This document shows, in pieces, positions 1 through 64,000 of a stretch of 64,000 nucleotides of DNA. Every line of letters starts with the position of its first letter. Position 1 is the stretch's first letter. This DNA is from Oidiodendron maius Zn (taxonomy: Eukaryota; Ascomycota; Leotiomycetes; Myxotrichaceae): positions 1,612,001 to 1,676,000 of the forward strand of contig KN832870.1 in assembly GCA_000827325.1 (NCBI GenBank), in the 5' to 3' direction. A program made the position numbers and the translations under genes. The notes beneath the pieces are model-generated. The model saw only the letters and a program-made list of their open reading frames with translations. It did no database searches and was not told where the DNA came from.

Positions 1-1333
1 CGGTTGCGGTACTTGAACCGGGTCGCATGATCCGGGAGATTGGCGGTCTTGCCTTTTTCAACTCCCGTCCTGGGTTCGCTCCCACTGAGGGCAGATTGCT
101 CACCGGTCTGCTGCTCGTTGGCCGGAATTGGTTGATTAACCTCACGCTCCTCCTCTGAGGAGCTCCCGGCTCTTCGGATGTCTGTCTTGGTATAACTTGC
201 CCCGAAATCGTTCTCTTCTTATCACCGCCTCCAGCTGTTAGGTTATGACTCCGTACAGCTTGCGCCGCGGCCGATTCCTCAGCAGGCTCGGGTACTTTCT
301 GCACCCGTTTCGTCGACATTGCCCGGCTCATTTTAGGCGCATCGACATTGAAGTCCATACTCAGTCCTGGAATAGCCCGGGGCTTTCGAGCTGGTGCTTG
401 AGGGGGTTCAATGGGGTATGCTGAAACCACCCCAGGCTCTTTGCGATTAGCAGCTACAGAAATATCTATCGGAGCACTTGGTCCAGGAGGTGTTTCCATT
501 CCCTCGGGGCCAGTTCCTCCACCTCCTGTCGCGGGGAGGTTGGTTAAACTCGGGTTGCTCTCACTGAGCTTTTGCTGCGTTCCAAAATTGGAAAATATGC
601 CTCCCGTGAAGCTCCGTGAAGACGTGTTGTTGAAAGGATCACTTGGGTCCACGGTGGCTGCTGGTCTCGCTCCTGGTCTATTCTGTGCATGGTCGAGCAT
701 TGCTGCTAGAGTGGCGTCTTTCATTGGTAGTTGGCTGTCCCACTGCTCTGGTGCATTCGTCTTCAGAATTGCCTCCATCTCAGCACTCAGTTTAAAGATG
801 TTCGAAACGTTAAGCTTCACGCCCATGTCACAAAGGCTTGTAAAGGCATCCCACATAAAGGGGTTCAGTTTCAGGGCCTCCTCAAAATTACTGATGGCCT
901 TTCTCTTATCATTATGCCCAGCGTAGAGCTTTCCCAACAAGCAGTACACGGCGGCAGCATCCGGATAGGCATTCCGGGTTGATTGCGTATGTTTGCCAAA
1001 GCTGTTCTTCCCTCCCCAGAGACCTCTACTCTTTTCTAAGGCTGTTATCCCTTCCTTGTATTTCTCCAGGACTAACGATGCCTGTGCGAAGACGTATGCA
1101 CAACCAAGGTGTGTTCCTCTGAATCCAGCGGTTCTGCTGTACTCGGAAGCGGATGCATGATCACCCAGTCGCAGATAGCAGAGTGCGAGAAGGTATGCAG
1201 ATTCGGCCGATCTATGGTCGTAGGCAGCTAAGCGCTCTGCAAAGAAGAGGGCATTCTTGGCAAGATTGTTGTCAAGGTGGTAACAGATCAGCTGTCGCAG
1301 CTGGCTTGTCACGCACGTATTTGCTGGTGCCAT
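1..1333 (-). CDS. bimA: Anaphase-promoting complex subunit 3 (APC3/CDC27/BimA), N-terminal part
   Basis: The minus strand is open from an ATG at 1333 to the window edge (about 444 codons, no intron needed). The first ~135 residues are helical TPR-type repeats (starting MAPANTCVTSQLRQLICYHLDN, including the segment YLLALCYLRLGD), typical of APC3 proteins. They are followed by a Ser/Pro-rich linker with the GIFSNFGTQ segment that I recall from Aspergillus BimA. In the family, APC3 is a scaffold of the anaphase-promoting ubiquitin ligase in the nucleus; its TPRs bind Cdh1/Cdc20 and other subunits, and loss arrests cells in mitosis. The C-terminal TPR superhelix lies beyond the left edge, so this is a truncation by the window, not by mutation. 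The gene is divergent from the SND2-like gene across about 0.8 kb. Confidence 0.9.
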   Translation of the reverse strand, partial: MAPANTCVTSQLRQLICYHLDNNLAKNALFFAERLAAYDHRSAESAYLLALCYLRLGDHASASEYSRTAGFRGTHLGCAYVFAQASLVLEKYKEGITALEKSRGLWGGKNSFGKHTQSTRNAYPDAAAVYCLLGKLYAGHNDKRKAISNFEEALKLNPFMWDAFTSLCDMGVKLNVSNIFKLSAEMEAILKTNAPEQWDSQLPMKDATLAAMLDHAQNRPGARPAATVDPSDPFNNTSSRSFTGGIFSNFGTQQKLSESNPSLTNLPATGGGGTGPEGMETPPGPSAPIDISVAANRKEPGVVSAYPIEPPQAPARKPRAIPGLSMDFNVDAPKMSRAMSTKRVQKVPEPAEESAAAQAVRSHNLTAGGGDKKRTISGQVIPRQTSEEPGAPQRRSVRLINQFRPTSSRPVSNLPSVGANPGRELKKARPPISRIMRPGSSTAT

Positions 1334-2158
1334 TATGGGGATGAATGAAGGAGTGAACTCAGGTGAACCAGGTGTACAGGACGCTATAAAGGCCTAGCCA
1401 TGTAGCCAGTGAAGATTATAGACCAGGTAAAATGCTTGGGTCGTCCTTTGTCGACAATGACTTGGCACGTCCGCTGTTTGCGCCCCAGATCCTATCGTGG
1501 ACTCTTGGCTCTGTAATCTGCAGTCTAGCAACAGTCTCTATGATGCTTCTTCCAACATTAGACTTGGGTCAGAGTCCTTGTCGGGGAGAATATCGAGCTC
1601 GTGTGCGCCGAGTGTCCAGGAATAACAACGTTGGAAAGGGAATGGTCGTGAAGCCGGGCTGCACCTGCACACAAAAGGATAAAGGCCAAAATTCCCGGCG
1701 CGATGATGTCTGTGGATCAAGGGAACGGCAACGTTGGAGAGGTTGGGATGTCTCACAACCTCGCAACTAAGAGATGTCGAGCTGTGTTTATGGTTCGTGG
1801 CGGGTAACAGATCGATTGGTCGCGAGAGCTGAACTTCACCTAGCAACAATCACTTCGCTTACTCAGCACGCGCCCAGCGCTTCAGCCTCGTGTCAATTTG
1901 GACAGTGGGACAAATCGAAGAGCAAACTCGTCGAGACCTGGATTTTCGATACTCGGAAGACTGGCTTGTGTGGGATTGGGCTTTGTCTCCAGCAAGCCGC
2001 ATACGACAGCATTGGCTAGGGGAAGGAGAACTAGGCTCTAGGTCGTCTATCCACCAGCATTCCCCATTGCAGGATCGACTGTCTAATTCAATCTTCGTTG
2101 GCATCTTGACCGTTTGTATCTGCACGTTACGAACATCGCCGAAGCATAAGAGCCTGAC
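1334..2158. promoter_or_regulatory. Divergent promoter region between bimA and the SND2-like gene
   Basis: This non-coding stretch of about 0.8 kb separates two genes that point away from each other. The short open frames in it have no recognisable domains and overlap on both strands. No repeat or RNA gene is visible. It presumably holds both promoters and 5' leaders. Confidence 0.5.
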
Positions 2159-2647
2159 ATGGCGCAGAAGGCGAAGAAAGACCGCGCAAAGGCAAACATC
2201 AGCACCCTGAACAACCTCCACGTCGGAACCCTCGCTTTCAATACTATCTTCATTCTCTTCAGCATATTCATTAGACGGCGCTCTCTACTAGCCTATGGCA
2301 TCCTCTCAATTCCCAGTTTAGTGTCAGAATACATCCTCGAATTGACAGGAAGACCCAAATTCGACCCGTCCACAAAGGCGTTGAAGAATTCTGGTGAAGA
2401 CCTCGCCGCACCGGGGTTGACAGAGTATATGTTTGATGTTATCTGGGTTACGTGGTTCTGTCTAATATCCGTCATCATTTTTGGGAATTGGGGGTGGCTC
2501 GTTTGGGGTGTTATCCCCGGGTTTGGGGCATATAAAGGTTATGGATTATTGGGAATGGCAAGAGGGATGGCGGGAGCTGCTCAAGCCGGGCAGATGCCAC
2601 AGGAGCAGGCAGTTGCGGGGAATAGGAAGCAGAGAAGAGCAGCTTGA
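2159..2647 (+). CDS. SRP-independent ER targeting protein, SND2/TMEM208 family
   Basis: A single exon of 162 residues starts MAQKAKKDRAKANISTLNNL and ends KQRRAA. A short basic N-terminus precedes a hydrophobic hairpin (about residues 24-60), a soluble stretch, and a second hydrophobic pair (about 96-133). This order and the length fit the DUF788/TMEM208 family (yeast Snd2/Env10). In the family this ER membrane protein takes part in the SND route that inserts proteins whose membrane segments are central or C-terminal. The very basic C-terminal tail is probably cytosolic. No intron was needed, and the start is the first ATG in frame with the conserved Lys-rich N-terminus. Confidence 0.85.
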   Translation: MAQKAKKDRAKANISTLNNLHVGTLAFNTIFILFSIFIRRRSLLAYGILSIPSLVSEYILELTGRPKFDPSTKALKNSGEDLAAPGLTEYMFDVIWVTWFCLISVIIFGNWGWLVWGVIPGFGAYKGYGLLGMARGMAGAAQAGQMPQEQAVAGNRKQRRAA

Positions 2648-3343
2648 GAGAAGAGCGAGGCGGCCTACGTGAATGCCTCCGGCCTCCGGATTTCCGGTAT
2701 AATCCTTTGGCCTGCACTCATATCGTGCGAAGAACACTGGGGACCAGAGCCATGAGAACTCGTCGGCTCATGCCCTACGAGGACATCAACAGAAAGAGAT
2801 TGCCACGTCGTAGTTGGATTAACAGCCATAATCCCATGGCAATATTCCAACCCAGGACTATTATCTACTTCCCAGTTGATGGATGCGGTCGAATGCTGCA
2901 TATTACTATAGAGCAGAATGCAACTCTCGGATATTTTCTGCCCAATCTTACTATTAGCCTCGCGTTGAATTCTAGGAATGCAAACTATTGAGACATGTAA
3001 AAATAATGTCCCGCGTGGAGCTCTGGTCTGATCCGATGATCTGATGGACGGGATTGCTGCTTTCGGGAAAGCCACGCCGGCTATCGCAGCTGTCGGGCAT
3101 CATAACCGTAACCGACAATTATTCGCAGTGACATGAGAAGAATCATCGCGCGATTGAAACTCCCCGATAAATCTCTCCGACCTCAACCAGCAGAAGCCCT
3201 CTACTGACTACCTCTCTTCTACCTCCTCCAACGGCTGAGGCTTCTTCTCTTGATCTTCATCATATTAATTTCTACCAATTGCAGCCTGGGGCTTTTGATT
3301 TATCAACCATCTCCCATCTGCTTTCTACGCTGCTTGTCCACCC
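2648..3343. other. Intergenic: SND2-like 3' region and cytochrome b5 reductase promoter
   Basis: No gene is visible in this stretch of about 0.7 kb. The last ~150 bases (about 3180-3340) are pyrimidine-rich, as in many Aspergillus core promoters and 5' leaders, and run up to the ATG at 3344. Confidence 0.5.
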
Positions 3344-4435
3344 ATGTCGGCCCTCCTTAGCAAGTCATATGTCGACAGCGTCTACATCCCGTCCGGTCTG
3401 CTGGTCGTTGGATGCTTGATTGTGAAGCGCGAATGGGTCCCGTATGCTGTCGTAGTTGCAGCACTACTCTCAGGCTACAGACTGCTCGGGGGAACAAGTA
3501 GGCTTTCCCCGCAGACAACACTTCAAGGTAGCTAACAGCCTCTCCAGAAGCTCAAACGGCTCTCAAACCCACTGAGTTCCAAGAATTCGAGCTCACGGAA
3601 AAGACAATTATCTCCCACAATGTAGCAATGTGAGTCTTGAGGCAGACAAAAGGCGAGACTTGGTGCTCACGAAATTTAGCTACCGATTCAAGCTCCCATC
3701 TCCCACCGCAATTCTTGGTCTGCCAATCGGACAGCATATCTCAATTGCAGCGACGCTGCTTCAACCCGACGGCAACTCGAAGGAGATTGTGCGATCCTAT
3801 ACACCCATCTCTGGAGACCACCAGCCAGGGTTCTTCGATCTCCTGATCAAGTCGTACCCCGCCGGCAACATCTCGAAACACATGGCGTCCCTGGTCGTGG
3901 GACAAAGTATCAAAGTCCGAGGTCCTAAGGGAGCCATGGTCTACAGCCCAAATATGGTTCGCCATTTTGGCATGATCGCGGGAGGAACCGGAATCACTCC
4001 CATGCTGCAGATTATCCGGGCTGTGATCCGGGGTCGCGCTGCCGGTGACAAGACGGAGATCGACCTGATCTTCGCTAATGTCAACCCGGAAGATATCCTG
4101 CTCCGCGAGGACCTCGATCAGCTCGCCAAGGATGACAAGGGATTCAGAGTGCACTACGTCCTCAACAACCCGCCTGAGAATTGGGAGGGAGGAGTGGGTT
4201 TTGTGACTCCTGAGATGATCACCGTACGTATATTCTTTATATTCCTCTGGACAAGTGTGATTTGAGTACTGACGATTCCTCAAAGAAATGGATTCCTAAG
4301 CCCGCAGCGGATGTCAAGCTCCTGCTCTGCGGACCCCCACCTATGATCAGTGCGATGAAGAAGGCGTCCGAGAGCCTAGGGTTCGCTAAGGCACGACCAG
4401 TCAGTAAATTAGAGGATCAGGTGTTCGCGTTCTAG
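3344..4435 (+). CDS. cbr1: NADH-cytochrome b5 reductase (CBR1 type)
   Basis: Four exons (3344-3497, 3548-3629, 3680-4223, 4286-4435) give 309 residues, the usual length for fungal Cbr1. A hydrophobic N-terminal anchor (about residues 12-45) precedes the FAD domain with RSYTPIS near residue 116. The NADH domain carries GGTGITP near 179 and CGPPPM near 275, and the protein ends in the typical DQVFAF. The family transfers electrons from NADH to cytochrome b5 for fatty-acid desaturation, ergosterol synthesis and diphthamide formation, at the outer mitochondrial or ER membrane. All three introns are GT..AG and about 50-62 nt, and the summed exon length is in frame. Nothing looks broken. Confidence 0.92.
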
Positions 4436-7093
4436 AGGATTGACTGCATAGATGCAAGGCAAGATGCGGTACGAAGAGATTGTGGATGCTGGTTGGAGGA
4501 ATCTGGGACGTCCGGTACATGCATCAACTTCGGAAGAGGAGTGCTAGTAACTAAAATGGGTTTACCTTGGCTTGAAGTGCTTGCAGATAATGGAATATTT
4601 CCCACTTGGGAGGGTTTGTAAGACAACTTAGGCGCGGCGCTGTCTGGAAACCAACATTAAATGAGGAAAATTCATCATTCTTCCACTTCTTCGACTCCAA
4701 TAAATTCCATTGGATCGACCGGTTCCCATCTAATCCTGACCGTTGGTTCGATCCGTATCAATTACCACAGGAACAATAAACTATAACAGTCTGCATCCTT
4801 TTACAACTCCCACGCCTTCGGGGTGCTAAATCCGCTACAAGCGGCCATTGTTAAAGTTACAAGGTTTTCTTTGATATAAATATATATACTAGTAAGTATT
4901 ATGAGAGAGTACTTATTATAGGTCTGACAGCTCGCCCACTGAATGAAATTCTGAGAGAGACACTAAGCTTTGTTTCCTTACCCCTCCTAAGACCTTATTT
5001 GCTAGAATCATTAACTCGACAGCCCCCCATTATGCGCATAAAATAAGATACCATTTACATGACCCCAGCAATCCCCTACACGCGAATGTCATATTTATAT
5101 GCCCGTACGAACCATAAAATTTGCGGGAATATAGAGGAATATTTATGTCAATTACCTGACGTAAAACCGTCAATGGAGGGATGTGATACTTCAATTGTAA
5201 AAGATTGTACAGTGATCCTTAAACCGCAGTGAATAGCGGGAGATAAATGAATCTACTGCTCCCAAAACCTGTGTGGAATGGGAGGATACAAAGAAGGTAG
5301 AACTTTCTTGTTTTATGTTGAATGGTAAGAGGCATGAGCATATATTGAGGACAAGAGTAACTACTAAACCCGCTTTAGCTTCCAGTTCCTTCTTGACCCC
5401 AGGGAGAACTGCACGCACTTAGCCAGTTCACTATTCCATCCTCCTGCATCACTCTCCGTCCCTCTTCAATAACATACCTTCCGGAGATATGATTCGATTA
5501 CAGCACACCGGAGGAAGAGAATATTCCCATCTATCATGATAGCAGTTAGGACTAGTGCACATCCAACAGTCATAGCCACAGCTCCGTTACAGGGCCTGTT
5601 GGTGCCTCGAGGTTTAAAAACATGCAATCATTCTCGAACGTGGCTGGATGCACTTCTAGTCCAATTGCCTAAGCCCTTATTAAATCCTGTATTTAATTTA
5701 CACTCTTTCAACCTGGCGATATGTCATTGCGTCTGACTTTACGTTCATACGCTCCCTGTTTGTGTGCGCCTCATGAACATGTTCCATCGGTCCTCGCAAA
5801 TTAGCTGCGCTGAGATGATGCTTTCACCATGTTGAGTCAGATATCACTGTAAACGTGGCAGCCTCATCACGCCGGTGTTAATGACAGAAGGGCATTGTGT
5901 AGAGCACGTTCATTGCTGGCCGCGTTACGCCAAATGCAGTGAGTTTTCGTCATGACGAAAAACGGGACTACGTGAGCATCGTAGGTGCTTGGCAGCTCTT
6001 CTCAGACATTTTGCCACGCGGGAATCCGAAATAGGAGCTGTCGAAACCCTTTACGCGTGGTGTGGGAGTACAAAGCATGGACGACAATGTGGGTCTGAAG
6101 GATGGTCAGCGATCTCCAAGACACATACCCTTTTCCGTGCAAGGCACATAAGGCGACGTATGTGGTAAGACTAGAGTCTGGAAGACTTGAAACTTGGCTT
6201 TTGTTGCAGTGTGAGATTATATGGATTTATTTTCTTGTCGGATGGTCTTGGTTTGCCAAAATGAAGATCAAACCGTGTCGTTAATAACGTTGCTCATTAG
6301 GCAGGGAAAGGCCAACCGGTAACTCCGGCAGCAATCGAAATGGGGATCTCAACTAAACTTATTACCGCTGACTGGTGTATACTCCTCGTTCTGTGACCCG
6401 AAAGCCCGGGAGGAGCTGCATATAAGCTCTAACAAGTGGAAAGATGATCCCGTGTGGCGTTGACTGTCACAGGCTGCGAACCGAAGCCTTCTTAAGGGAA
6501 ATTCTACTCCGCCGTGCTGATATTCCGATGTTTATTGATGAGGGGGAGGCTGTACGGTTCACCACGTTTTGAGTTCGATGCAGACGCAAATGTAACAGTT
6601 GGAGACTTTTTGGCTGAGCGCTGAACGAATCACAACGCCGCTAATTATTAGCTGACCCTGCAACCACGGCTCGTATCCGTATTTGGAGATATCGTAGCCG
6701 GTCATCCAAGCGGATATATATGGGCAAAGTTTCCGGTGATCAAAATGTTCCGCTGTAGCACATAGCCATGTTTTCATGATGGACGACTCGAGAGGCCTTA
6801 ATCTCACGACTTGTACGACCATATAGCGAATACTATGGCTCTAAGGTATCCTACTGTTCAAACATGGACAGCATATATAGAGCGTTGTCTTCGGCTATAA
6901 TCTCTGACTTCATATCCTCCCTCTGGGTGGAGCTTCCATGGTAACCAGCTTATGATTGTTGACTTTTTATTAATATCCGTCTTTGCCCTTCGCAGAAAAT
7001 TCGTCTCAACGAGCTAGAGAGACTATTATTCTCCCTAGGTTTTAGGAGAGATATCTTTACAAGACACTAGTCTTAAAAACCAGCATTTTCCAA
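4436..7093. other. Gene-poor AT-rich intergenic region
   Basis: I found no coding sequence with family resemblance in these ~2.7 kb. AT-rich patches occur at about 4660-5160 and 6960-7090. An 18-bp perfect palindrome lies at 5944-5961 (separate entry). The last few hundred bases should contain the promoter of the velvet-domain gene. Confidence 0.5.
5944..5961. repeat. 18-bp perfect palindrome
   Basis: The sequence TTTTCGTCATGACGAAAA is identical to its reverse complement. It lies in a gene-free stretch about 1.1 kb upstream of the velvet-domain gene. It could be a dimeric transcription-factor site (the core resembles bZIP half-sites) or chance. Confidence 0.6.
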
Positions 7094-7892
7094 ATGACTT
7101 CATCTAATCAACTTCCTATCTCCAACTTGTTGAGTGAGAATTCTAGGTACGTGTAAGTTATCATTGATATTTGAATACATTTTCTCATTCTGAAGTGGCC
7201 ACTCCCATCGTCCTCCGCCGGTATACAGCATTACAGTCCGCCAACATCCACTGTCTGCCCGCGCTTGCGGATTCAGCGAAAGAGATCGTCGAGTCATTGA
7301 TCCTCCACCTATTCTTGTCCTGGAGGTCCGTGACCCGGGGTCAAGCGAGGAAGAAATCGTCGCAAGGCTTCGCTCGTCATTCTATGTGGTATATTGTTCA
7401 CTGTGGAATCCATGGAGTGACGAAGAGGATAATATAATGCCTTCGTCATCAAGGCTGCCTCAGCGACGGCTGATTGGGACACTCGTCGGGTCGCATTTTT
7501 ATGGCAGAGACGACAGCAACAAAGAGCAATGCTTCTTCTACTTTTCAGACCTCTCTGTGAGGACTGCAGGTACCTATTGTCTGAAGTTCGACCTTGTGGT
7601 GTTGGATGCCTGGCGAGTGATGACCCGATCCAGTCTTGCTGTCTCTGCCACGACCAAGAGTAACGTCTTCGCAGTGCACAATGCCAAAGACTTTAAGGGC
7701 ATGCGACCAAGCACCGATTTGACAAGATGTTTGAGAGCCCAAGGATGTCTTATCCCAGTTAAAAAGGGGAGTGCAAAAGCGGGTGCTTCCCATTCACCAG
7801 AGGCGGGAAGCGACGAAGAAGATAATGAAGAAGGCAGTGGTAATGCGGATATTGGAATCCAAGATTTGCCAGAAATTGCCCAGAGCCGCTAA
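7094..7892 (+). CDS. Compact velvet-domain protein, VosA/VelC-like
   Basis: Two exons (7094-7146 and 7196-7892) give 249 residues. The velvet domain fills residues ~28-215: VYSITVRQHP, then CGFSERDRRVIDPPPIL, then FYVVYCSLWNP, QRRLIGTLVGSHF, CFFYFSDLSVRTAGTYCLKF, VHNAKDFKGMRPST and LRAQGCLIPVKKG. All are recognisable velvet motifs, closest in my memory to VosA/VelC. Velvet proteins are fungal DNA-binding regulators of development, spore viability and secondary metabolism that act as homo- and heterodimers in the nucleus. A short acidic tail follows (SDEEDNEEGSG). VosA and VelC are much longer, with big Pro/Ser-rich extensions that are absent here. The frame is intact and splice sites are standard, so it may be functional. 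It sits alone in an AT-rich island beside a CTP synthase ruin, which suggests a recent or mobile paralogue. Confidence 0.85.
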
Positions 7893-8280
7893 GAAGAATT
7901 TCCCTTTTATTGCTTGTGAAATGCATTTCGGGAATTATAGGCATATGAGGACTACTAGATAGAGCCGGAATAGATCTGGAAGAGGATATAACGCAACGGG
8001 GAAACGTTCAATAGTTTGTGCCACAACAGACACTTGTCCGAATAATTGGCATTCAAATTCCTATTCACGTCTCAGAAGCCGTTCTATCTGATTGCATCTT
8101 TACATGTGGTTGTCCATCTTACGGTGAGATCGCTGTCGAACTGCCCCACCAAAACGCAGAGAGCCAAAAACGGTTTAACGCAGCGCGTAGTTCCAGCTGA
8201 AATGTTCCAACTTCGCAAGTCAGAAATTCCTCTCTTGCAAAAGCCAGGACAAGCACCATACATGTAGAAAAATCTCCAAA
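7893..8280. other. Intergenic between velvet gene and CTP synthase remnant
   Basis: I see no gene here. It contains the 3' flank of the velvet gene and a stretch immediately before the remnant ATG that could be the old CTP synthase leader. Confidence 0.4.
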
Positions 8281-8968
8281 ATGAAGTACGTTCTCGTGTT
8301 TGGCGGTAATAGCTCTGTATTTTTCAACTTTAAGAGCTAATTATGTGGACTGGCAATTTTCCTGCCGTGTAATAATCCTGGGGATCACGGTCATGGGTAA
8401 ATCCTTATCCTTGACGATGGTGGTGAAGTCGACCTCGACCTCGACAACTACAAACGCTATCTCAACATCACACTTATGCGCGAGAATAATATCACGACCG
8501 GAACGATATTCCCGCATGTAATCGAACGTGTACGCCGTGGCAACTTCTTGGAATATCTTTCTAGTCGTGATATTGTTTGCCTGGGCACGCAGCTTGCCGT
8601 CATCGAATTCGCGCGCCATGTATACGACCTTCCGAAGGCAAGTTTGATTGAGCTGTACGGCAATGCCCAGACCCAGTGCTTATTTTTATGCCTGAAATCG
8701 ATGAAGTCAACATCTGGCACAATGAGATTGGACATGTGTCTGACTCTTCCAGGAACGCTCGGAATTGTCCAGTGTCCCCCGACTCTGTAGCGAGGAGGAA
8801 GAAATCTACGGTAAGCATAGACACCGGTATGAGTTTAACCCAGAATACATTGAACGCCTCTCCAAGGGCGGTTTGCAATTTGTCGGGAAAAATGACAAAG
8901 GAGAGCGGATGGAGATCATAGAACTTAAACACACACCCTGGTTTGTGGGTATGCAGTTCCATCCATAG
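8281..8968 (+). pseudogene. CTP synthase (URA7-like) pseudogene, heavily deleted
   Basis: Fragments match CTP synthase in order. The N-terminus MKYVLVFGG (8281-8307) is followed by the synthetase-domain block LDDGGEVDLDLDNYKRYLN, then ITTG (8410-8560). The same frame then jumps directly into the glutaminase-domain block CLGTQLAVIEFARHV (8581-8625), so roughly 300 codons are missing. A shifted piece around 8690-8740 recalls MPEID..GGTMRL, and the C-terminal block runs EEEIYGKHRHRYEFNPEYIE to MQFHP (8786-8966), stopping before the catalytic Glu. The nucleophile-loop sequence CLGMQ has become CLGTQ. The real enzyme makes CTP from UTP and glutamine. With more than one frame change and large deletions this copy is dead; the functional gene must lie elsewhere. 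Confidence 0.85.
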
Positions 8969-9268
8969 CACCTATTTCAGGTTTTGCAGCCGAGTAAGTC
9001 GTGCCTGGGATTCGTGGCTGTGGTGCTTGGAGAAGGTTAGATCTGATATCACTCGGGATGAGGAAGTTAACCGCGTTGATGGAAACCTATCAATGGCTTG
9101 ATCGAAATCAGGATTTGAGTGGGTATTGTTATATATAAGTATCATAGTTACGCAGCTTCGGCGGCTCGGATAGATAAGAGAAGTAAATATATCCTAGTCC
9201 ATGCAGCTTCAAATGTCGCATGTTCCTATTTAGATGTATTGTTCTTTCCTCAACTTCTCCGTCCAATC

Positions 9269-11339
9269 TCACAGCTTTGCCCTCCCAACTTTGATCGACT
9301 CCCAGCTGACTCCATCTAGTCGCTGATACGTCTTACCGTTTAACCAGTACAATTTATCCGTGTTTCCTTCTTCAGTTTCAACCCAGCCCAATTTCAGTAG
9401 TTCCTGTTTAGCCTTCTTGAAGGTAGCATTTGATTTGATCCTAAACAAACATTAGTCCACATTATGTCACTCGAAAGACGCGTACTCTTTTGTTATCCGC
9501 ACAAGGCGTGGCATAGCATAAGATGGAAGACCGGTCTTTTTGAGAGCAATGTAAAGATTGCTCATAAACTTTTCATCTGAAGGTGATTCTAGAGTGATCG
9601 CTGCCGCTCCAGCTTGTCCATCGTAACTGGCATTATTAGTAGTGCGTCTTTGAAATCTCCAATTTTACTTGTCTTACCTAGGAAGCTTCACGCCATATAC
9701 GACAGCATCTAGTACGCCAGAAAGTTTGGCGATGTGGTCTCTCACCTCGCCCGCACTCACATTTTCTCCCTTCCACCTGAATGTGTCGCCCATTCGGTCG
9801 TGGAACTGGATCCATCCGTAAGAATCACTCAACAACAAGTCTCCCATCCTCTGGAAACAGTCACCCTTGGCGAACACATCCGGAAGAAGTTTTTTATCGC
9901 TTGCCGCAGAGTTATTCAGATACTCGATGAGCAGGTTTTTATTTTTGACTCTTCCAATAGCTTCTCCAGCTTCTCCTGATCCTACCCTGACGCAAAATCC
10001 CGTCTTAGGATCCCGATACACCTCTTCTGTCAGAGGATCCACCTTCACAATAAACGTGTCGTTCTCCAAATACCTGCGAAGAATTCCTGCGAACCCAATT
10101 TTCCCCGCACCAGCAGCAGACGTTCCGAAGTTATCAAACTTCGCTATACCCTCCGTCGATCGATAGAACTCTCTGATCTCAGGGATGCCGAACCGCTCAC
10201 GGAACTTCTCCCATATCTCTCCCCGGAGGCCGTTTCCACTTGCCACGATGCAGGAATGCGCGCGGTCATAAACTGAAGGGGAAGCGGACACTAGATAGCG
10301 ACATAGCTCGCCCACGTAAAGAATTCGAGTAGCACGACTCGCCACGACGTCTTCCCAAAAGCGAGAAGTTGAAAATTTTCGAGCCAGGCAGACGGTGGAC
10401 GAGCTGCCAAAGGAGTAAGAGATGCCGGTAAAGAGGGCAGTTGCATGGAAGAGAGGAAGGGCCGAGTAAGTGCGAAGCGGGAAGTACTTCATCGGGTCCC
10501 TGGCGTCATGCGGAAGAGTAGTGCTGGTTGCAGCAAGCAAGAAATTTCGTACAGCGCATGCTTTGGGTTTGCCCGTAGTTCCGGAGGTGTATATAAGGAA
10601 TGCTACATCCTCGAGCGTCCCCTTTGCACACGGAACTACAACTTCTGGGATGGAAAGATTGTTCAGATTTATGACGGAGACCCCAGAGGCAGTATATAAT
10701 GGTGCATCCTGAAATGATGAGAGATTGATAGAATAATGCTTCAAATCACTTTGGATGAAGCCGGCCAGATCCAAAGTGGAGATGACCGTTTTTGCAGTCG
10801 AGACATCCAGGCAGTGTTTCAAGGTCTCGTCTGAGAGTAAGTTAGTCTATGTGGAATTATGGAAGAGAGGGAGGAGAAACCTCGAAGATTGGTATTTATC
10901 AAAGCAGCCACGGCTCCTAACTTTGAAAGCGCCAGAATCGTAATTATCGTCTCAGGAGAATTCGTCGTGAACACAGCAACGAATTCTTTATTTGCGACTC
11001 CATTTTCACTCAAAAAGGCAGCAAAGCGATCGACTTCTAGATGGGCCTGTTAGCCATTTTCACTTAAGAATCTCTCTGTTTGAAATACTCACTATTTTTT
11101 AGCTCCCCGTAGGTCCAAGTTCGGCCCTCAAACCAGACCACTTCAGCCTGACTATCTGCCAACTCAAAGATGTGATGTAGCGTGCATCTATCACCTAAAG
11201 TCCCCAGCCACTGCTGGAATCGGATGAGCCATTCTCGGTCGTAGCTCAACTGCCTTAAATCATTCTTAATTCCGAGTTTGGCATTCAGATAAGCTGTGGT
11301 AGCCAGAGCCGCCGCCGAGACCAGAGCGGGAGTCGCCAT
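9269..11339 (-). CDS. Very-long-chain acyl-CoA synthetase / fatty acid transporter (FATP/Fat1 family), peroxisomal
   Basis: Five exons on the minus strand (11339-11093, 11036-10881, 10830-9678, 9626-9486, 9440-9269) give 622 residues, normal for the family. A hydrophobic N-terminus (MATPALVSAAALATTAYL) is followed by the AMP-binding core: IYTSGTTGKPKA near residue 215, FYRSTEG, and the adenylation signature with YGWIQFHDRMGDTFRWKGEN. The enzyme activates long and very long fatty acids to CoA thioesters. The protein ends GRAKL, where AKL is a PTS1 peroxisomal signal, so I infer action at peroxisomes in beta-oxidation or in acyl activation for secondary metabolism. The second intron (10831-10880) uses a weak GTTTCT donor. 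The reading frame is intact. Confidence 0.88.
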
Positions 11340-12004
11340 TTGCAGCTCGCTTCCAGGGGACGTAGGAACGATAAATAGTCTGAAGGAAGCAGATTACTGG
11401 TATTTGTGTATGAGAAGGACTAGATTAATATAACTATTATTCCGCGCCTAGTTTTATGAATCGTCCCTTGATCTGTAGGAAATGAAAAGCGAGATTGGGA
11501 GCTGAATGTTGGCACTGCGGGAAGTTTGGTGGCTTTGACATTGCCGATTCCACGGGCCGTGGATTTGATACATGGCCCAGAGGCGGGGAAAGGATGCTGG
11601 GTGCGTTACATACCCAGGTGTGCGAATTGCCGAGCTCGTCGCTAGACTAATTATTAATATAATTATCTAGTCTATTATTATTATGCCCTTAAATCGTCAG
11701 CCCATGCGATGGGTACTGAAGGCCTGCCTCTACCGTTGGAGATCGGGTAAACTCGAGGCGGCCGCTACGGCGCTCTTAGGTCTATCTATACCTAAGATAG
11801 CGCCGTCTCCAATCGCAGGAGATGGCAAATGATATATTAGTAAAGAATGAGTCAATCATACCCTGAGTAATTCATTGCTTTCATATCTAATGTTTAGGTG
11901 CTGATGCTAGTACAGTACAAGTATTTAACATACATGATACTCCCCCAATCGGAACTCTTGCCTCGCACAACTTCTTCGCAACTCCTGCGGCTCGGTCTCT
12001 TTGC
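11340..12004. other. Intergenic with AT-rich block and hairpin
   Basis: Upstream flank of the acyl-CoA synthetase and 3' flank of the kinase pseudogene. A near-palindromic AT-rich block lies at about 11643-11675 and a strong GC-rich hairpin at 11736-11812 (separate entry). I see no gene. Confidence 0.5.
11736..11812. repeat. Long imperfect hairpin
   Basis: Left arm 11767-11781 (ACGGCGCTCTTAGGT) pairs with right arm 11790-11806 with a two-base bulge and an 8-base loop. An outer pair, TTGGAGA at 11736-11742 with TCTCCAA at 11806-11812, extends it (sharing one base with the inner arm). It is not in a gene. It could be a decayed foldback element, or a structured RNA if transcribed. Confidence 0.6.
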
Positions 12005-12992
12005 TCATTGAAATTTCCGTAGAATTAGTAGCTTCAATTTAACAGTTCCCTTCCTTCCGCTCGGGGTCATATATTTCACATCTGCAAGAATCCTCTCATA
12101 GAGATCCGTCAGGAGGAAGTCATAGTCATATGTCAAGACACACAGTGGGTGGACTAGCAGGTCTGAAGTGGCAGGTCTTGTTCCAGGTTTGCTATGCGAA
12201 TCAGCAAGTCAAAGTCTTCATTACAGATGAAGACTTAATTGGAGGATACAGGAGCTAAAAGGGAGTGGTGCTTACGTAGCCAAACAGGCTCGAACAAAAT
12301 TCTGACAATCTGGGAATATCTCTGTCCCCGTCTTCAGGAATACCAACGTTGTTACCAGGCTCCTCACTCATGATTTTAATATCATTATCACTGGGTAGTT
12401 GACCCATACCCATCTCTAGGACAATAACGCTGAGGGACCAGACATTGCCTTTGTTGTCATAGTTTTCATTTGGATGGCTAGCAACCTCAGGTGATTGGAA
12501 TGTATGAGTAAACTGAGAATTGTCTGCTACGTGCGGCGTACCACAGTCAGCAATCTTGACCACACCGTCGTAGCCAACGAAGATATTGCTGGAGTTCAAG
12601 TTATTGTGTACCACTCCCTGACTGCAAGTGTTCAAGACCCTGAACGATTTGGCTTGTGAACGAACGTATGATAGACTCCTCAAAACTGCGGTACTGCAGC
12701 ACGCAGCAGGAAATAGTTCTATGACCAAGGACATATTCAGAGAGGATGAAAAAAGGCGGAGTCTCTATGCGTGTAGGCCAGATGTGTGATGAGGTTCGGG
12801 TGGCGAAGAGTTTGGCCTGCAGGATATCAAGGCTGCTCCTCAAGTCATCCAATCCAACTGGCCGTCTTCTAGCTTCCTGGTTTCTCTAACCGCGATAAAT
12901 TCACCAGTTATGTTGTTTATGCCGATATAGTCAGTTCCGAATGCCCTCGTGCGAAGCGGGTAGCCGCACGAGAACTCAATGGCGCTTGCCAT
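12005..12992 (-). pseudogene. MAPKKK/STE11-like protein kinase pseudogene
   Basis: Successive minus-strand frames read as one kinase. The N-lobe runs from the ATG at 12992 (GYPLRTRAFGTDYIGINNIT, then IAVRE). The αC/β4 region shows HPNLITHLAYTH, then SFEESIIRSFTSQIVQGLEHL. The catalytic loop VVHNNLNSSNIFV replaces the usual HRDLKxxNIL, and KIADCG replaces DFG. SPEV, VWSLSVIVLEM and a C-lobe end PGTRPATSDLLVHP follow, reaching a stop at 12005 after one plausible intron (donor at about 12277). At least four frame changes separate these blocks, so it cannot encode one protein. The HRD aspartate and DFG phenylalanine are also lost. It most resembles STE11/BCK1-type MAP kinase kinase kinases. The intact parent is not in this window. 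Confidence 0.75.
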
Positions 12993-13594
12993 GGTTTGGT
13001 GTTAAGAGAGATTCAACAAATCAATGGTAATGGGCCGGCTGAGGGAGATGTAATTCGCCTCTGAGCAAGAAAGCTGTTTGAGCAAGAACGGTTTGTCCAA
13101 CTTGCGGATAACGAGGTAGGGCGAGAGCCAGATGTAGAGGGCTATATTTCGAGGAAGGCATGATGGCGCCGACATACAGGAGGCACTGCGCTATATCAAA
13201 GCACAGCGTGAACTTCCTAGTATATAGTATCTATGTGTTAACATATCCTAAGCTCCTTTGGAGGTCCACCGTCCCTTGACAAGGGAGGGCGTTATGTGTA
13301 TTGTATGAAGCTCGGCCGGATAAAAAGGGCGCCGAGTTCCATGTCGTGCGGCCGCTTGGCCAGCTTCTCCTTACCAATAAGAATTTGCGACTCCGAATAT
13401 CCTCGTCTTGACCACATCTATTCAAAAAGAATCCGATCCGCGCCGTTCTGACGTTCACACGTTCAAACGCCCCCGATGTCTACATGGCCCCCCAAGCTCT
13501 GACACTCCACCCACGACAAACCTGTTGATGTCGAGATTATTCGGGGCGGCCCGCCTCCCAGCATTGTCCCTCTTCACCGCTTAGGCTTATCCCA
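12993..13594. other. Intergenic upstream of pik1
   Basis: This stretch of about 0.6 kb should hold the pik1 promoter; no gene is visible. The leader just before the ATG is moderately GC-rich. Confidence 0.4.
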
Positions 13595-16500
13595 ATGTCT
13601 TGGAATCTGCTGAACCGCTTCATCGAGAGTGATGTCTTCAATCAGGATCCCTTTCTCTCGGTGGCCTATCTCTCGTACGAGCTCCCCCCATTAATATCCA
13701 TTGCCCCGCGCACCAGAAGCTAACGTCGCAATGCAGGCGATATGCAGACCATGTCGGTATTACCTATGTCTTGTGTTCGAAGCTGCGACGCTTCAGCTAC
13801 GACGAGATTGAGTTCTTCCTACCGCAGCTGTGCCATCTGATTATTAGTGTCAACAATGATTCGATGGCTCTAGAGGAATTCATACTGGACCTGTGCGAGG
13901 AATCGGTCAACGCGGCGCTGTTGGTGGGGTCTCTTCAAGTCTGGGTGAAGAAAAGCACGGCTGACCCGATTCATAGACATTCTGGCTCTTCCAGACGTAC
14001 TTACACGACCTTGCTCCAAATCCGCAATCCGAGGCCTTCCAGACTTGTAGGAGGATATACAACAAGGTCCAACACATTGTGTTTAATTTGGCCGAGCCGG
14101 AGAGAGTTGAGAAAATCAAAGAAAACGTCCTGCCGGTCACAGTGCTTGCAAGCTTCGTTTTGGGTAGTGTTGCAGTACCACTTCTCCCGCAATGGGCTGG
14201 GCCATTGGCAATTTCTCAGGCGCGAAAGCCTCAACCTAAGCAGCCTAATGGAGATGTTGTCACGGAACCGTCTAATGCGCTGAAACCCGCCCGCAGCCAA
14301 ACTGTTACGCCCTCGACCACCACAGCAAAGCGAAGGGAGGGCGGACGTATAGCCAGCTCTCCGTACAAGGCATTGATAGCGGATGGCCGTCCTGCTACAT
14401 CAGGCAGGGCCTCCTCGGACGATCGCTCTCAAGCTTCTCGCCCTAATCGAAAGAGCGCGATAGAACCTCGGCGGCCGCAACAGCTGGATTTGACGGAAGC
14501 CGACCCCCGGCTCAGCTCTAGTTCTCTTCCACTCCCCTCTCCCCACTCAGTCAGGATGGCGACGAGATTATCTACTCCTAACACTCCTGCTCTCGCACGT
14601 CGATCGGCCGATGGGAGTAGCAAAAAGCACACTCACCTCTCGCCGAGGCCTTTAACTGCATCCATGCTAACCACTTTACAAAAGACCAAGCTTTTACGGC
14701 AAAATTACAGTCGCTGTGAAACCCAGTTTATAACAGCCTTAGAAGATATCTCTAATCGTTTGGTTGTTGTCCCTAAACCAGCGCGTCTTAGTGCTCTGCG
14801 AGCAGAACTCGCCCTCATTGCGCAAGACCTTCCATCCGAGGTGGATATACCTTGTATTTGCCCTCCGACGTTGGTGGACGGAATACCAAGTAAAAGCCGC
14901 CACCACCGCATCGTTCGCTTGAACCCCGCTGAGGCAACCGTCTTGAACAGTGCGGAGAAGGTTCCGTACCTCTTGATGGTAGAAGTGTTAAGAGACGATT
15001 TTTCTTTCGATCCGGAAACCCCTGATAATGTGAGATTGCTATCAAAACTCCTTTCCGAGCAAGGAACTAGTCGGAGGCGTATATTCGACCTCTCGGAATC
15101 TTCACGGACGGTGATTGCAAATGGAAACGCAGTTAAGCCAACTGACCTTTCCCCCGATAGCGTCTTTGAGCCTTCCTCGGGCGACCTAGGAAGCTCTCCA
15201 ATCATCAAGACATTCGACGATGACACTACAGTGAGGGAACCCCCCCCACTTCCACGACTCTCGAGTGGTACCACGACGCTATCGAATCTCTCTGGGCTCG
15301 CCACACCCCGAACCTCCGGAGCTTCAACGTCACGCTCAAGTAGCCCGGGCCGGAAGCTAAATTCCGTTCGACCCGGCCCTGGCGACGTTCTAGATTTCTC
15401 TGCACTGGCCACACATATGCGCACGGCGTCACAAATGCTAGCACAGCTGGAATTGACAAGTGGGAAACGGCCAAAGAGCGAAGTCGCAGCAATCAGGGCC
15501 AAGATTATTGCAAGCATGCAAAGTTTAGAGGAGCAAAGCTTCGAATCAGAGGATACTTTCCATGGCCCAAGCCCGACATTCGACATGATCATGGCGAATG
15601 CGAATGCTGCGGTTTTAAATATGCCACCCGACGCTATCGGGGACGAGACTGTTGGTCCCACATTGAACGCTGGTGCTGGTCTCGCTCGAATGGAGAATGA
15701 CCAAAAGACTGGTGGTGTGCAGAGAAAGGGCGATAGAGATGATCCTAGCGCTGCTACCTTTGGTGAGGCATGGCATCTCAAAAAGGAGCGAATACGCAAA
15801 ACATCCCCGTATGGCTGGATGAAAAATTGGGACGTTGTCAGCGTCATTGTTAAGACGGGGGCCGACCTCAGGCAAGAGGCTTTTGCATGTCAACTCATTC
15901 AAGTTTGTGACAAGATCTGGCAAGATGCTCAGACTCCTGTCTGGGTAAAGCGGATGCGGATACTGGTCACCGGGGAGTCTTCTGGCCTTATCGAAACAAT
16001 TACCAATGGTGTATCTCTCCATTCCATCAAGCGAAGTCTGACACTTGCCACCATCGAAGCCGGCCAGAATCCTCGAGGTCGAATTGCAACACTAAAAGAT
16101 CATTTTGTAAAGAGCTTTGGTCCACCAGAGAGCGATGCATACAAGGCCGCAGAAGACGCATTCAAGAGGTCCCTTGCGGCTTACAGCATCATTTCTTATA
16201 TTCTCCAACTTAAGGATCGCCACAACGGCAATGTTCTCATTGATAACGAAGGTCACATAATTCATATAGACTTCGGCTTCATGCTGTCGAACTCTCCAGG
16301 GTCCGTTGGTTTCGAGGCTGCGCCATTCAAGTTGACCCAAGAATATGTCGATGTCCTTGGCGGAGTTGGTTCTCCAGGGTTCGAAGATTATAAGAAGCTA
16401 TGCAAGCAGGCTTTCCAAGGTATGAAAACACCTGGTCGTATAAACAAATCTAACTTCAGAAAGCTCTTCGTCGCTCTGCAGATAACTTGATCGACCTAGT

Positions 16501-16762
16501 CAGCATGATAGGCAAAGAGTCCAAAATGCCTTGCTTCTCGTACGGTGTACAGCAGGCGACGGCGGCCCTGCGCCAGCGATTTCAACTGCAGCTCGGTGCA
16601 GACGATGCGGAGCAATTTGTGGAGACGGATTTAATTGGGAAATCCTTAGGCAGTTTATATACACGACTGTAAGTGTCAAGTCCTCTCGCCTTTGTCGAAG
16701 TTCTCCGCTAATCTTATCTTAGTTACGACACTTTCCAGTATCGCACTCAGGGTATATACTAG
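13595..16762 (+). CDS. pik1: Phosphatidylinositol 4-kinase Pik1
   Basis: Five exons (13595-13674, 13737-13923, 13977-16419, 16464-16668, 16723-16762) sum to 984 residues, a normal Pik1 length. The N-terminal helical lipid kinase unique region (FLSVAYLSRYADHVGITYVL, LHDLAPNPQSEAFQTCRRIY) is followed by a long Ser/Pro-rich disordered stretch. The catalytic domain shows KTGADLRQEAFACQLIQVCD near residue 715, and the catalytic/activation block DRHNGNVL followed by IHIDFGFML near 836. It phosphorylates phosphatidylinositol to PI4P at Golgi and nucleus, supporting secretion and cytokinesis. The last intron but one (16420-16463) is 44 nt and uses an AAG acceptor; reading through it gives a premature stop, so correct splicing matters. 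The second intron has a weak GTGGGG donor. Confidence 0.92.
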
Positions 16763-17496
16763 ACGGCAATTCGAGAAGAGCGGATGCATCATGGCGGCGT
16801 CGTTGGATATGTGGCATTTACATGGATTCAGGATAGTCTTGGGAGGATCCCTTGTGAGATAATTCTTACGTTACGCATGAACATTGCCACTGCTTGGCGC
16901 GTACTAGACTTACAGGCTACCTATGTAAGCGTTGAAGTACCTGTATTTAGAGCACCACACGACAATAGTTGGAATGAAATTCCCATTTAATCGCTCAGAG
17001 CTTCAATCTGGTAGAGGTGGTAAAGCCCTGTGTCCAGTTTCATACTCCAATTCTTTTAAGATCCGAAACTAGTATATGTCCAAAAACAACATAGACTACA
17101 AGCATACCAGGTTCCAGCTGTGATAGTGTCACATGATACCTCTCGACCGTTCCTCCCAATATCAGGTAGCACATACTTCCAGCTTCCTTAGCGAGATCTG
17201 CTATTTTAATATCATAGAGCAATGTATAAAGGTCAGACTGCCACCTTCCTTTACTTGTCCAAAGTCAATTGGATAATCCAGTTCCTTCCTCCCTTCGTTC
17301 TTGGTAATCCTTGGATGCGAAATCCCTTTCCAATGTATCTTAATCATCCTCAATCTTTTTACTCAAGGCCCCTCTCAAGACAGCTACTACGTCAGCCTTG
17401 AGCACAGAGGGCAACGCTTATTATGCAGGGCCATTGAGTGCAATTCAGAATACTAGAAGATAGCTTTTCAGTTTCCTCGTTGCCATAAAAAAGATC
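16763..17496. other. Intergenic downstream of pik1
   Basis: No recognisable gene, repeat or RNA lies in these ~0.7 kb. Small open frames have no family resemblance. Confidence 0.4.
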
Positions 17497-18698
17497 ATGC
17501 CACCAGTCAAACGAAACAGTAATTCTGCTCATGAATGGACACAGTTCGAAGTATATTTTCTTCTACCCAATGTCAAGAATTGGCTAACAAATACCACATA
17601 GATGCACACTCTACTCTGCCTTATGGCAAAAGGTCTTCACTGTGAGGACCCAACCAAAAGTTCAATACTCCAGGACGTTCCAGGCGACACGCACATCTTG
17701 AAATGGCTACTGCTCTCAATAATGTGCTCCATGGCAATGACTTCGAGAACGACATTAGCAAGCGAGACGTTTCAAAGATGATTGACAAAATTCTCGAGGA
17801 ACGCAAAGCCATTGTTGGCCCTGGCGGCTACATGGACAGAGCCGTGCCAGGTAGAATCACGCGTGGCTTAAAAATGATGTGGGAGAGGTCAACCAAATTT
17901 GATTTTGACGGCAGTATGGCTGAATGGAACCTCGGAAGAAAGGTGAAGGAGATGAAGAAGCTCGGTATTGGTATTGACGATGCCGTTGTAGACAACGCTA
18001 TTGAGGAAGGGGAGGTCGCCACACAAGACGGTGATGATAGCGACGAGGGTAGGTTCATTCCGCTAGTCTATCATTGAGAAACTGAAGAATACTGAAGAAT
18101 GAAAGGAGCTCCGAAAAGGAAGAGGGCCAAATTTGAGACTGATTATTGGGAACACGCCGACAGAGCTGCAGCATCTACTCAAGCCAACTGGCGCGGGTCC
18201 GCTAATAAAACCTGCCCAACAACAAACAGTAATTTCTCCACCCTCAAAGACTGGACTGACCCCAACCCTGCGGGACATGCTCAAAACCTTGATGCCAATC
18301 GTGTGCACAAAGATTCTGCCAAATTCTCAGTCAACACTAGCTCATATCCAGGTGCTCCGCATCCATCATATCGGCCGCCTTATGGAGGAATTGTTCCATC
18401 AAACCAGCACCCATACGCAATTCCATCAGGAAATTCTCCTCTTTCTCCACCCCCAGGTCCTTCAATTAACCTCCAGAATCTCCAACTGGCGAGAAAGGTC
18501 TCTCGTGATTCTACTCGTTCTAGCCAAGCATTACCGTCTTCAATTAGGTCTTTGATGTTGATAAAACCTCCGTCTACTGGTGGAGTAGAGGAGAATAGTA
18601 TTGAAAAAGGAATTCATCAAATGCTGAATCAGGGGCAGACCAGCACTCGGTCGCTAACTTCTCTGGATTCCATCGACAAGAAAGGGGTTATACCATAG
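17497..18698 (+). pseudogene. Conserved fungal protein of unknown function, probably frameshifted
   Basis: The N-terminal exon (17497-17550) encodes MPPVKRNSNSAHEWTQFE, followed by a good intron (17551-17601). The next exon begins in one frame (LLCLMAKGLHCEDPTKSSIL, QDVPGDTHILK) and must shift by one base near 17700 to continue as ATALNNVLHGNDFENDISKR, through KMIDKILEERKAIVGPGGYM and RAVPGRITRGLKMMWERST to an acidic end at about 18045. A possible intron then leads to a Pro/Ser-rich tail with KRKRAKFETDYW (18099-18698). The middle block reads like a family I remember from Aspergillus proteomes but cannot name. A missing A in an A-run at 17700 could be a true inactivating deletion or an assembly error, so pseudogene status is provisional. 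The 3' exon join is also unresolved. Confidence 0.5.
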
Positions 18699-19561
18699 CA
18701 AAGAACCAGTGGTGCTTGGACAAGAACTAGGATCCGGTATTGTGGGTCGACGCAGTTTACAGACTTATTAACGAAAGTATCGGCGGTCCATCTCATGATG
18801 ACGTTGGCGTTTCATAGACATACCTCTTCAGAACTGCTGATAAGCATCGAATTCATGCATACAGAGGGTGGATACCCTAATGGCTTCAGCGTAATTGCAA
18901 CAAATAATGATATTCTACATTAGACGTTAGACGGATGATACCCGGCTTGACATCAAATTCGAGAACTTAGTTCATCACTTCACGTTTTAGTGGTCCGCGT
19001 GCTCATTGCTTATAAACAGAAATTTTGTTTGTAGATCCGTAGTTACCTGATCCTTTTAAAGAATATTTTGGTAGGAACCCAGTACTATTTAACATGAGAC
19101 GTTTATGTTCACTGACTATCTCTAATTTCGTGGCGTTTGCGAGAGGGTAAGGCAATGTTGAAATATATGTATGGTCCGTGCACCCCTCAGCTTTGTAGCG
19201 AAGTTTGCCCCTTTTTCTAATTTCCTAATCTGGAAATCCAGCGAAAGTGCATAATACTTCAACGATTCGAGCAATCGACGGTCCTGCCGAGCCCCAGTTC
19301 TTTGTATACCAATGAATTTGAAATCATAGATACTGATTCGCCGTTTGCAAAGCGATATCTTGTCATCTCAGTCTACGACCCACTTAACAAGGCAACGCAT
19401 ATCCTGAACCTGACTATCACGGTTCTGCGAAATATTAAATCATAGAATTACTCCGTGATAGCATCATTCCCATCACTGCAATAGAAAACTAATGGCTAAT
19501 AGCCTGTACACTAAACAGGCCTCCTAGCAACGCATTCTCCGATTATATGCACTAAATACAA
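18699..19561. other. Intergenic, convergent 3' flanks
   Basis: These ~0.9 kb lie between the ends of two genes facing each other. They are moderately AT-rich, with no gene, repeat or RNA recognised. Confidence 0.4.
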
Positions 19562-22019
19562 TCACTCCTTCTCCACTCTTATGGTAGTCTGCCCGTTTAA
19601 TGCCGCCAATGTATCGTTATCATTCAATACCTTAACGCCACACATAATCCTCATCCGATTTAGGGGAATAGTCACACCCTCCTTCATCAGTCTAGCCTTG
19701 AGTTGTATAATTGTCGTGCCTTTGTATAGTCCGATCAGTTTGACATGGGTGTGTTTTACCTGGCCAAATATCCCAAAGTTCTTAACTATACAGTACAGTA
19801 CTGGCAGAGGAACGAGTGCTTCTTCATGCAGTGGCCATTTTGAGACTTCCGGCGCTTTTCCTTTTCCCTTTGTTTGTTGGGGGAGATCTTGCCACTCGTC
19901 GCTGCGTTCAGGGCCAGGGGGGTTGAGAGCCTCCGCCAGTCGATGTGCGCCAGCCTCCAACCCGGCATGAAGCCGATCCTTGACCATTCCCAGACCTACC
20001 CCTATTCCTTCCCCTATGCCTGCTCCAATATCGGCTGCCACGCCAGCAGCAGCACCAGCGGCGGCTCCTGCTACGGCACCTGCCGCTAGCAGACCAGGCG
20101 GGATGATAGGTTCGAGGTCACGCATCCGGCTTGAGTCAGCACTGCTGGAGAATGGATTTGGGAACCGTTGTATAGAAGCAACAACTTGATGCTTGGGAGA
20201 GAAATTTCCTCCCAGATTCAGTCGTGCAGCCCAACTCCTCCTTTTTTGGACTCTCATTCGTCTATCCTTCCTCTCCCCTTGCAGTTTCATATCTTCGACT
20301 CTGTGTATAAGATCGGAAAGAGGAAGCGTGCGTTGCGGCTCTGGTGTGGTCGATATCATATGCCGCAGATCTTTCGAGAACCAGCGAGATGAGGGTAAGT
20401 TTTGTGGAATATGGGATGTGGGAACTGGGTGGAGAGGTGTGCCAACACGCCTGTGGCACATTTCTAATCCGCGTTTCGTTCTCACTACAAGCGATTCCGG
20501 AGAAGGACGACTTGGAGGCTGGATTAAGAGACATTCCTTAATTAGGGCATTCAATCCTTTGCTGTATTTGGAATGACAGCCATGTTTTTCTTCATCAATG
20601 TCGTCACCCATTCCCAAAGTCAATCCACCAGTCTTCAATCTGTGGGAAAGGGTTGATTGTATTAACTCAATATGAGCTTTGGAGGATCTTGTTGGCCACT
20701 TCGGATAATTAAGTCGGTGCTTTAAACACCACATGACAAGCCCTATTTGCCACACATTGGTGTGGCTTCCATAGTCAAAGCTTTTCAGAAGGTTACCAGA
20801 AGGCTGCATTACTTGTCACTAACCAGCTCCTAGGACGAAATTACAATTCATTTAAGGACATATAAGAAGGATAGCTTACTTTTATCCATGGGCGCCAGAT
20901 GTCGTCGTCTACGCTGTACTTCCTCCGTTGCTCTGGAGCGTAGAATGGCACTGTCCCGTACCATTGGTATTCTTTTTGATACTTCGAACCTTGAACCGGC
21001 GGCACGTCTACCGCCAATCCAAAGTCACCAAACTAGCAGAAGTATATAAGTCAGTCATGTTCAATGTCAGGATATAGTATTAGCCAACCTTAAATACAGG
21101 CATATCTATATGCTCATCGTCTGTTGTCCGAGACCCTAATAAAACTGGTCCAGGATGAATATTTGGTTGAGAAAGTCCGTGGCAGATATACTTACTATTT
21201 GCATGCTTTACATCGAAATGCACAATATTTCTTTGCCACCGAAGGCGAGATGTATCCTCCGATCCTATGTGCATTACCAAAGCTCCACGGGCCAAACAAT
21301 GGAAAACAGCCCACATCTCTAATTCTGTAATATTTTCATCTCTGCAAAGCCATGGTCAATAAAGATGTTTCATAGCACCGCGGAAGACGTACTTGTGCCT
21401 CTTCGTCTGAAACCAGTTAAATAAATCTCCACCAGGACAATACTCCATAAACATACGGTGAACAGTTCCTTCATCAAGACTCATGCAATAATTGCCCTGT
21501 TCCTCGTATAGATGCCGATACATCTTAATTATGTGAGGAGAGCCGGAATCTTCGAAATATTGTAAGGCTCTTGCTTCTCGAGACAAGCCAAGCCTACGGT
21601 TCCCTAGAGGTCCTACTGCGACGGATTGTTTGACCACAACGTCCTTGACGGCCTTCATGGCCCTGTCTGGACCTTCGTAAGACCTATAGTATTCGCTATT
21701 AGATTTCAGACCTGAGTAGCCAAGTCACGATACATTCATGCAGGATTATACATTGGCTTGACAGGAGGCGTACCAATGTCCCACGATGCCTTGGCCGCCT
21801 CTTCCCAATATCCTTTTGGCCACCCAGTTCTTCCCTACTCGGTTCTTCCAAAGTCTCTCGGTGCCTTGCCACTTCAAACCCTCGAAATTTTCCCGCGTAT
21901 TCATATTGGACAGGCGGGTGCTTTTTGTGACGGCCCCGATTATTCCTGTGCCTGGAAAGAAGACTGCCCAACTTTGTCACAGAAAGTAGGGGACAAGCCG
22001 AAAGGACACTTAAATGCAT
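19562..22019 (-). CDS. Protein kinase with Gly/Ala zipper and ubiquitin-like C-terminus
   Basis: The minus-strand exons I can phase are 22019-21752, 21711-21393, 21341-21196, 21144-21089 and 21032-20880, then a long last exon ending at 19562. Kinase landmarks are VVVKQ (probable ATP lysine), LSREARALQYFE (αC Glu), EYCPGGDLFNW (hinge), NIVHFDVKHANILLG (HRD region, catalytic Asp kept), FGDFGLAV and VPFYAPEQR. The last exon continues the C-lobe (NVWQIGLVMWCLKHR), then carries a Gly/Ala stretch (AAGAVAGAAAGAAAGVAADI) near 20090-19985. It ends in a block resembling ubiquitin: TTIIQLKARLMKEGVTIPLN, then MRIMCGVKVLNDNDTLAALN. The join between the DFG exon and the last exon does not keep frame with any obvious acceptor, so either an unusual splice or a frameshift exists there. 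One intron uses a weak GTTGGC donor. The N-terminal start is uncertain. Substrates are unknown. Confidence 0.7.
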
Positions 22020-23520
22020 ACAGCGTAAGGAAGTATGAAGATTAATTCATGAATACTTAACCTTTTCTTAGGCACAGTTTCTTTGTCCGGTCAAAGAGCC
22101 TTTATCGTCGCGTCTCCAATCTTGGCCCCCGCATGGAATAAACATGGCATTGTGCTGTAACTTACCGAAATGAGAGCAATTGAGTCCAAGGATGCCTGAT
22201 ATAAGTGGTCAGTTCATTGATAAGGCAGGGGATATGGAAGCAGAAGAAGTCTCGCTACATCCGCTCCCATAAAACTGCGGAGCTTTCTCTGCATCCCTGA
22301 CACCTTAACATCATGGAGGTGCAAGACTACTAGGCAACAGAAGGATATGTAGGAAGAAGAAGATACGCCCCAATTAAAACTATATTTGGCTGCCTTCTAC
22401 ACCTTTTCTACAGAATTCTACATGATCTGCATGATCTGCATCATCAGTCCGTCTTAGCAGCCTCTTGGCAGCACCACTTTCTAGGTTCGGCTACAGACAT
22501 GAATTAAACCAGCCTCAAGACTCGATCCATTCAGGTAATGGATGAGGGCAGTGCCCTCGTAGTCTCTCGCCCGGGACTTCCTACAACTTCGGCCAAGACA
22601 TCATGAAACTGAATGGATCTGGGTAAGCGGCCATCCAGGTAAATTTCGGCTCGTACTGTCCAACAGACAGCTAAGTCGGTTCCATTCCGGGCCGGAGGGC
22701 AAGGACAAGAGGCCCCGCAAATGCGACTCTTAAATCCTGCCAACGACTTAGTCTCCCTAAGTAGAGATCCTTCTTCGATATTCCCGGGTGGTAAAGCCGA
22801 AAGTCCCTGCGCCACTGGAGCAGGCCACAATCCTGCACTGCGGAACTCCACTAGGTCTTCTGACGATGCAGTGAGAAGAGCATTTCCGGCCAATTATCGC
22901 ACACGATGAGAACTGAAGGCAGGCGAGGTCACTTTCACATGGTCTCTATCTCTTTGAGTTGACTGAGATTTGGCTTTGTTGTGGTTCTTGTCGATGCCGT
23001 TATTGTCGCGTTGCTGCGCCTTCAATTTTCCGTTTCCGGAATTTCCTGGTCGTACTGAAACTAGACGAGGGAAGCTTGGTAGTCTGGCACTCAGCCGCGT
23101 CCGCAACACTGCGGCGCGATCCTCATATCTAACCGTCATCTTAAGCTTACTCCACAGCGCAATCCTTTTCGATCCTGTCTTGGCCGTGGTGCTGCTTTCG
23201 ACCATCGCACTTCTTCGCTTACCCCATGGAACGGACTTTATGCCCTGACTGTCCTGAATCCCATCCTCTGGGACGTGGCGCTGGCATCATGTCAGCGCCC
23301 AACTACCGAGAGACCGAGGCTCTGCTGAATATCCTCATATTCCTTTGGTATTGGCACCTGCCAAGGAAACGTGCTGAGCAAAGTATAAGGTTAACCGTCT
23401 GTCCTCCCAAAGTTTGCCATTCTCTCACCACATCACATCACTTCCACTTCCATCTTCTCCTCGCTTTATCCATCTCCTCTTCTCCTGCATTCTCTTTTTT
23501 TCAAATCCCACATCTTCAAA
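22020..23520. other. Intergenic, no clear gene; promoter of the secreted protein at its right end
   Basis: Two minus-strand open frames (22531-22893, 120 codons; 22894-23205, 103 codons) exist but carry no recognisable domain and I do not call them genes. A short tandem repeat of CATGATCTG occurs near 22420. The last ~90 bases before 23521 are strongly pyrimidine-rich. Confidence 0.4.
23430..23520 (+). promoter_or_regulatory. Pyrimidine-rich leader of the secreted-protein gene
   Basis: The 90 bases before the ATG at 23521 are almost entirely C and T with few A, ending in a TTCAAA-like start context. Such CT-rich leaders are typical of highly expressed Aspergillus genes. The inference of strong expression is mine. 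Confidence 0.45.
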
Positions 23521-24078
23521 ATGCGTTTCACTGCTGAATCCGTTGCCATCGGCGCTGCTGTCCTCGCCTCTACTGCTGTGGCCGCTCCCGTCCCAGTCCA
23601 GCAGGCACAAGAAGGTGCCCAAACCCAGCAGATCCCCTCGACTCAAGGACAGACAGCTCCCATCGCTGCTCATGTTCGCCCCGTCAGTTACTTCGATGTT
23701 CCCCATGCTCCAGGTATTGCTCACCTCCAGCAACACGGATTCCAGATGCCTCCTCAGGGTAGTTTGCGCCCGACGCAGGGCTACTCCATCCGACCTGTGG
23801 AAGGCACTGTGATGACCCCGCAGATGAAGCAGCTTTCGCAGGGCAGCACCGGTGCACCAGCCGTCCCCAACGGGGTCAAGGTCAACGGCCGCATGGTGAG
23901 AATCCCCCAACCGTCTGACTTCCGAGAAGACATCATCCGCCGTAGCCGCACTCAATCCATTGTGAACGGCGCCCACAAGGCCTCCGAGATCGGTGGTGCC
24001 GTCAACGACATTGTCCAGACTGGTACCTCCCTCTGGGATAGCGCCAAGTACGCCTGGGACGACGTCACCCACCACTAA
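23521..24078 (+). CDS. Small secreted Gln/Pro-rich protein, unknown function
   Basis: A single exon encodes 185 residues. A signal peptide is clear: MRFTAESVAIGAAVLASTAVAA with probable cleavage after AVAA or APV. The mature protein is Gln/Pro-rich with no cysteine pairs of the hydrophobin or CFEM kind, and ends with a more structured, possibly amphipathic C-terminus (EIGGAVNDIVQTGTSLWDSA, then WDDVTHH). I recognise no family. The start is the first ATG after the pyrimidine-rich leader. The opposite strand also has a long open frame (about 314 codons), which I take as a codon-bias shadow because it lacks a signal or domain. It could be a cell-wall or extracellular matrix protein. Confidence 0.75.
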   Translation: MRFTAESVAIGAAVLASTAVAAPVPVQQAQEGAQTQQIPSTQGQTAPIAAHVRPVSYFDVPHAPGIAHLQQHGFQMPPQGSLRPTQGYSIRPVEGTVMTPQMKQLSQGSTGAPAVPNGVKVNGRMVRIPQPSDFREDIIRRSRTQSIVNGAHKASEIGGAVNDIVQTGTSLWDSAKYAWDDVTHH

Positions 24079-26915
24079 ACTGTTGATATAACACAAATAT
24101 AGGAGAAAGGACTGGATCCTGAATGAAAGGGAAAGGGGTACATATGGTTTCAACTTGAAGTGTCGCAACCAAAAAAAAGCACTGTATATGGAGTTTCCGG
24201 AGTTTAAAAATGGGCCAAAGGCCTTTGAGCTTGTGTTCAAATTTAGGCACTTGGCCTCATGTTTGATTAAATAGGCTCTGTTTTCTTTTACAAAATTCAA
24301 GGCTTCTGCCTCCGATACATATATATTCCATTGCGTGAGATCAAATCGTGCGCGACAGTCTTCAGACATTTAATCATCAAGGCAGCCCTCCACTCCTCGG
24401 TCATCTTGGACACATCGATGTTGCAAGGGATTTTCGCCCTGATCGGAAGTCCCGCCCCTAAATCTTGCTTAGTCAAGTTCTCTCAACATTCCCAGATGAT
24501 CGAGACTGTCCGAGAAGGATGATGTACGCAAGCCATGATATTGTTCTTGACTCGAAAGAGCCTGCACAACAGCTCGTGACCAAATCCGTCGAAACATCAC
24601 TGATCACGTGACCTTCAATCAGAGGATCGATCCGCAGGGAGCATAATAGAGTTTGTGGCATGAGATATATGCCTTACGGACTTCCTATTCAAGGGATGAT
24701 TAAGACTATGACTTTTGTTTGGTCAGAATTAAATCGGCCCTTCGTGTGCCTTGTGCAACGATATGAAGACCTCGCAGCCCCAACCCTGCCCGGCGAATCA
24801 TCTACCATTCCGAAAAGCTTCAGATCTTCAGAGTAAATAAAGAGCCTCTGCCAGCAAACAAAGTCAAACAGTCAGGCTCGATAAAGGAGAAGAAATTCGG
24901 ATAACTAACATGCGTCCAGAGACTCGACCCAGCATTGCCGGAGAGTATATTGTCCGTCCATTATTCTGAAGCAAACGAGTTATGGCGACTGCCTCCATCT
25001 GAACAACCATCGATCATCAAGTTATCACCAGTATCATGGCGAAAAGCTTACTGATAACAAATCTGCAGCCCTCCAACGAACGGCCTAATCAAATCAAACT
25101 AGAAACAAATTGACAACTCCCCAAAAATTTGTCAACTACGGCTGTCGCAGACTGCCAAGACTATCTGTGATCCTCGCTGAAGACCCCTTACCTATTGAGT
25201 TGAGCGTATGGGGTGTCAACAATAAAACGAAAAATTTGTGGATATCCAGCTCCATGTCCGCAGGAGATGATGCTGCGCTACAGTCAACAATACGTTCCTC
25301 GTGCCTATGTGTCCTAAGTCGCTCAACGCGCCGCCACATATTCCGATCCTACCTAGATAAGTGAGAATCTCATTGAGAGCCTCGACCGTTTGTGCGATTT
25401 TTTATCTATCTATTTATTAATTTATTTATTTGGTTACTTACTGAAGTATATTGGAAATGCTGGCGTGAAGATCTAGGAGAAGCAGTATGGGTGTACTGTA
25501 CTGTTCGTTTAACTCCTTAATAGCTACAATTTCATAGGGCGAAATCCTATTATATTCAGACCATAACTATCTAGCTAGACAAAAGTAACTCCATATGACG
25601 TAAAATCAGGTATTACCTAGTTGTATTATGTGTGGAACCGACGTCTATCTCTTCCCGTCTTGACCCCTTCCATACCTTCGTACGGAAAATCATACCCCTT
25701 CCCCGGCACGCAACACCATTCATAAATCTCCAAATAACGAATTCCCCCCAACAAACACATTCTAACAGCTATCTCGTTCCTCTCTCGCTCGCTTTCTAAC
25801 CAAAAATTACGATAATCCTAAATAATATGGTCTCTAGAACCTTGGTGGGACCATCTAGCATTCAATCCGAGGCCATCACTGATGGCGCTTTATGCGCAGC
25901 TCAGTGATGCCAGCCTCCTCTCATTGACAACATAAAAGAAACAGTGAGTACCTCGCGCTTCCTAGAGACAACTCCCCAATCGACAGAAAGAACAGTAGAC
26001 AAATAAGTAAAATAGAATAAAATAAGACTGTCAATGATTTAGCAATCACAAGTCCCAGAATTGTGAACCTTGCTGAAAATCGAGGTGCCTGCCTCAAATA
26101 TGCTCGGATGAGTGTAATCTCCTTTAGTGAGAGAGCGGGAGGTTGCTGTTTGAACAAATATTTTCTCTTTTTGTATGGATATTGGTTTTTGGCGCATAGT
26201 GCATACACAAGATTCATATTAAGGTCAGACAGTGCGGAAATAGGCAGGCGCAAGGAGAATGACGCGTGTGGTACGGCATTGATATGCAAAGGCAAGTTTC
26301 ACAAGAGGCATGGTCAAATCATGATGTGCAATTTATTCATTCCATTTGCATGTAGCAAAGTGTCATAGCCGATTAATTCGTAAAGACCATCCAGACGCCA
26401 CGTCCAGGCGCCAAAACCAACGCCGGGGTAAAAGCAGGCAACTATAATAATTTCCATCTTTCCGCCATCACCACCAGAGCACACGCCAAACCCGTACCAC
26501 ATTCCCGCGAGAGAGATCGTCACGACGTGCAAAAGTTCCACAGCTAAACCCCTCCCGTAAACAGGATGCTAGACTGTCGGATACCCAAAAAGATTGGGTA
26601 GACTATCAAAGGGTTTGTAAACAGCAGTGGAAAAATGGAGTCGAGAACCGGGAGTAGGAGAAGCTGTATTCGGTTGAGCGGGAGATTCCCGATAACGAAA
26701 GTGGGAAGAGATATGCCAAGGCGAGACGCGCGACCCTCCCGTAAACAGGATGCTAGACTGTCAATCCCATACCACAAGGACGGGAGACTATCAAAGGTCG
26801 CATAGGTGCGAATCGAGCAAGCAATGCGAATCCCAGCTGAATATCGATGAAAACAAATACGTCGATTTGATGGTCCGAAATGGCGCCGGGGGTGATGATG
26901 ATGAGAGGAATATGC
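24079..26915. other. Gene-poor intergenic region
   Basis: No protein family is recognisable in these ~2.8 kb. An A/T-rich ATTT-type repeat lies near 25395-25440. A 29-bp direct repeat occurs at 26550-26578 and 26734-26762 (separate entry). The right end is the 3' flank of histone H4. Confidence 0.45.
26550..26762. repeat. 29-bp exact direct repeat, 184 bp apart, within a diverged duplication
   Basis: Copies at 26550-26578 and 26734-26762 are identical and begin CCCTCCCGTAAACAGGATGC. About 22-29 bases further on, both copies also share the word GACTATCAAAGG, so the repeated unit is longer but diverged. It lies 150-370 bp beyond the histone H4 stop codon. Confidence 0.75.
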
Positions 26916-27527
<612 letters not shown>

Positions 27528-28379
27528 GATTGAAGTGTGTTGGGGAGGGGTGTGAGTGGTTTGGAGATGGAATAACGCGTCTTTTCGACGTGGGAGATGA
27601 TGTTGTTGATGGAAGTTATTTATGGGTGGTCGAAGTGGGAAGATGTAAGAAGAGAGAAGAGAGGGAGACGAGGAGAAGCGACAAGTAAATAAAGGCGACG
27701 GCGGGCGGGTTGGTTGATCTGACTTTCGCAGGCGTGGCACTAGTCCTATTTGAGCGGGTGCTTTAAACGCTGTTCTTTTGGCTGTGATTTTGCCGAGTTT
27801 CTTTGGGCTGATCATTCAACTCGTTTGCGCGGAAGTCAGTTTGGGCGCCTGTTTTGTTTGGATTTGCCCCTTTTCCCGAACCGGGTTAAGCGAGCACTAG
27901 CGTGTCTCTCCCCATCGCGGACACAATTGATGATGGGCTGTGTATATAAGTGATCATGGACCCCTCGATTTCACGCGTGTATTTTCTGGGGAAGCTTAAA
28001 TCCATTGGCCAGATGGTGGTGCTTTCCAGGCTTTAATTGATCGCCGCGCGGAGAGGCTAGTATCATCTGCACTCTGCCCATTTTGCTCTACTCTGCTTCT
28101 ATCTACCGAGATATAAGCACCCATCTGTCTGCTTCATACTAAAGTTTACTATGCCTCTATGCTGTGCTAATGTCCTCTAATCCCTGTCCTTCGGGGCTGG
28201 TTCTCGACGCAGTGGCCTTCTATCGACAAGGTTCGCCGTTGCCACCAGGAAAGAGGACGAATACCTCCATACCGAGCTGTCTACGCCCCTCGGATTATCC
28301 TATCCTCTACCAGGGTGCAGATCAGGCGGGAGAATCTCGCTCAGATCTCTTCACGTATCCAGAATTCTCTCACTGCTCC
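27528..28379. other. Histone H4 promoter region and Sedlin 3' flank
   Basis: I see no gene in these ~0.85 kb. The part nearest 27528 reads on the minus strand as a pyrimidine-rich leader, expected for a strongly expressed histone gene. Small open frames here have no family resemblance. Confidence 0.45.
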
Positions 28380-29005
28380 TCACAGATACTTCTTCCCAGC
28401 GGCTGCGACTCTGGACCGGAAGACAGGGCTGCGCACCTCCATGTTGACTTGGTAGAAGGGGCTCATGATAGTCTTGACCCAGTTCTCGTACACCTCCGTG
28501 AAGAACTGCTTGATGGCCTCCTCGGTCTGCGGGGATGTTGGGTTGGCGCCGATGGACGTGCTGGAGCGCGACGTGTTGGCGGAAGCAGGTTGGGGCGCGT
28601 GTAGGAGGAGGAATTTGACGTCTGGAAGGTCTGATTAGTATATAGAGTTCAATGGCCCTTGAAGGATGTAATTTGTCAAGGGGTTGGAGGGGAGGGAGAG
28701 GCTTACTGCCGCCCGTAATCCAGCACGAGACGTAATTCTGGTAGAACCGATCGATGCACTTGAGATACCTGCGACCAGCGATTAGCAGTGGTTTCAGTAG
28801 AAGTGTAGCAACGAACATACATCTGTCCATTTCCCCACTGCACCTCCTCCACGATGTCCAGACTACTATGCACGATGAACTGGTTCATGTGTCGTGCCTG
28901 CTCCGCAAACCGCGCAATCCCATCGCCGCCCTGCTTCGAGGTCCCGAACTCGTACTCGAAGAGGGGATTGTCCTGCGTGCCAATGATGGCGAAGTAGTAG
29001 GACAT
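28380..29005 (-). CDS. trs20: TRAPP complex subunit, Sedlin/Trs20 (TRAPPC2)
   Basis: Three exons on the minus strand (29005-28821, 28768-28707, 28621-28380) give 162 residues. The start MSYYFAIIGTQDNPLFEYEF, the central WGNGQMYLKCIDRFYQNYVS and the end with FFTEVYENWVKTIMSPFYQV are typical of Sedlin longin-fold proteins. It is a small adaptor subunit of the TRAPP tethering complexes in ER-Golgi transport. An in-frame upstream ATG would add 18 residues (MSKATRTND...), and others lie farther up. I chose MSYYF because it is the conserved family start. A Ser/Thr-rich loop (ANTSRSSTSIGANPTSPQ) is longer than in animals. It is divergent from mrpl31 with only ~180 bp between start codons. Confidence 0.93.
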
Positions 29006-29185
29006 ATCGTTTTGCGGCTCCTTTGCGTTGCGATCGTTTGTTCGGGTCGCCTTGGACATTGAAGGATCCACGGAGCTGTTCTGTTGCGCGATCGCTGATT
29101 GGTCCGAGGATTCCTGCTCCACAGATCTTTTCTGAGCGAATGTGTGGACATCGCGGAGGCATTCCATAACATCACCATCAATATC

Positions 29186-29655
29186 ATGTTCGGAGCCTTC
29201 AGAGCTACAAACCCACTATCGGGGGGTCTTCTATGGTACGTGGTATTTACTTTTGACCCAATTTATTTGATTGCGCATTTGCTGACGATGATACTTAAAT
29301 AGGAAGATCCCATGGCGGCTCTCAAAATTTCAAAAGGCACGACAACGAAAGCGACTTCGCGCGGTTGACAACGTCGTATCAGTGGTAGAGCAGGCTCTTG
29401 CTAAGCAAGGCCTGACCACGAAGACACTGGAGAGGTGGAAGGACGAAATGCCTAAGGAAGAGGAGATGCTACCGAAGGACAAATACACCATCTTTGATCG
29501 GAAGGAGAAGAAGTACAGGAAGTCGATTCGGAGTGAGTCTCACAAAACTCTGCACCTTCAGAGCGTCATCTTGAATCTTGACTGATACTAATGATGTCGC
29601 AGAGTTACCAAAGTGGACAAGAGTATCGCAGCGTGTCAACCCCCCGGGATACTGA
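29186..29655 (+). CDS. mrpl31: Mitochondrial large-subunit ribosomal protein Mrpl31 (mL60)
   Basis: Three exons (29186-29235, 29303-29532, 29603-29655) encode 110 residues: MFGAFRATNPLSGGLLWKIP, then WRLSKFQKARQRKRLRAVD, MPKEEEMLPKDKYTIFDRKE, and the conserved end LPKWTRVSQRVNPPGY. The family is a fungal-specific protein of the mitochondrial large ribosomal subunit. Both introns split codons and have clean acceptors. It shares a short divergent promoter with Sedlin, and its 3' end converges on the CBP20 gene about 245 bp away. The protein is intact. Confidence 0.93.
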
Positions 29656-29900
29656 GCAGAGCAATTACGGCTTTGAAGCAGCAGATTGTATCATGGAGAA
29701 CGAAATGTATTATACTGTGAATGTAGAAGTATGCATAGGCGGCGTTTATGGATCGCGTATATATCAGAAAGAATTCTACACAAGATCATATTGTTATTTT
29801 AACCTTGACTGAAAAATTAATCCGTATTTCCCTGTGCACCATGGCCAAGTGCACCCAAGCATTGCATACACCCAAACACCTTTCGAGTGACTTTTTGAAA

Positions 29901-30555
29901 TTATCTGCCCCTCCCATACTCCTCTTCCTCCTTCAACCTCTCTGCTTGAATGGCTCTGCCAAGGCCCCCTCTGCCTTCATCATACTCCTCCCGGTATTCG
30001 TCGCGCACTTGGCCACCAGACTTTCCTCTTCCATACTGTCTTCCCTCTTGGAATCCAGGATCTAGATCAGTTCTAATAATACGCTCATCGAGCTTTGTCC
30101 CGCCAATATATTTCATGCAGTCAAGAGCATCCTGATGTGTGTAATACTCAACGAAACAGAATCCGCAAGGCGTCTTGTTGAATCTGTCCAACCCCATAAT
30201 CAACCGCTTGATCTCACCGCACTTGGAAAAGAGTTCATGAATTTGTTCCTCCGTTGTGTAGAAGGAACTTAAGGGAAGTCAGCCTTGGCTTCTGGAATGT
30301 GGACAAAGACCACGCACAGATTTCCTACGTAAAGGGTGGTAGCATCTTTCAACGGATCTCCAGCTGGCTCCTCTGACTTCTCCCTCCCGTCCTCATTGTC
30401 TCTGTCGTACTTGCGCTTCCTGTTCTAAGGCAAGACAAACGTTAGTATTACATCCACTTTCCCCCTGCGAGACAGAATTACATGCTCACCCTGCTGTGGT
30501 AATAAGCACTTGGCCTATCTAGCCTCTCAACAGTGTTTCGTACTGTTCCAGGCAT
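29901..30555 (-). CDS. Nuclear cap-binding protein subunit 2 (CBP20)
   Basis: Three exons on the minus strand (30555-30490, 30424-30318, 30267-29901) give 179 residues. An N-terminal [10 protein letters not shown] motif is followed by an acidic/basic linker, then one RRM with RNP2 TLYVGNLSF and RNP1 CGFCFVEYY. After it come [38 protein letters not shown] and an Arg/Gly-rich tail. This is the classic CBP20 layout. CBP20 binds the 7-methylguanosine cap together with CBP80, assisting splicing, export and decay of nuclear transcripts. The aromatic cap-stacking tyrosines near the N-terminus are present. It is divergent from nup82 with about 255 bp between starts. Confidence 0.93.
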
Positions 30556-30810
30556 GTTTGTGGTGCTGGAGAGCTGAAAGCGGGTAGAGGAGGTTTCTTT
30601 GAAGCTCTTGATGGGTTTCGCGACGCGCTAGTGTTTCTTAGGCACTTCAACTCAGAAATATGAACCTGGAACCGCTCATGTCAAGAGCACAACATACTAA
30701 TTCACCACCAGCCGACTCCCACTCGCTACAAATGAATAACTGATGACCTGAATAAATTTCGAAGTTGCACAGCTCGTAGTAGCTCCTTGCTGAGCTACAG
30801 CCGGAGAAAA

Positions 30811-33482
30811 ATGCCAAAGATCATCAGCTATACCCCGGCTTGGCTCTCGAAGCCTAACCCTGGCCACGAGATCTTTGTCCCTTCATCACTAAGTGCGGAT
30901 CACCCTTCTCTGTCTGGAGGAGTGGGTAGAAAGGGAACTGGGAAACCAGGACCCCGCCGAACGATTGCGCAGAGGGGAACAGAGGTGTTTATTGCGGTTG
31001 GGAGGGAGATTCGATGGGCGGATCTTGTTTACTTGAAGGAGGCGTGGGAGGACAAGCAGAAGAGCTCTGGAAAGGGGAGGAAGAGGGATAGTCAATATCA
31101 AGATGATCATGCTCAAGGCTACCGAGTAAGTTGTTTACGACTCCTGACGGTCCACAAAGCTGACTTTGGCAGACCATTAAAACTCCAGTAGCAGGCGAGA
31201 TCCGCCAGCTGGTGATCTCACCGAATTCCAACTACCTTGCGATCCTGACTTCACATACGGTCCATATTGCTGTTCTGCCGGAATCGTCACACCTAACAGC
31301 TCCAGATACGGGGCCCATGAAGTTGAAAACATATACACTAGGTCCGACAACGCACGTAACATCCCAATCCGGAGTTGCTTCTGCCCTCTGGCATCCGCTA
31401 GGGGTCAATGGCAGTTGTTTGGTTACGGTGACAGAGGATGCAGTGGTACGAGTTTGGGAACTATCTACAGGAGACCGCTGGTCTTTTGACCGCCCAACTC
31501 TGGCCATTGACCTCAAGAAGTTGGCGGATGGAACTTCTGTGGACCAGGATTTCGGTGCTTCGGGTTCTGGCGCTAATAAGGGATTCTCGCCGGATTCGTT
31601 CGAAATGGAGGTGGCTTCTGCGTGTTTCTCGTCTAGAGGTTCTGGGGGATGGTATCCGATGACATTATGGATTGCTATGAGAGAAGGAGATGTCTACGCG
31701 CTCTGTCCTCTCTTGCCTGAGAAATGGTCGCCGCCTCCGACGCTAGTGCCTTCGTTATCTGTTTCCATTGTTGCCAAGGTCGCTGGGATGGAAGATGATC
31801 CAGAGATACCCGCCAACAGTAAACTACTAGCTCAGCAACAGCTCGCCTGGATGTCCGATATTGATATTCAAGAGCCTGTGCATATTGATGCTGCTCTTGG
31901 CGAACCGGCTGCAGAAGTTTATACACGACCAAGCAAACCTGGCCGAATCCCGAAGCTTCAAGGCCCGTTTGACTTCGACCTAGCCCCCGAAGAATCAGAG
32001 GATGAGCTGGATGGTCTACTTAGCGATATCTACGTAATTGGAGCCAGGATTGACGGAGAAGAGTTAATGTTCGGTGAAGAGGATGAGCTTGAGATCGAGG
32101 ATGGCGATAGTAGCGCCGGGCTATCAGTTGGTGTTGTCTGCCTCCTCTCGAGTAGTGGCCGCCTTTCCATATGTCTGGATTTGGACGGGATCGAAGCACA
32201 ATGGCTGCCGAAGTTGAAATCTAAAGTGTCAAGATTTATTGAGGAGACTGATGCTCCCTCATTATTGACATTTCAAGTTCTCGACACACTGCGGAATGCG
32301 GAGGTCGGGAATAACAATTGGCCTACATTCAGTCATGACTGCAACTCGCGATACTCATTCTTCATTACTGATATTTCTTGTGTCACATACATCTCCCTCA
32401 CGCCTTGGGTATTCCGCCTGGAGAATGAGTTGAATGAGAGCACAGCTGGCACAGACTTCAGGGTCGACCTCCTTGCTAAAGGTCAAAATACGACAAGAGA
32501 GAGAATTTACACCCAGAGACCTGATGAGCAGCTAGCACCATTAGCGGCAAGCTCTGTGATTCAGGATCCTGATCTAGGATACCTCCTCCTTACTGCGAGC
32601 CTGCGCGGGCCAGTTTCTATTACTTTTGAGTCGCCTGATTTCGAATACGCCATCCTTCCCCGACAGTCAGAGTCACCGACCTATGAGCTGGAGTCCGAAA
32701 AACCGTTGATTCTGTGTGAGCCACGGCCAGTGTACCAACCAGCACCTAGCTTTGAGGAGACATCGGCACTTCCGCTGCTTCTTGAGAAGCTGAGACACAG
32801 CAAATACAAGCGACTGCTCAAAGAAGAGGTCCGATTATCACCTGCCACCCTTACGATTATGACGGATGTGCACAAGGTCCTCAGTGAGGAGACTCACCGC
32901 ATTGGTACTGCGGCCGCGGAACTCTTCCGGCGATGCGAGCGGTTACAAATCGAACTCAAATCGCAAATCCAGAAGACCAATGATGTCGCTCATCGCGTGG
33001 ATGCCATCTCTGGGAAGGACAACGGTGATGAATTGGTACTGCCATGCAATGAGGCTCTCGAGCAGCGCATTGAAGCCGTAAAAAGGAATCAAGAAGAACT
33101 CACTAGGAGGATCGAAAATCTGAAGAAGAGGCAGACAAAGGGGACGAATCGGGAATTGAGTGATAGGGAGAGGGCGTGGATGGAGGAGGTTGCTGTGGTA
33201 GAGCGCAAGATAATACCCTCAGCCCAGACCGGCGACTCGAAGAGTGAGGCAACAGAGCCGTGGAAACGGTTTGAACAGGTGGTGGAGTTGAAAGAGAAGC
33301 TGTTAAGAGATGTGCAGGAACTCGCGGAGGAAGCGGAGCAGGCACCATTGCCCTCACCCAGCGTGAAGGTGCCATCGGAGATCAGAAAGGCCAAGATGGC
33401 CCAGGTTATGCATCTATTGGATCGCGAGACAGCGCTGGTGGAAGGCGCCAAGAGTCGACTGGAGAGGCTAAGCTTGGGTTAG
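30811..33482 (+). CDS. nup82: Nucleoporin Nup82/Nup88
   Basis: Two exons (30811-31125, 31173-33482) give 874 residues. The N-terminal two thirds is a beta-propeller-like region (VFIAVGREIRWADLVYLKEA, LVISPNSNYLAILTSHTVHI, VASALWHPLGVNGSCLVTVT). The last ~270 residues form long heptad-rich coiled coils (for example ELFRRCERLQIELKSQIQKT and IEAVKRNQEELTRRIENLKK). This fits the Nup82/Nup88 family, which holds Nup159 and Nsp1 on the cytoplasmic face of the nuclear pore for mRNA export. The intron (31126-31172) is standard, and no break is visible. Confidence 0.88.
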
Positions 33483-34671
33483 GATTTTGGGATATGACGA
33501 GAGTGCTGTACATTAGTTATGGAGAATGGAGAAGCTCTGATTGATTAGATTTGCATTGGGTGCTTAAAGTAGCTGCTTTATGCATCTCCCCATGTTGTAA
33601 GAAGCAGCGCAGGCAACTTATGCAGGATGCATGGGCTTGCCGTCGCAGTCGTATTCGGGAGTTTGCGGCGAATCCATACAACGTACCACGAGAGCTCGGA
33701 GAGCAACATCATCCATTCTCATGTATGTCATTCTTCTGCTCGCCTTTACCCTTCGCCTTCTCCCTCATGGCTGCTGCTGAATTATATTCATGAGAGATAT
33801 GGCCCATTCCCGTGCCAGACTCTCCGCCCTGCCTCGAGTCGTGCCGAGTGTGGCGACGGCAGTTGAACAAACGCTAAGTGGTAGACCTATTCAATTTTTC
33901 TGGATGGGAATCCTCTCCCATGCAGCCGTATGTCCGGTGCGGTATATATTGCAGCACCTGGTACCGGTCGCTGGCGGCTCCAGCGTCGCCCAGTCACCAC
34001 CATCGCTATCCGACATATCTGCAAGGGAAACCTCTTCTACCAGATGTGATAATATTTCACCACTTATTAATCTCCCGATGCCCTATGTTGTGCTCGACAT
34101 GACCGCTCTGCATATGCAGGGCCCAGAGCGGGGTTGCGCGAAAGTGATACGCCGTCAATCATGGCACGGAAATCTGACATTCGTTTTCCATTTTCTCTAC
34201 TACAATTCGTGATTTGTCCGCTTTCCTGGACGATGCGTGGGCTGGACGTTTCGAATTTTGTTCGGAGCGTAGTTTGCATTCGCATCCTACCTCGTTTTGT
34301 CAATCTGCTGTTCTGTTAGAGCTCTCGAACCACGAGGGATCTGGTTGGCTGGCCGTAATGCTCGAGATGTGGCAATCGAATATTGAAGATGGCATTTACT
34401 AGCCCCGAGTATCAAGAGGGTCCTGGTCACCCGGCACTTGGAGGTAACTTCCATTTCCTCCTTTCACGTCGAAATTACAGCCCAATTGTTTGTTAAAATA
34501 CCAAGAAATTGTCCTCCGTAGAGAATATATAAATTGAGCTTCTGCCTCTTGGTCGTCGGCCCCGAAGTAAACCATCTTGTTTAAACATTGGCAGCACCTT
34601 TCCTTCACTGATATACTTCATGGTCTTTGAGAAACCATTTTGTAGTACCAATTCTCCACATACTATCAGCC
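33483..34671. other. Intergenic upstream of the P450 gene
   Basis: No recognisable gene or repeat lies in these ~1.2 kb. Several overlapping short frames have no domain resemblance. The right end should carry the P450 promoter. Confidence 0.4.
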
Positions 34672-36344
34672 ATGGATCTGACCACGAAGTCGGCCGCTCT
34701 CAAGGCACATTCGGCGACGACTCAGATAGTGATGGGCGTGTCAGCCTTCCTTGTTGTATTTTATCTTATCAAATTCTTCCTCTCCCGTCCTGAACGATTG
34801 AATTTTCCTATTTTCGAAGCCTCCCCCAGTGAATATAAATCTGCAGTGGTAGAAGGCAGTTTGAAAGTACGTACTCTCTCCCGGCCCATTTGTGCACGCT
34901 GACTTTATTTTAAAGTATCCAGATACTCCGTTCATCTTAGGAGATGTCGTCGTCCTCCCAAAGTCCACTTTGGACGAGATACGAAATCTTCCAGAACATC
35001 AGGCCTCCTTCAACAAGATGGTCCGAAAGGTTATGCACTCTAAGTATACTAACTTTGGGGCAGATCATGTCGAGCTTATCAGTGCAGTTAAGGTGGACCT
35101 CACTCGTCACATTAATAGCTACCTAGATGGTCTCCAGGACGAACTTCGATATGGGCTAGACAAAGAGCTAGGACCCTGTGAGGACTGGACATCTGTGCAC
35201 CTCTACTATCAGTTGACTCGTATCGTTGCCTTCCTGAGTGGCCGAGTATTCGTGGGGCTTCCTCTAAGTCGCGAGGAGGAATGGATCGACGCATCTATCA
35301 ATTATACACGGGACGTGATGATGGCACGTGAGGCTGTCGAGAAGCAGCCTGCAATCATGCGCCCTTTCTTTGCACGATTTCTTCCAGAAGTTAAGTGTGT
35401 CAAGCGTTATGGAAACCGTTGTGCCGTCCTCTTGCACCCTTGATCGAGGAAATCTTGACCCGCGATGCTGTTGGGAAATCGTACGAAGAGGATCTAGAAG
35501 GAAGTAGGAGGGGTACAATGATATCTTGGATACTCAAGTATACTACTGATAGATCCATTCGAAGAATAGCCGATGATCAGATGACCTTAACTTTTGCAGC
35601 AATTTTCACCACCACGGCCGCGGCTAGCCAAGTAATCTTCGACCTTGTTTCTCGTCCGGAGTATATCAAGCCTTTGCGCGATGAAATCCAGCAGGTCATC
35701 GAAGAAGATGGCTATGACAATATCGGTGGCAAGTCTCATAAACTAAAGAAACAGAGCATCCCGAAGCTTAAAAAGTTGGATAGCTTCCTGAAAGAAAGCC
35801 AGAGGTTTTCGCCCCCGACCGTCACCGGAATAGGTCGTATTACGACTGCTGCTCTTAAGCTCTCGACTGGACATACCATTCCCAAAGGCGTCCACATCAC
35901 ATTTCCTGCGTACGCAATTTCCATGTCGGCTCAATCAATGGTTGTGCCATCTGACAACACAGAATCTTATGTCACACCGCATGAATTTGATGCCTTCCGC
36001 TTCTTCAAGCTTCGCGCTATGGAAGGTAACGAAAACAAAGTTTGTTTAGATACTTCTCCAACAGCCGGAACTTAGAGCTGATAACTGCATAGCATCAATT
36101 CGCAACCGCCTCTCCAGACTCGATACACTTTGGCTACGGACTACATGCCTGCCCTGGCCGGTTCTTTTCCAGTAACGAAATTAAGATTGTCATGATCGAG
36201 TTGCTGCACAACTGGGTTATGAGACTCAAAGGTGACGTATGTGGAATTGGAGGCTTGGATAAGAGACCTGAGAGCAGGCATGTTCGGATGGCGATCTCAC
36301 CAAATGAGTCGGCAGAGATTGAATTCAGAAGGCGGAGAGCTTAG
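34672..36344 (+). pseudogene. Cytochrome P450 with one frameshift
   Basis: Exons are 34672-34866, 34916-36039 and 36093-36344 (about 523 codons). An N-terminal membrane anchor (VMGVSAFLVVFYLIKFFL) is followed by an oxygenase body with the helix-I region FAAIFTTTAAASQVIFDL, helix-K ESQR (ExxR), a PERF-like EFDAFRF and the heme loop FGYGLHACPGRFF with its cysteine. The overall style recalls fungal terpenoid/ent-kaurene-oxidase-type P450s. The long exon needs a shift of one base between 35390 and 35425: the frame ending LPEVKCVKRY resumes as CRPLAPLIEEILTRDA. Everything else is intact, so it is either a young pseudogene or a single-base sequence error. No other biosynthetic genes lie beside it. 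Confidence 0.75.
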
Positions 36345-37255
36345 GGTCTAGAATATATAGAGTCTTCTAAGGTATCTTACATACTGCGACTAGCCATAGA
36401 GTTCTACGAGATAATGCCGAGTGCAGGTAATGCTCGTTTTTTATCATCTTGAGCTTAATGTCTGTCCAGGTTTAACAAACGATACCACCCCTTTAGTCTA
36501 CGATAGATGCACTTTGGGACGTCTGACTTTGAATATGAGATGGTAAATAACACTAGATATATCGAGGAGGATACAAAATATTTCCTGACCTTAGATAGGA
36601 TAGCAAGTACCCATCTACCACCTGTGTGCCTGCAGATGGTTACCGGTGCTTTAGTTAGTATTCTAGAGACAAAGGATAGACCGCCAATGTGAGATGGCCG
36701 ATGTCGTCTCTGCGGGATAGGATTTCCCGGACTGAGACTAGGAGTGAGAGAGTCAAATACCCTATGGTATTAGGACGACTTCACATGATTATTCTCGCCA
36801 TTTGTTTGACGAGTAGTTGACGGCGATAGACGAGTAAGAATTATGGGGTGCGGTTAGACACCAGCGGGTGGGATTAGCCAAACCTCGCTGACGGGGCAAC
36901 CAGACCGAGGTCAACACCAAGCGACATAAACAAATCCTCAGTATTGAGGGACCAGAACCTAAAACGTTCAATATACTCCGCTCAATCGGCCCAACGTGAA
37001 TAGTGACCACTTTGAATGCCACAGTTCGACACCAAGTAGCCTTAGCTACCTTTCAAGATGGATTACACAGACGTAAACTCGGTACAAATTCAAATCCTAG
37101 CCGTTCATATTTCGATCCATTAGCTGATTTATATTTTACGGGCTCAGAGCACTCGTCCATCCCAACTCCCTCTGCCCAGCCGCTTCACCTCTCCAGGAAA
37201 AGAACTTGCTGAGATATCCGATTCGCAAGCCAATGTCCGCACGTTCACCTCGAAA
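36345..37255. other. Intergenic upstream of klpA
   Basis: I recognise no gene in these ~0.9 kb. The region 36640-36980 is somewhat GC-richer than its flanks and may be old repeat material, but no family can be named. Confidence 0.4.
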
Positions 37256-40200
37256 ATGGCTCCACCGACCTCTGTAAAACACAAATTAGTGGCGACGTGT
37301 AAGTTCCCAAAAGAGAGTTTTGGGCTTTGCTAATGATACCAATTTGCGCAGACAATGAACCCGAGCCTAAACGGAAAACATTGGCCCAGAGAGCGGGCGA
37401 GCCGAACTCAATTGCAGCTGTTTCCGTCGGCTCGAGGCCAACGGTAAAGGGGACAACACTTGTTGGTGCCGCCGTAAGTCTTTGTATCTCGTTCTTAAAT
37501 TGCTGAGAAAATACTAATAAAATATACAGAAGGCTAGCAATATTCGCAATCCTTCGCTCACTTCCTCTATGTCATCCCGACACCCCTCCACCTTGTCACG
37601 GCATACATCCAATAGTAGCTTTTCAAGCAGTGTTGGCCCTGGTCTTCGTCCAAAGTCTGCATATGGTTCTAGACCGCAAACATCGTTAGCATTTAACAAA
37701 TCTACACTTGGCCGCCCTATATCCAAGTCGGGCTCCCGACCGGCCACGTCAATGGCGCATCACTATGATGAGGAGGAAGACGAGGATATGCCAACGCAGG
37801 GCAGGAGAAAGGGTACGCAGCCTTTCAATACCCTTCCATCTTCCTTTCAATCAAGCCAAGAATATTCGACACTACCAGTTCAGAAGTCCCGCGGGCGCCA
37901 ATCAGCGTGCGCTCCCCAAACTTTACTGAGTACTATGAGAGACGTTTCCGTTAGTACGGCAATGAGCAAGCTTCGCATTGATGACGGGGCCCAGAAGTTT
38001 CAGCTAAATGGACATCAAGCGATGTCGAACAAAGTGAAGCTACTCTCAACTCCAGGATCAAGTCAGAAGGCTTCAATCAGTACTCGCATTCGGAATTCGA
38101 GAATCGGCAGTACCGAGAGTGCTCTTGTATTGTTCCAAGCATCTAGAGACAGCTCAGTGGCTCCAAAGACGCCATCCTATATCCCAGTGCTCTCCAAGTC
38201 GGAGACAATGACTAATACTCCAGCAACCCCTCTGAGAACTTCCAAAGCCTGCCCCTCAACAAACAACTTCTTGACCAAAAGTTCTAATATTCCTGGACTT
38301 ACAGATTGGGACGTTGATAATCGTCTAGAGGAGATGGACTCGATATGTATGAAGATCAAGGACCATATTAGCGGAAGTAACATAGAACGGGAACATTTTG
38401 AGGAAGCTCTTGGAATCTTCAAATCGAGAAGTATGGCATTGAAATGACGATGCTTGAGATATATACTGATATAATGGCAAAATAGTTGCTGAGCTTGAAA
38501 CCCTGCGCTCTCAACTTTTAGCAAAAAATGAGACTCTAGAATCTGATTTAGAAGCCTCACGACAACGAACAGACGCCTTGCAAGAGAGATTACTGAATAA
38601 AACCACCGAGTTTGATGACCAGTTTAGAGCACACCGACATGAATTGGATGAATGTCGACGAGCATATCGCGACGAGACAGATCAACTCCGACGAGAACTA
38701 ACCGACGGAGCAGATCGCCTCTCACGAGTACACCGAGATGAAGTACGAGAACTTGAGCGACGAGCAACGGTGGACGTAGAGGATAGACTGCGGGAGCTTG
38801 AGCGGAAACATGACGCAAAGCTAGATGAGGAACGAGGTCGGCGGCTTCGTGAAGTCCAGAGTCTAGAAATACAGATTGCTGCTGAACGCCAGAAACTAGA
38901 TCTCGCCGTTCAAAAGAAGGAAATCGAGAACCAGAATATGAGAGAAGAGTTAGAGGATGTCAAAGGAGACCTGGCGCGGGAGCAGACTCTAAAGAACGAG
39001 GCCCTGAGAAATTTGGCTGAGTTCAAGGCAGAAATTCAAGAGAATAGAGCTCAATCATCCTCAACGATCCATAGTTTGGAAGGCACCATCTCAAGCCTAA
39101 GCGCGAGGATTCATTTCCTTGAATCCGGCAGCAAAGCCCAGTCTGATAGCTTTGCAGATATGGAGGCAAGACTGCAGCAGGCGGTTAAGTCTGCTGAGGA
39201 ATCCAAGAAGAAGCTAATTAAAGAAGAGACACTACGCCGCATTCTCTTCAATCAAGTTCAGGAGCTTAAAGGGAACATTCGCGTCATGTGTCGAGTGCGA
39301 CCCGTATTCAGTGAAAAGGCAGAAGGGGAAGTTGCCAGGCTTACATTCCCAGATAATGAGAGCGAATCTAAGGAGTTGGAGATCTTGGGGAGGGAAGAAA
39401 GGAGCAGCCTCGGAACAGTTTCAAGAAAGACGCACTCGTTCACTTTTGACCGTGTCTTTGGCCCACATAGTCAGAATCAGGAAGTGTTTGAAGAGATTTC
39501 TCAACTGGTCCAGAGCGCTCTTGATGGTTACAACGTCTGCATATTCTGCTATGGTCAGACCGGATCGGGTAAAACACATACAATGTCTTCTGAAGATGGC
39601 ATGATCCCGCGTGCAACACATCAGATCTACGAAACAGCGACCAGTCTTAAGGAGAAAGGTTGGGAGTATGCGATGGAAGGAAGCTTTATTGAGGTCTACA
39701 ATGAAGAGATCCATGATCTGTTGGGCAGCTCGAAAGATTTCGACAAAAAGAAGCATGAAATCAAGCATGACGAGCAAAGGAAGCAAACAGTGGTCACGGG
39801 CTTGAGAAGCGCCGCCCTCGATTCTCCAGACACTGTGGAATCAATTCTGAGGCACGCTGCTGCGAATCGGAGCGTTGCAGCTACTAAATCCAACGAGCGG
39901 TCTTCCCGATCGCACTCCGTATTCATCTTGAAGCTTGTCGGGCAGAACAGAATCACAGGCGAGACCTCCGAAGGCACACTGAATTTGGTCGATCTGGCCG
40001 GTTCTGAGAGACTGAAGCAATCTGGAGCGGAAGGAGATCGAATGAAGGAGACGCAGAGCATCAACAAGAGCCTCAGCTGCCTTGGTGATGTTATTGCAGC
40101 ACTGGGCCAAGGTAGAGAAGGCGCCCATATCCCCTACCGCAATTCAAAGGCAAGTTGAATATTGCATATCTGATTAGTCCCTACTAACTCTGTGTAGTTG

Positions 40201-40433
40201 ACGTACCTTCTGCAATACTCGCTAGGAGGAAACTCGAAGACTCTCATGTTTGTGATGGCCAGCCCTCTGGAGGAGCATCTCAGCGAGACGCTGACCAGCT
40301 TGAAGTTCGCCACAAAGGTAAAGCTACATCAGAGCCTCTACATAGACATAATTACTTACATTTGCAGGTGCACAACACGCACATCGGCACGGCAAAGAAG
40401 ACCACCAAGATGCGGGACCGCGGGGATGCATAG
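37256..40433 (+). CDS. klpA: Kinesin-14, minus-end-directed motor KlpA
   Basis: Six exons (37256-37298, 37352-37473, 37530-38430, 38486-40149, 40198-40317, 40368-40433) encode 971 residues. A Ser-rich basic tail (residues 1-330) is followed by a long coiled-coil stalk (about 330-615). The C-terminal motor starts at [11 protein letters not shown], with P-loop GQTGSGKT near 711, switch I NERSSRSH near 824 and switch II DLAGSE near 858. A C-terminal motor makes it kinesin-14 (KAR3/KlpA), which works on spindle microtubules against the BimC kinesin. The fourth intron begins with GC instead of GT (AAG|GCAAGT...TAG), an accepted GC-AG intron. The N-terminal start was chosen because the earlier ATG at 37233 hits a stop. 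Confidence 0.93.
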
Positions 40434-43400
40434 ATGCGGCGCGACAGCCGCTTTTAACTTTTTGAGATTATCGGATCGTCCGGAGTTTCGCGCGAGGCGT
40501 GATATGTGCAGTACGATATGGAGTAATCGAGTAGGCTCATGACAGGAATATGGACCATTGTTGTATAATTCCGGCGTTTAGCGGGGGGGGGGGGTTGTGC
40601 TGTAATTACGTTCAATGATAGTACGAATTCAGAGCAACGATATGGAATTACTACAATCATTCTATGCGAATTTAACCAACACATAAATTACTACCAGGCT
40701 CCCTTAGAAAACACTTAAAACACAACAAAAGAAACATAGCCAAATAAAACACTGTACAGTGCTTCCCATCGTAAAACTTTCCCATCTTCTAATCTGAGGC
40801 CTCGGCTCCCAATCTCAGCCTTCACTACAGGATGTCTTATTAAGCCGGTGGTCGAATTCTCGGTATGTAACGTTTCTAGAAAACCCCCTCTTCTTCGGTA
40901 AAAAAATCGCCCCCTATTCTACCTGGTCCATCCATGACCTGCCAAACAAAAAACCGCCGAGAGGAAACACCGCGAGAAAAAGAAAGTCTAGAACATGCAG
41001 AGAACGAAGTAAGCTAAGAAATTAAATTAAAAACGTGTCATCGTCATCATCACCATCTGCCCCCCTGACCCAGCTCCCCGGAGATGGCAGGGCGGGTGCT
41101 AAAAGTATCTCCGAAAATGTAATGTTAATCTTAGAGCACGAGCCGACGAGGCGGGATATATCCAGTTTTGCGATTGGGGGAAAGTGGTGTATGTGGTCTC
41201 ACTCTGATACAAGCCTCAGTCAGGGGATATGGAAGGTGAGGACGCAGGCTCGGCCGGACTCTTTACCTTGGGGGTGTTTTCCAGGGACAGCAGGAGGAGG
41301 GTTTTTGGTGGTTTCTGGAATGAGTGGATGAGAGCAAAAGAGTGCGGGATTAGGGGCGCGAGACGAGTGATGGAAAGTCTGGAGAAGTAGGGAAAGAAAG
41401 GGGTTCAGCTGAATGAGGGAGGAGGGTCTGGAAGGTTTTATGGCGGGTGAGGGTGTTGTGTGTTACAATACGAGATGGGGGGATGGCGGGTTGAGTGGCA
41501 AAATGAGGTGAGATACTTCACGCGATGTACTGGATTGTACTCGCAGGACATTGTTTCCTGCGACGATTGGGGGGGGACCTGAAGATACATACATACATAC
41601 ATACATACATGCCTTACACATAACACAGACTGTAAGTTAATCATACATACCTGCCTTCCTGATGGAGTTCGCCGTCCCATATGTCAGGACGCACCGTCTC
41701 AAGGCGAAACGGGACGGCCTGCGTCCGGAGCCTTGGATGAACGACAGACGTCAAGAGCGTGGGTGAGCGGCAAATGTGTGCTAGCCTTGCAGAGATCGGT
41801 ACCCGGATCGAGAGCCGCTGTATTGGCTCTGGAGATGTTTTGGTAGTGGAGGGCAGGATCTGAAATCTAGAGGGGTTGGCTGATGAAACAGGCAATCGGG
41901 TGCTGGTTTCGAGGTCAGCGCGCGTCGGCACTTGCCCCGAGTCGCTGAGACGCGGTGGAACACCTCCCTCGGAATTTGCGTAGGGCAGATATTCGTATGA
42001 CACAAAGGGTGATCATGGCTATGTCGTGGGATCTGGGTTTTGATCTCAGACCTTTATGTACAGTACGTCGGGCGAACACGCTCGCGGCGCGTGTCTGAGG
42101 GAAGGGTTTGGGGGGCATGGCGGTCACGCTATGGGAGACGCGTTTCTTCAGATGCAAAGGCAAGGCACTGCATGTAGCAGTACTAGTAGTAGCAGTAGCA
42201 CTGTTAGCAGAGTGTCGGGTGCAGCGTTGTAGCTCTCTACACAGGTGAGACTGCTGCAGCGGAATCAAGAGGAGACCTTCCGCGGTTCCATAGTTCTTCA
42301 GCCAAGATGGGGGGGGGGCGGTGGCTGCGGCAGGGGAAAGATGCATAGGAGGAGGAGGACGAGGAGGTGACAGATGGAAAGAGATAAAAAGGAAATAAAA
42401 ATAGGCTACCAAAACCAGTATAAGAAAATACTACAAAAACAATATCAATGGATGGAAGTCGAGTTCCGGCAGCCATTTTATTAGGAGATAATGGCAAAAG
42501 CAAAAGCATGTCACATCTCTAGCGGGAACGAGAGCATCCGCTGGTGTTGCGCGACGCCAACCCTCTGGCACCCATGATGGATCTATTGCCTCTCTCGTCC
42601 AAGCTAGTGTCGCACACACGCAGATGATCATCGTCCCAGAGATCTCTCCTCTGTTGTACAGGAGCAGCCGCACTCGCGATATGCACCGGGGCAAGTCAAC
42701 AGCCGGGATTAGCAGCGATCGTCCATTCCGCTCGTACCATGCCGCGCCTGTCGGGACCCAGAACCACGGCCGTACCACAGGCACGGAGGTGGTGATCTGG
42801 GAAAAGTGGGTTGCAGGATCTTGGTTGCAGGACCTGTTGGGCAGGACACTGGATCTCTCCTTGCATGTTTATCTGCATGATAATGCTCTGGATATGGACA
42901 ATGCTCTGGATATGGATGTGGATGTGGTTTCTCTTCGTCCTTCCTCGTGAAGGCCCTTCGCCGCCTGCCCAATCTGCTCGTCCACCCCCGTGGAGAGATG
43001 GAGAGCGAGATGACGAGCCGTCCGGGCCGATACTATTACGTGCCCTTCCATCAGCTAGGTTTCGGCGCGGGGAAGAGGCGGGCAAGGCTAGAGAAATGCT
43101 AGAGGGATACAGTAGTACTAGAGAGATACCGTAGATTGCAGCAATCTCCATGAGGACTACGATGATCTCTGCTGGAGCCTGACATTTCCAGACCGCTGGC
43201 GGTGGTCCTACCTAACTAGCAATGATCAGCCCGAGTATTTGGAAGAGAGCCGAACCAGGTCCCCCTTGGAGCTGTCGCCTGTCAGATCCGCCATCGTGCG
43301 TAGGACAGCGGGCTGGGAGGAACGCAGAGCCGTGTTATTGACAGCGAGTAGCAGCGGCTGCAATGATGGGGGTTGTGACAGCGACGGTGACAGTTACCCA

Positions 43401-46188
43401 ACCCGGGGTGGGCATCTAGGCCGGGTCGATCGTTCGTGTCTGGCCAAAGTCTGTCCAAATTCTGTCCTGCCAGGGGCGCAGCTAGATTGAGATTGAATTC
43501 TGGGGACGGCGTCGAGGGTATCTGGTACATGGTGGTGTACTCCTCCTGATTCGATATCATAAGGTACTGTTACTCTCCTCTCTCGTACCGTCCTGTACAG
43601 TAAGCGGATTCCTTTCGTCCCATATATTTCTTCCGTAGTTCTTCGCCACTCGACCACCAACAGCACCGGTCGCCATGCTACCTCCCTACAGCACGAGCGC
43701 CTGTGATATGCCATCCCGTACAAGCTCGAGACCACATAGTACTGTACCGCTACAGACAGGTCGGGATCTTGGCTGCGATCCAGCGCACCCGTCCAGCCGG
43801 ATGCACGCTTCCAGCAATCTCGCCGCTCCCGACCCCCGCGCCGATCCATCAGCGCGGGACAATACCGTCTGAGCTGCCGCAAAATCATATTGTAGGTCAC
43901 AATACGATACGATCTGGGGCGGTTTTCGCGCACGGAGAGACGCATCCTCATCGGAGCACGAGAAAAAAGCATAATGCCTGTCGACGATCCTTCTGGGCGG
44001 CGGGGTTCGTCCGGTCTAATCTGTACAAGCACCAGCAGCCTGTTCTCCTGCACCAGACAACTGACAGCACCGAGACTGGATGCACAGGCGCCTCTCGCTG
44101 CGACTCTGCACCCCAAAACAGAAACGTCACGGACGTGGGTTCGTCGGTGCTGGCCAAACAGAGGCGGAAGAGCGCCGTTGCGTCCAAGACAGACACCACG
44201 GCCGTCCTGGGAGATCCACCTGCCCTATTATGTCGGCGCGGGCGACTCGATTACCTTTGTTGAACTGTTTTCGTCCAGTCCGGGACCAAAGATGGAGACG
44301 GTCTCTGCCCCATACAGCACCCACACCAGATGCAAAGGCGGGCTAAATCAACCAGGCTGACATTAGAAAAACAAAGCAAGATCTCGCGCTGGGCGTTGCC
44401 TCTTTGGGCAACGCTCAAGATGGCCCGATAAAGTGATAAAATAATTCATACCTTTGGTCAACGTCTTGCTCGCCTCTCCTACTGCCCCGAAGGGAAGGGC
44501 GTGATCTGCGCGCGGCAGGTTGCAGCTGCCTGGCTCGCGTTATAGACTGGCTGTTCTTCCTGCTCCTGCGCAAACCTGACCGAGGCAGACGTACTGCCCT
44601 GGTACCTTCGTACAGTTGCCCAATGCAGGCCATACAAGCCCGGCAATGTACGAGAGTGCGGCCAGTGCACGACGGCAGCGCACCAAGCCCTGGCTCGGCA
44701 GCAAGAACCAGCCCGGAGATTTACGTTGTCCACTTCTGCGGCCGGAGGGCTCGCTGGTACGCACGGGGGCTTGAGACCCCATCCGGGAGAGGATGGGAAT
44801 CGACCCAACTGTACAGCACCGTACCGCATGCTCTGGACGTTCAGGATGCTCCCTAGTAGGTCCGGTACTGAACCACACTAAGAACAGCCAGTGGCCCGGA
44901 TGGGGTCACATCCTAGGGATGGCATTGCCCTTTGCGTCTGCTGTCACCGACGGCCTGGCAGCTTTTGGTCTGCTCGGGCTCGGGGAGGAGTCCTTCTGGG
45001 GTCGTCATGCTCTTTGCAGCTGCACACTAAGGCTCGTCAGTCCCACTTGTGCCAGTGCCAGTGCCACTGACTACCGGGCCCAGTGCCAGAACTACAAGGC
45101 CCCACACTGGACCGCTGTATGGGCAGGCATATCCTCTCTCCATGGTCTCGCGCGATCATACCCGGTCTGCTGCTACTGCTCTTGCTACTGCTGCTACATT
45201 GCTGCCTCCTCTCCTATAAGGCAGCTCCATGCCTACCGGGTCTACCGAACAACGGGGGGGCCGGAGAGGCAGCTGGGCTTCAGCGGCCCCGTCTAGGGCC
45301 AGTCTCCGCGAGAGACGATCTGTCCATCTAGTGCTGGAAAGATGCCACTGCGCTACAGCAGATGCCTCCCTCATCCCATCCCGGTCCCATGACGACTCGA
45401 CTCTCAAGGTACTTGGGGTCGAGTAACAATCCACTCTACTCTCTGACGCCACTTTTTGGGTGCTAACCCCTGGCCCTGCCTTCCCCCTACCCCTCCCCTC
45501 TTCTGGATATCTGCCAGCACCGGCATCTGTGCAACGGGCCGTTAATAAGCTCACGCTCGCTCTCTCTCTCTCTCTTTCTTGTATTGAGCGACCCTGGATA
45601 TACTTAAGACCTACTCCCGCGGCAGCCGTCTCATCCAACTTGGCTCTCACCTTCCTCCCCCAACGGCACTTGTCCTCCGGGTCCCGACTTGCGGATCGAC
45701 ATCGCACCATCTGCTCGACCACCCTCCCGAGCTGCGAATCCTGCCCGCACCGTCACGAGGCCTCGACGACCTGCGGCATTCCTATAGGAGCTAAAGTCGA
45801 ACATCCATCAGTCAGGGGATGTTGAAATCGCAATAATCTCCCGCCACCATCCCAACCCCGTTTTCGTTATCGGGTCAAGGTTCCAAACTCGAGTGCCGGT
45901 TGCAGATCTTAGGACGGTATGTCGAAGCCGCTCTATCCTGATACTTAATTTCTGGGCCAATCTCTACCTGGCTGCTCCTGCTAGTCATGCATGGAATTTC
46001 CCTCACACCCATCGTCGTCCTTTTATGATAGACAGCCCACCCTGTCTCCTCCCTCGCGAGCAGTCCAACTGACTTCTTACAACAACCGAGTGTGCTAACG
46101 AATCCCATAAGGTAGGCGCTGCTCGTCGTGTGCTGGCTCTTGCTCTCTGCTGAGCACACAGTACGACGAAGGACCGTCTTACTCTGGG
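40434..46188. other. Long non-coding region upstream of the TALE homeobox gene
   Basis: These 5.75 kb contain no protein I recognise. The many GC-rich open frames on both strands look like shadows of base composition. The region holds G-tracts (12 G at 40583, 8 G at 41569, 10 G at 42309), an ATAC microsatellite (41585-41610), a CT microsatellite near 45558-45580 and repeated CTGTAC words (for example ACTGTACAGT at 40751). It may contain long 5' leader exons, upstream open frames or non-coding RNAs of the homeobox gene. The left end is the 3' flank of klpA. Confidence 0.5.
41585..41610. repeat. ATAC tetranucleotide microsatellite
   Basis: About six and a half uninterrupted copies of ATAC. It lies in the non-coding region between klpA and the homeobox gene. 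Confidence 0.9.
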
Positions 46189-47635
46189 ATGGTATTACCC
46201 CCATTTCAAGAAACACCCCAAGCGCAGTTGAAGGAAGAAGTACCCACGACGCCGCTCAACATGTCTGCTGTAGCTGTCCAGGCCCCGTCTCTACTCCCGT
46301 CCCCGAGAGACATGATGTGGGAGAGCAGGCGGGGGCCAGAACTCCTTTCACGGTCGAGAGGAGAGCCCGTCCTGACCGAGAAGGTCGAGCTCCCGTCTAT
46401 CCGACAGGTATGTCACTCTACGTAGACTTAGAGAGCACATCCTGACAGGTATAGGCCATCCCGGAGATCGACCATGTGCGAAGTGTGCGCCCGCAGCCAG
46501 GGAGCAGACCTAGCCCAGCGTCCTACTCTCCTACGTCTCTGGCTCCTCCGCATGAGCATACCCACTCTCCTTCTCTACGCAAGCGGAGACGACTCTCAGC
46601 CGAGGACGACTTGGATACGAGAGAGCAGATGTCTTCAAGACTCCACAGGAGTCCACCACGATCATCTTACCAGCAATGCCCAAGCACAACTGCATCACCT
46701 GGGGCTGGGTCACGTCGAGCGAGCGAGCTCTCCATAGCAGAATCCTGGGCCAGCTCTACCCGGACCAGCCCGCATACTACAGCACGAGGACCTCCAGCGA
46801 TCTCACCACATTTTGACTCTTCAGCCATCAGTCGATCAGACTGGCGCCCACAGCTGCCGAGCCTTCCCGCCCTGACGTTCGATCGGACGACGGTGCCGGC
46901 ACCACCAAGGGCTCCCGGCAGTTGGAGCGAACACGGCTTTGATGCCACCTCCCGGCCAGCGGCCCAGCCATTACAACAGCAACCTATCTCACCTACCGAC
47001 CCAGCTCCGGCATATCCGCCTGGATCAACTTATTCGTACCAGCAGCCCCGAGGGCTCTCCTTCTCGAGGCCGTCAACGCACAACCAAGCACCATTCTCCA
47101 CCATCCATCCTTCAGGCTTTGTTGGATACCCGTATCCTATGGAGACAGGAGACATGTCAGGCGATGGTAAGCAGCGGAAACGTCGGGGGAACCTACCCAA
47201 GGAGACCACGGACACGTTGCGGGCGTGGTTCCGAGAGAACCTGGGGCATCCGTACCCGTCAGAAGAGGAGAAACAGCGCTTGATGAAGGCGACGGGCCTG
47301 CAAATGAGTTAGTTCTACTTTCCTGGCTCATTTGTCTATTGACTAACGTCCTTCCAGATCAGATCTCAAATTGGTTCATCAACGCCCGTCGACGGCACCT
47401 CCCGAACATGATGAACACGGCGAGAGCAGCGGCCGGGGCCCGAGCGGCAGGAGATGGCAAAGATGGCAATGACAGCAAGGGTGAGCTCAACCTCAAGATC
47501 GAGCCTGGGGACTCGAAAAGGGAGAGGAGTACCAGGCCGCGAAGCGAGGGAGAGGGTAGCAGCTACGAAGACGACTACGCAGGGCTGGGGCGATTGCACG
47601 GGGGACAGGGCATGGTGAAGAGAGAGAGCATCTGA
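46189..47635 (+). CDS. TALE-class homeobox transcription factor
   Basis: Three exons (46189-46407, 46455-47307, 47358-47635) encode 449 residues. A Pro/Ser-rich N-terminus includes a basic RKRRRLSAEDD patch. The homeodomain lies at about residues 309-375: KQRKRRGNLPKETTDTLRAW, then HPYPSEEEKQRLMKATGL, then NQISNWFINARRRHLP. The three-residue-extension PYP and WFINARRR mark the TALE/KN class, related to fungal Pho2/Tos8/Cup9-like regulators. The second intron splits the homeodomain inside helix 3 (codon 'N' of NQISNWF), as in many fungal TALE genes. The tail is acidic and Ser-rich. It probably regulates development. The gene is isolated between 5.75 kb and 3.1 kb of non-coding DNA, which suggests complex control. 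Confidence 0.9.
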
Positions 47636-50600
47636 GAGATGGACGTTTTGCCTACGGACTGGCACGGCAGATAGCAATCTCGGAGACGTGAAGTGACGCG
47701 CGGATTGCAGGATCTGTGCGCAGGCACGGCACCATTCTCTCACACGAGGGGACTGTACATTCGATATGATACGGTACGGTGCACATCACCCGAGCGGGGA
47801 TATAGATGCGCGACCATCACGACCCAGGCTCGGGAAACCTCCCTCTGGCAGACGAGGATCCTCGCACCGGCGGGCGAGTCAGGAGATACAAGGAGGCATG
47901 CATATATTATGTAGGGAAATGTCACTTAGTTAAAATTCATGATACCTAGATAGCTAATTACCTAGCGCAGGTCTAGGTAAGAGGGGGGGATGGGCTGGGG
48001 CTAAAGGATAGGATAGTATAGAAAGCCAGAGTGGGGATTGAGGGAAATAGCATGGCGAGATACAAGCGCGTCCTGTACTTGTAAAATGGGAAAAACAAAG
48101 CAATGAAAGACAATATCCGACCCCAGTCTCGGTCTCGGGGCAATAACGCAGAGGATAAGTACCTGGCATACATATCGGAAGGGGACCCCTTCACACTGGG
48201 TAGCTCCGTAAAGTGAAAGGTACCCTAGAAATGCTCGTACAGTGTGGTCAGTGTCAGACCAGGCGAAATACGAAAGCCGGTCGGGCGCACACCACACGCA
48301 CGCCCCTCACGCGCACACACCGTTACTTTCTGGCGTCTGCGTCGGCAGGCGTCGAGTGTACCGATAGTCGGCGTGCGACGTTGACATGTGTGAGTGTGTG
48401 TGCTTGATGTGTGTGAATGCTACACTACGAAATAGATAGACCGGCGTCCGGCTGGGATCTGGGAACCGACCGATCGGCTAACCGATATACCGCGCCAAAA
48501 CAAACAGACAAGAAACGATAAAACAGGTGGTGAAAACTAAACTTTTTTCTTGCCCGGGATGAGAGAGTGGAGGGGTAGCACGAGCCCGCCAACGACCCCG
48601 AATCGAGATAGAACTAGGCGAGGGAGAGGGTTGAGGGAGAGAAAGATGGTGAGTTTTGATTAATGGTTAACTTCGGTAGGCAGCTCGAGGAGGGGAAAGG
48701 GGGGGGGGGAACAAGCTGCGCGGATGGGGCGGGATGAGGGGGGTTGAGGTCAGTCGTTAGGTTGATTGATGGATGAGTGGAGGGGTTTAGTGATTGGGGT
48801 GATGCGGCTGCTGTTGAAAGTGTGTTCGCATGCATGCATGCGTCGGCAGTTGGGGGTAGCGTGGGTTTTGACAGGTTTGGGGTGGGAGTGGATTGTGTGC
48901 TTTGTGAGGCGGTAGGTGCAAAGGAATGGCGCGAGAAGGCCGTTGTGACTGTGCGTGTGCCAGAGAGTGTGCCGCGGCTGGGACTTGGAGGGGTCGAGTG
49001 GTGATGGCATGAGTGGGGGGGGGGATGGGTAGCTTTGGTAGAGCTAGGTAGAGCTTGGTTGAGGTAGGGATAGGGATAGGGATAGCTGCATATGGGTGAG
49101 GGATTAGGAGGATGGCGGTTTCGATGCGAGCTGTCTGAGAGGCTCGAAGATGCCTGAAGGTAAGGATTAAGGATTGCTTAACTGGGAGAGAGAGCTGGGA
49201 TAGAGTTGCCCCGTCCCAATACCACGTATGCTGGGCTTGGACAGAAGAGTTTATGTAAATTGGAGGCGGTGGAGCTTCCTTAGTGAAGATAGTTAAAATA
49301 TTAGCTAGAAGATGAGCCGGGTCGGCCGGTCGGTAAGTGTCATTCTCAGGCACGGCAGATTGGCTGTCGTGGTGTGCTCGTGCCTCCTGCCCTTGGTAGC
49401 AGTGGCGTGCCCAGTAATATAAGATAGCGCAGAGTAGTCAGCGCGAATGAGGGGTTTTGATGTTTTGGCTCCGGATTGCGGTACGAAAGGAGCATATCGG
49501 ATCGTCAGACCCCGCTTCTTTTCTTTTGGATTCCCGTCCGTGCTGGGTCTCGATCTCGGTCGAAGGATTGGAGTCTGGACATAAGACGGACAAACAGCGA
49601 GAGGAGAGCATATTTCCCGGCAGGAAGGACTCATTCCCGAGATCTGCCGGTGGAGCAGTTCTGCGCTCTGGGTGAAGGGGTGCAGACTGGCAGATGCCAA
49701 ATGTCAGGCGTGCATGCAGCTCTGTAGAGGGGTTAGTAACAGGCTATGTAAGTGGGGGGAGAGATAGATACGCTGTGGCTTCATGGGGGGTACCTTGGAA
49801 ATGCAGTAAATATCTCCCAAATCCTCCCGTATGCCTTACCTGACATATGCAGCTGATCTCGCACGATGCTGCCTACTACAGCTGACAATTGACAGCATCA
49901 ACAGCATGAATAACCGGCAGTTTATCCCTACACCCATCAAGCCCATCGCTGCAGCCGGACGTCATGGCTGGTGCAGGGTCATGAACCCTGGAAGAGGGCA
50001 GCAGCCTGCAGTTTGGACTATCGCAGTGAGAAGATATGATGCCCTGAGTTGTAGAGGTGAAAGGTTGTGTGTACCTGTGATATAAATTAGCGTAGAATAA
50101 CTTAAAAGGTACGAGAGTTATATTTCCAATGCTTGATCGAGCTGATATACCGACCGCTGCCAGCATGACAGTGTGATTCTGGTACATAGATCTTGCTGGG
50201 ATGTGGATTACCATGCATCTACAGAGGACAATCGTGCCAGCGAATAAGTGCAGGCCTTTCCTTTACCAACAAAGAATGAAGGCTGATTCCTGGTTCTTGT
50301 ATATCCGCTGCATCTGTAGATATCTTCCTGTATATATCTCTGGGAGTCGTGGTGTTGTGAGGAGGGCAGCTGTCCACGTGACACACATGCCAACGATTCA
50401 CCCGCAGGGTCAACAATTCAATTCAAGAACTCAGCCTGCACATAGAAAAACAACCCATTCGATATTCTACACATCTTCATCCTCAGCTGTATCCTCATTC
50501 CGTGGTTGATCCTCCCACTCTTGCCCCCGATCCCCTCGTTTCTTCCAACTCTCGTCCGACATCACATCAGATCACATCCACGCCGATCCCGGGTGTGCCC

Positions 50601-50728
50601 TCCACCTTCACTTCTAGACCCTCGAATTTCGACAGTCAGCAAGACGCACTCAACCTCACCACCCACCACCAGCCCTCTCCTGCCGACCACGATATGCTGA
50701 GCTGCTGACCACCGAGTCTAGCATCACC
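47636..50728. other. Long non-coding region downstream of the homeobox gene
   Basis: No protein family is recognisable in these ~3.1 kb. Simple sequence is frequent: 11 G at 48699, 10 G at 49015, GT/CA-rich stretches near 48280-48410 and a TAGGGA repeat at 49066-49086. The right end includes a pyrimidine-rich leader of the 581-residue protein gene. Confidence 0.5.
49066..49086. repeat. TAGGGA hexamer repeat
   Basis: Just over three tandem TAGGGA units, one base different from the fungal telomere unit TTAGGG. It is too short and off-register to be a telomere relic with any certainty. Confidence 0.7.
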
Positions 50729-52474
50729 ATGGACGAGGTAAGCAGGCTGGTCTCAGAGCTTCACAACAAGCTCGCCGCGCTCGACGAGCGCGTCTGGAAC
50801 TACCGGCGAGACATGGCCGCCGAATTCGCCAAGTTCGCGGAAGACTTGCTCCGCACTGTTCCCCAAGATGTCTCCGAAACTGTCTCCAAGATCATTGTCG
50901 AAGATCTTAAAGACTACAAATCCCTCAATCCTGACGCACCCTCGCCGCTGACGTCGGGCGCCGTAGGCAGCGATGGCCGTCAGAGCTCTACACAGCCTTG
51001 CCTGGCCGACTTGATGACTACATCCTCCTACAACACTCTACATGATACGGAGCAGGACAGTCCTCAGAACCGACACGAGCGAGAGCGAGAATTTCAAGGT
51101 CTCTTCACCCCGAGCTATCTGCCTCTGCTGGACCATACTAGTCGCGAGATCCGCACAAGTCCCCTCCACTCTTCGCCTTTGTTGGATAACGGCAAAGGGA
51201 AGGAGATGGACGAAGGACAAGGCGGCAACACACACACCAAAATCCTAGAAGAAGCGCCAGACCTCGAGCGACGTGCCCAGCCAGTTCGCAGAAACACAGA
51301 CGAACTCTCTATTAGCTCTGACCGCAGCGACGGCCAGGTCCGACGCAGCGCCCTGCGCAGATCATCTGACAACTCAAAGCAAAGCCCTCGACGCGTGCGA
51401 TTCGATTTCATGGGCGAAGAGGTCTTGCCTACATCCTCACCACAGCACATAGAACCCCCCATCGAGAGCGTTGCCTCTTACCTTGGACATAAGGAAGAGG
51501 AGAAGTTGGAACTCGAACGGATTGAGGTTGTGGATGACTCACCCCTGCCTCAGAAGAGGGTATCGACGACTGATGCACTGCGAGTCCTGTCTCGACAGCC
51601 ACTTGAGGATGACGGCACGCAGTGGATTACAGTATCCTCTGGCCCAGATGGTGAACCTGTTGTCCTCGACTCTGGAGATACCGCATCAAAGAACCTCATA
51701 GAGAAGGAGAGTCGGACCAATGTTACAGATAAGCAGGCTCCGGGACCGATCTACGACGACGATGACGACCCCGATACAGCTTCTGAGGATGGTATGGCCG
51801 ACATGCCACCTCTGTCACCTATGCGGGGTACGCGAGCATCACCCGTCAACGTACCTTCACCAATCCTTTCTCCCACAGTGACCGACAAGTCGGCCAAACC
51901 TCCCACATCCCCTGGAAGTCGCTACTTCAAGCTTGAGGACTCGGAGAAGATGGAGGATGGTAATGAGGAGGATCTAACGTTCATGGAAGAAGACGAAGAA
52001 GCCCTCTTTCGGTTCGACGAGGCTGGCCATGAGCGGAAGAAGCTGCAAGAGGAAGAGGACTCTGAATCTTCTGAATCTGCCGTGGAGATGCCCAGCTCTC
52101 GAGTGAGCCCCGCCGAGGCTGGCCTCTCCCTCTCTCCTGCCCTTGCCATCCCCAGTCGCACGCCTCCCGAAGCGAACTCTTCCAGCGCCCCCAAGCCCTC
52201 CGTTGGATCATACAAAGGCCACCCCTTCAACCTACCAATCGTGAGTGAGGAGCTACACTCACAGGCTGCGTCCCTGGGCGCCTTTAACTCCTTTGTGGGC
52301 AGCGTAGATGGCCGCAGTGGTCTGGATCCAAGCGATGCGCAGAGCTTTCGGGAGAGCTTGAAGGCGGCAGGCAGTTTCACCGGTGCGCCGAGGAGCATGA
52401 TGGAGCGTATGATGATGGAAGATCTCCTGGAGGCTGAGAAGGAGAAGGCCGAGAATGCGAAGAAGCGCAGCTGA
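50729..52474 (+). CDS. Conserved fungal protein of unknown function, coiled-coil N-terminus, mostly disordered
   Basis: A single exon encodes 581 residues. The N-terminal ~70 residues look helical/coiled (MDEVSRLVSELHNKLAALDE, then FAEDLLRTVPQDVSETVSKI). The middle is an acidic, Ser/Pro-rich disordered stretch with RRSSDNSKQSPRRVRFDF (a basic patch like a phosphatase-docking RVRF motif) and a long acidic run (FMEEDEEALFRFDEAGHERK). The C-terminus has a conserved-looking block, YKGHPFNLPIVSEELHSQAA, and a charged helix that runs to the end (MMMEDLLEAEKEKAENAKKR). I do not recognise a family. The RVRF motif would fit a protein phosphatase 1 regulator, but that is speculation. Confidence 0.8.
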   Translation: MDEVSRLVSELHNKLAALDERVWNYRRDMAAEFAKFAEDLLRTVPQDVSETVSKIIVEDLKDYKSLNPDAPSPLTSGAVGSDGRQSSTQPCLADLMTTSSYNTLHDTEQDSPQNRHEREREFQGLFTPSYLPLLDHTSREIRTSPLHSSPLLDNGKGKEMDEGQGGNTHTKILEEAPDLERRAQPVRRNTDELSISSDRSDGQVRRSALRRSSDNSKQSPRRVRFDFMGEEVLPTSSPQHIEPPIESVASYLGHKEEEKLELERIEVVDDSPLPQKRVSTTDALRVLSRQPLEDDGTQWITVSSGPDGEPVVLDSGDTASKNLIEKESRTNVTDKQAPGPIYDDDDDPDTASEDGMADMPPLSPMRGTRASPVNVPSPILSPTVTDKSAKPPTSPGSRYFKLEDSEKMEDGNEEDLTFMEEDEEALFRFDEAGHERKKLQEEEDSESSESAVEMPSSRVSPAEAGLSLSPALAIPSRTPPEANSSSAPKPSVGSYKGHPFNLPIVSEELHSQAASLGAFNSFVGSVDGRSGLDPSDAQSFRESLKAAGSFTGAPRSMMERMMMEDLLEAEKEKAENAKKRS

Positions 52475-54405
52475 GTTACTCTTAGCGAAACGTTGGGCGA
52501 TTGCCCTTGACAGAGTGTGGTTCCTTTTACTTCGGTGAGGTTGGGCAGCATTACGGTAACATATTGGGCGTGTTTATTTTCTGTTTCAATCTGCTCTGAG
52601 AGGTGCATAGCATGCGGGGGTTTCTAGGGTTGGAAGACTTGAGACTTGGGATGCATATGAGTTTTCTTTTGACGGCCAGCCACAACTGACACGGGACTGG
52701 CATAGTTATTTGATGCATGCAATATGACATTCGGGACGTGAGATCTGCCAAGGCGTTACATATGTGGTCTTTCAGAGGAGTGTCTACATGACAGTCGCAG
52801 AACAGCGGTGATAATACTCAAATTTATACATTGAAGTGGAGAGGTATCTCGGAATTGGGACATGTACCTAGTCTAGTTGATACTGCCTACTTTATATCGT
52901 CTTCTTTGACTGTGATTGTTGTACTACTTGAATCTCATGGTAAATACTCGTGTATCAAGATGGTTCAGAGCGCCAATCCTCTGCAAAAGGACACTCCCTT
53001 AGTCGTTCCATACGACTTCATACGCCTGGCCAAATAACATAAATAGAATCTCCACAACTCTGCTTACTCAACATCCTCCATTCCACCTTCCCTCCATCGC
53101 CTGCTTTATTTGTACCATTGGGTGCGTGGAGCAATGTAAGGTACCCGAAGGAGCTCAGACCGGCAGTGAGATAAGCACTAACTGGCACACACCCATTACG
53201 GCGCATCTCAAATCATTTCCAACACAATCGCCTTACCAAACAAACGCAACCTTATCGAAACCACGCACTAAAGAGAGAACCACGAGAGGGAATGCATGAA
53301 CTATATATGGGGGAGGGGGGGAATTTACTGTCGTTTCTACATTCTTGATTATTTGGAATATGTGATTCTTACATCATCACCATCACCCTCATCCGTAGGA
53401 TTCCATATCCGACTTAGGATTCCGGAACCCCCCCAGATCCCCATCCGCGATCCGCGCGAAAGCAACATACAAAGTCGGAAAGAAGTCTCACGATGGCTTC
53501 GAGATAGGAGGATGTGGAGGGCTGTGAGCGAGAAGGGAAATATTTTACTTTCGCCGTTCGTTCTAGCGCTGTCTGTAGTTGTGGGTGAGGCCAATGGGAG
53601 GATGGGGCATCGAGATTGAGGAATGGGAAAGGGAGGAAGGTGAGGAACCTGAGTAAGCTAAGGTGATTTGGAGTGATAGGGAGAGTGTTGAGTGGTGGTA
53701 TGATAGGTAAGAGGGCGGGAGGTGGTGAGTTGGGCCAATGGTCGGTGTAGAGGATGTTGAGGCTATTGTGAGATGTTGGTGAAAGTGATGATGGTGAACG
53801 AGTTTCCTTAAGAAGGAGAGAGGCAGGATAATTTAAAAGCTCTATTATCAGGTCAGTGAGGAATTTTCTCGCTAATCTGAATTTCTGTAAAACTCTACAC
53901 GCAGAAAGTAAACTGCTGCGAGGTGCTACACATCAAGCGATGTATCAAGCTATGATGACTTCATCAGTGGCCCGATGGACACTTGAATCCACTGGAGTAT
54001 TCTTGCATATCAAACATTCTGTACGGCACAGGCATATAACCTTAAGCCACAAGTGCTCTGTGCGAGTGCTTTTCCGCAGACGGAAGTTTTCCCCTGAAGG
54101 ATTCCCGCCCAGGATGAAGGATTGCAGCAAGTCGAATTCCAACCCTCCGGTATCTCGACACCTGAAGGAGTGTGGAGGAAGTGTCTGTTATGGAGTACAG
54201 TACTCATGGCATCTCCAGGAATTCCAGGCCTATTTGAGCTGCAAATTGGCATATTGCATATAAGGGGGATCTGACTTGTTGGAGATGTACCATTCTCTGT
54301 TACATATATATCTCATATGATATCTTCTCTTACTTATTTACGGGCCGCATAATTATACTCATACTTTCCTTACTACTATCTCGTTTATATTATTTAGCAC
54401 CGATC
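52475..54405. other. Intergenic, no gene recognised
   Basis: These ~1.9 kb hold the 3' flank of the 581-residue protein gene and the upstream region of the PL7 gene. A G-rich tract lies near 53309-53321 and the odd palindrome GAGTACAGTACTC at 54193-54205. The final ~100 bases are AT-rich. Confidence 0.4.
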
Positions 54406-55560
54406 ATGCAGCTCAGACCAGCGATCATGGGCGCGCTGCTACTCGTGCCCGTGGCTATGGCAGTCCCTGCCCCGATGTCTCCCGGTGGGGAGACGCCGAC
54501 TATGAGCCTGAGCCTCCGATCTCCAAGCACATCCTCAGCACCACCTAGCGAGACGTCGGGTCTTCCTTCTTCTGGAGACGATACCACCGGGTCCAGTGAC
54601 TCGACGATCTCTGGCGACGGAGGTAACTCCACCACAACAGATGGAGGAAACTCTACTACGACGGAAGGAGCACCAGTGGTTGTCAGAATTGAGGAATAAC
54701 CGAAAAGTTTCGCAAGTGTAATACTTCAACAACTGCAAGATTAAGACGTATAAAAAGTTAATATAAATATAATAGAAGCTGTAAATAATAGTTCTGCCTA
54801 TTTAAAATTTTAATATTCTATTGTGTTGAAAAGTTTTACGTGGGTAGCAGTTTTCGATTATTCATCAATTCTGACACCCACTGGTGGAGGCTCTGGTGCA
54901 ACGAGCATCGACTTCAGCAAATGGACACTCCAGCTCCCCGTTGGCAGCCCGGGAAAACCGCAAAGCGTCGCCGGATCAGAGCTCAGCAGCTACGCTGACC
55001 CGAAGAAGGAGTATTACTACGTCGACAGCTCGACCGGCGCCGTGATCATGAAGGTGCCCGGCTCGCCGTCCAAGACGGGCTGCGTGACCACCACCAACAG
55101 CAAGCATTGCCGCACGGAGCTCCGCGAGAGCTCGCCTGCCAGCTGGGACCCGAAAGCCGACTCGAACAGCATGACAACGACGCTTATGGTGGTCAAGGCC
55201 GACGATAGCACGCACGGGACCTGCATTGGGCAGATCCATATCGATGACAAGGTCTCGGTGCGGCCCGTTGGCGAGCTGTACTACAGCCAGCAGGGTGTGC
55301 TCAGCATGGGCGTTGAGCACACGGCGAAGGGCGGCGACCAGACTGTCACCGAGGTCGGGAATGTGTCTGTGGGAACGAAGTTCTCATACACCATTGCGTA
55401 TGAGAAGGGCGAGCTCAGCGTGGCGATCAACGGAGGCGAGAAGAAGGTACTCTCGACATACCAGCTGGACTCACCGCCTAGCTACTTCAAAGCGGGGAAT
55501 TACAACCAGGGAGATAGTGCGTCCGAGGTGCACTTCTTCGGCATTGACGTGCAACACTAG
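54406..55560 (+). pseudogene. Secreted PL7-family (alginate lyase-like) gene split by a MITE
   Basis: The 5' part (54406-54670) encodes a signal peptide (MQLRPAIMGALLLVPVAMAV) and a Ser/Thr/Gly linker. The 3' part (54887-55560) encodes a complete PL7 beta-jelly-roll domain: FSKWTLQLPVG, the R-T-E-L-R-E motif, QIH, and near the end YFKAGNYNQ, with the catalytic residues of the family present. PL7 enzymes cleave alginate or other polyuronates by beta-elimination. The two parts are separated by a 216-bp inverted-repeat element. Leaving out the element and one GAG copy gives a continuous 936-nt frame (311 residues), so the gene was intact before insertion. As it stands, the upstream frame ends within the element. 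I found no splice pair that removes the element in frame, though alternative splicing cannot be excluded. Confidence 0.8.
54671..54886. mobile_element. 216-bp MITE (non-autonomous DNA transposon) with ~36-bp terminal inverted repeats
   Basis: The ends are inverted repeats: CACCAGTGG, one mismatch, TGTCAGAATTGA, one mismatch, GAATAA, one mismatch, CGAAAA, so 33 of 36 positions match. The interior is AT-rich and non-coding. A 3-bp direct repeat GAG flanks it (54668-54670 and 54887-54889), as expected for a target-site duplication. A 3-bp duplication occurs in PIF/Harbinger and CACTA groups, but the termini match neither consensus that I know, so the superfamily is open. It lies in the linker of the PL7 gene. 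I saw no second copy in this window. Confidence 0.85.
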
Positions 55561-56252
55561 AGGGTGGTCGAGTGGTGTGGTGTGGCTGCGATAGAATTGT
55601 GGGCGGAACAACTCTCTTTGAATACAGTCTGGTACTGGAATGACATGACATGGTCGGGCAAGGAAAAGGAGTAGGCATGGCTTTCTTGGTATTTGACTAT
55701 GACGTTCAGAACATCGAGATAACTCGAGGATATATCCTAGTGCTTCTTTTGCAGCGAATAAACTTATGATTAGTATGAAATTGCGCCACTTGCCACATGA
55801 CATGGACTTCGCCTCTATTCCAAGGAATCGTATTTTTATAATTGAAGGGCACACTCCGAATTTTCATAAAAGGTAATTATGAAGTTATTCCTTTCGTCCC
55901 CATTTTATGTTATTTCAGGGGCTTTAGCGATGACATCGCACGTGGCGCAATGCGGGACGTCTGCAAGGGGAACGGGAACCTTAGTCAAGTGATTCGGGAG
56001 ATAAACGACGACGACAGCTTTCGCGGTTACGAATCTCTTGGCAGTCAGCCTTACTGCAGCATAGCTGATGAGCTGAAGGGTTAATCCATTTCAGCTTCTT
56101 ATTTATCTATCTACCTACTTCCTATTCCCACTCCTCCTGCCATCCCCTCTGAACTTTCTTGTCAATAACAACGAGGCATCTCATCACTGAAATAGATCGC
56201 ACAAGGTACAAAACTCCCAACTTTCCCAACCTCCACACAAATAGCCTCCAAC
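55561..56252. other. Intergenic between PL7 and RNase T2 genes
   Basis: No gene recognised in these ~0.7 kb. The stretch just before 56253 is pyrimidine-rich and likely the RNase T2 leader. Confidence 0.4.
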
Positions 56253-57334
56253 ATGGTCAACATCCCATCTATCGCCTCTCTCGCTGGTGGCTTCCTCTCC
56301 CAGGTCCCTTTGGGCAGCTGGAGCCCCTCCCCCAACGCCCCGGCAGCTCCACCTTCTTCCTCCCAAGCAAACTACTTCTCCAGTGCTCCCAGCTGCCCCA
56401 TCGATGGGCCGATGTCTTGCCACAACACAACCGTCGCCCCGGACAGCTGCTGCTTCATCTATCCCGGAGGACAGCTCCTCCAGACCCAATTCTGGGACAC
56501 CAGTCCTGCCGTAGGGCCAGAGGATAGCTGGACGCTGCACGGTCTCTGGTATGTACATGTTCATACGCACATCTCTATGCGTATCCATAACCAATCCCCC
56601 CTTACCCTCCGGTTTTCTAAACCCCGATATCAACCACTCTCAACCTCGTCCCGTAAGCAACCCCCCACTCACTAACTCCCTACCTTCAGGCCCGACCTGT
56701 GTGATGGCACCTATCCTCAATTCTGTAACTACGCTCCTACCTACCACAGCATCACCACCATCCTCGAGGGCGCGAGACAGACTGAGTTGCTCGAATACAT
56801 GCGCACGTTCTGGCTGCCGGACCGCGGGTCCGCCGAGAGCTTCTGGGAGCACGAGTGGAGCAAGCACGGCACGTGCATTAATACACTGTCGCCAAGCTGC
56901 TATGGTGATGATTATAATGAGGGCGACGAGGTGGTAGACTTCTTTACGAGGGCGGTTGAGGTTTTCAAGGTTAGTTTTTGTGCGTTTTTTTTTTGCCTCT
57001 TCTTTACATATATTTAGATGGAAATGGGCCATTGAGTGGCGGGTTACTGACCAACATGATATAGACGCTGGATACATACAAGGCTCTCGCTGCAGCAGGC
57101 ATCACCCCCTCACATGACCGGACCTACGATGCCGACGAGATCCAGGCCGCGCTCTCTACTATCTCCGGCGGCGCCGTGATCCTGGGATGCCGTCGTGGCG
57201 CGCTGAACCAGGCCTGGTACTCGTTCAACGTCAAAGGGAGCGTGCAGAATGGGCAGTTCGTGGGGGTGGAACCCGCTGGCAGCGGGCATGGCACTTGTCC
57301 TCGTAGAGGGATTAAGTACCTCCCTAAGAACTGA
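56253..57334 (+). CDS. Ribonuclease T2 family enzyme
   Basis: Three exons (56253-56548, 56690-56969, 57065-57334) encode 281 residues. Both active-site blocks are present: CAS I as WTLHGLWPD, formed across the first splice junction, and CAS II as FWEHEWSKHGTC, each with its catalytic histidine and with the Glu and Lys of CAS II. Paired cysteines (SCPIDGPMSC, SCC, LCDGTYPQFC) match T2 disulfides. The enzyme cuts single-stranded RNA without strong base preference in vacuoles or outside the cell. The N-terminus (MVNIPSIASLAGGFLSQVPL) is only a weak signal peptide, so secretion is likely but not certain. The length fits short T2 enzymes without the Rny1 C-terminal extension. Confidence 0.92.
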
Positions 57335-58045
57335 TTTGCATGAATTTGTACCTTGCCTACGGATGGTTATTATACAGACTGAAGAATGGGGAATATGTCA
57401 TCACACTGTAGTATTAATTTTCCTGATATCAAAAACTATTTTGTTTTCATTCCTGAATAGCCTGCCCTCCTTTTGGGTACATATAAACCTATGACTGCGA
57501 GTCGATGTCTATACCGCCATCCACGATGTCACCGCCAGTGATGCAATCGTGACTGGCGTCCTGCATGTCCTTCGCATGCTTGGCAGCGTCTTATACGTAT
57601 TATAGCTTGACATCCAACCCCGCTTTCTTGGAGATATCCTCGATGGGAGGAGAGCCTTGCGGGAGGTTCGTTATCTATATCTCCCAATGGTGATTGGATA
57701 AGATGCAAGCGATCGAGACTAACTCTTTAGAGTCAAAACTAGGCACGACGGGCACAAATCCCCAATTTGGGCTTCTCTCCTTTCAGTCCATAAGGCAACG
57801 AGGCCACAAGGCATCATCCCTCCACTGTACCACCTCGGCTTCATATGGGTTCAGCGGCCACTTGAACTGCTGCATGGGGCAAATGGATATCCATTCACCT
57901 CGTCTTCCTTGTGTATTTCGATCCTATATATCCCCGGTCCCCTCTGCTTATAGACGGTTTCTTTCGCTCCGTTTTTGCTCTCTGCTCTAGTTTACGACGC
58001 ATCGCAGCGCCAGTCCAGATTGTACCCCGCATCCCACTTCCCATC
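57335..58045. other. Intergenic between RNase T2 and calycin-like genes
   Basis: No gene recognised in these ~0.7 kb. The last ~150 bases show a pyrimidine-rich promoter-like composition. Confidence 0.4.
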
Positions 58046-58706
58046 ATGGCAGCGCCAGCCTCCGTCACGATCAAAGACCTCTCAGGTACCTTCTACATGG
58101 TACGTGCCCCTATTTACGCCCGATACTCCCCTGAACACAAGCCACCAACGCCAAAACATGCAAACAAAATACTGACTTACTCCCCTTCTCCAGAACAAGA
58201 CTCTCTCCGACGACCCTGACCCAGTCCTCGCGCTTCAAGGCGTCAGCTGGATTACCCGCTCGCTCATCAGCCTGGCCACCGTCTACCTCAACGTCAAGCA
58301 GTACAAGGACGATGCCGGGGTCGTGCACATCGACATCGACCAGGTCACCACCGGCGGGCTGCAGGGCACCACGGAGCTGCGCACCCTGGACTGGGAGAAG
58401 CGCGAGCACGAGGACCACATCTTCGGCAAGCTGCATGGTCAGACGCGCTTCATCAATACCGATGCCATCGAAGACGCCTACTTGAAGGAGGGGTGGCTCG
58501 AGGGAGACGAGGAGAAAGGCGGTCCGGAGGGTGAGCTGCACATCCAGAGCCACGTCGAGGCCGTGGCCGGCTGGACCGCCGACATGATCTGGGGCTTCGC
58601 GGAGATCGATGGCGAGCGCCGCTACACGAGGAGGGTCGTGGTGACTAAGGGCGACCAGGTCCTCAAGGTCAGACTAATCTATGACTACTACGTGCAGGCG
58701 GAATAG
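58046..58706 (+). CDS. Lipocalin/calycin-like beta-barrel protein, unknown function
   Basis: Two exons (58046-58099, 58194-58706) encode 188 residues without signal peptide. The N-terminal motif IKDLSGTFYMNKTLSDDPDP resembles the short G-x-[FW] conserved turn that opens lipocalin-like barrels. It is followed by alternating strands (TVYLNVKQYKD, VHIDIDQVTTGG, FGKLHGQTRFI, GWTADMIWGFAEIDGERRYT, VVVTKGDQVLKVRLIYDYY). Proteins of this form are common in Aspergillus and described only as hypothetical; I infer a small-ligand-binding barrel in the cytosol. The intron falls directly after the start motif, in phase 0. No catalytic residues can be assigned. Confidence 0.75.
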
Positions 58707-59334
58707 AGAGGGGAGAGGATTTGCGACCGATTTTCATTCTGTTGGACGGTGCCAGATGGGACATTTTATTTTCCACGGCGATTGGCTTCCCCCCCCACCC
58801 CCCCTTTGCAGATATGCGATATACCTGAATGCATAGCATTTGCTCCATAGTTTCTGATTATAGGGCCTAATAAACACCAGAGAGGGTGTAATACCCTTTC
58901 TACAACTTTAGCCGTCGGCCTCGCACAGCCTCGTATTAAAAAGACATGTGAATGTGGACCCTGGTCACGAACAGCGCAAATACTGCTTATCTGAAAAGAC
59001 AGCATATTGGCCTCCGTCTAATGCTCTGGTAATAGGGTTAATATTGACAGTTGCTGGCAGTGCACTACCTTCAGAACCTACGAATACAATCGACTTCATT
59101 GAATAGCTTAGTTGGGTAGAAGAAGGAATTATAGGTTATTAGGTGCAGTCTCTTGGACTGCACCAGCTCCCGTTTACGCGGATGCCTCCTATTAATGAAT
59201 GGGTATGTATGAGCACACGAGTTCCTACCACTCTTAGTGTCCCATGTCTAGTTTTAGGGCAATGGACTTCCAGTTTCTCACTTATTCCTCCACCCTTTCC
59301 CAGGAGCCAAGTGTTTTGCTTCAGATGCAGCGGT
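58707..59334. other. Intergenic, convergent 3' flanks
   Basis: These ~0.6 kb lie between two convergent genes. A C-rich tract lies near 58789-58804. No gene recognised. Confidence 0.4.
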
Positions 59335-60467
59335 CTATTCCAGCTCAACAGCCTCCAACTTGTAGAAGGTCGTTAACTCTTTGGTCTCCTGTAGCTTGTC
59401 GTCGGGTCCCTTTCGGTCACCAACAGGTAGATGAACTTGTCCATCGTCTGTGCCAACTACGTCGGTAGAGAACGTTTCGTTGACTATTGTCCTCAGCTGA
59501 TGCCCGATCTGGCCAGCTTGCATATCGACGATGAATGTGCGAGGAACAAGGTATTTGGATAGGCGGGCTGTGGGAGACCACCCGAACTGTAAACCGGAGT
59601 ATCGAGTCTCGTGTCCAGCAATCTGACTACGCGCGAACTCGCGATCGGTGCCCGCCAGTAGCTCTGAATGATACAGTCGAAGATTATGGTCTGCCGTAAA
59701 TTCGAAAACACTGGCTTCCTCTGAAGAGTTCGTGAGACGGGCAGGAATGCTACCACCATGTTGAGACAGTGTATCTATCCGAATGTTTAGATAGAAGGTC
59801 TGTTTGTCCTTTTCTAGAGGGACGGCCAGGATCTTAAAGCGAGATACTGTGCGCACTACGTTCTTCGTGTAAATTTTGGTCTGCAAGAGTTAAAAGTTAG
59901 AAGCTTGTCTATTGATGTCGGGGGTATACAATACAAACTCACATAGAATGGCGCGTCGGCGCCAGCGCCATATGCACTAGCACAGGCACAAGCGGAGGAG
60001 TATGCAGCGAAGACGCCTTGAAAGCCAAAGAGAGGCTGCTGGCAAAGTTCGGCTGCGTACAGTGGGGGTGCAGTTGATGAGACCACCTGGGTCGTTGCGA
60101 CAGCCGTGCCCTGGGCCAAGTGAGCGGAGTACCTGGATTCTTCGACGGTATTCGGTGCCAGGGTTGGGCCGTCGTTATTTCGAATCATGGTCATTGTAGC
60201 CGTATGGAGAACACTAAATAAACGGCGTTAAAGTCGCCCTTCTATTGCTCGGTGTGAGGGGGCTACGAGTTGCACCTACCTTGTTGTCGGGTAGTATGTC
60301 TTTCCAAGATAATCTTGGCAGTCTTGTATCTGGCTTGCATGCACAGCTGGGTTCGGATCAGAAACAATTGCCATTGCACACTTGTCTGTGCATCTCGCGC
60401 GGCCGACTAGGGCATTAGCGTTGACGAGATATGTGAAGGCGAAGGGAATAAGGGTTGAGTACTTCAT
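59335..60467 (-). CDS. Secreted protein of unknown function
   Basis: Three exons on the minus strand (60467-60280, 60213-59943, 59880-59335) encode 334 residues. MKYSTLIPFAFTYLVNANAL is a clear signal peptide. A Cys-containing N-terminal part follows (ARCTDKCAMAIVSDPNPAVH, IQDCQDYLG), then a Thr/Ala/Cys-rich stretch with CACASAYGAGADA. The C-terminal ~180 residues look like a beta-rich domain (TFYLNIRIDTLSQHGGSIPA, then FEFTADHNLRLYHSELLAGT and YSGLQFGW). The N-terminal part resembles the cysteine-rich heads of many secreted Aspergillus proteins, but I cannot assign a family. Splice sites are standard and the frame is intact. Confidence 0.78.
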
Positions 60468-62944
60468 GTTGAAATTGCTGTTTACTTTAATCGAGAGGTT
60501 TTGGAAGGATGGATAAGTCAGGCGAAGAATAAAGTCCTGAGAAAATATAGAGACGGAGACGGAGGATTGAGAAATGCGGGTGGGAATCCAGGAGCTGGTA
60601 AACAATACCAAAGACTTCGAAGGGAAGGTGCGATGATACGATATAGAGAGTAAGGGCGAGTCCCCGAGGTAGACAAGATATGCTTAGAGCAATCAAATAT
60701 GAACGAACACCTTGCAGTTTCCACTACTTGACGGACATCCGCGCTTGATATTCCACACGTCCAAAAGTTTATCGATGGTGACCCTCATTCTCCAATGCCA
60801 ACCGCATATCTTATATATAAACTCGTCATCCAGTTCTCTACCCATTAAAGTCAGGTCTTCTCTAGTCACGAGCTCATTCACTTTCCTAGGATTGCAGGTT
60901 TTAGGTAATGATCCAAATGGGTTACTGCTGATGCTCCTGGCCAGGTCTCTTTTCGATATCTCCTTCAAAGAGCCATGTATACCGTTTCATCGGCTCACCA
61001 CCAACCTGCGGTTGGACAATGATTCCAGGTAGTAATTTTCTTGTAGATTCACATTTGAGGACGGTAATTATCTCATTCGTCTTTCATGCAGATCTAAATA
61101 ATCAGTTGTGTTGAGTTATCAAAGACTCTGTCTACAACGATAACCGAATTTGTAAGTTATTTGGGTTACAACTCTTGAAATATGGCGGCAGTACCACATG
61201 CAGATATCCGCAGCAGATTACATAAAGTCCGCTATGGTTTTGTGCTTGCTCAGAAGGCGGGGTCACGCTTCAACATTGAAGATTCGTCTCGAGATAGTAC
61301 GCGAGATGGTGACGAAGAAATCAAACAAGATATCCATTACATGACAAGCAACTAAAAGAAGGAAATATATACAATATGAAGGTCTTACCTCTGAGGGGAA
61401 ACAAAAAACACAAAAAAATCTTGGGCTTTATCTCCTCCGAGGAGTTGAGTCTTCTCCCAAGTTCCCCAGTGGGGGATCTGCGTTGGGACGAGGCGTCTTA
61501 TGCGCAGGTATTTTTTGGTTGACGAGATGCATAGGTAGCATCCATCTCGCCTGGATCATAGGAAGGGACTTCGCCAATTGAGGGCCGAGAGTACTCGAAA
61601 CGCGGTAGTCTCAAAGGGGTACGTGTCTTAGACTGGAGAAGGCGCTGCGCAACGCTGGCTTACATTGAAATCGGCACAACGAGGCAGGGGTTACTCTTCT
61701 TCCACCAAATCCTTGGTCCCAGCAACCACTGGGCTATCCCAGCTAGTTGCGAAAGGAAATCGCCAAATTTGAATTATAAAGTTAGGTCTGTAAACGAGGT
61801 GAAGCGTGGGCTCAGCGAAATCGTTCTCAGCTACTTCATAGCCTCTACGCTATATATATATGTGAAAAAAAATTTGTTTAGTCAAGTATGACTTCTCCTT
61901 ATATGATATAAAAATAGCTTTGAATTAAATATCTCCTGCTGCGGTTCTGAGGCAACATTTTGGCTTTTGGATATGTTGTTTGGCGAGCCAGAGTCGCCTA
62001 TCCCCTCGCTTTGCGTCACGTCGACCAACAGTTGTGTTTTTCTCGCCCTCCAAACTTTGCATCACTTACCCAAAATATATTGATTTCAAATACATGTTAC
62101 GAAAGGCATTTTCCAAGTGAAAGACAGTCTTGGCGTGATTACTACAGCCCCCTTTTCACCTCGCCTGCTAATTGCAAGCACGTGATTTGGAACAATCCAG
62201 CGCTTAAGATGCGAAGTACCCTTGTTTCTAGGGAACATTCACGAGTATCCATGACGTGTGAGGCCTCTCACTGCAGCCCTCTCCATTGGGAGAGGCATGA
62301 ATGCAAAGCAAACTAGTACATTCAAGTGTAATGAAGAGATCTTATCTATATCTCCACACCAGGGCGCAATGCGCTGGAAGGCTTGGAACAGATTCCAAAC
62401 GGCCTCGAAAACATCATTGATAATTTCTGAATTAATATCAGACATTGAGGCCAGAATCATATTCAAAACTATAGAGTGCAGTCACTTGAGCACACTCAAT
62501 CCAGTATACAGATCTCTGACATATACATGGAGAAAACACAGCAACTATGACAGCGTTTTCTGGATGAGGTTGGCATAAATCGTTAGGCCCATCTAACTTA
62601 AATGGATATACCTGTCCTATTTATCCCAACGTGAAGAGTCTGAAGCTATAAGATAGACGGGATGAAGTGCAAAAAGGCGTGAGATGGTAGTACGCACTAG
62701 GTTCAAAGTAAGTATGAGTCCGTGCACTGCACACCCCTGAATGTCTCTGATTTTGAATGAGTCTTCCCCAGCAGGCAGCGAAATATAAATATTTTTCTGC
62801 ACAGTGAGTAATCGCCATTATTGAAGACTAATACGATTCTTTCACAGGAAATAATCATCATCATTATGTCTACTGTGATATATTCCAGGCGTAACAAAGT
62901 ATAATAATCTCTCCGATTGAGAACCTCTCACCCCCGCCAAAACG
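60468..62944. other. Gene-poor AT-rich region
   Basis: I recognise no gene in these ~2.5 kb. A 91-codon minus-strand frame (60693-60968) has no clear family. The DNA becomes AT-rich after about 61020, with short T/A runs near 61850-61880. The left end includes the promoter of the secreted-protein gene, the right end that of the Nudix gene. Confidence 0.45.
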
Positions 62945-63484
62945 ATGCCATCCCGGCAATCCCTCCACTTCTCTTCCCAATTCGTCATCAGCTGTGGCAC
63001 GGTTACTATAGACCCCACCACCAAGAAAGTCCTGCTCATCTTCAACCGCACATCGAAGCAACACCTCCTCCCCAAGGGCCGAAAGAACACCTCGGAGACA
63101 CTCGAGAGCGCCGCCGTGCGCGAGACCTTCGAGGAGACCGGGATCCGATGCGAGCTGCTTCCTCACGCCTTCCCTCATCGTGCTCCACTGTCCCCTGAGG
63201 CGGAGAAGGAAAACGGCGAGGCGGGAGAAAAGCCGCTGGGCACGGAGCCAATTGCGGTGCAGCAGCGAAACTCGATTGGTGTGTGGAAGATTATTTTCTG
63301 GTTCATCGCGAAAGCGGATTCTACGATTGCGAAGGTCGAAGGAACGCAGGAGGCGTACGAGAATTATGATACGATCTGGGCGGATGCGAATGCTGCACCG
63401 AGGATGATGACCCGGCAGGGAGATAAAGAAATTGTGACGAAGGCGATAGAGACTGTTCTGGGGGTGGAAAAGTCGGAGTTATAG
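62945..63484 (+). CDS. Nudix hydrolase
   Basis: A single exon encodes 179 residues. The Nudix box is complete near residues 45-67: GRKNTSETLESAAV followed by RETFEETGI, matching G-x5-E-x7-R-E-U-x-E-E-x-G-U, with all metal-binding glutamates present. Before it lies the typical first strand (FVISCGTVTIDPTTKKVLLI). Nudix enzymes cleave nucleoside diphosphates linked to another group. The family resembles fungal diadenosine/diphosphoinositol polyphosphate-type enzymes by length, but the substrate cannot be read from sequence. An acidic loop (PEAEKENGEAGEKP) is inserted after the box. No signal peptide is seen. Confidence 0.9.
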   Translation: MPSRQSLHFSSQFVISCGTVTIDPTTKKVLLIFNRTSKQHLLPKGRKNTSETLESAAVRETFEETGIRCELLPHAFPHRAPLSPEAEKENGEAGEKPLGTEPIAVQQRNSIGVWKIIFWFIAKADSTIAKVEGTQEAYENYDTIWADANAAPRMMTRQGDKEIVTKAIETVLGVEKSEL

Positions 63485-63696
63485 TACTGAAGAAGGCTCT
63501 TTTTCCTTCGTGGTCCGGCAAGTAAATATCGTAATCTAGGCTTGTTGTTACTACCAACATCTAGGGGTATATCCTGAGCACGGCCACCCCGCGAGCGGCG
63601 TGTGCAACGCATGTCCGTACGCCATACATGCAAGATCATTCTCAATCGTTTCTCGTCTCTCTTGTATGCATATTTATCCCATTTTTATCTCCACAC

Positions 63697-64000
63697 TCAT
63701 TGCACTTTCACACCGGTCGCTTTTACTACTCTGTCTCCCTGATTTTGCGCTGGCATGACAATGGGCTCTCCCCTGGCCTTGGCTGTTAAGGCCATCAATT
63801 CCTCTAGCATCGACTCTCTCACCGTTTGCGTGAGGGAGTCGACATCGGCTGCAGTTAAGCCTTTTGTCTCAATTGGCTTGAGGACTATTAGGATTAGCAC
63901 ATATCCATAAAATACCATAGCAGGCACGCACCTTTAATAGGAATTGTGCCAGAATTAAACTTCCAGCCTTGTACATACAGCACATTCGAGTAGTTTGCGA
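63697..64000 (-). CDS. 1-acyl-sn-glycerol-3-phosphate acyltransferase (Slc1 type), C-terminal part
   Basis: Minus-strand exons 64000-63934 (cut by the window edge) and 63884-63697 encode the C-terminus: NYSNVLYVQGWKFNSGTIPI, then KVLKPIETKGLTAADVDSLT, then VRESMLEELMALTAKARG. The segment with PIETKGLTAxDV is the conserved tail of plsC-family acyltransferases, which make phosphatidic acid from lysophosphatidic acid at the ER or lipid droplets. The catalytic HX4D and the other motifs lie beyond the right edge. The intron (63885-63933) has a GTGCGT donor. Confidence 0.8.

What the first reader, a model, noticed from the sequence alone, without database searches (positions are those of the whole stretch)
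7094..7892. Compact extra velvet-domain regulator in an AT-rich island
The protein keeps all velvet blocks I can recognise and an open frame with one clean intron, but is only 249 residues. VosA and VelC, the closest relatives by motif, are far longer because of extensions missing here. It lies alone in gene-poor DNA next to a decayed CTP synthase. It could be a fifth velvet member that acts as a short dimer partner or competitor of VosA/VelB.
Basis: partly seen in the sequence, partly recalled or inferred. Interest (0 to 1): 0.85.

Follow-up and report, generated by a model that had tools for sequence, protein, structure and literature searches.

The report
Short VelC-like fungal velvet gene
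This is an intact-looking fungal gene for a small protein of the velvet family, regulators of spore formation and fruiting, that keeps the DNA-binding and pairing core but lacks the long extensions of its relatives; extra family members are already known in other moulds, so it is a modest find unless it proves to act as a blocking partner.

Summary
The gene is real. Two exons (7094-7146, 7196-7892, + strand) encode 249 residues that match Pfam Velvet at 9.2e-53. The protein keeps the three arginines essential for VelB function and the glycine and leucine needed for velvet dimerisation. It lacks the marks of VosA, VelB and VeA that I could test. Its layout, a velvet domain followed by a short tail, is that of VelC without the N-terminal half; no upstream exon for that half was found, though the codon test is weak. 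Best reading: a compact VelC-type regulator that works as a dimer partner. No VelC sequence was available, so the class is inferred, not shown by a tree. Whether it is an extra gene or the genome's only VelC cannot be told: no genome is held. Extra velvet genes are published: VelD in Aspergillus section Flavi and a second VelC in Wangiella dermatitidis. The dead CTP synthase next door is confirmed; 'AT-rich island' is only weakly true. A competitor role is possible but untested. Interest is modest.

The parts
7094..7146 (+). Exon 1 of the velvet gene (17 codons plus 2 bases). With the alternative donor at 7153 the exon ends at 7152.
   Evidence: open from ATG; a stop lies 17 codons upstream in this frame.
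7147..7195 (+). Intron, 49 nt, GTACGT...AAG; alternative donor GTAAGT at 7153 (43 nt), same frame
   Evidence: It is needed because exon 2 has no ATG before velvet motif 1.
7196..7892 (+). Exon 2: the velvet domain (protein residues about 26-208) and an acidic 41-residue tail, with stop codon
8401..8968 (+). Remnant of a CTP synthase gene, internally deleted and frame-broken; neighbour, not part of the velvet gene. It may begin at about 8281 by eye, but the piece 8285-8521 gave no family match.
   Evidence: CTP_synth_N E 6.2e-15 and GATase E 7e-9 in separate pieces.
4436..7093 (+). About 2.6 kb without a recognised gene, upstream of the velvet gene; may hold its promoter and leader (inference)
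   Evidence: no + frame of more than 87 aa; 1 of 22 blocks above zero on the + strand; 10 pieces: no family above its cut-off.

Best explanation
A functional or recently functional velvet regulator of the VelC type, cut down to the velvet domain plus a short acidic tail. Shown: the domain is nearly complete and keeps the residues that mutation work in VelB found essential in the DNA-binding region and for dimerisation. Inferred: it binds DNA through the arginine loop and pairs with another velvet protein, most likely VosA (a known partner of VelC) or a VeA-type protein. Having no basic cluster typical of a nuclear import signal and no long extension, it would enter the nucleus with its partner and tune that partner's action in sporulation or fruiting, not act alone as a strong activator.
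For: Pfam Velvet E 9.2e-53. Best solved relatives: VelB 5.7e-29, VosA 2.3e-21, VeA 1.4e-10, at 35 to 43% identity in the aligned parts, similarly far from all three. VelB R71, R80, R81 correspond to R40, R49, R50 here; VelB G240 and L331 to G112 and L193 (papers). Of the 15 VelB residues alanine-scanned in PMC13389560, 11 are identical here (counted by hand on the alignment). VelC layout: velvet domain at 252-501 of 524 in A. nidulans and 245-426, at the C-terminus, in Fusarium proliferatum; here about 26-208 of 249. The domain length of about 183 is nearer the VelC mean of 195 than VosA 166 or VelB 294. [quoted passage not shown] A velvet-only fragment, VosA 1-190, dimerises and binds DNA.
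Against: No VelC sequence was at hand, so the class rests on exclusion against one VosA, one VelB and one VeA, on layout, and on a motif I recall (DRRVIDPPP as VelC-like). The defining long N-terminal part of VelC is absent. Of 26 columns identical in VosA, VelB and VeA, 7 are changed here, and of 51 columns identical in at least two of them, 20 are changed, among them E142A and R146C in a conserved block and P185K. The codon signal is weak, the branch site is weak, and there is no expression evidence. A mean VeA domain length of 194 fits equally well. The single-sequence structure model was too poor to test the fold.
Confidence: 0.62

Rival explanations
1. It is the genome's only VelC orthologue, which in this lineage has a short N-terminus; nothing extra.
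For: VelC-like layout; about 70% of 1,320 Pezizomycotina genomes have four velvet genes, so an ordinary VelC is the default.
Against: Mean VelC length is 432; the missing half would be unusual. A dead CTP synthase copy beside it would fit a duplicated segment, though that is only suggestive.
Confidence: 0.4
2. It is an extra, lineage-specific velvet gene (VelC duplicate or VelD-like) that acts as a short partner or competitor for VosA/VelB.
For: W. dermatitidis has an extra VelC; only one of its two copies has orthologues in the fungi compared. Most section Flavi aspergilli have a fifth velvet, VelD. Dimerisation residues kept.
Against: Not testable without the genome. VelD falls in the VosA clade, while this protein lacks VosA's K37.
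Confidence: 0.35
3. A young pseudogene: a velvet copy that has lost its N-terminal half and perhaps its promoter but not yet its frame, like the CTP synthase beside it.
For: Weak codon signal, changed conserved residues, decayed neighbour, weak branch site.
Against: No stop or frameshift in 249 codons, all five function-critical residues kept, an intact splice frame, and RIP-type indices that are not raised here.
Confidence: 0.2
4. The gene is longer: upstream exons encode a normal VelC N-terminus and the 249-residue model is a truncated annotation.
For: VelC proteins carry about 245-250 residues before the domain; 2.6 kb of unassigned DNA lies upstream. The codon test that speaks against it is weak, and one upstream block (5996) scores 0.04.
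Against: No + frame longer than 87 codons there; 21 of 22 upstream blocks are below zero in all three + frames; no family match above its cut-off in ten pieces.
Confidence: 0.1

Closest known systems
VelC (Aspergillus nidulans AN2059 and orthologues)
   Same: Velvet domain followed by only a short tail; similar domain length to the VelC mean; one intron in the A. nidulans gene
   Different: Lacks the N-terminal part of about 250 residues; no VelC sequence could be aligned here; intron 49 nt against 164 nt
Extra VelC of Wangiella (Exophiala) dermatitidis (HMPREF1120_02378, by its place in the paper's Table 2)
   Same: An additional VelC-type velvet gene (published precedent)
   Different: Its sequence and length were not available; whether the present gene is extra is unknown
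VelD of Aspergillus section Flavi
   Same: A fifth velvet member outside the standard four
   Different: VelD belongs to the VosA clade; the present DNA-binding loop is not VosA-like
VosA (PDB 4n6q)
   Same: 35% identity over 167 aligned residues; continuous velvet domain
   Different: VosA K37 is S here, K39 and K42 are R; no long C-terminal extension here
VelB (PDB 4n6r)
   Same: Best solved match; the CGF...DRR loop and LIG block are close
   Different: No long disordered insertion inside the domain; IDPPP instead of ITPPP

Membership tests
Velvet family (PF11754) | Velvet domain above the curated cut-off | tested here: met
   180.1 bits against 25, E 9.2e-53
Velvet family (PF11754) | Arginines equivalent to VelB R71, R80, R81 | tested here: met
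   R40, R49, R50 (PMC13389560, abstract and section 33)
Velvet family (PF11754) | Dimerisation residues equivalent to VelB G240 and L331 | tested here: met
   G112, L193 (PMC12077163, abstract)
VosA | DNA-binding lysines K37 and K39 | tested here: not met
   S and R at these places (PMC3876986, passages)
VelB | Disordered insertion inside the velvet domain (99 residues in A. nidulans) | tested here: not met
   The two VelB halves align to query residues 27-106 and 108-212, one residue apart
VeA | Three extra residues in the loop between ARACG and DRR, as in A. nidulans VeA | tested here: not met
   Three-residue gap in the alignment; compared with one VeA only
VelC | Velvet domain on the C-terminal side after a long N-terminal part | tested here: not met
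   Short tail as in VelC, but only about 25 residues precede the domain against about 245-250. So it is called VelC-like, not filed as VelC.
VelC | Placement in the VelC clade of a tree | not testable with these tools
   No VelC chain among the PDB hits and no confirmed relatives in viral or prokaryote collections
VelD | Placement inside the VosA clade | not testable with these tools
   No VelD sequence at hand; the loop residues argue against it

The most novel reading that the evidence does not exclude
A velvet-domain-only duplicate that kept DNA binding and dimerisation but lost every regulatory extension, and so works as a natural competitor of full-length VelC/VosA dimers, comparable to short inhibitory partners in other dimeric transcription-factor families.
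Probability: 0.17. Interest if true: 0.55.

Novelty: new member of a known kind. Interest (0 to 1): 0.27.

Why it matters
Velvet proteins act through which partner they pair with. A natural velvet protein reduced to its core would show which functions need only the domain and could reveal partner competition as a regulatory device. If it is simply a short VelC, it only extends the known length range of the family.

Tried and rejected
Searching for relatives: two scans of viral contigs and two of prokaryote genome contigs, with the protein and with a four-member alignment, confirmed no relative (0 of 12, 74, 82 and 33 pattern matches), as expected for a fungal family. Own genome: none held. Searching papers for velvet motif strings to recover a VelC sequence: 0 papers. 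Structure prediction of exon 2 alone gave mean pLDDT 40.6, too poor to use, so no fold search was made. Identifying the organism by its kinesin: of 155 matches 60 were shown, by molecule name without organism, and none named Aspergillus; the genus remains unknown. VosA-type binding sites (motif recalled, up to 2 mismatches): 22 in the window against 19.3 expected, none in 4436-7093. RIP-type mutation: the composite index is negative in all 16 four-kb blocks (thresholds recalled). Repeats that would mark a mobile element: only short, imperfect pairs and no tandem array. tRNA and Rfam scans of the window: nothing. Rejected: that the 3' end is missing, since the Pfam match runs to 235 of 237.

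Full report
What is there. On the + strand two exons, 7094-7146 and 7196-7892, join in frame to a protein of 249 residues. Pfam-A gives one family, Velvet (PF11754), at 180.1 bits and E 9.2e-53, in two stretches, the best reaching position 235 of 237 of the profile. Among solved structures the matches up to E 1 are VelB (5.7e-29), VosA (2.3e-21), VeA (1.4e-10) and two antibody chains at 0.72 and 0.88, which are noise. The intron is needed, because exon 2 has no ATG ahead of the first velvet motif. A second donor, GTAAGT at 7153, is also in frame and nearer the usual consensus (recalled); the protein would then have 251 residues. The branch site is weak.

Is it more than chance? Length alone is not: 2 of 300 Markov sequences of 9 kb reached a frame of 232 codons. 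The homology is what counts. Over the whole gene the true frame scores best of the six in codon use (0.043 bits per codon against -0.08 to -0.26), below the eight genes used for training (0.086 to 0.222, scored on themselves). In 120-nt blocks of exon 2 the true frame is above zero in 4 of 6. This is mild evidence of coding and leaves room for low expression or relaxed selection.

Anatomy. Aligned to VelB (numbering checked against the residues named in the papers), the three arginines essential for VelB function, R71, R80 and R81, are R40, R49 and R50 here; the dimerisation residues G240 and L331 are G112 and L193. The papers are PMC13389560 (abstract and section 33 read) and PMC12077163 (abstract and section 5 read). 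Of the 15 VelB residues scanned in the first paper, 11 are identical here; L61, G76, K78 and P82 are I, S, R and V. Of 26 columns identical in A. nidulans VosA, VelB and VeA, 19 are kept and 7 changed; of 51 columns identical in at least two of them, 31 are kept and 20 changed, including E142A, R146C and P185K in the dimerisation part. The protein ends in a 41-residue tail with 10 acidic and 2 basic residues, and a simple pattern found no basic cluster typical of a nuclear import signal.

Which velvet? Identity is 35.3% to VosA (59 of 167), 42.5% and 39.0% to the two halves of VelB (34 of 80, 41 of 105) and 35.6% to the first part of VeA (42 of 118). VosA's K37, important for DNA binding (PMC3876986, passages), is S. 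VelB's insertion inside the domain (PMC3876986; PMC12614781, passages) is absent. The three extra loop residues of A. nidulans VeA are absent. What remains among the standard four is VelC. VelC has its velvet domain on the C-terminal side: 252-501 of 524 in A. nidulans (PMC3938535, section read) and 245-426 in F. proliferatum (PMC12474422, passages). The domain here, about 183 residues, is nearer the mean of VelC (195) or VeA (194) than VosA (166) or VelB (294) (PMC10845976, section read). I also recall DRRVIDPPP as a VelC-like motif; no call confirms this. So it looks like VelC without its first half. No VelC sequence could be obtained, so the class is inferred and a tree was not made; because the long N-terminal part is absent I call it VelC-like and do not file it as VelC.

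Is the first half hidden upstream? Between 4436 and 7093 no + strand open frame exceeds 87 codons. Of 22 blocks of 120 nt, 21 score below zero in all three + frames and one, at 5996, reaches 0.04; since the velvet gene itself scores weakly, this test has little power. Ten pieces gave no family above its cut-off (two weak hits below it, SCAMP 0.0035 and pPIWI_RE_X 0.049). A missed long exon is unlikely; several small exons are not excluded.

Surroundings. Upstream lies a reductase gene (3576-4262 and on; FAD and NAD binding); downstream a dead CTP synthase, deleted inside and broken in frame, then an AMP-binding enzyme on the - strand. GC at 7001-8000 is 0.469 (18 of 64 blocks lower); over 4001-13000 it is 0.465 against 0.503 elsewhere. 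RIP-type indices are not raised, so repeat-induced mutation is not the evident cause of the decay. No repeats typical of a mobile element were seen.

How it probably works. The velvet domain alone can dimerise and bind DNA, as VosA 1-190 does (PMC3876986, passages). [quoted passage not shown] velC deletion in A. nidulans lowers fruiting-body number and raises conidia (PMC3938535, abstract and passages). In Podospora anserina a velC mutation instead sets off barren fruiting bodies without fertilisation (PMC10819945, passages), so the direction of effect differs between fungi. By analogy this protein most likely pairs with VosA or a VeA-type protein and shifts the balance of velvet dimers. Shown: domain and residues. 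Inferred: DNA binding, partner, direction of effect.

Novelty. A fifth velvet member is not new as such: VelD occurs in most section Flavi aspergilli and falls in the VosA clade (PMC10845976, passages and sections; PMC9497164, passages), its deletion lowering aflatoxin or kojic acid (PMC11355368, passages). W. dermatitidis has an extra VelC, and only one of its two copies has orthologues in the fungi compared (PMC4059230, passages). No title or abstract start in the listings names a short VelC, and searches listed nothing; none of these searches asked for that exactly, most of the listed papers were not opened, and only open-licence papers are held. Whether this gene is extra cannot be told, since no genome is held for the window. 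I file it as a new member of a known kind, the velvet family.

Noticed in passing
8401-8968: A CTP synthase remnant: a stretch matching residues 59-107 runs straight into a weaker one matching from about 398 on, and the next piece (matching about 445-517) lies in another frame.
   Followed up: yes
8485-8577: Inverted repeat inside the CTP synthase remnant, 28-nt arms, 86% complementary, 37 nt apart.
   Followed up: no
34865-36072: Two overlapping open frames; the second matches cytochrome P450 (E 2.8e-17), the first matches no family but looks by eye like the part before it, so the gene may be frame-broken or have an unrecognised intron.
   Followed up: no
12258-12764: A protein-kinase fragment (Pkinase profile positions 116-200 of 263) on the - strand, perhaps a partial gene.
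   Followed up: no
46455-47632: A homeobox gene (Homeobox_KN, E 2.7e-10, first 27 of 40 profile positions) whose remainder seems to lie in an overlapping frame, probably after an intron.
   Followed up: no
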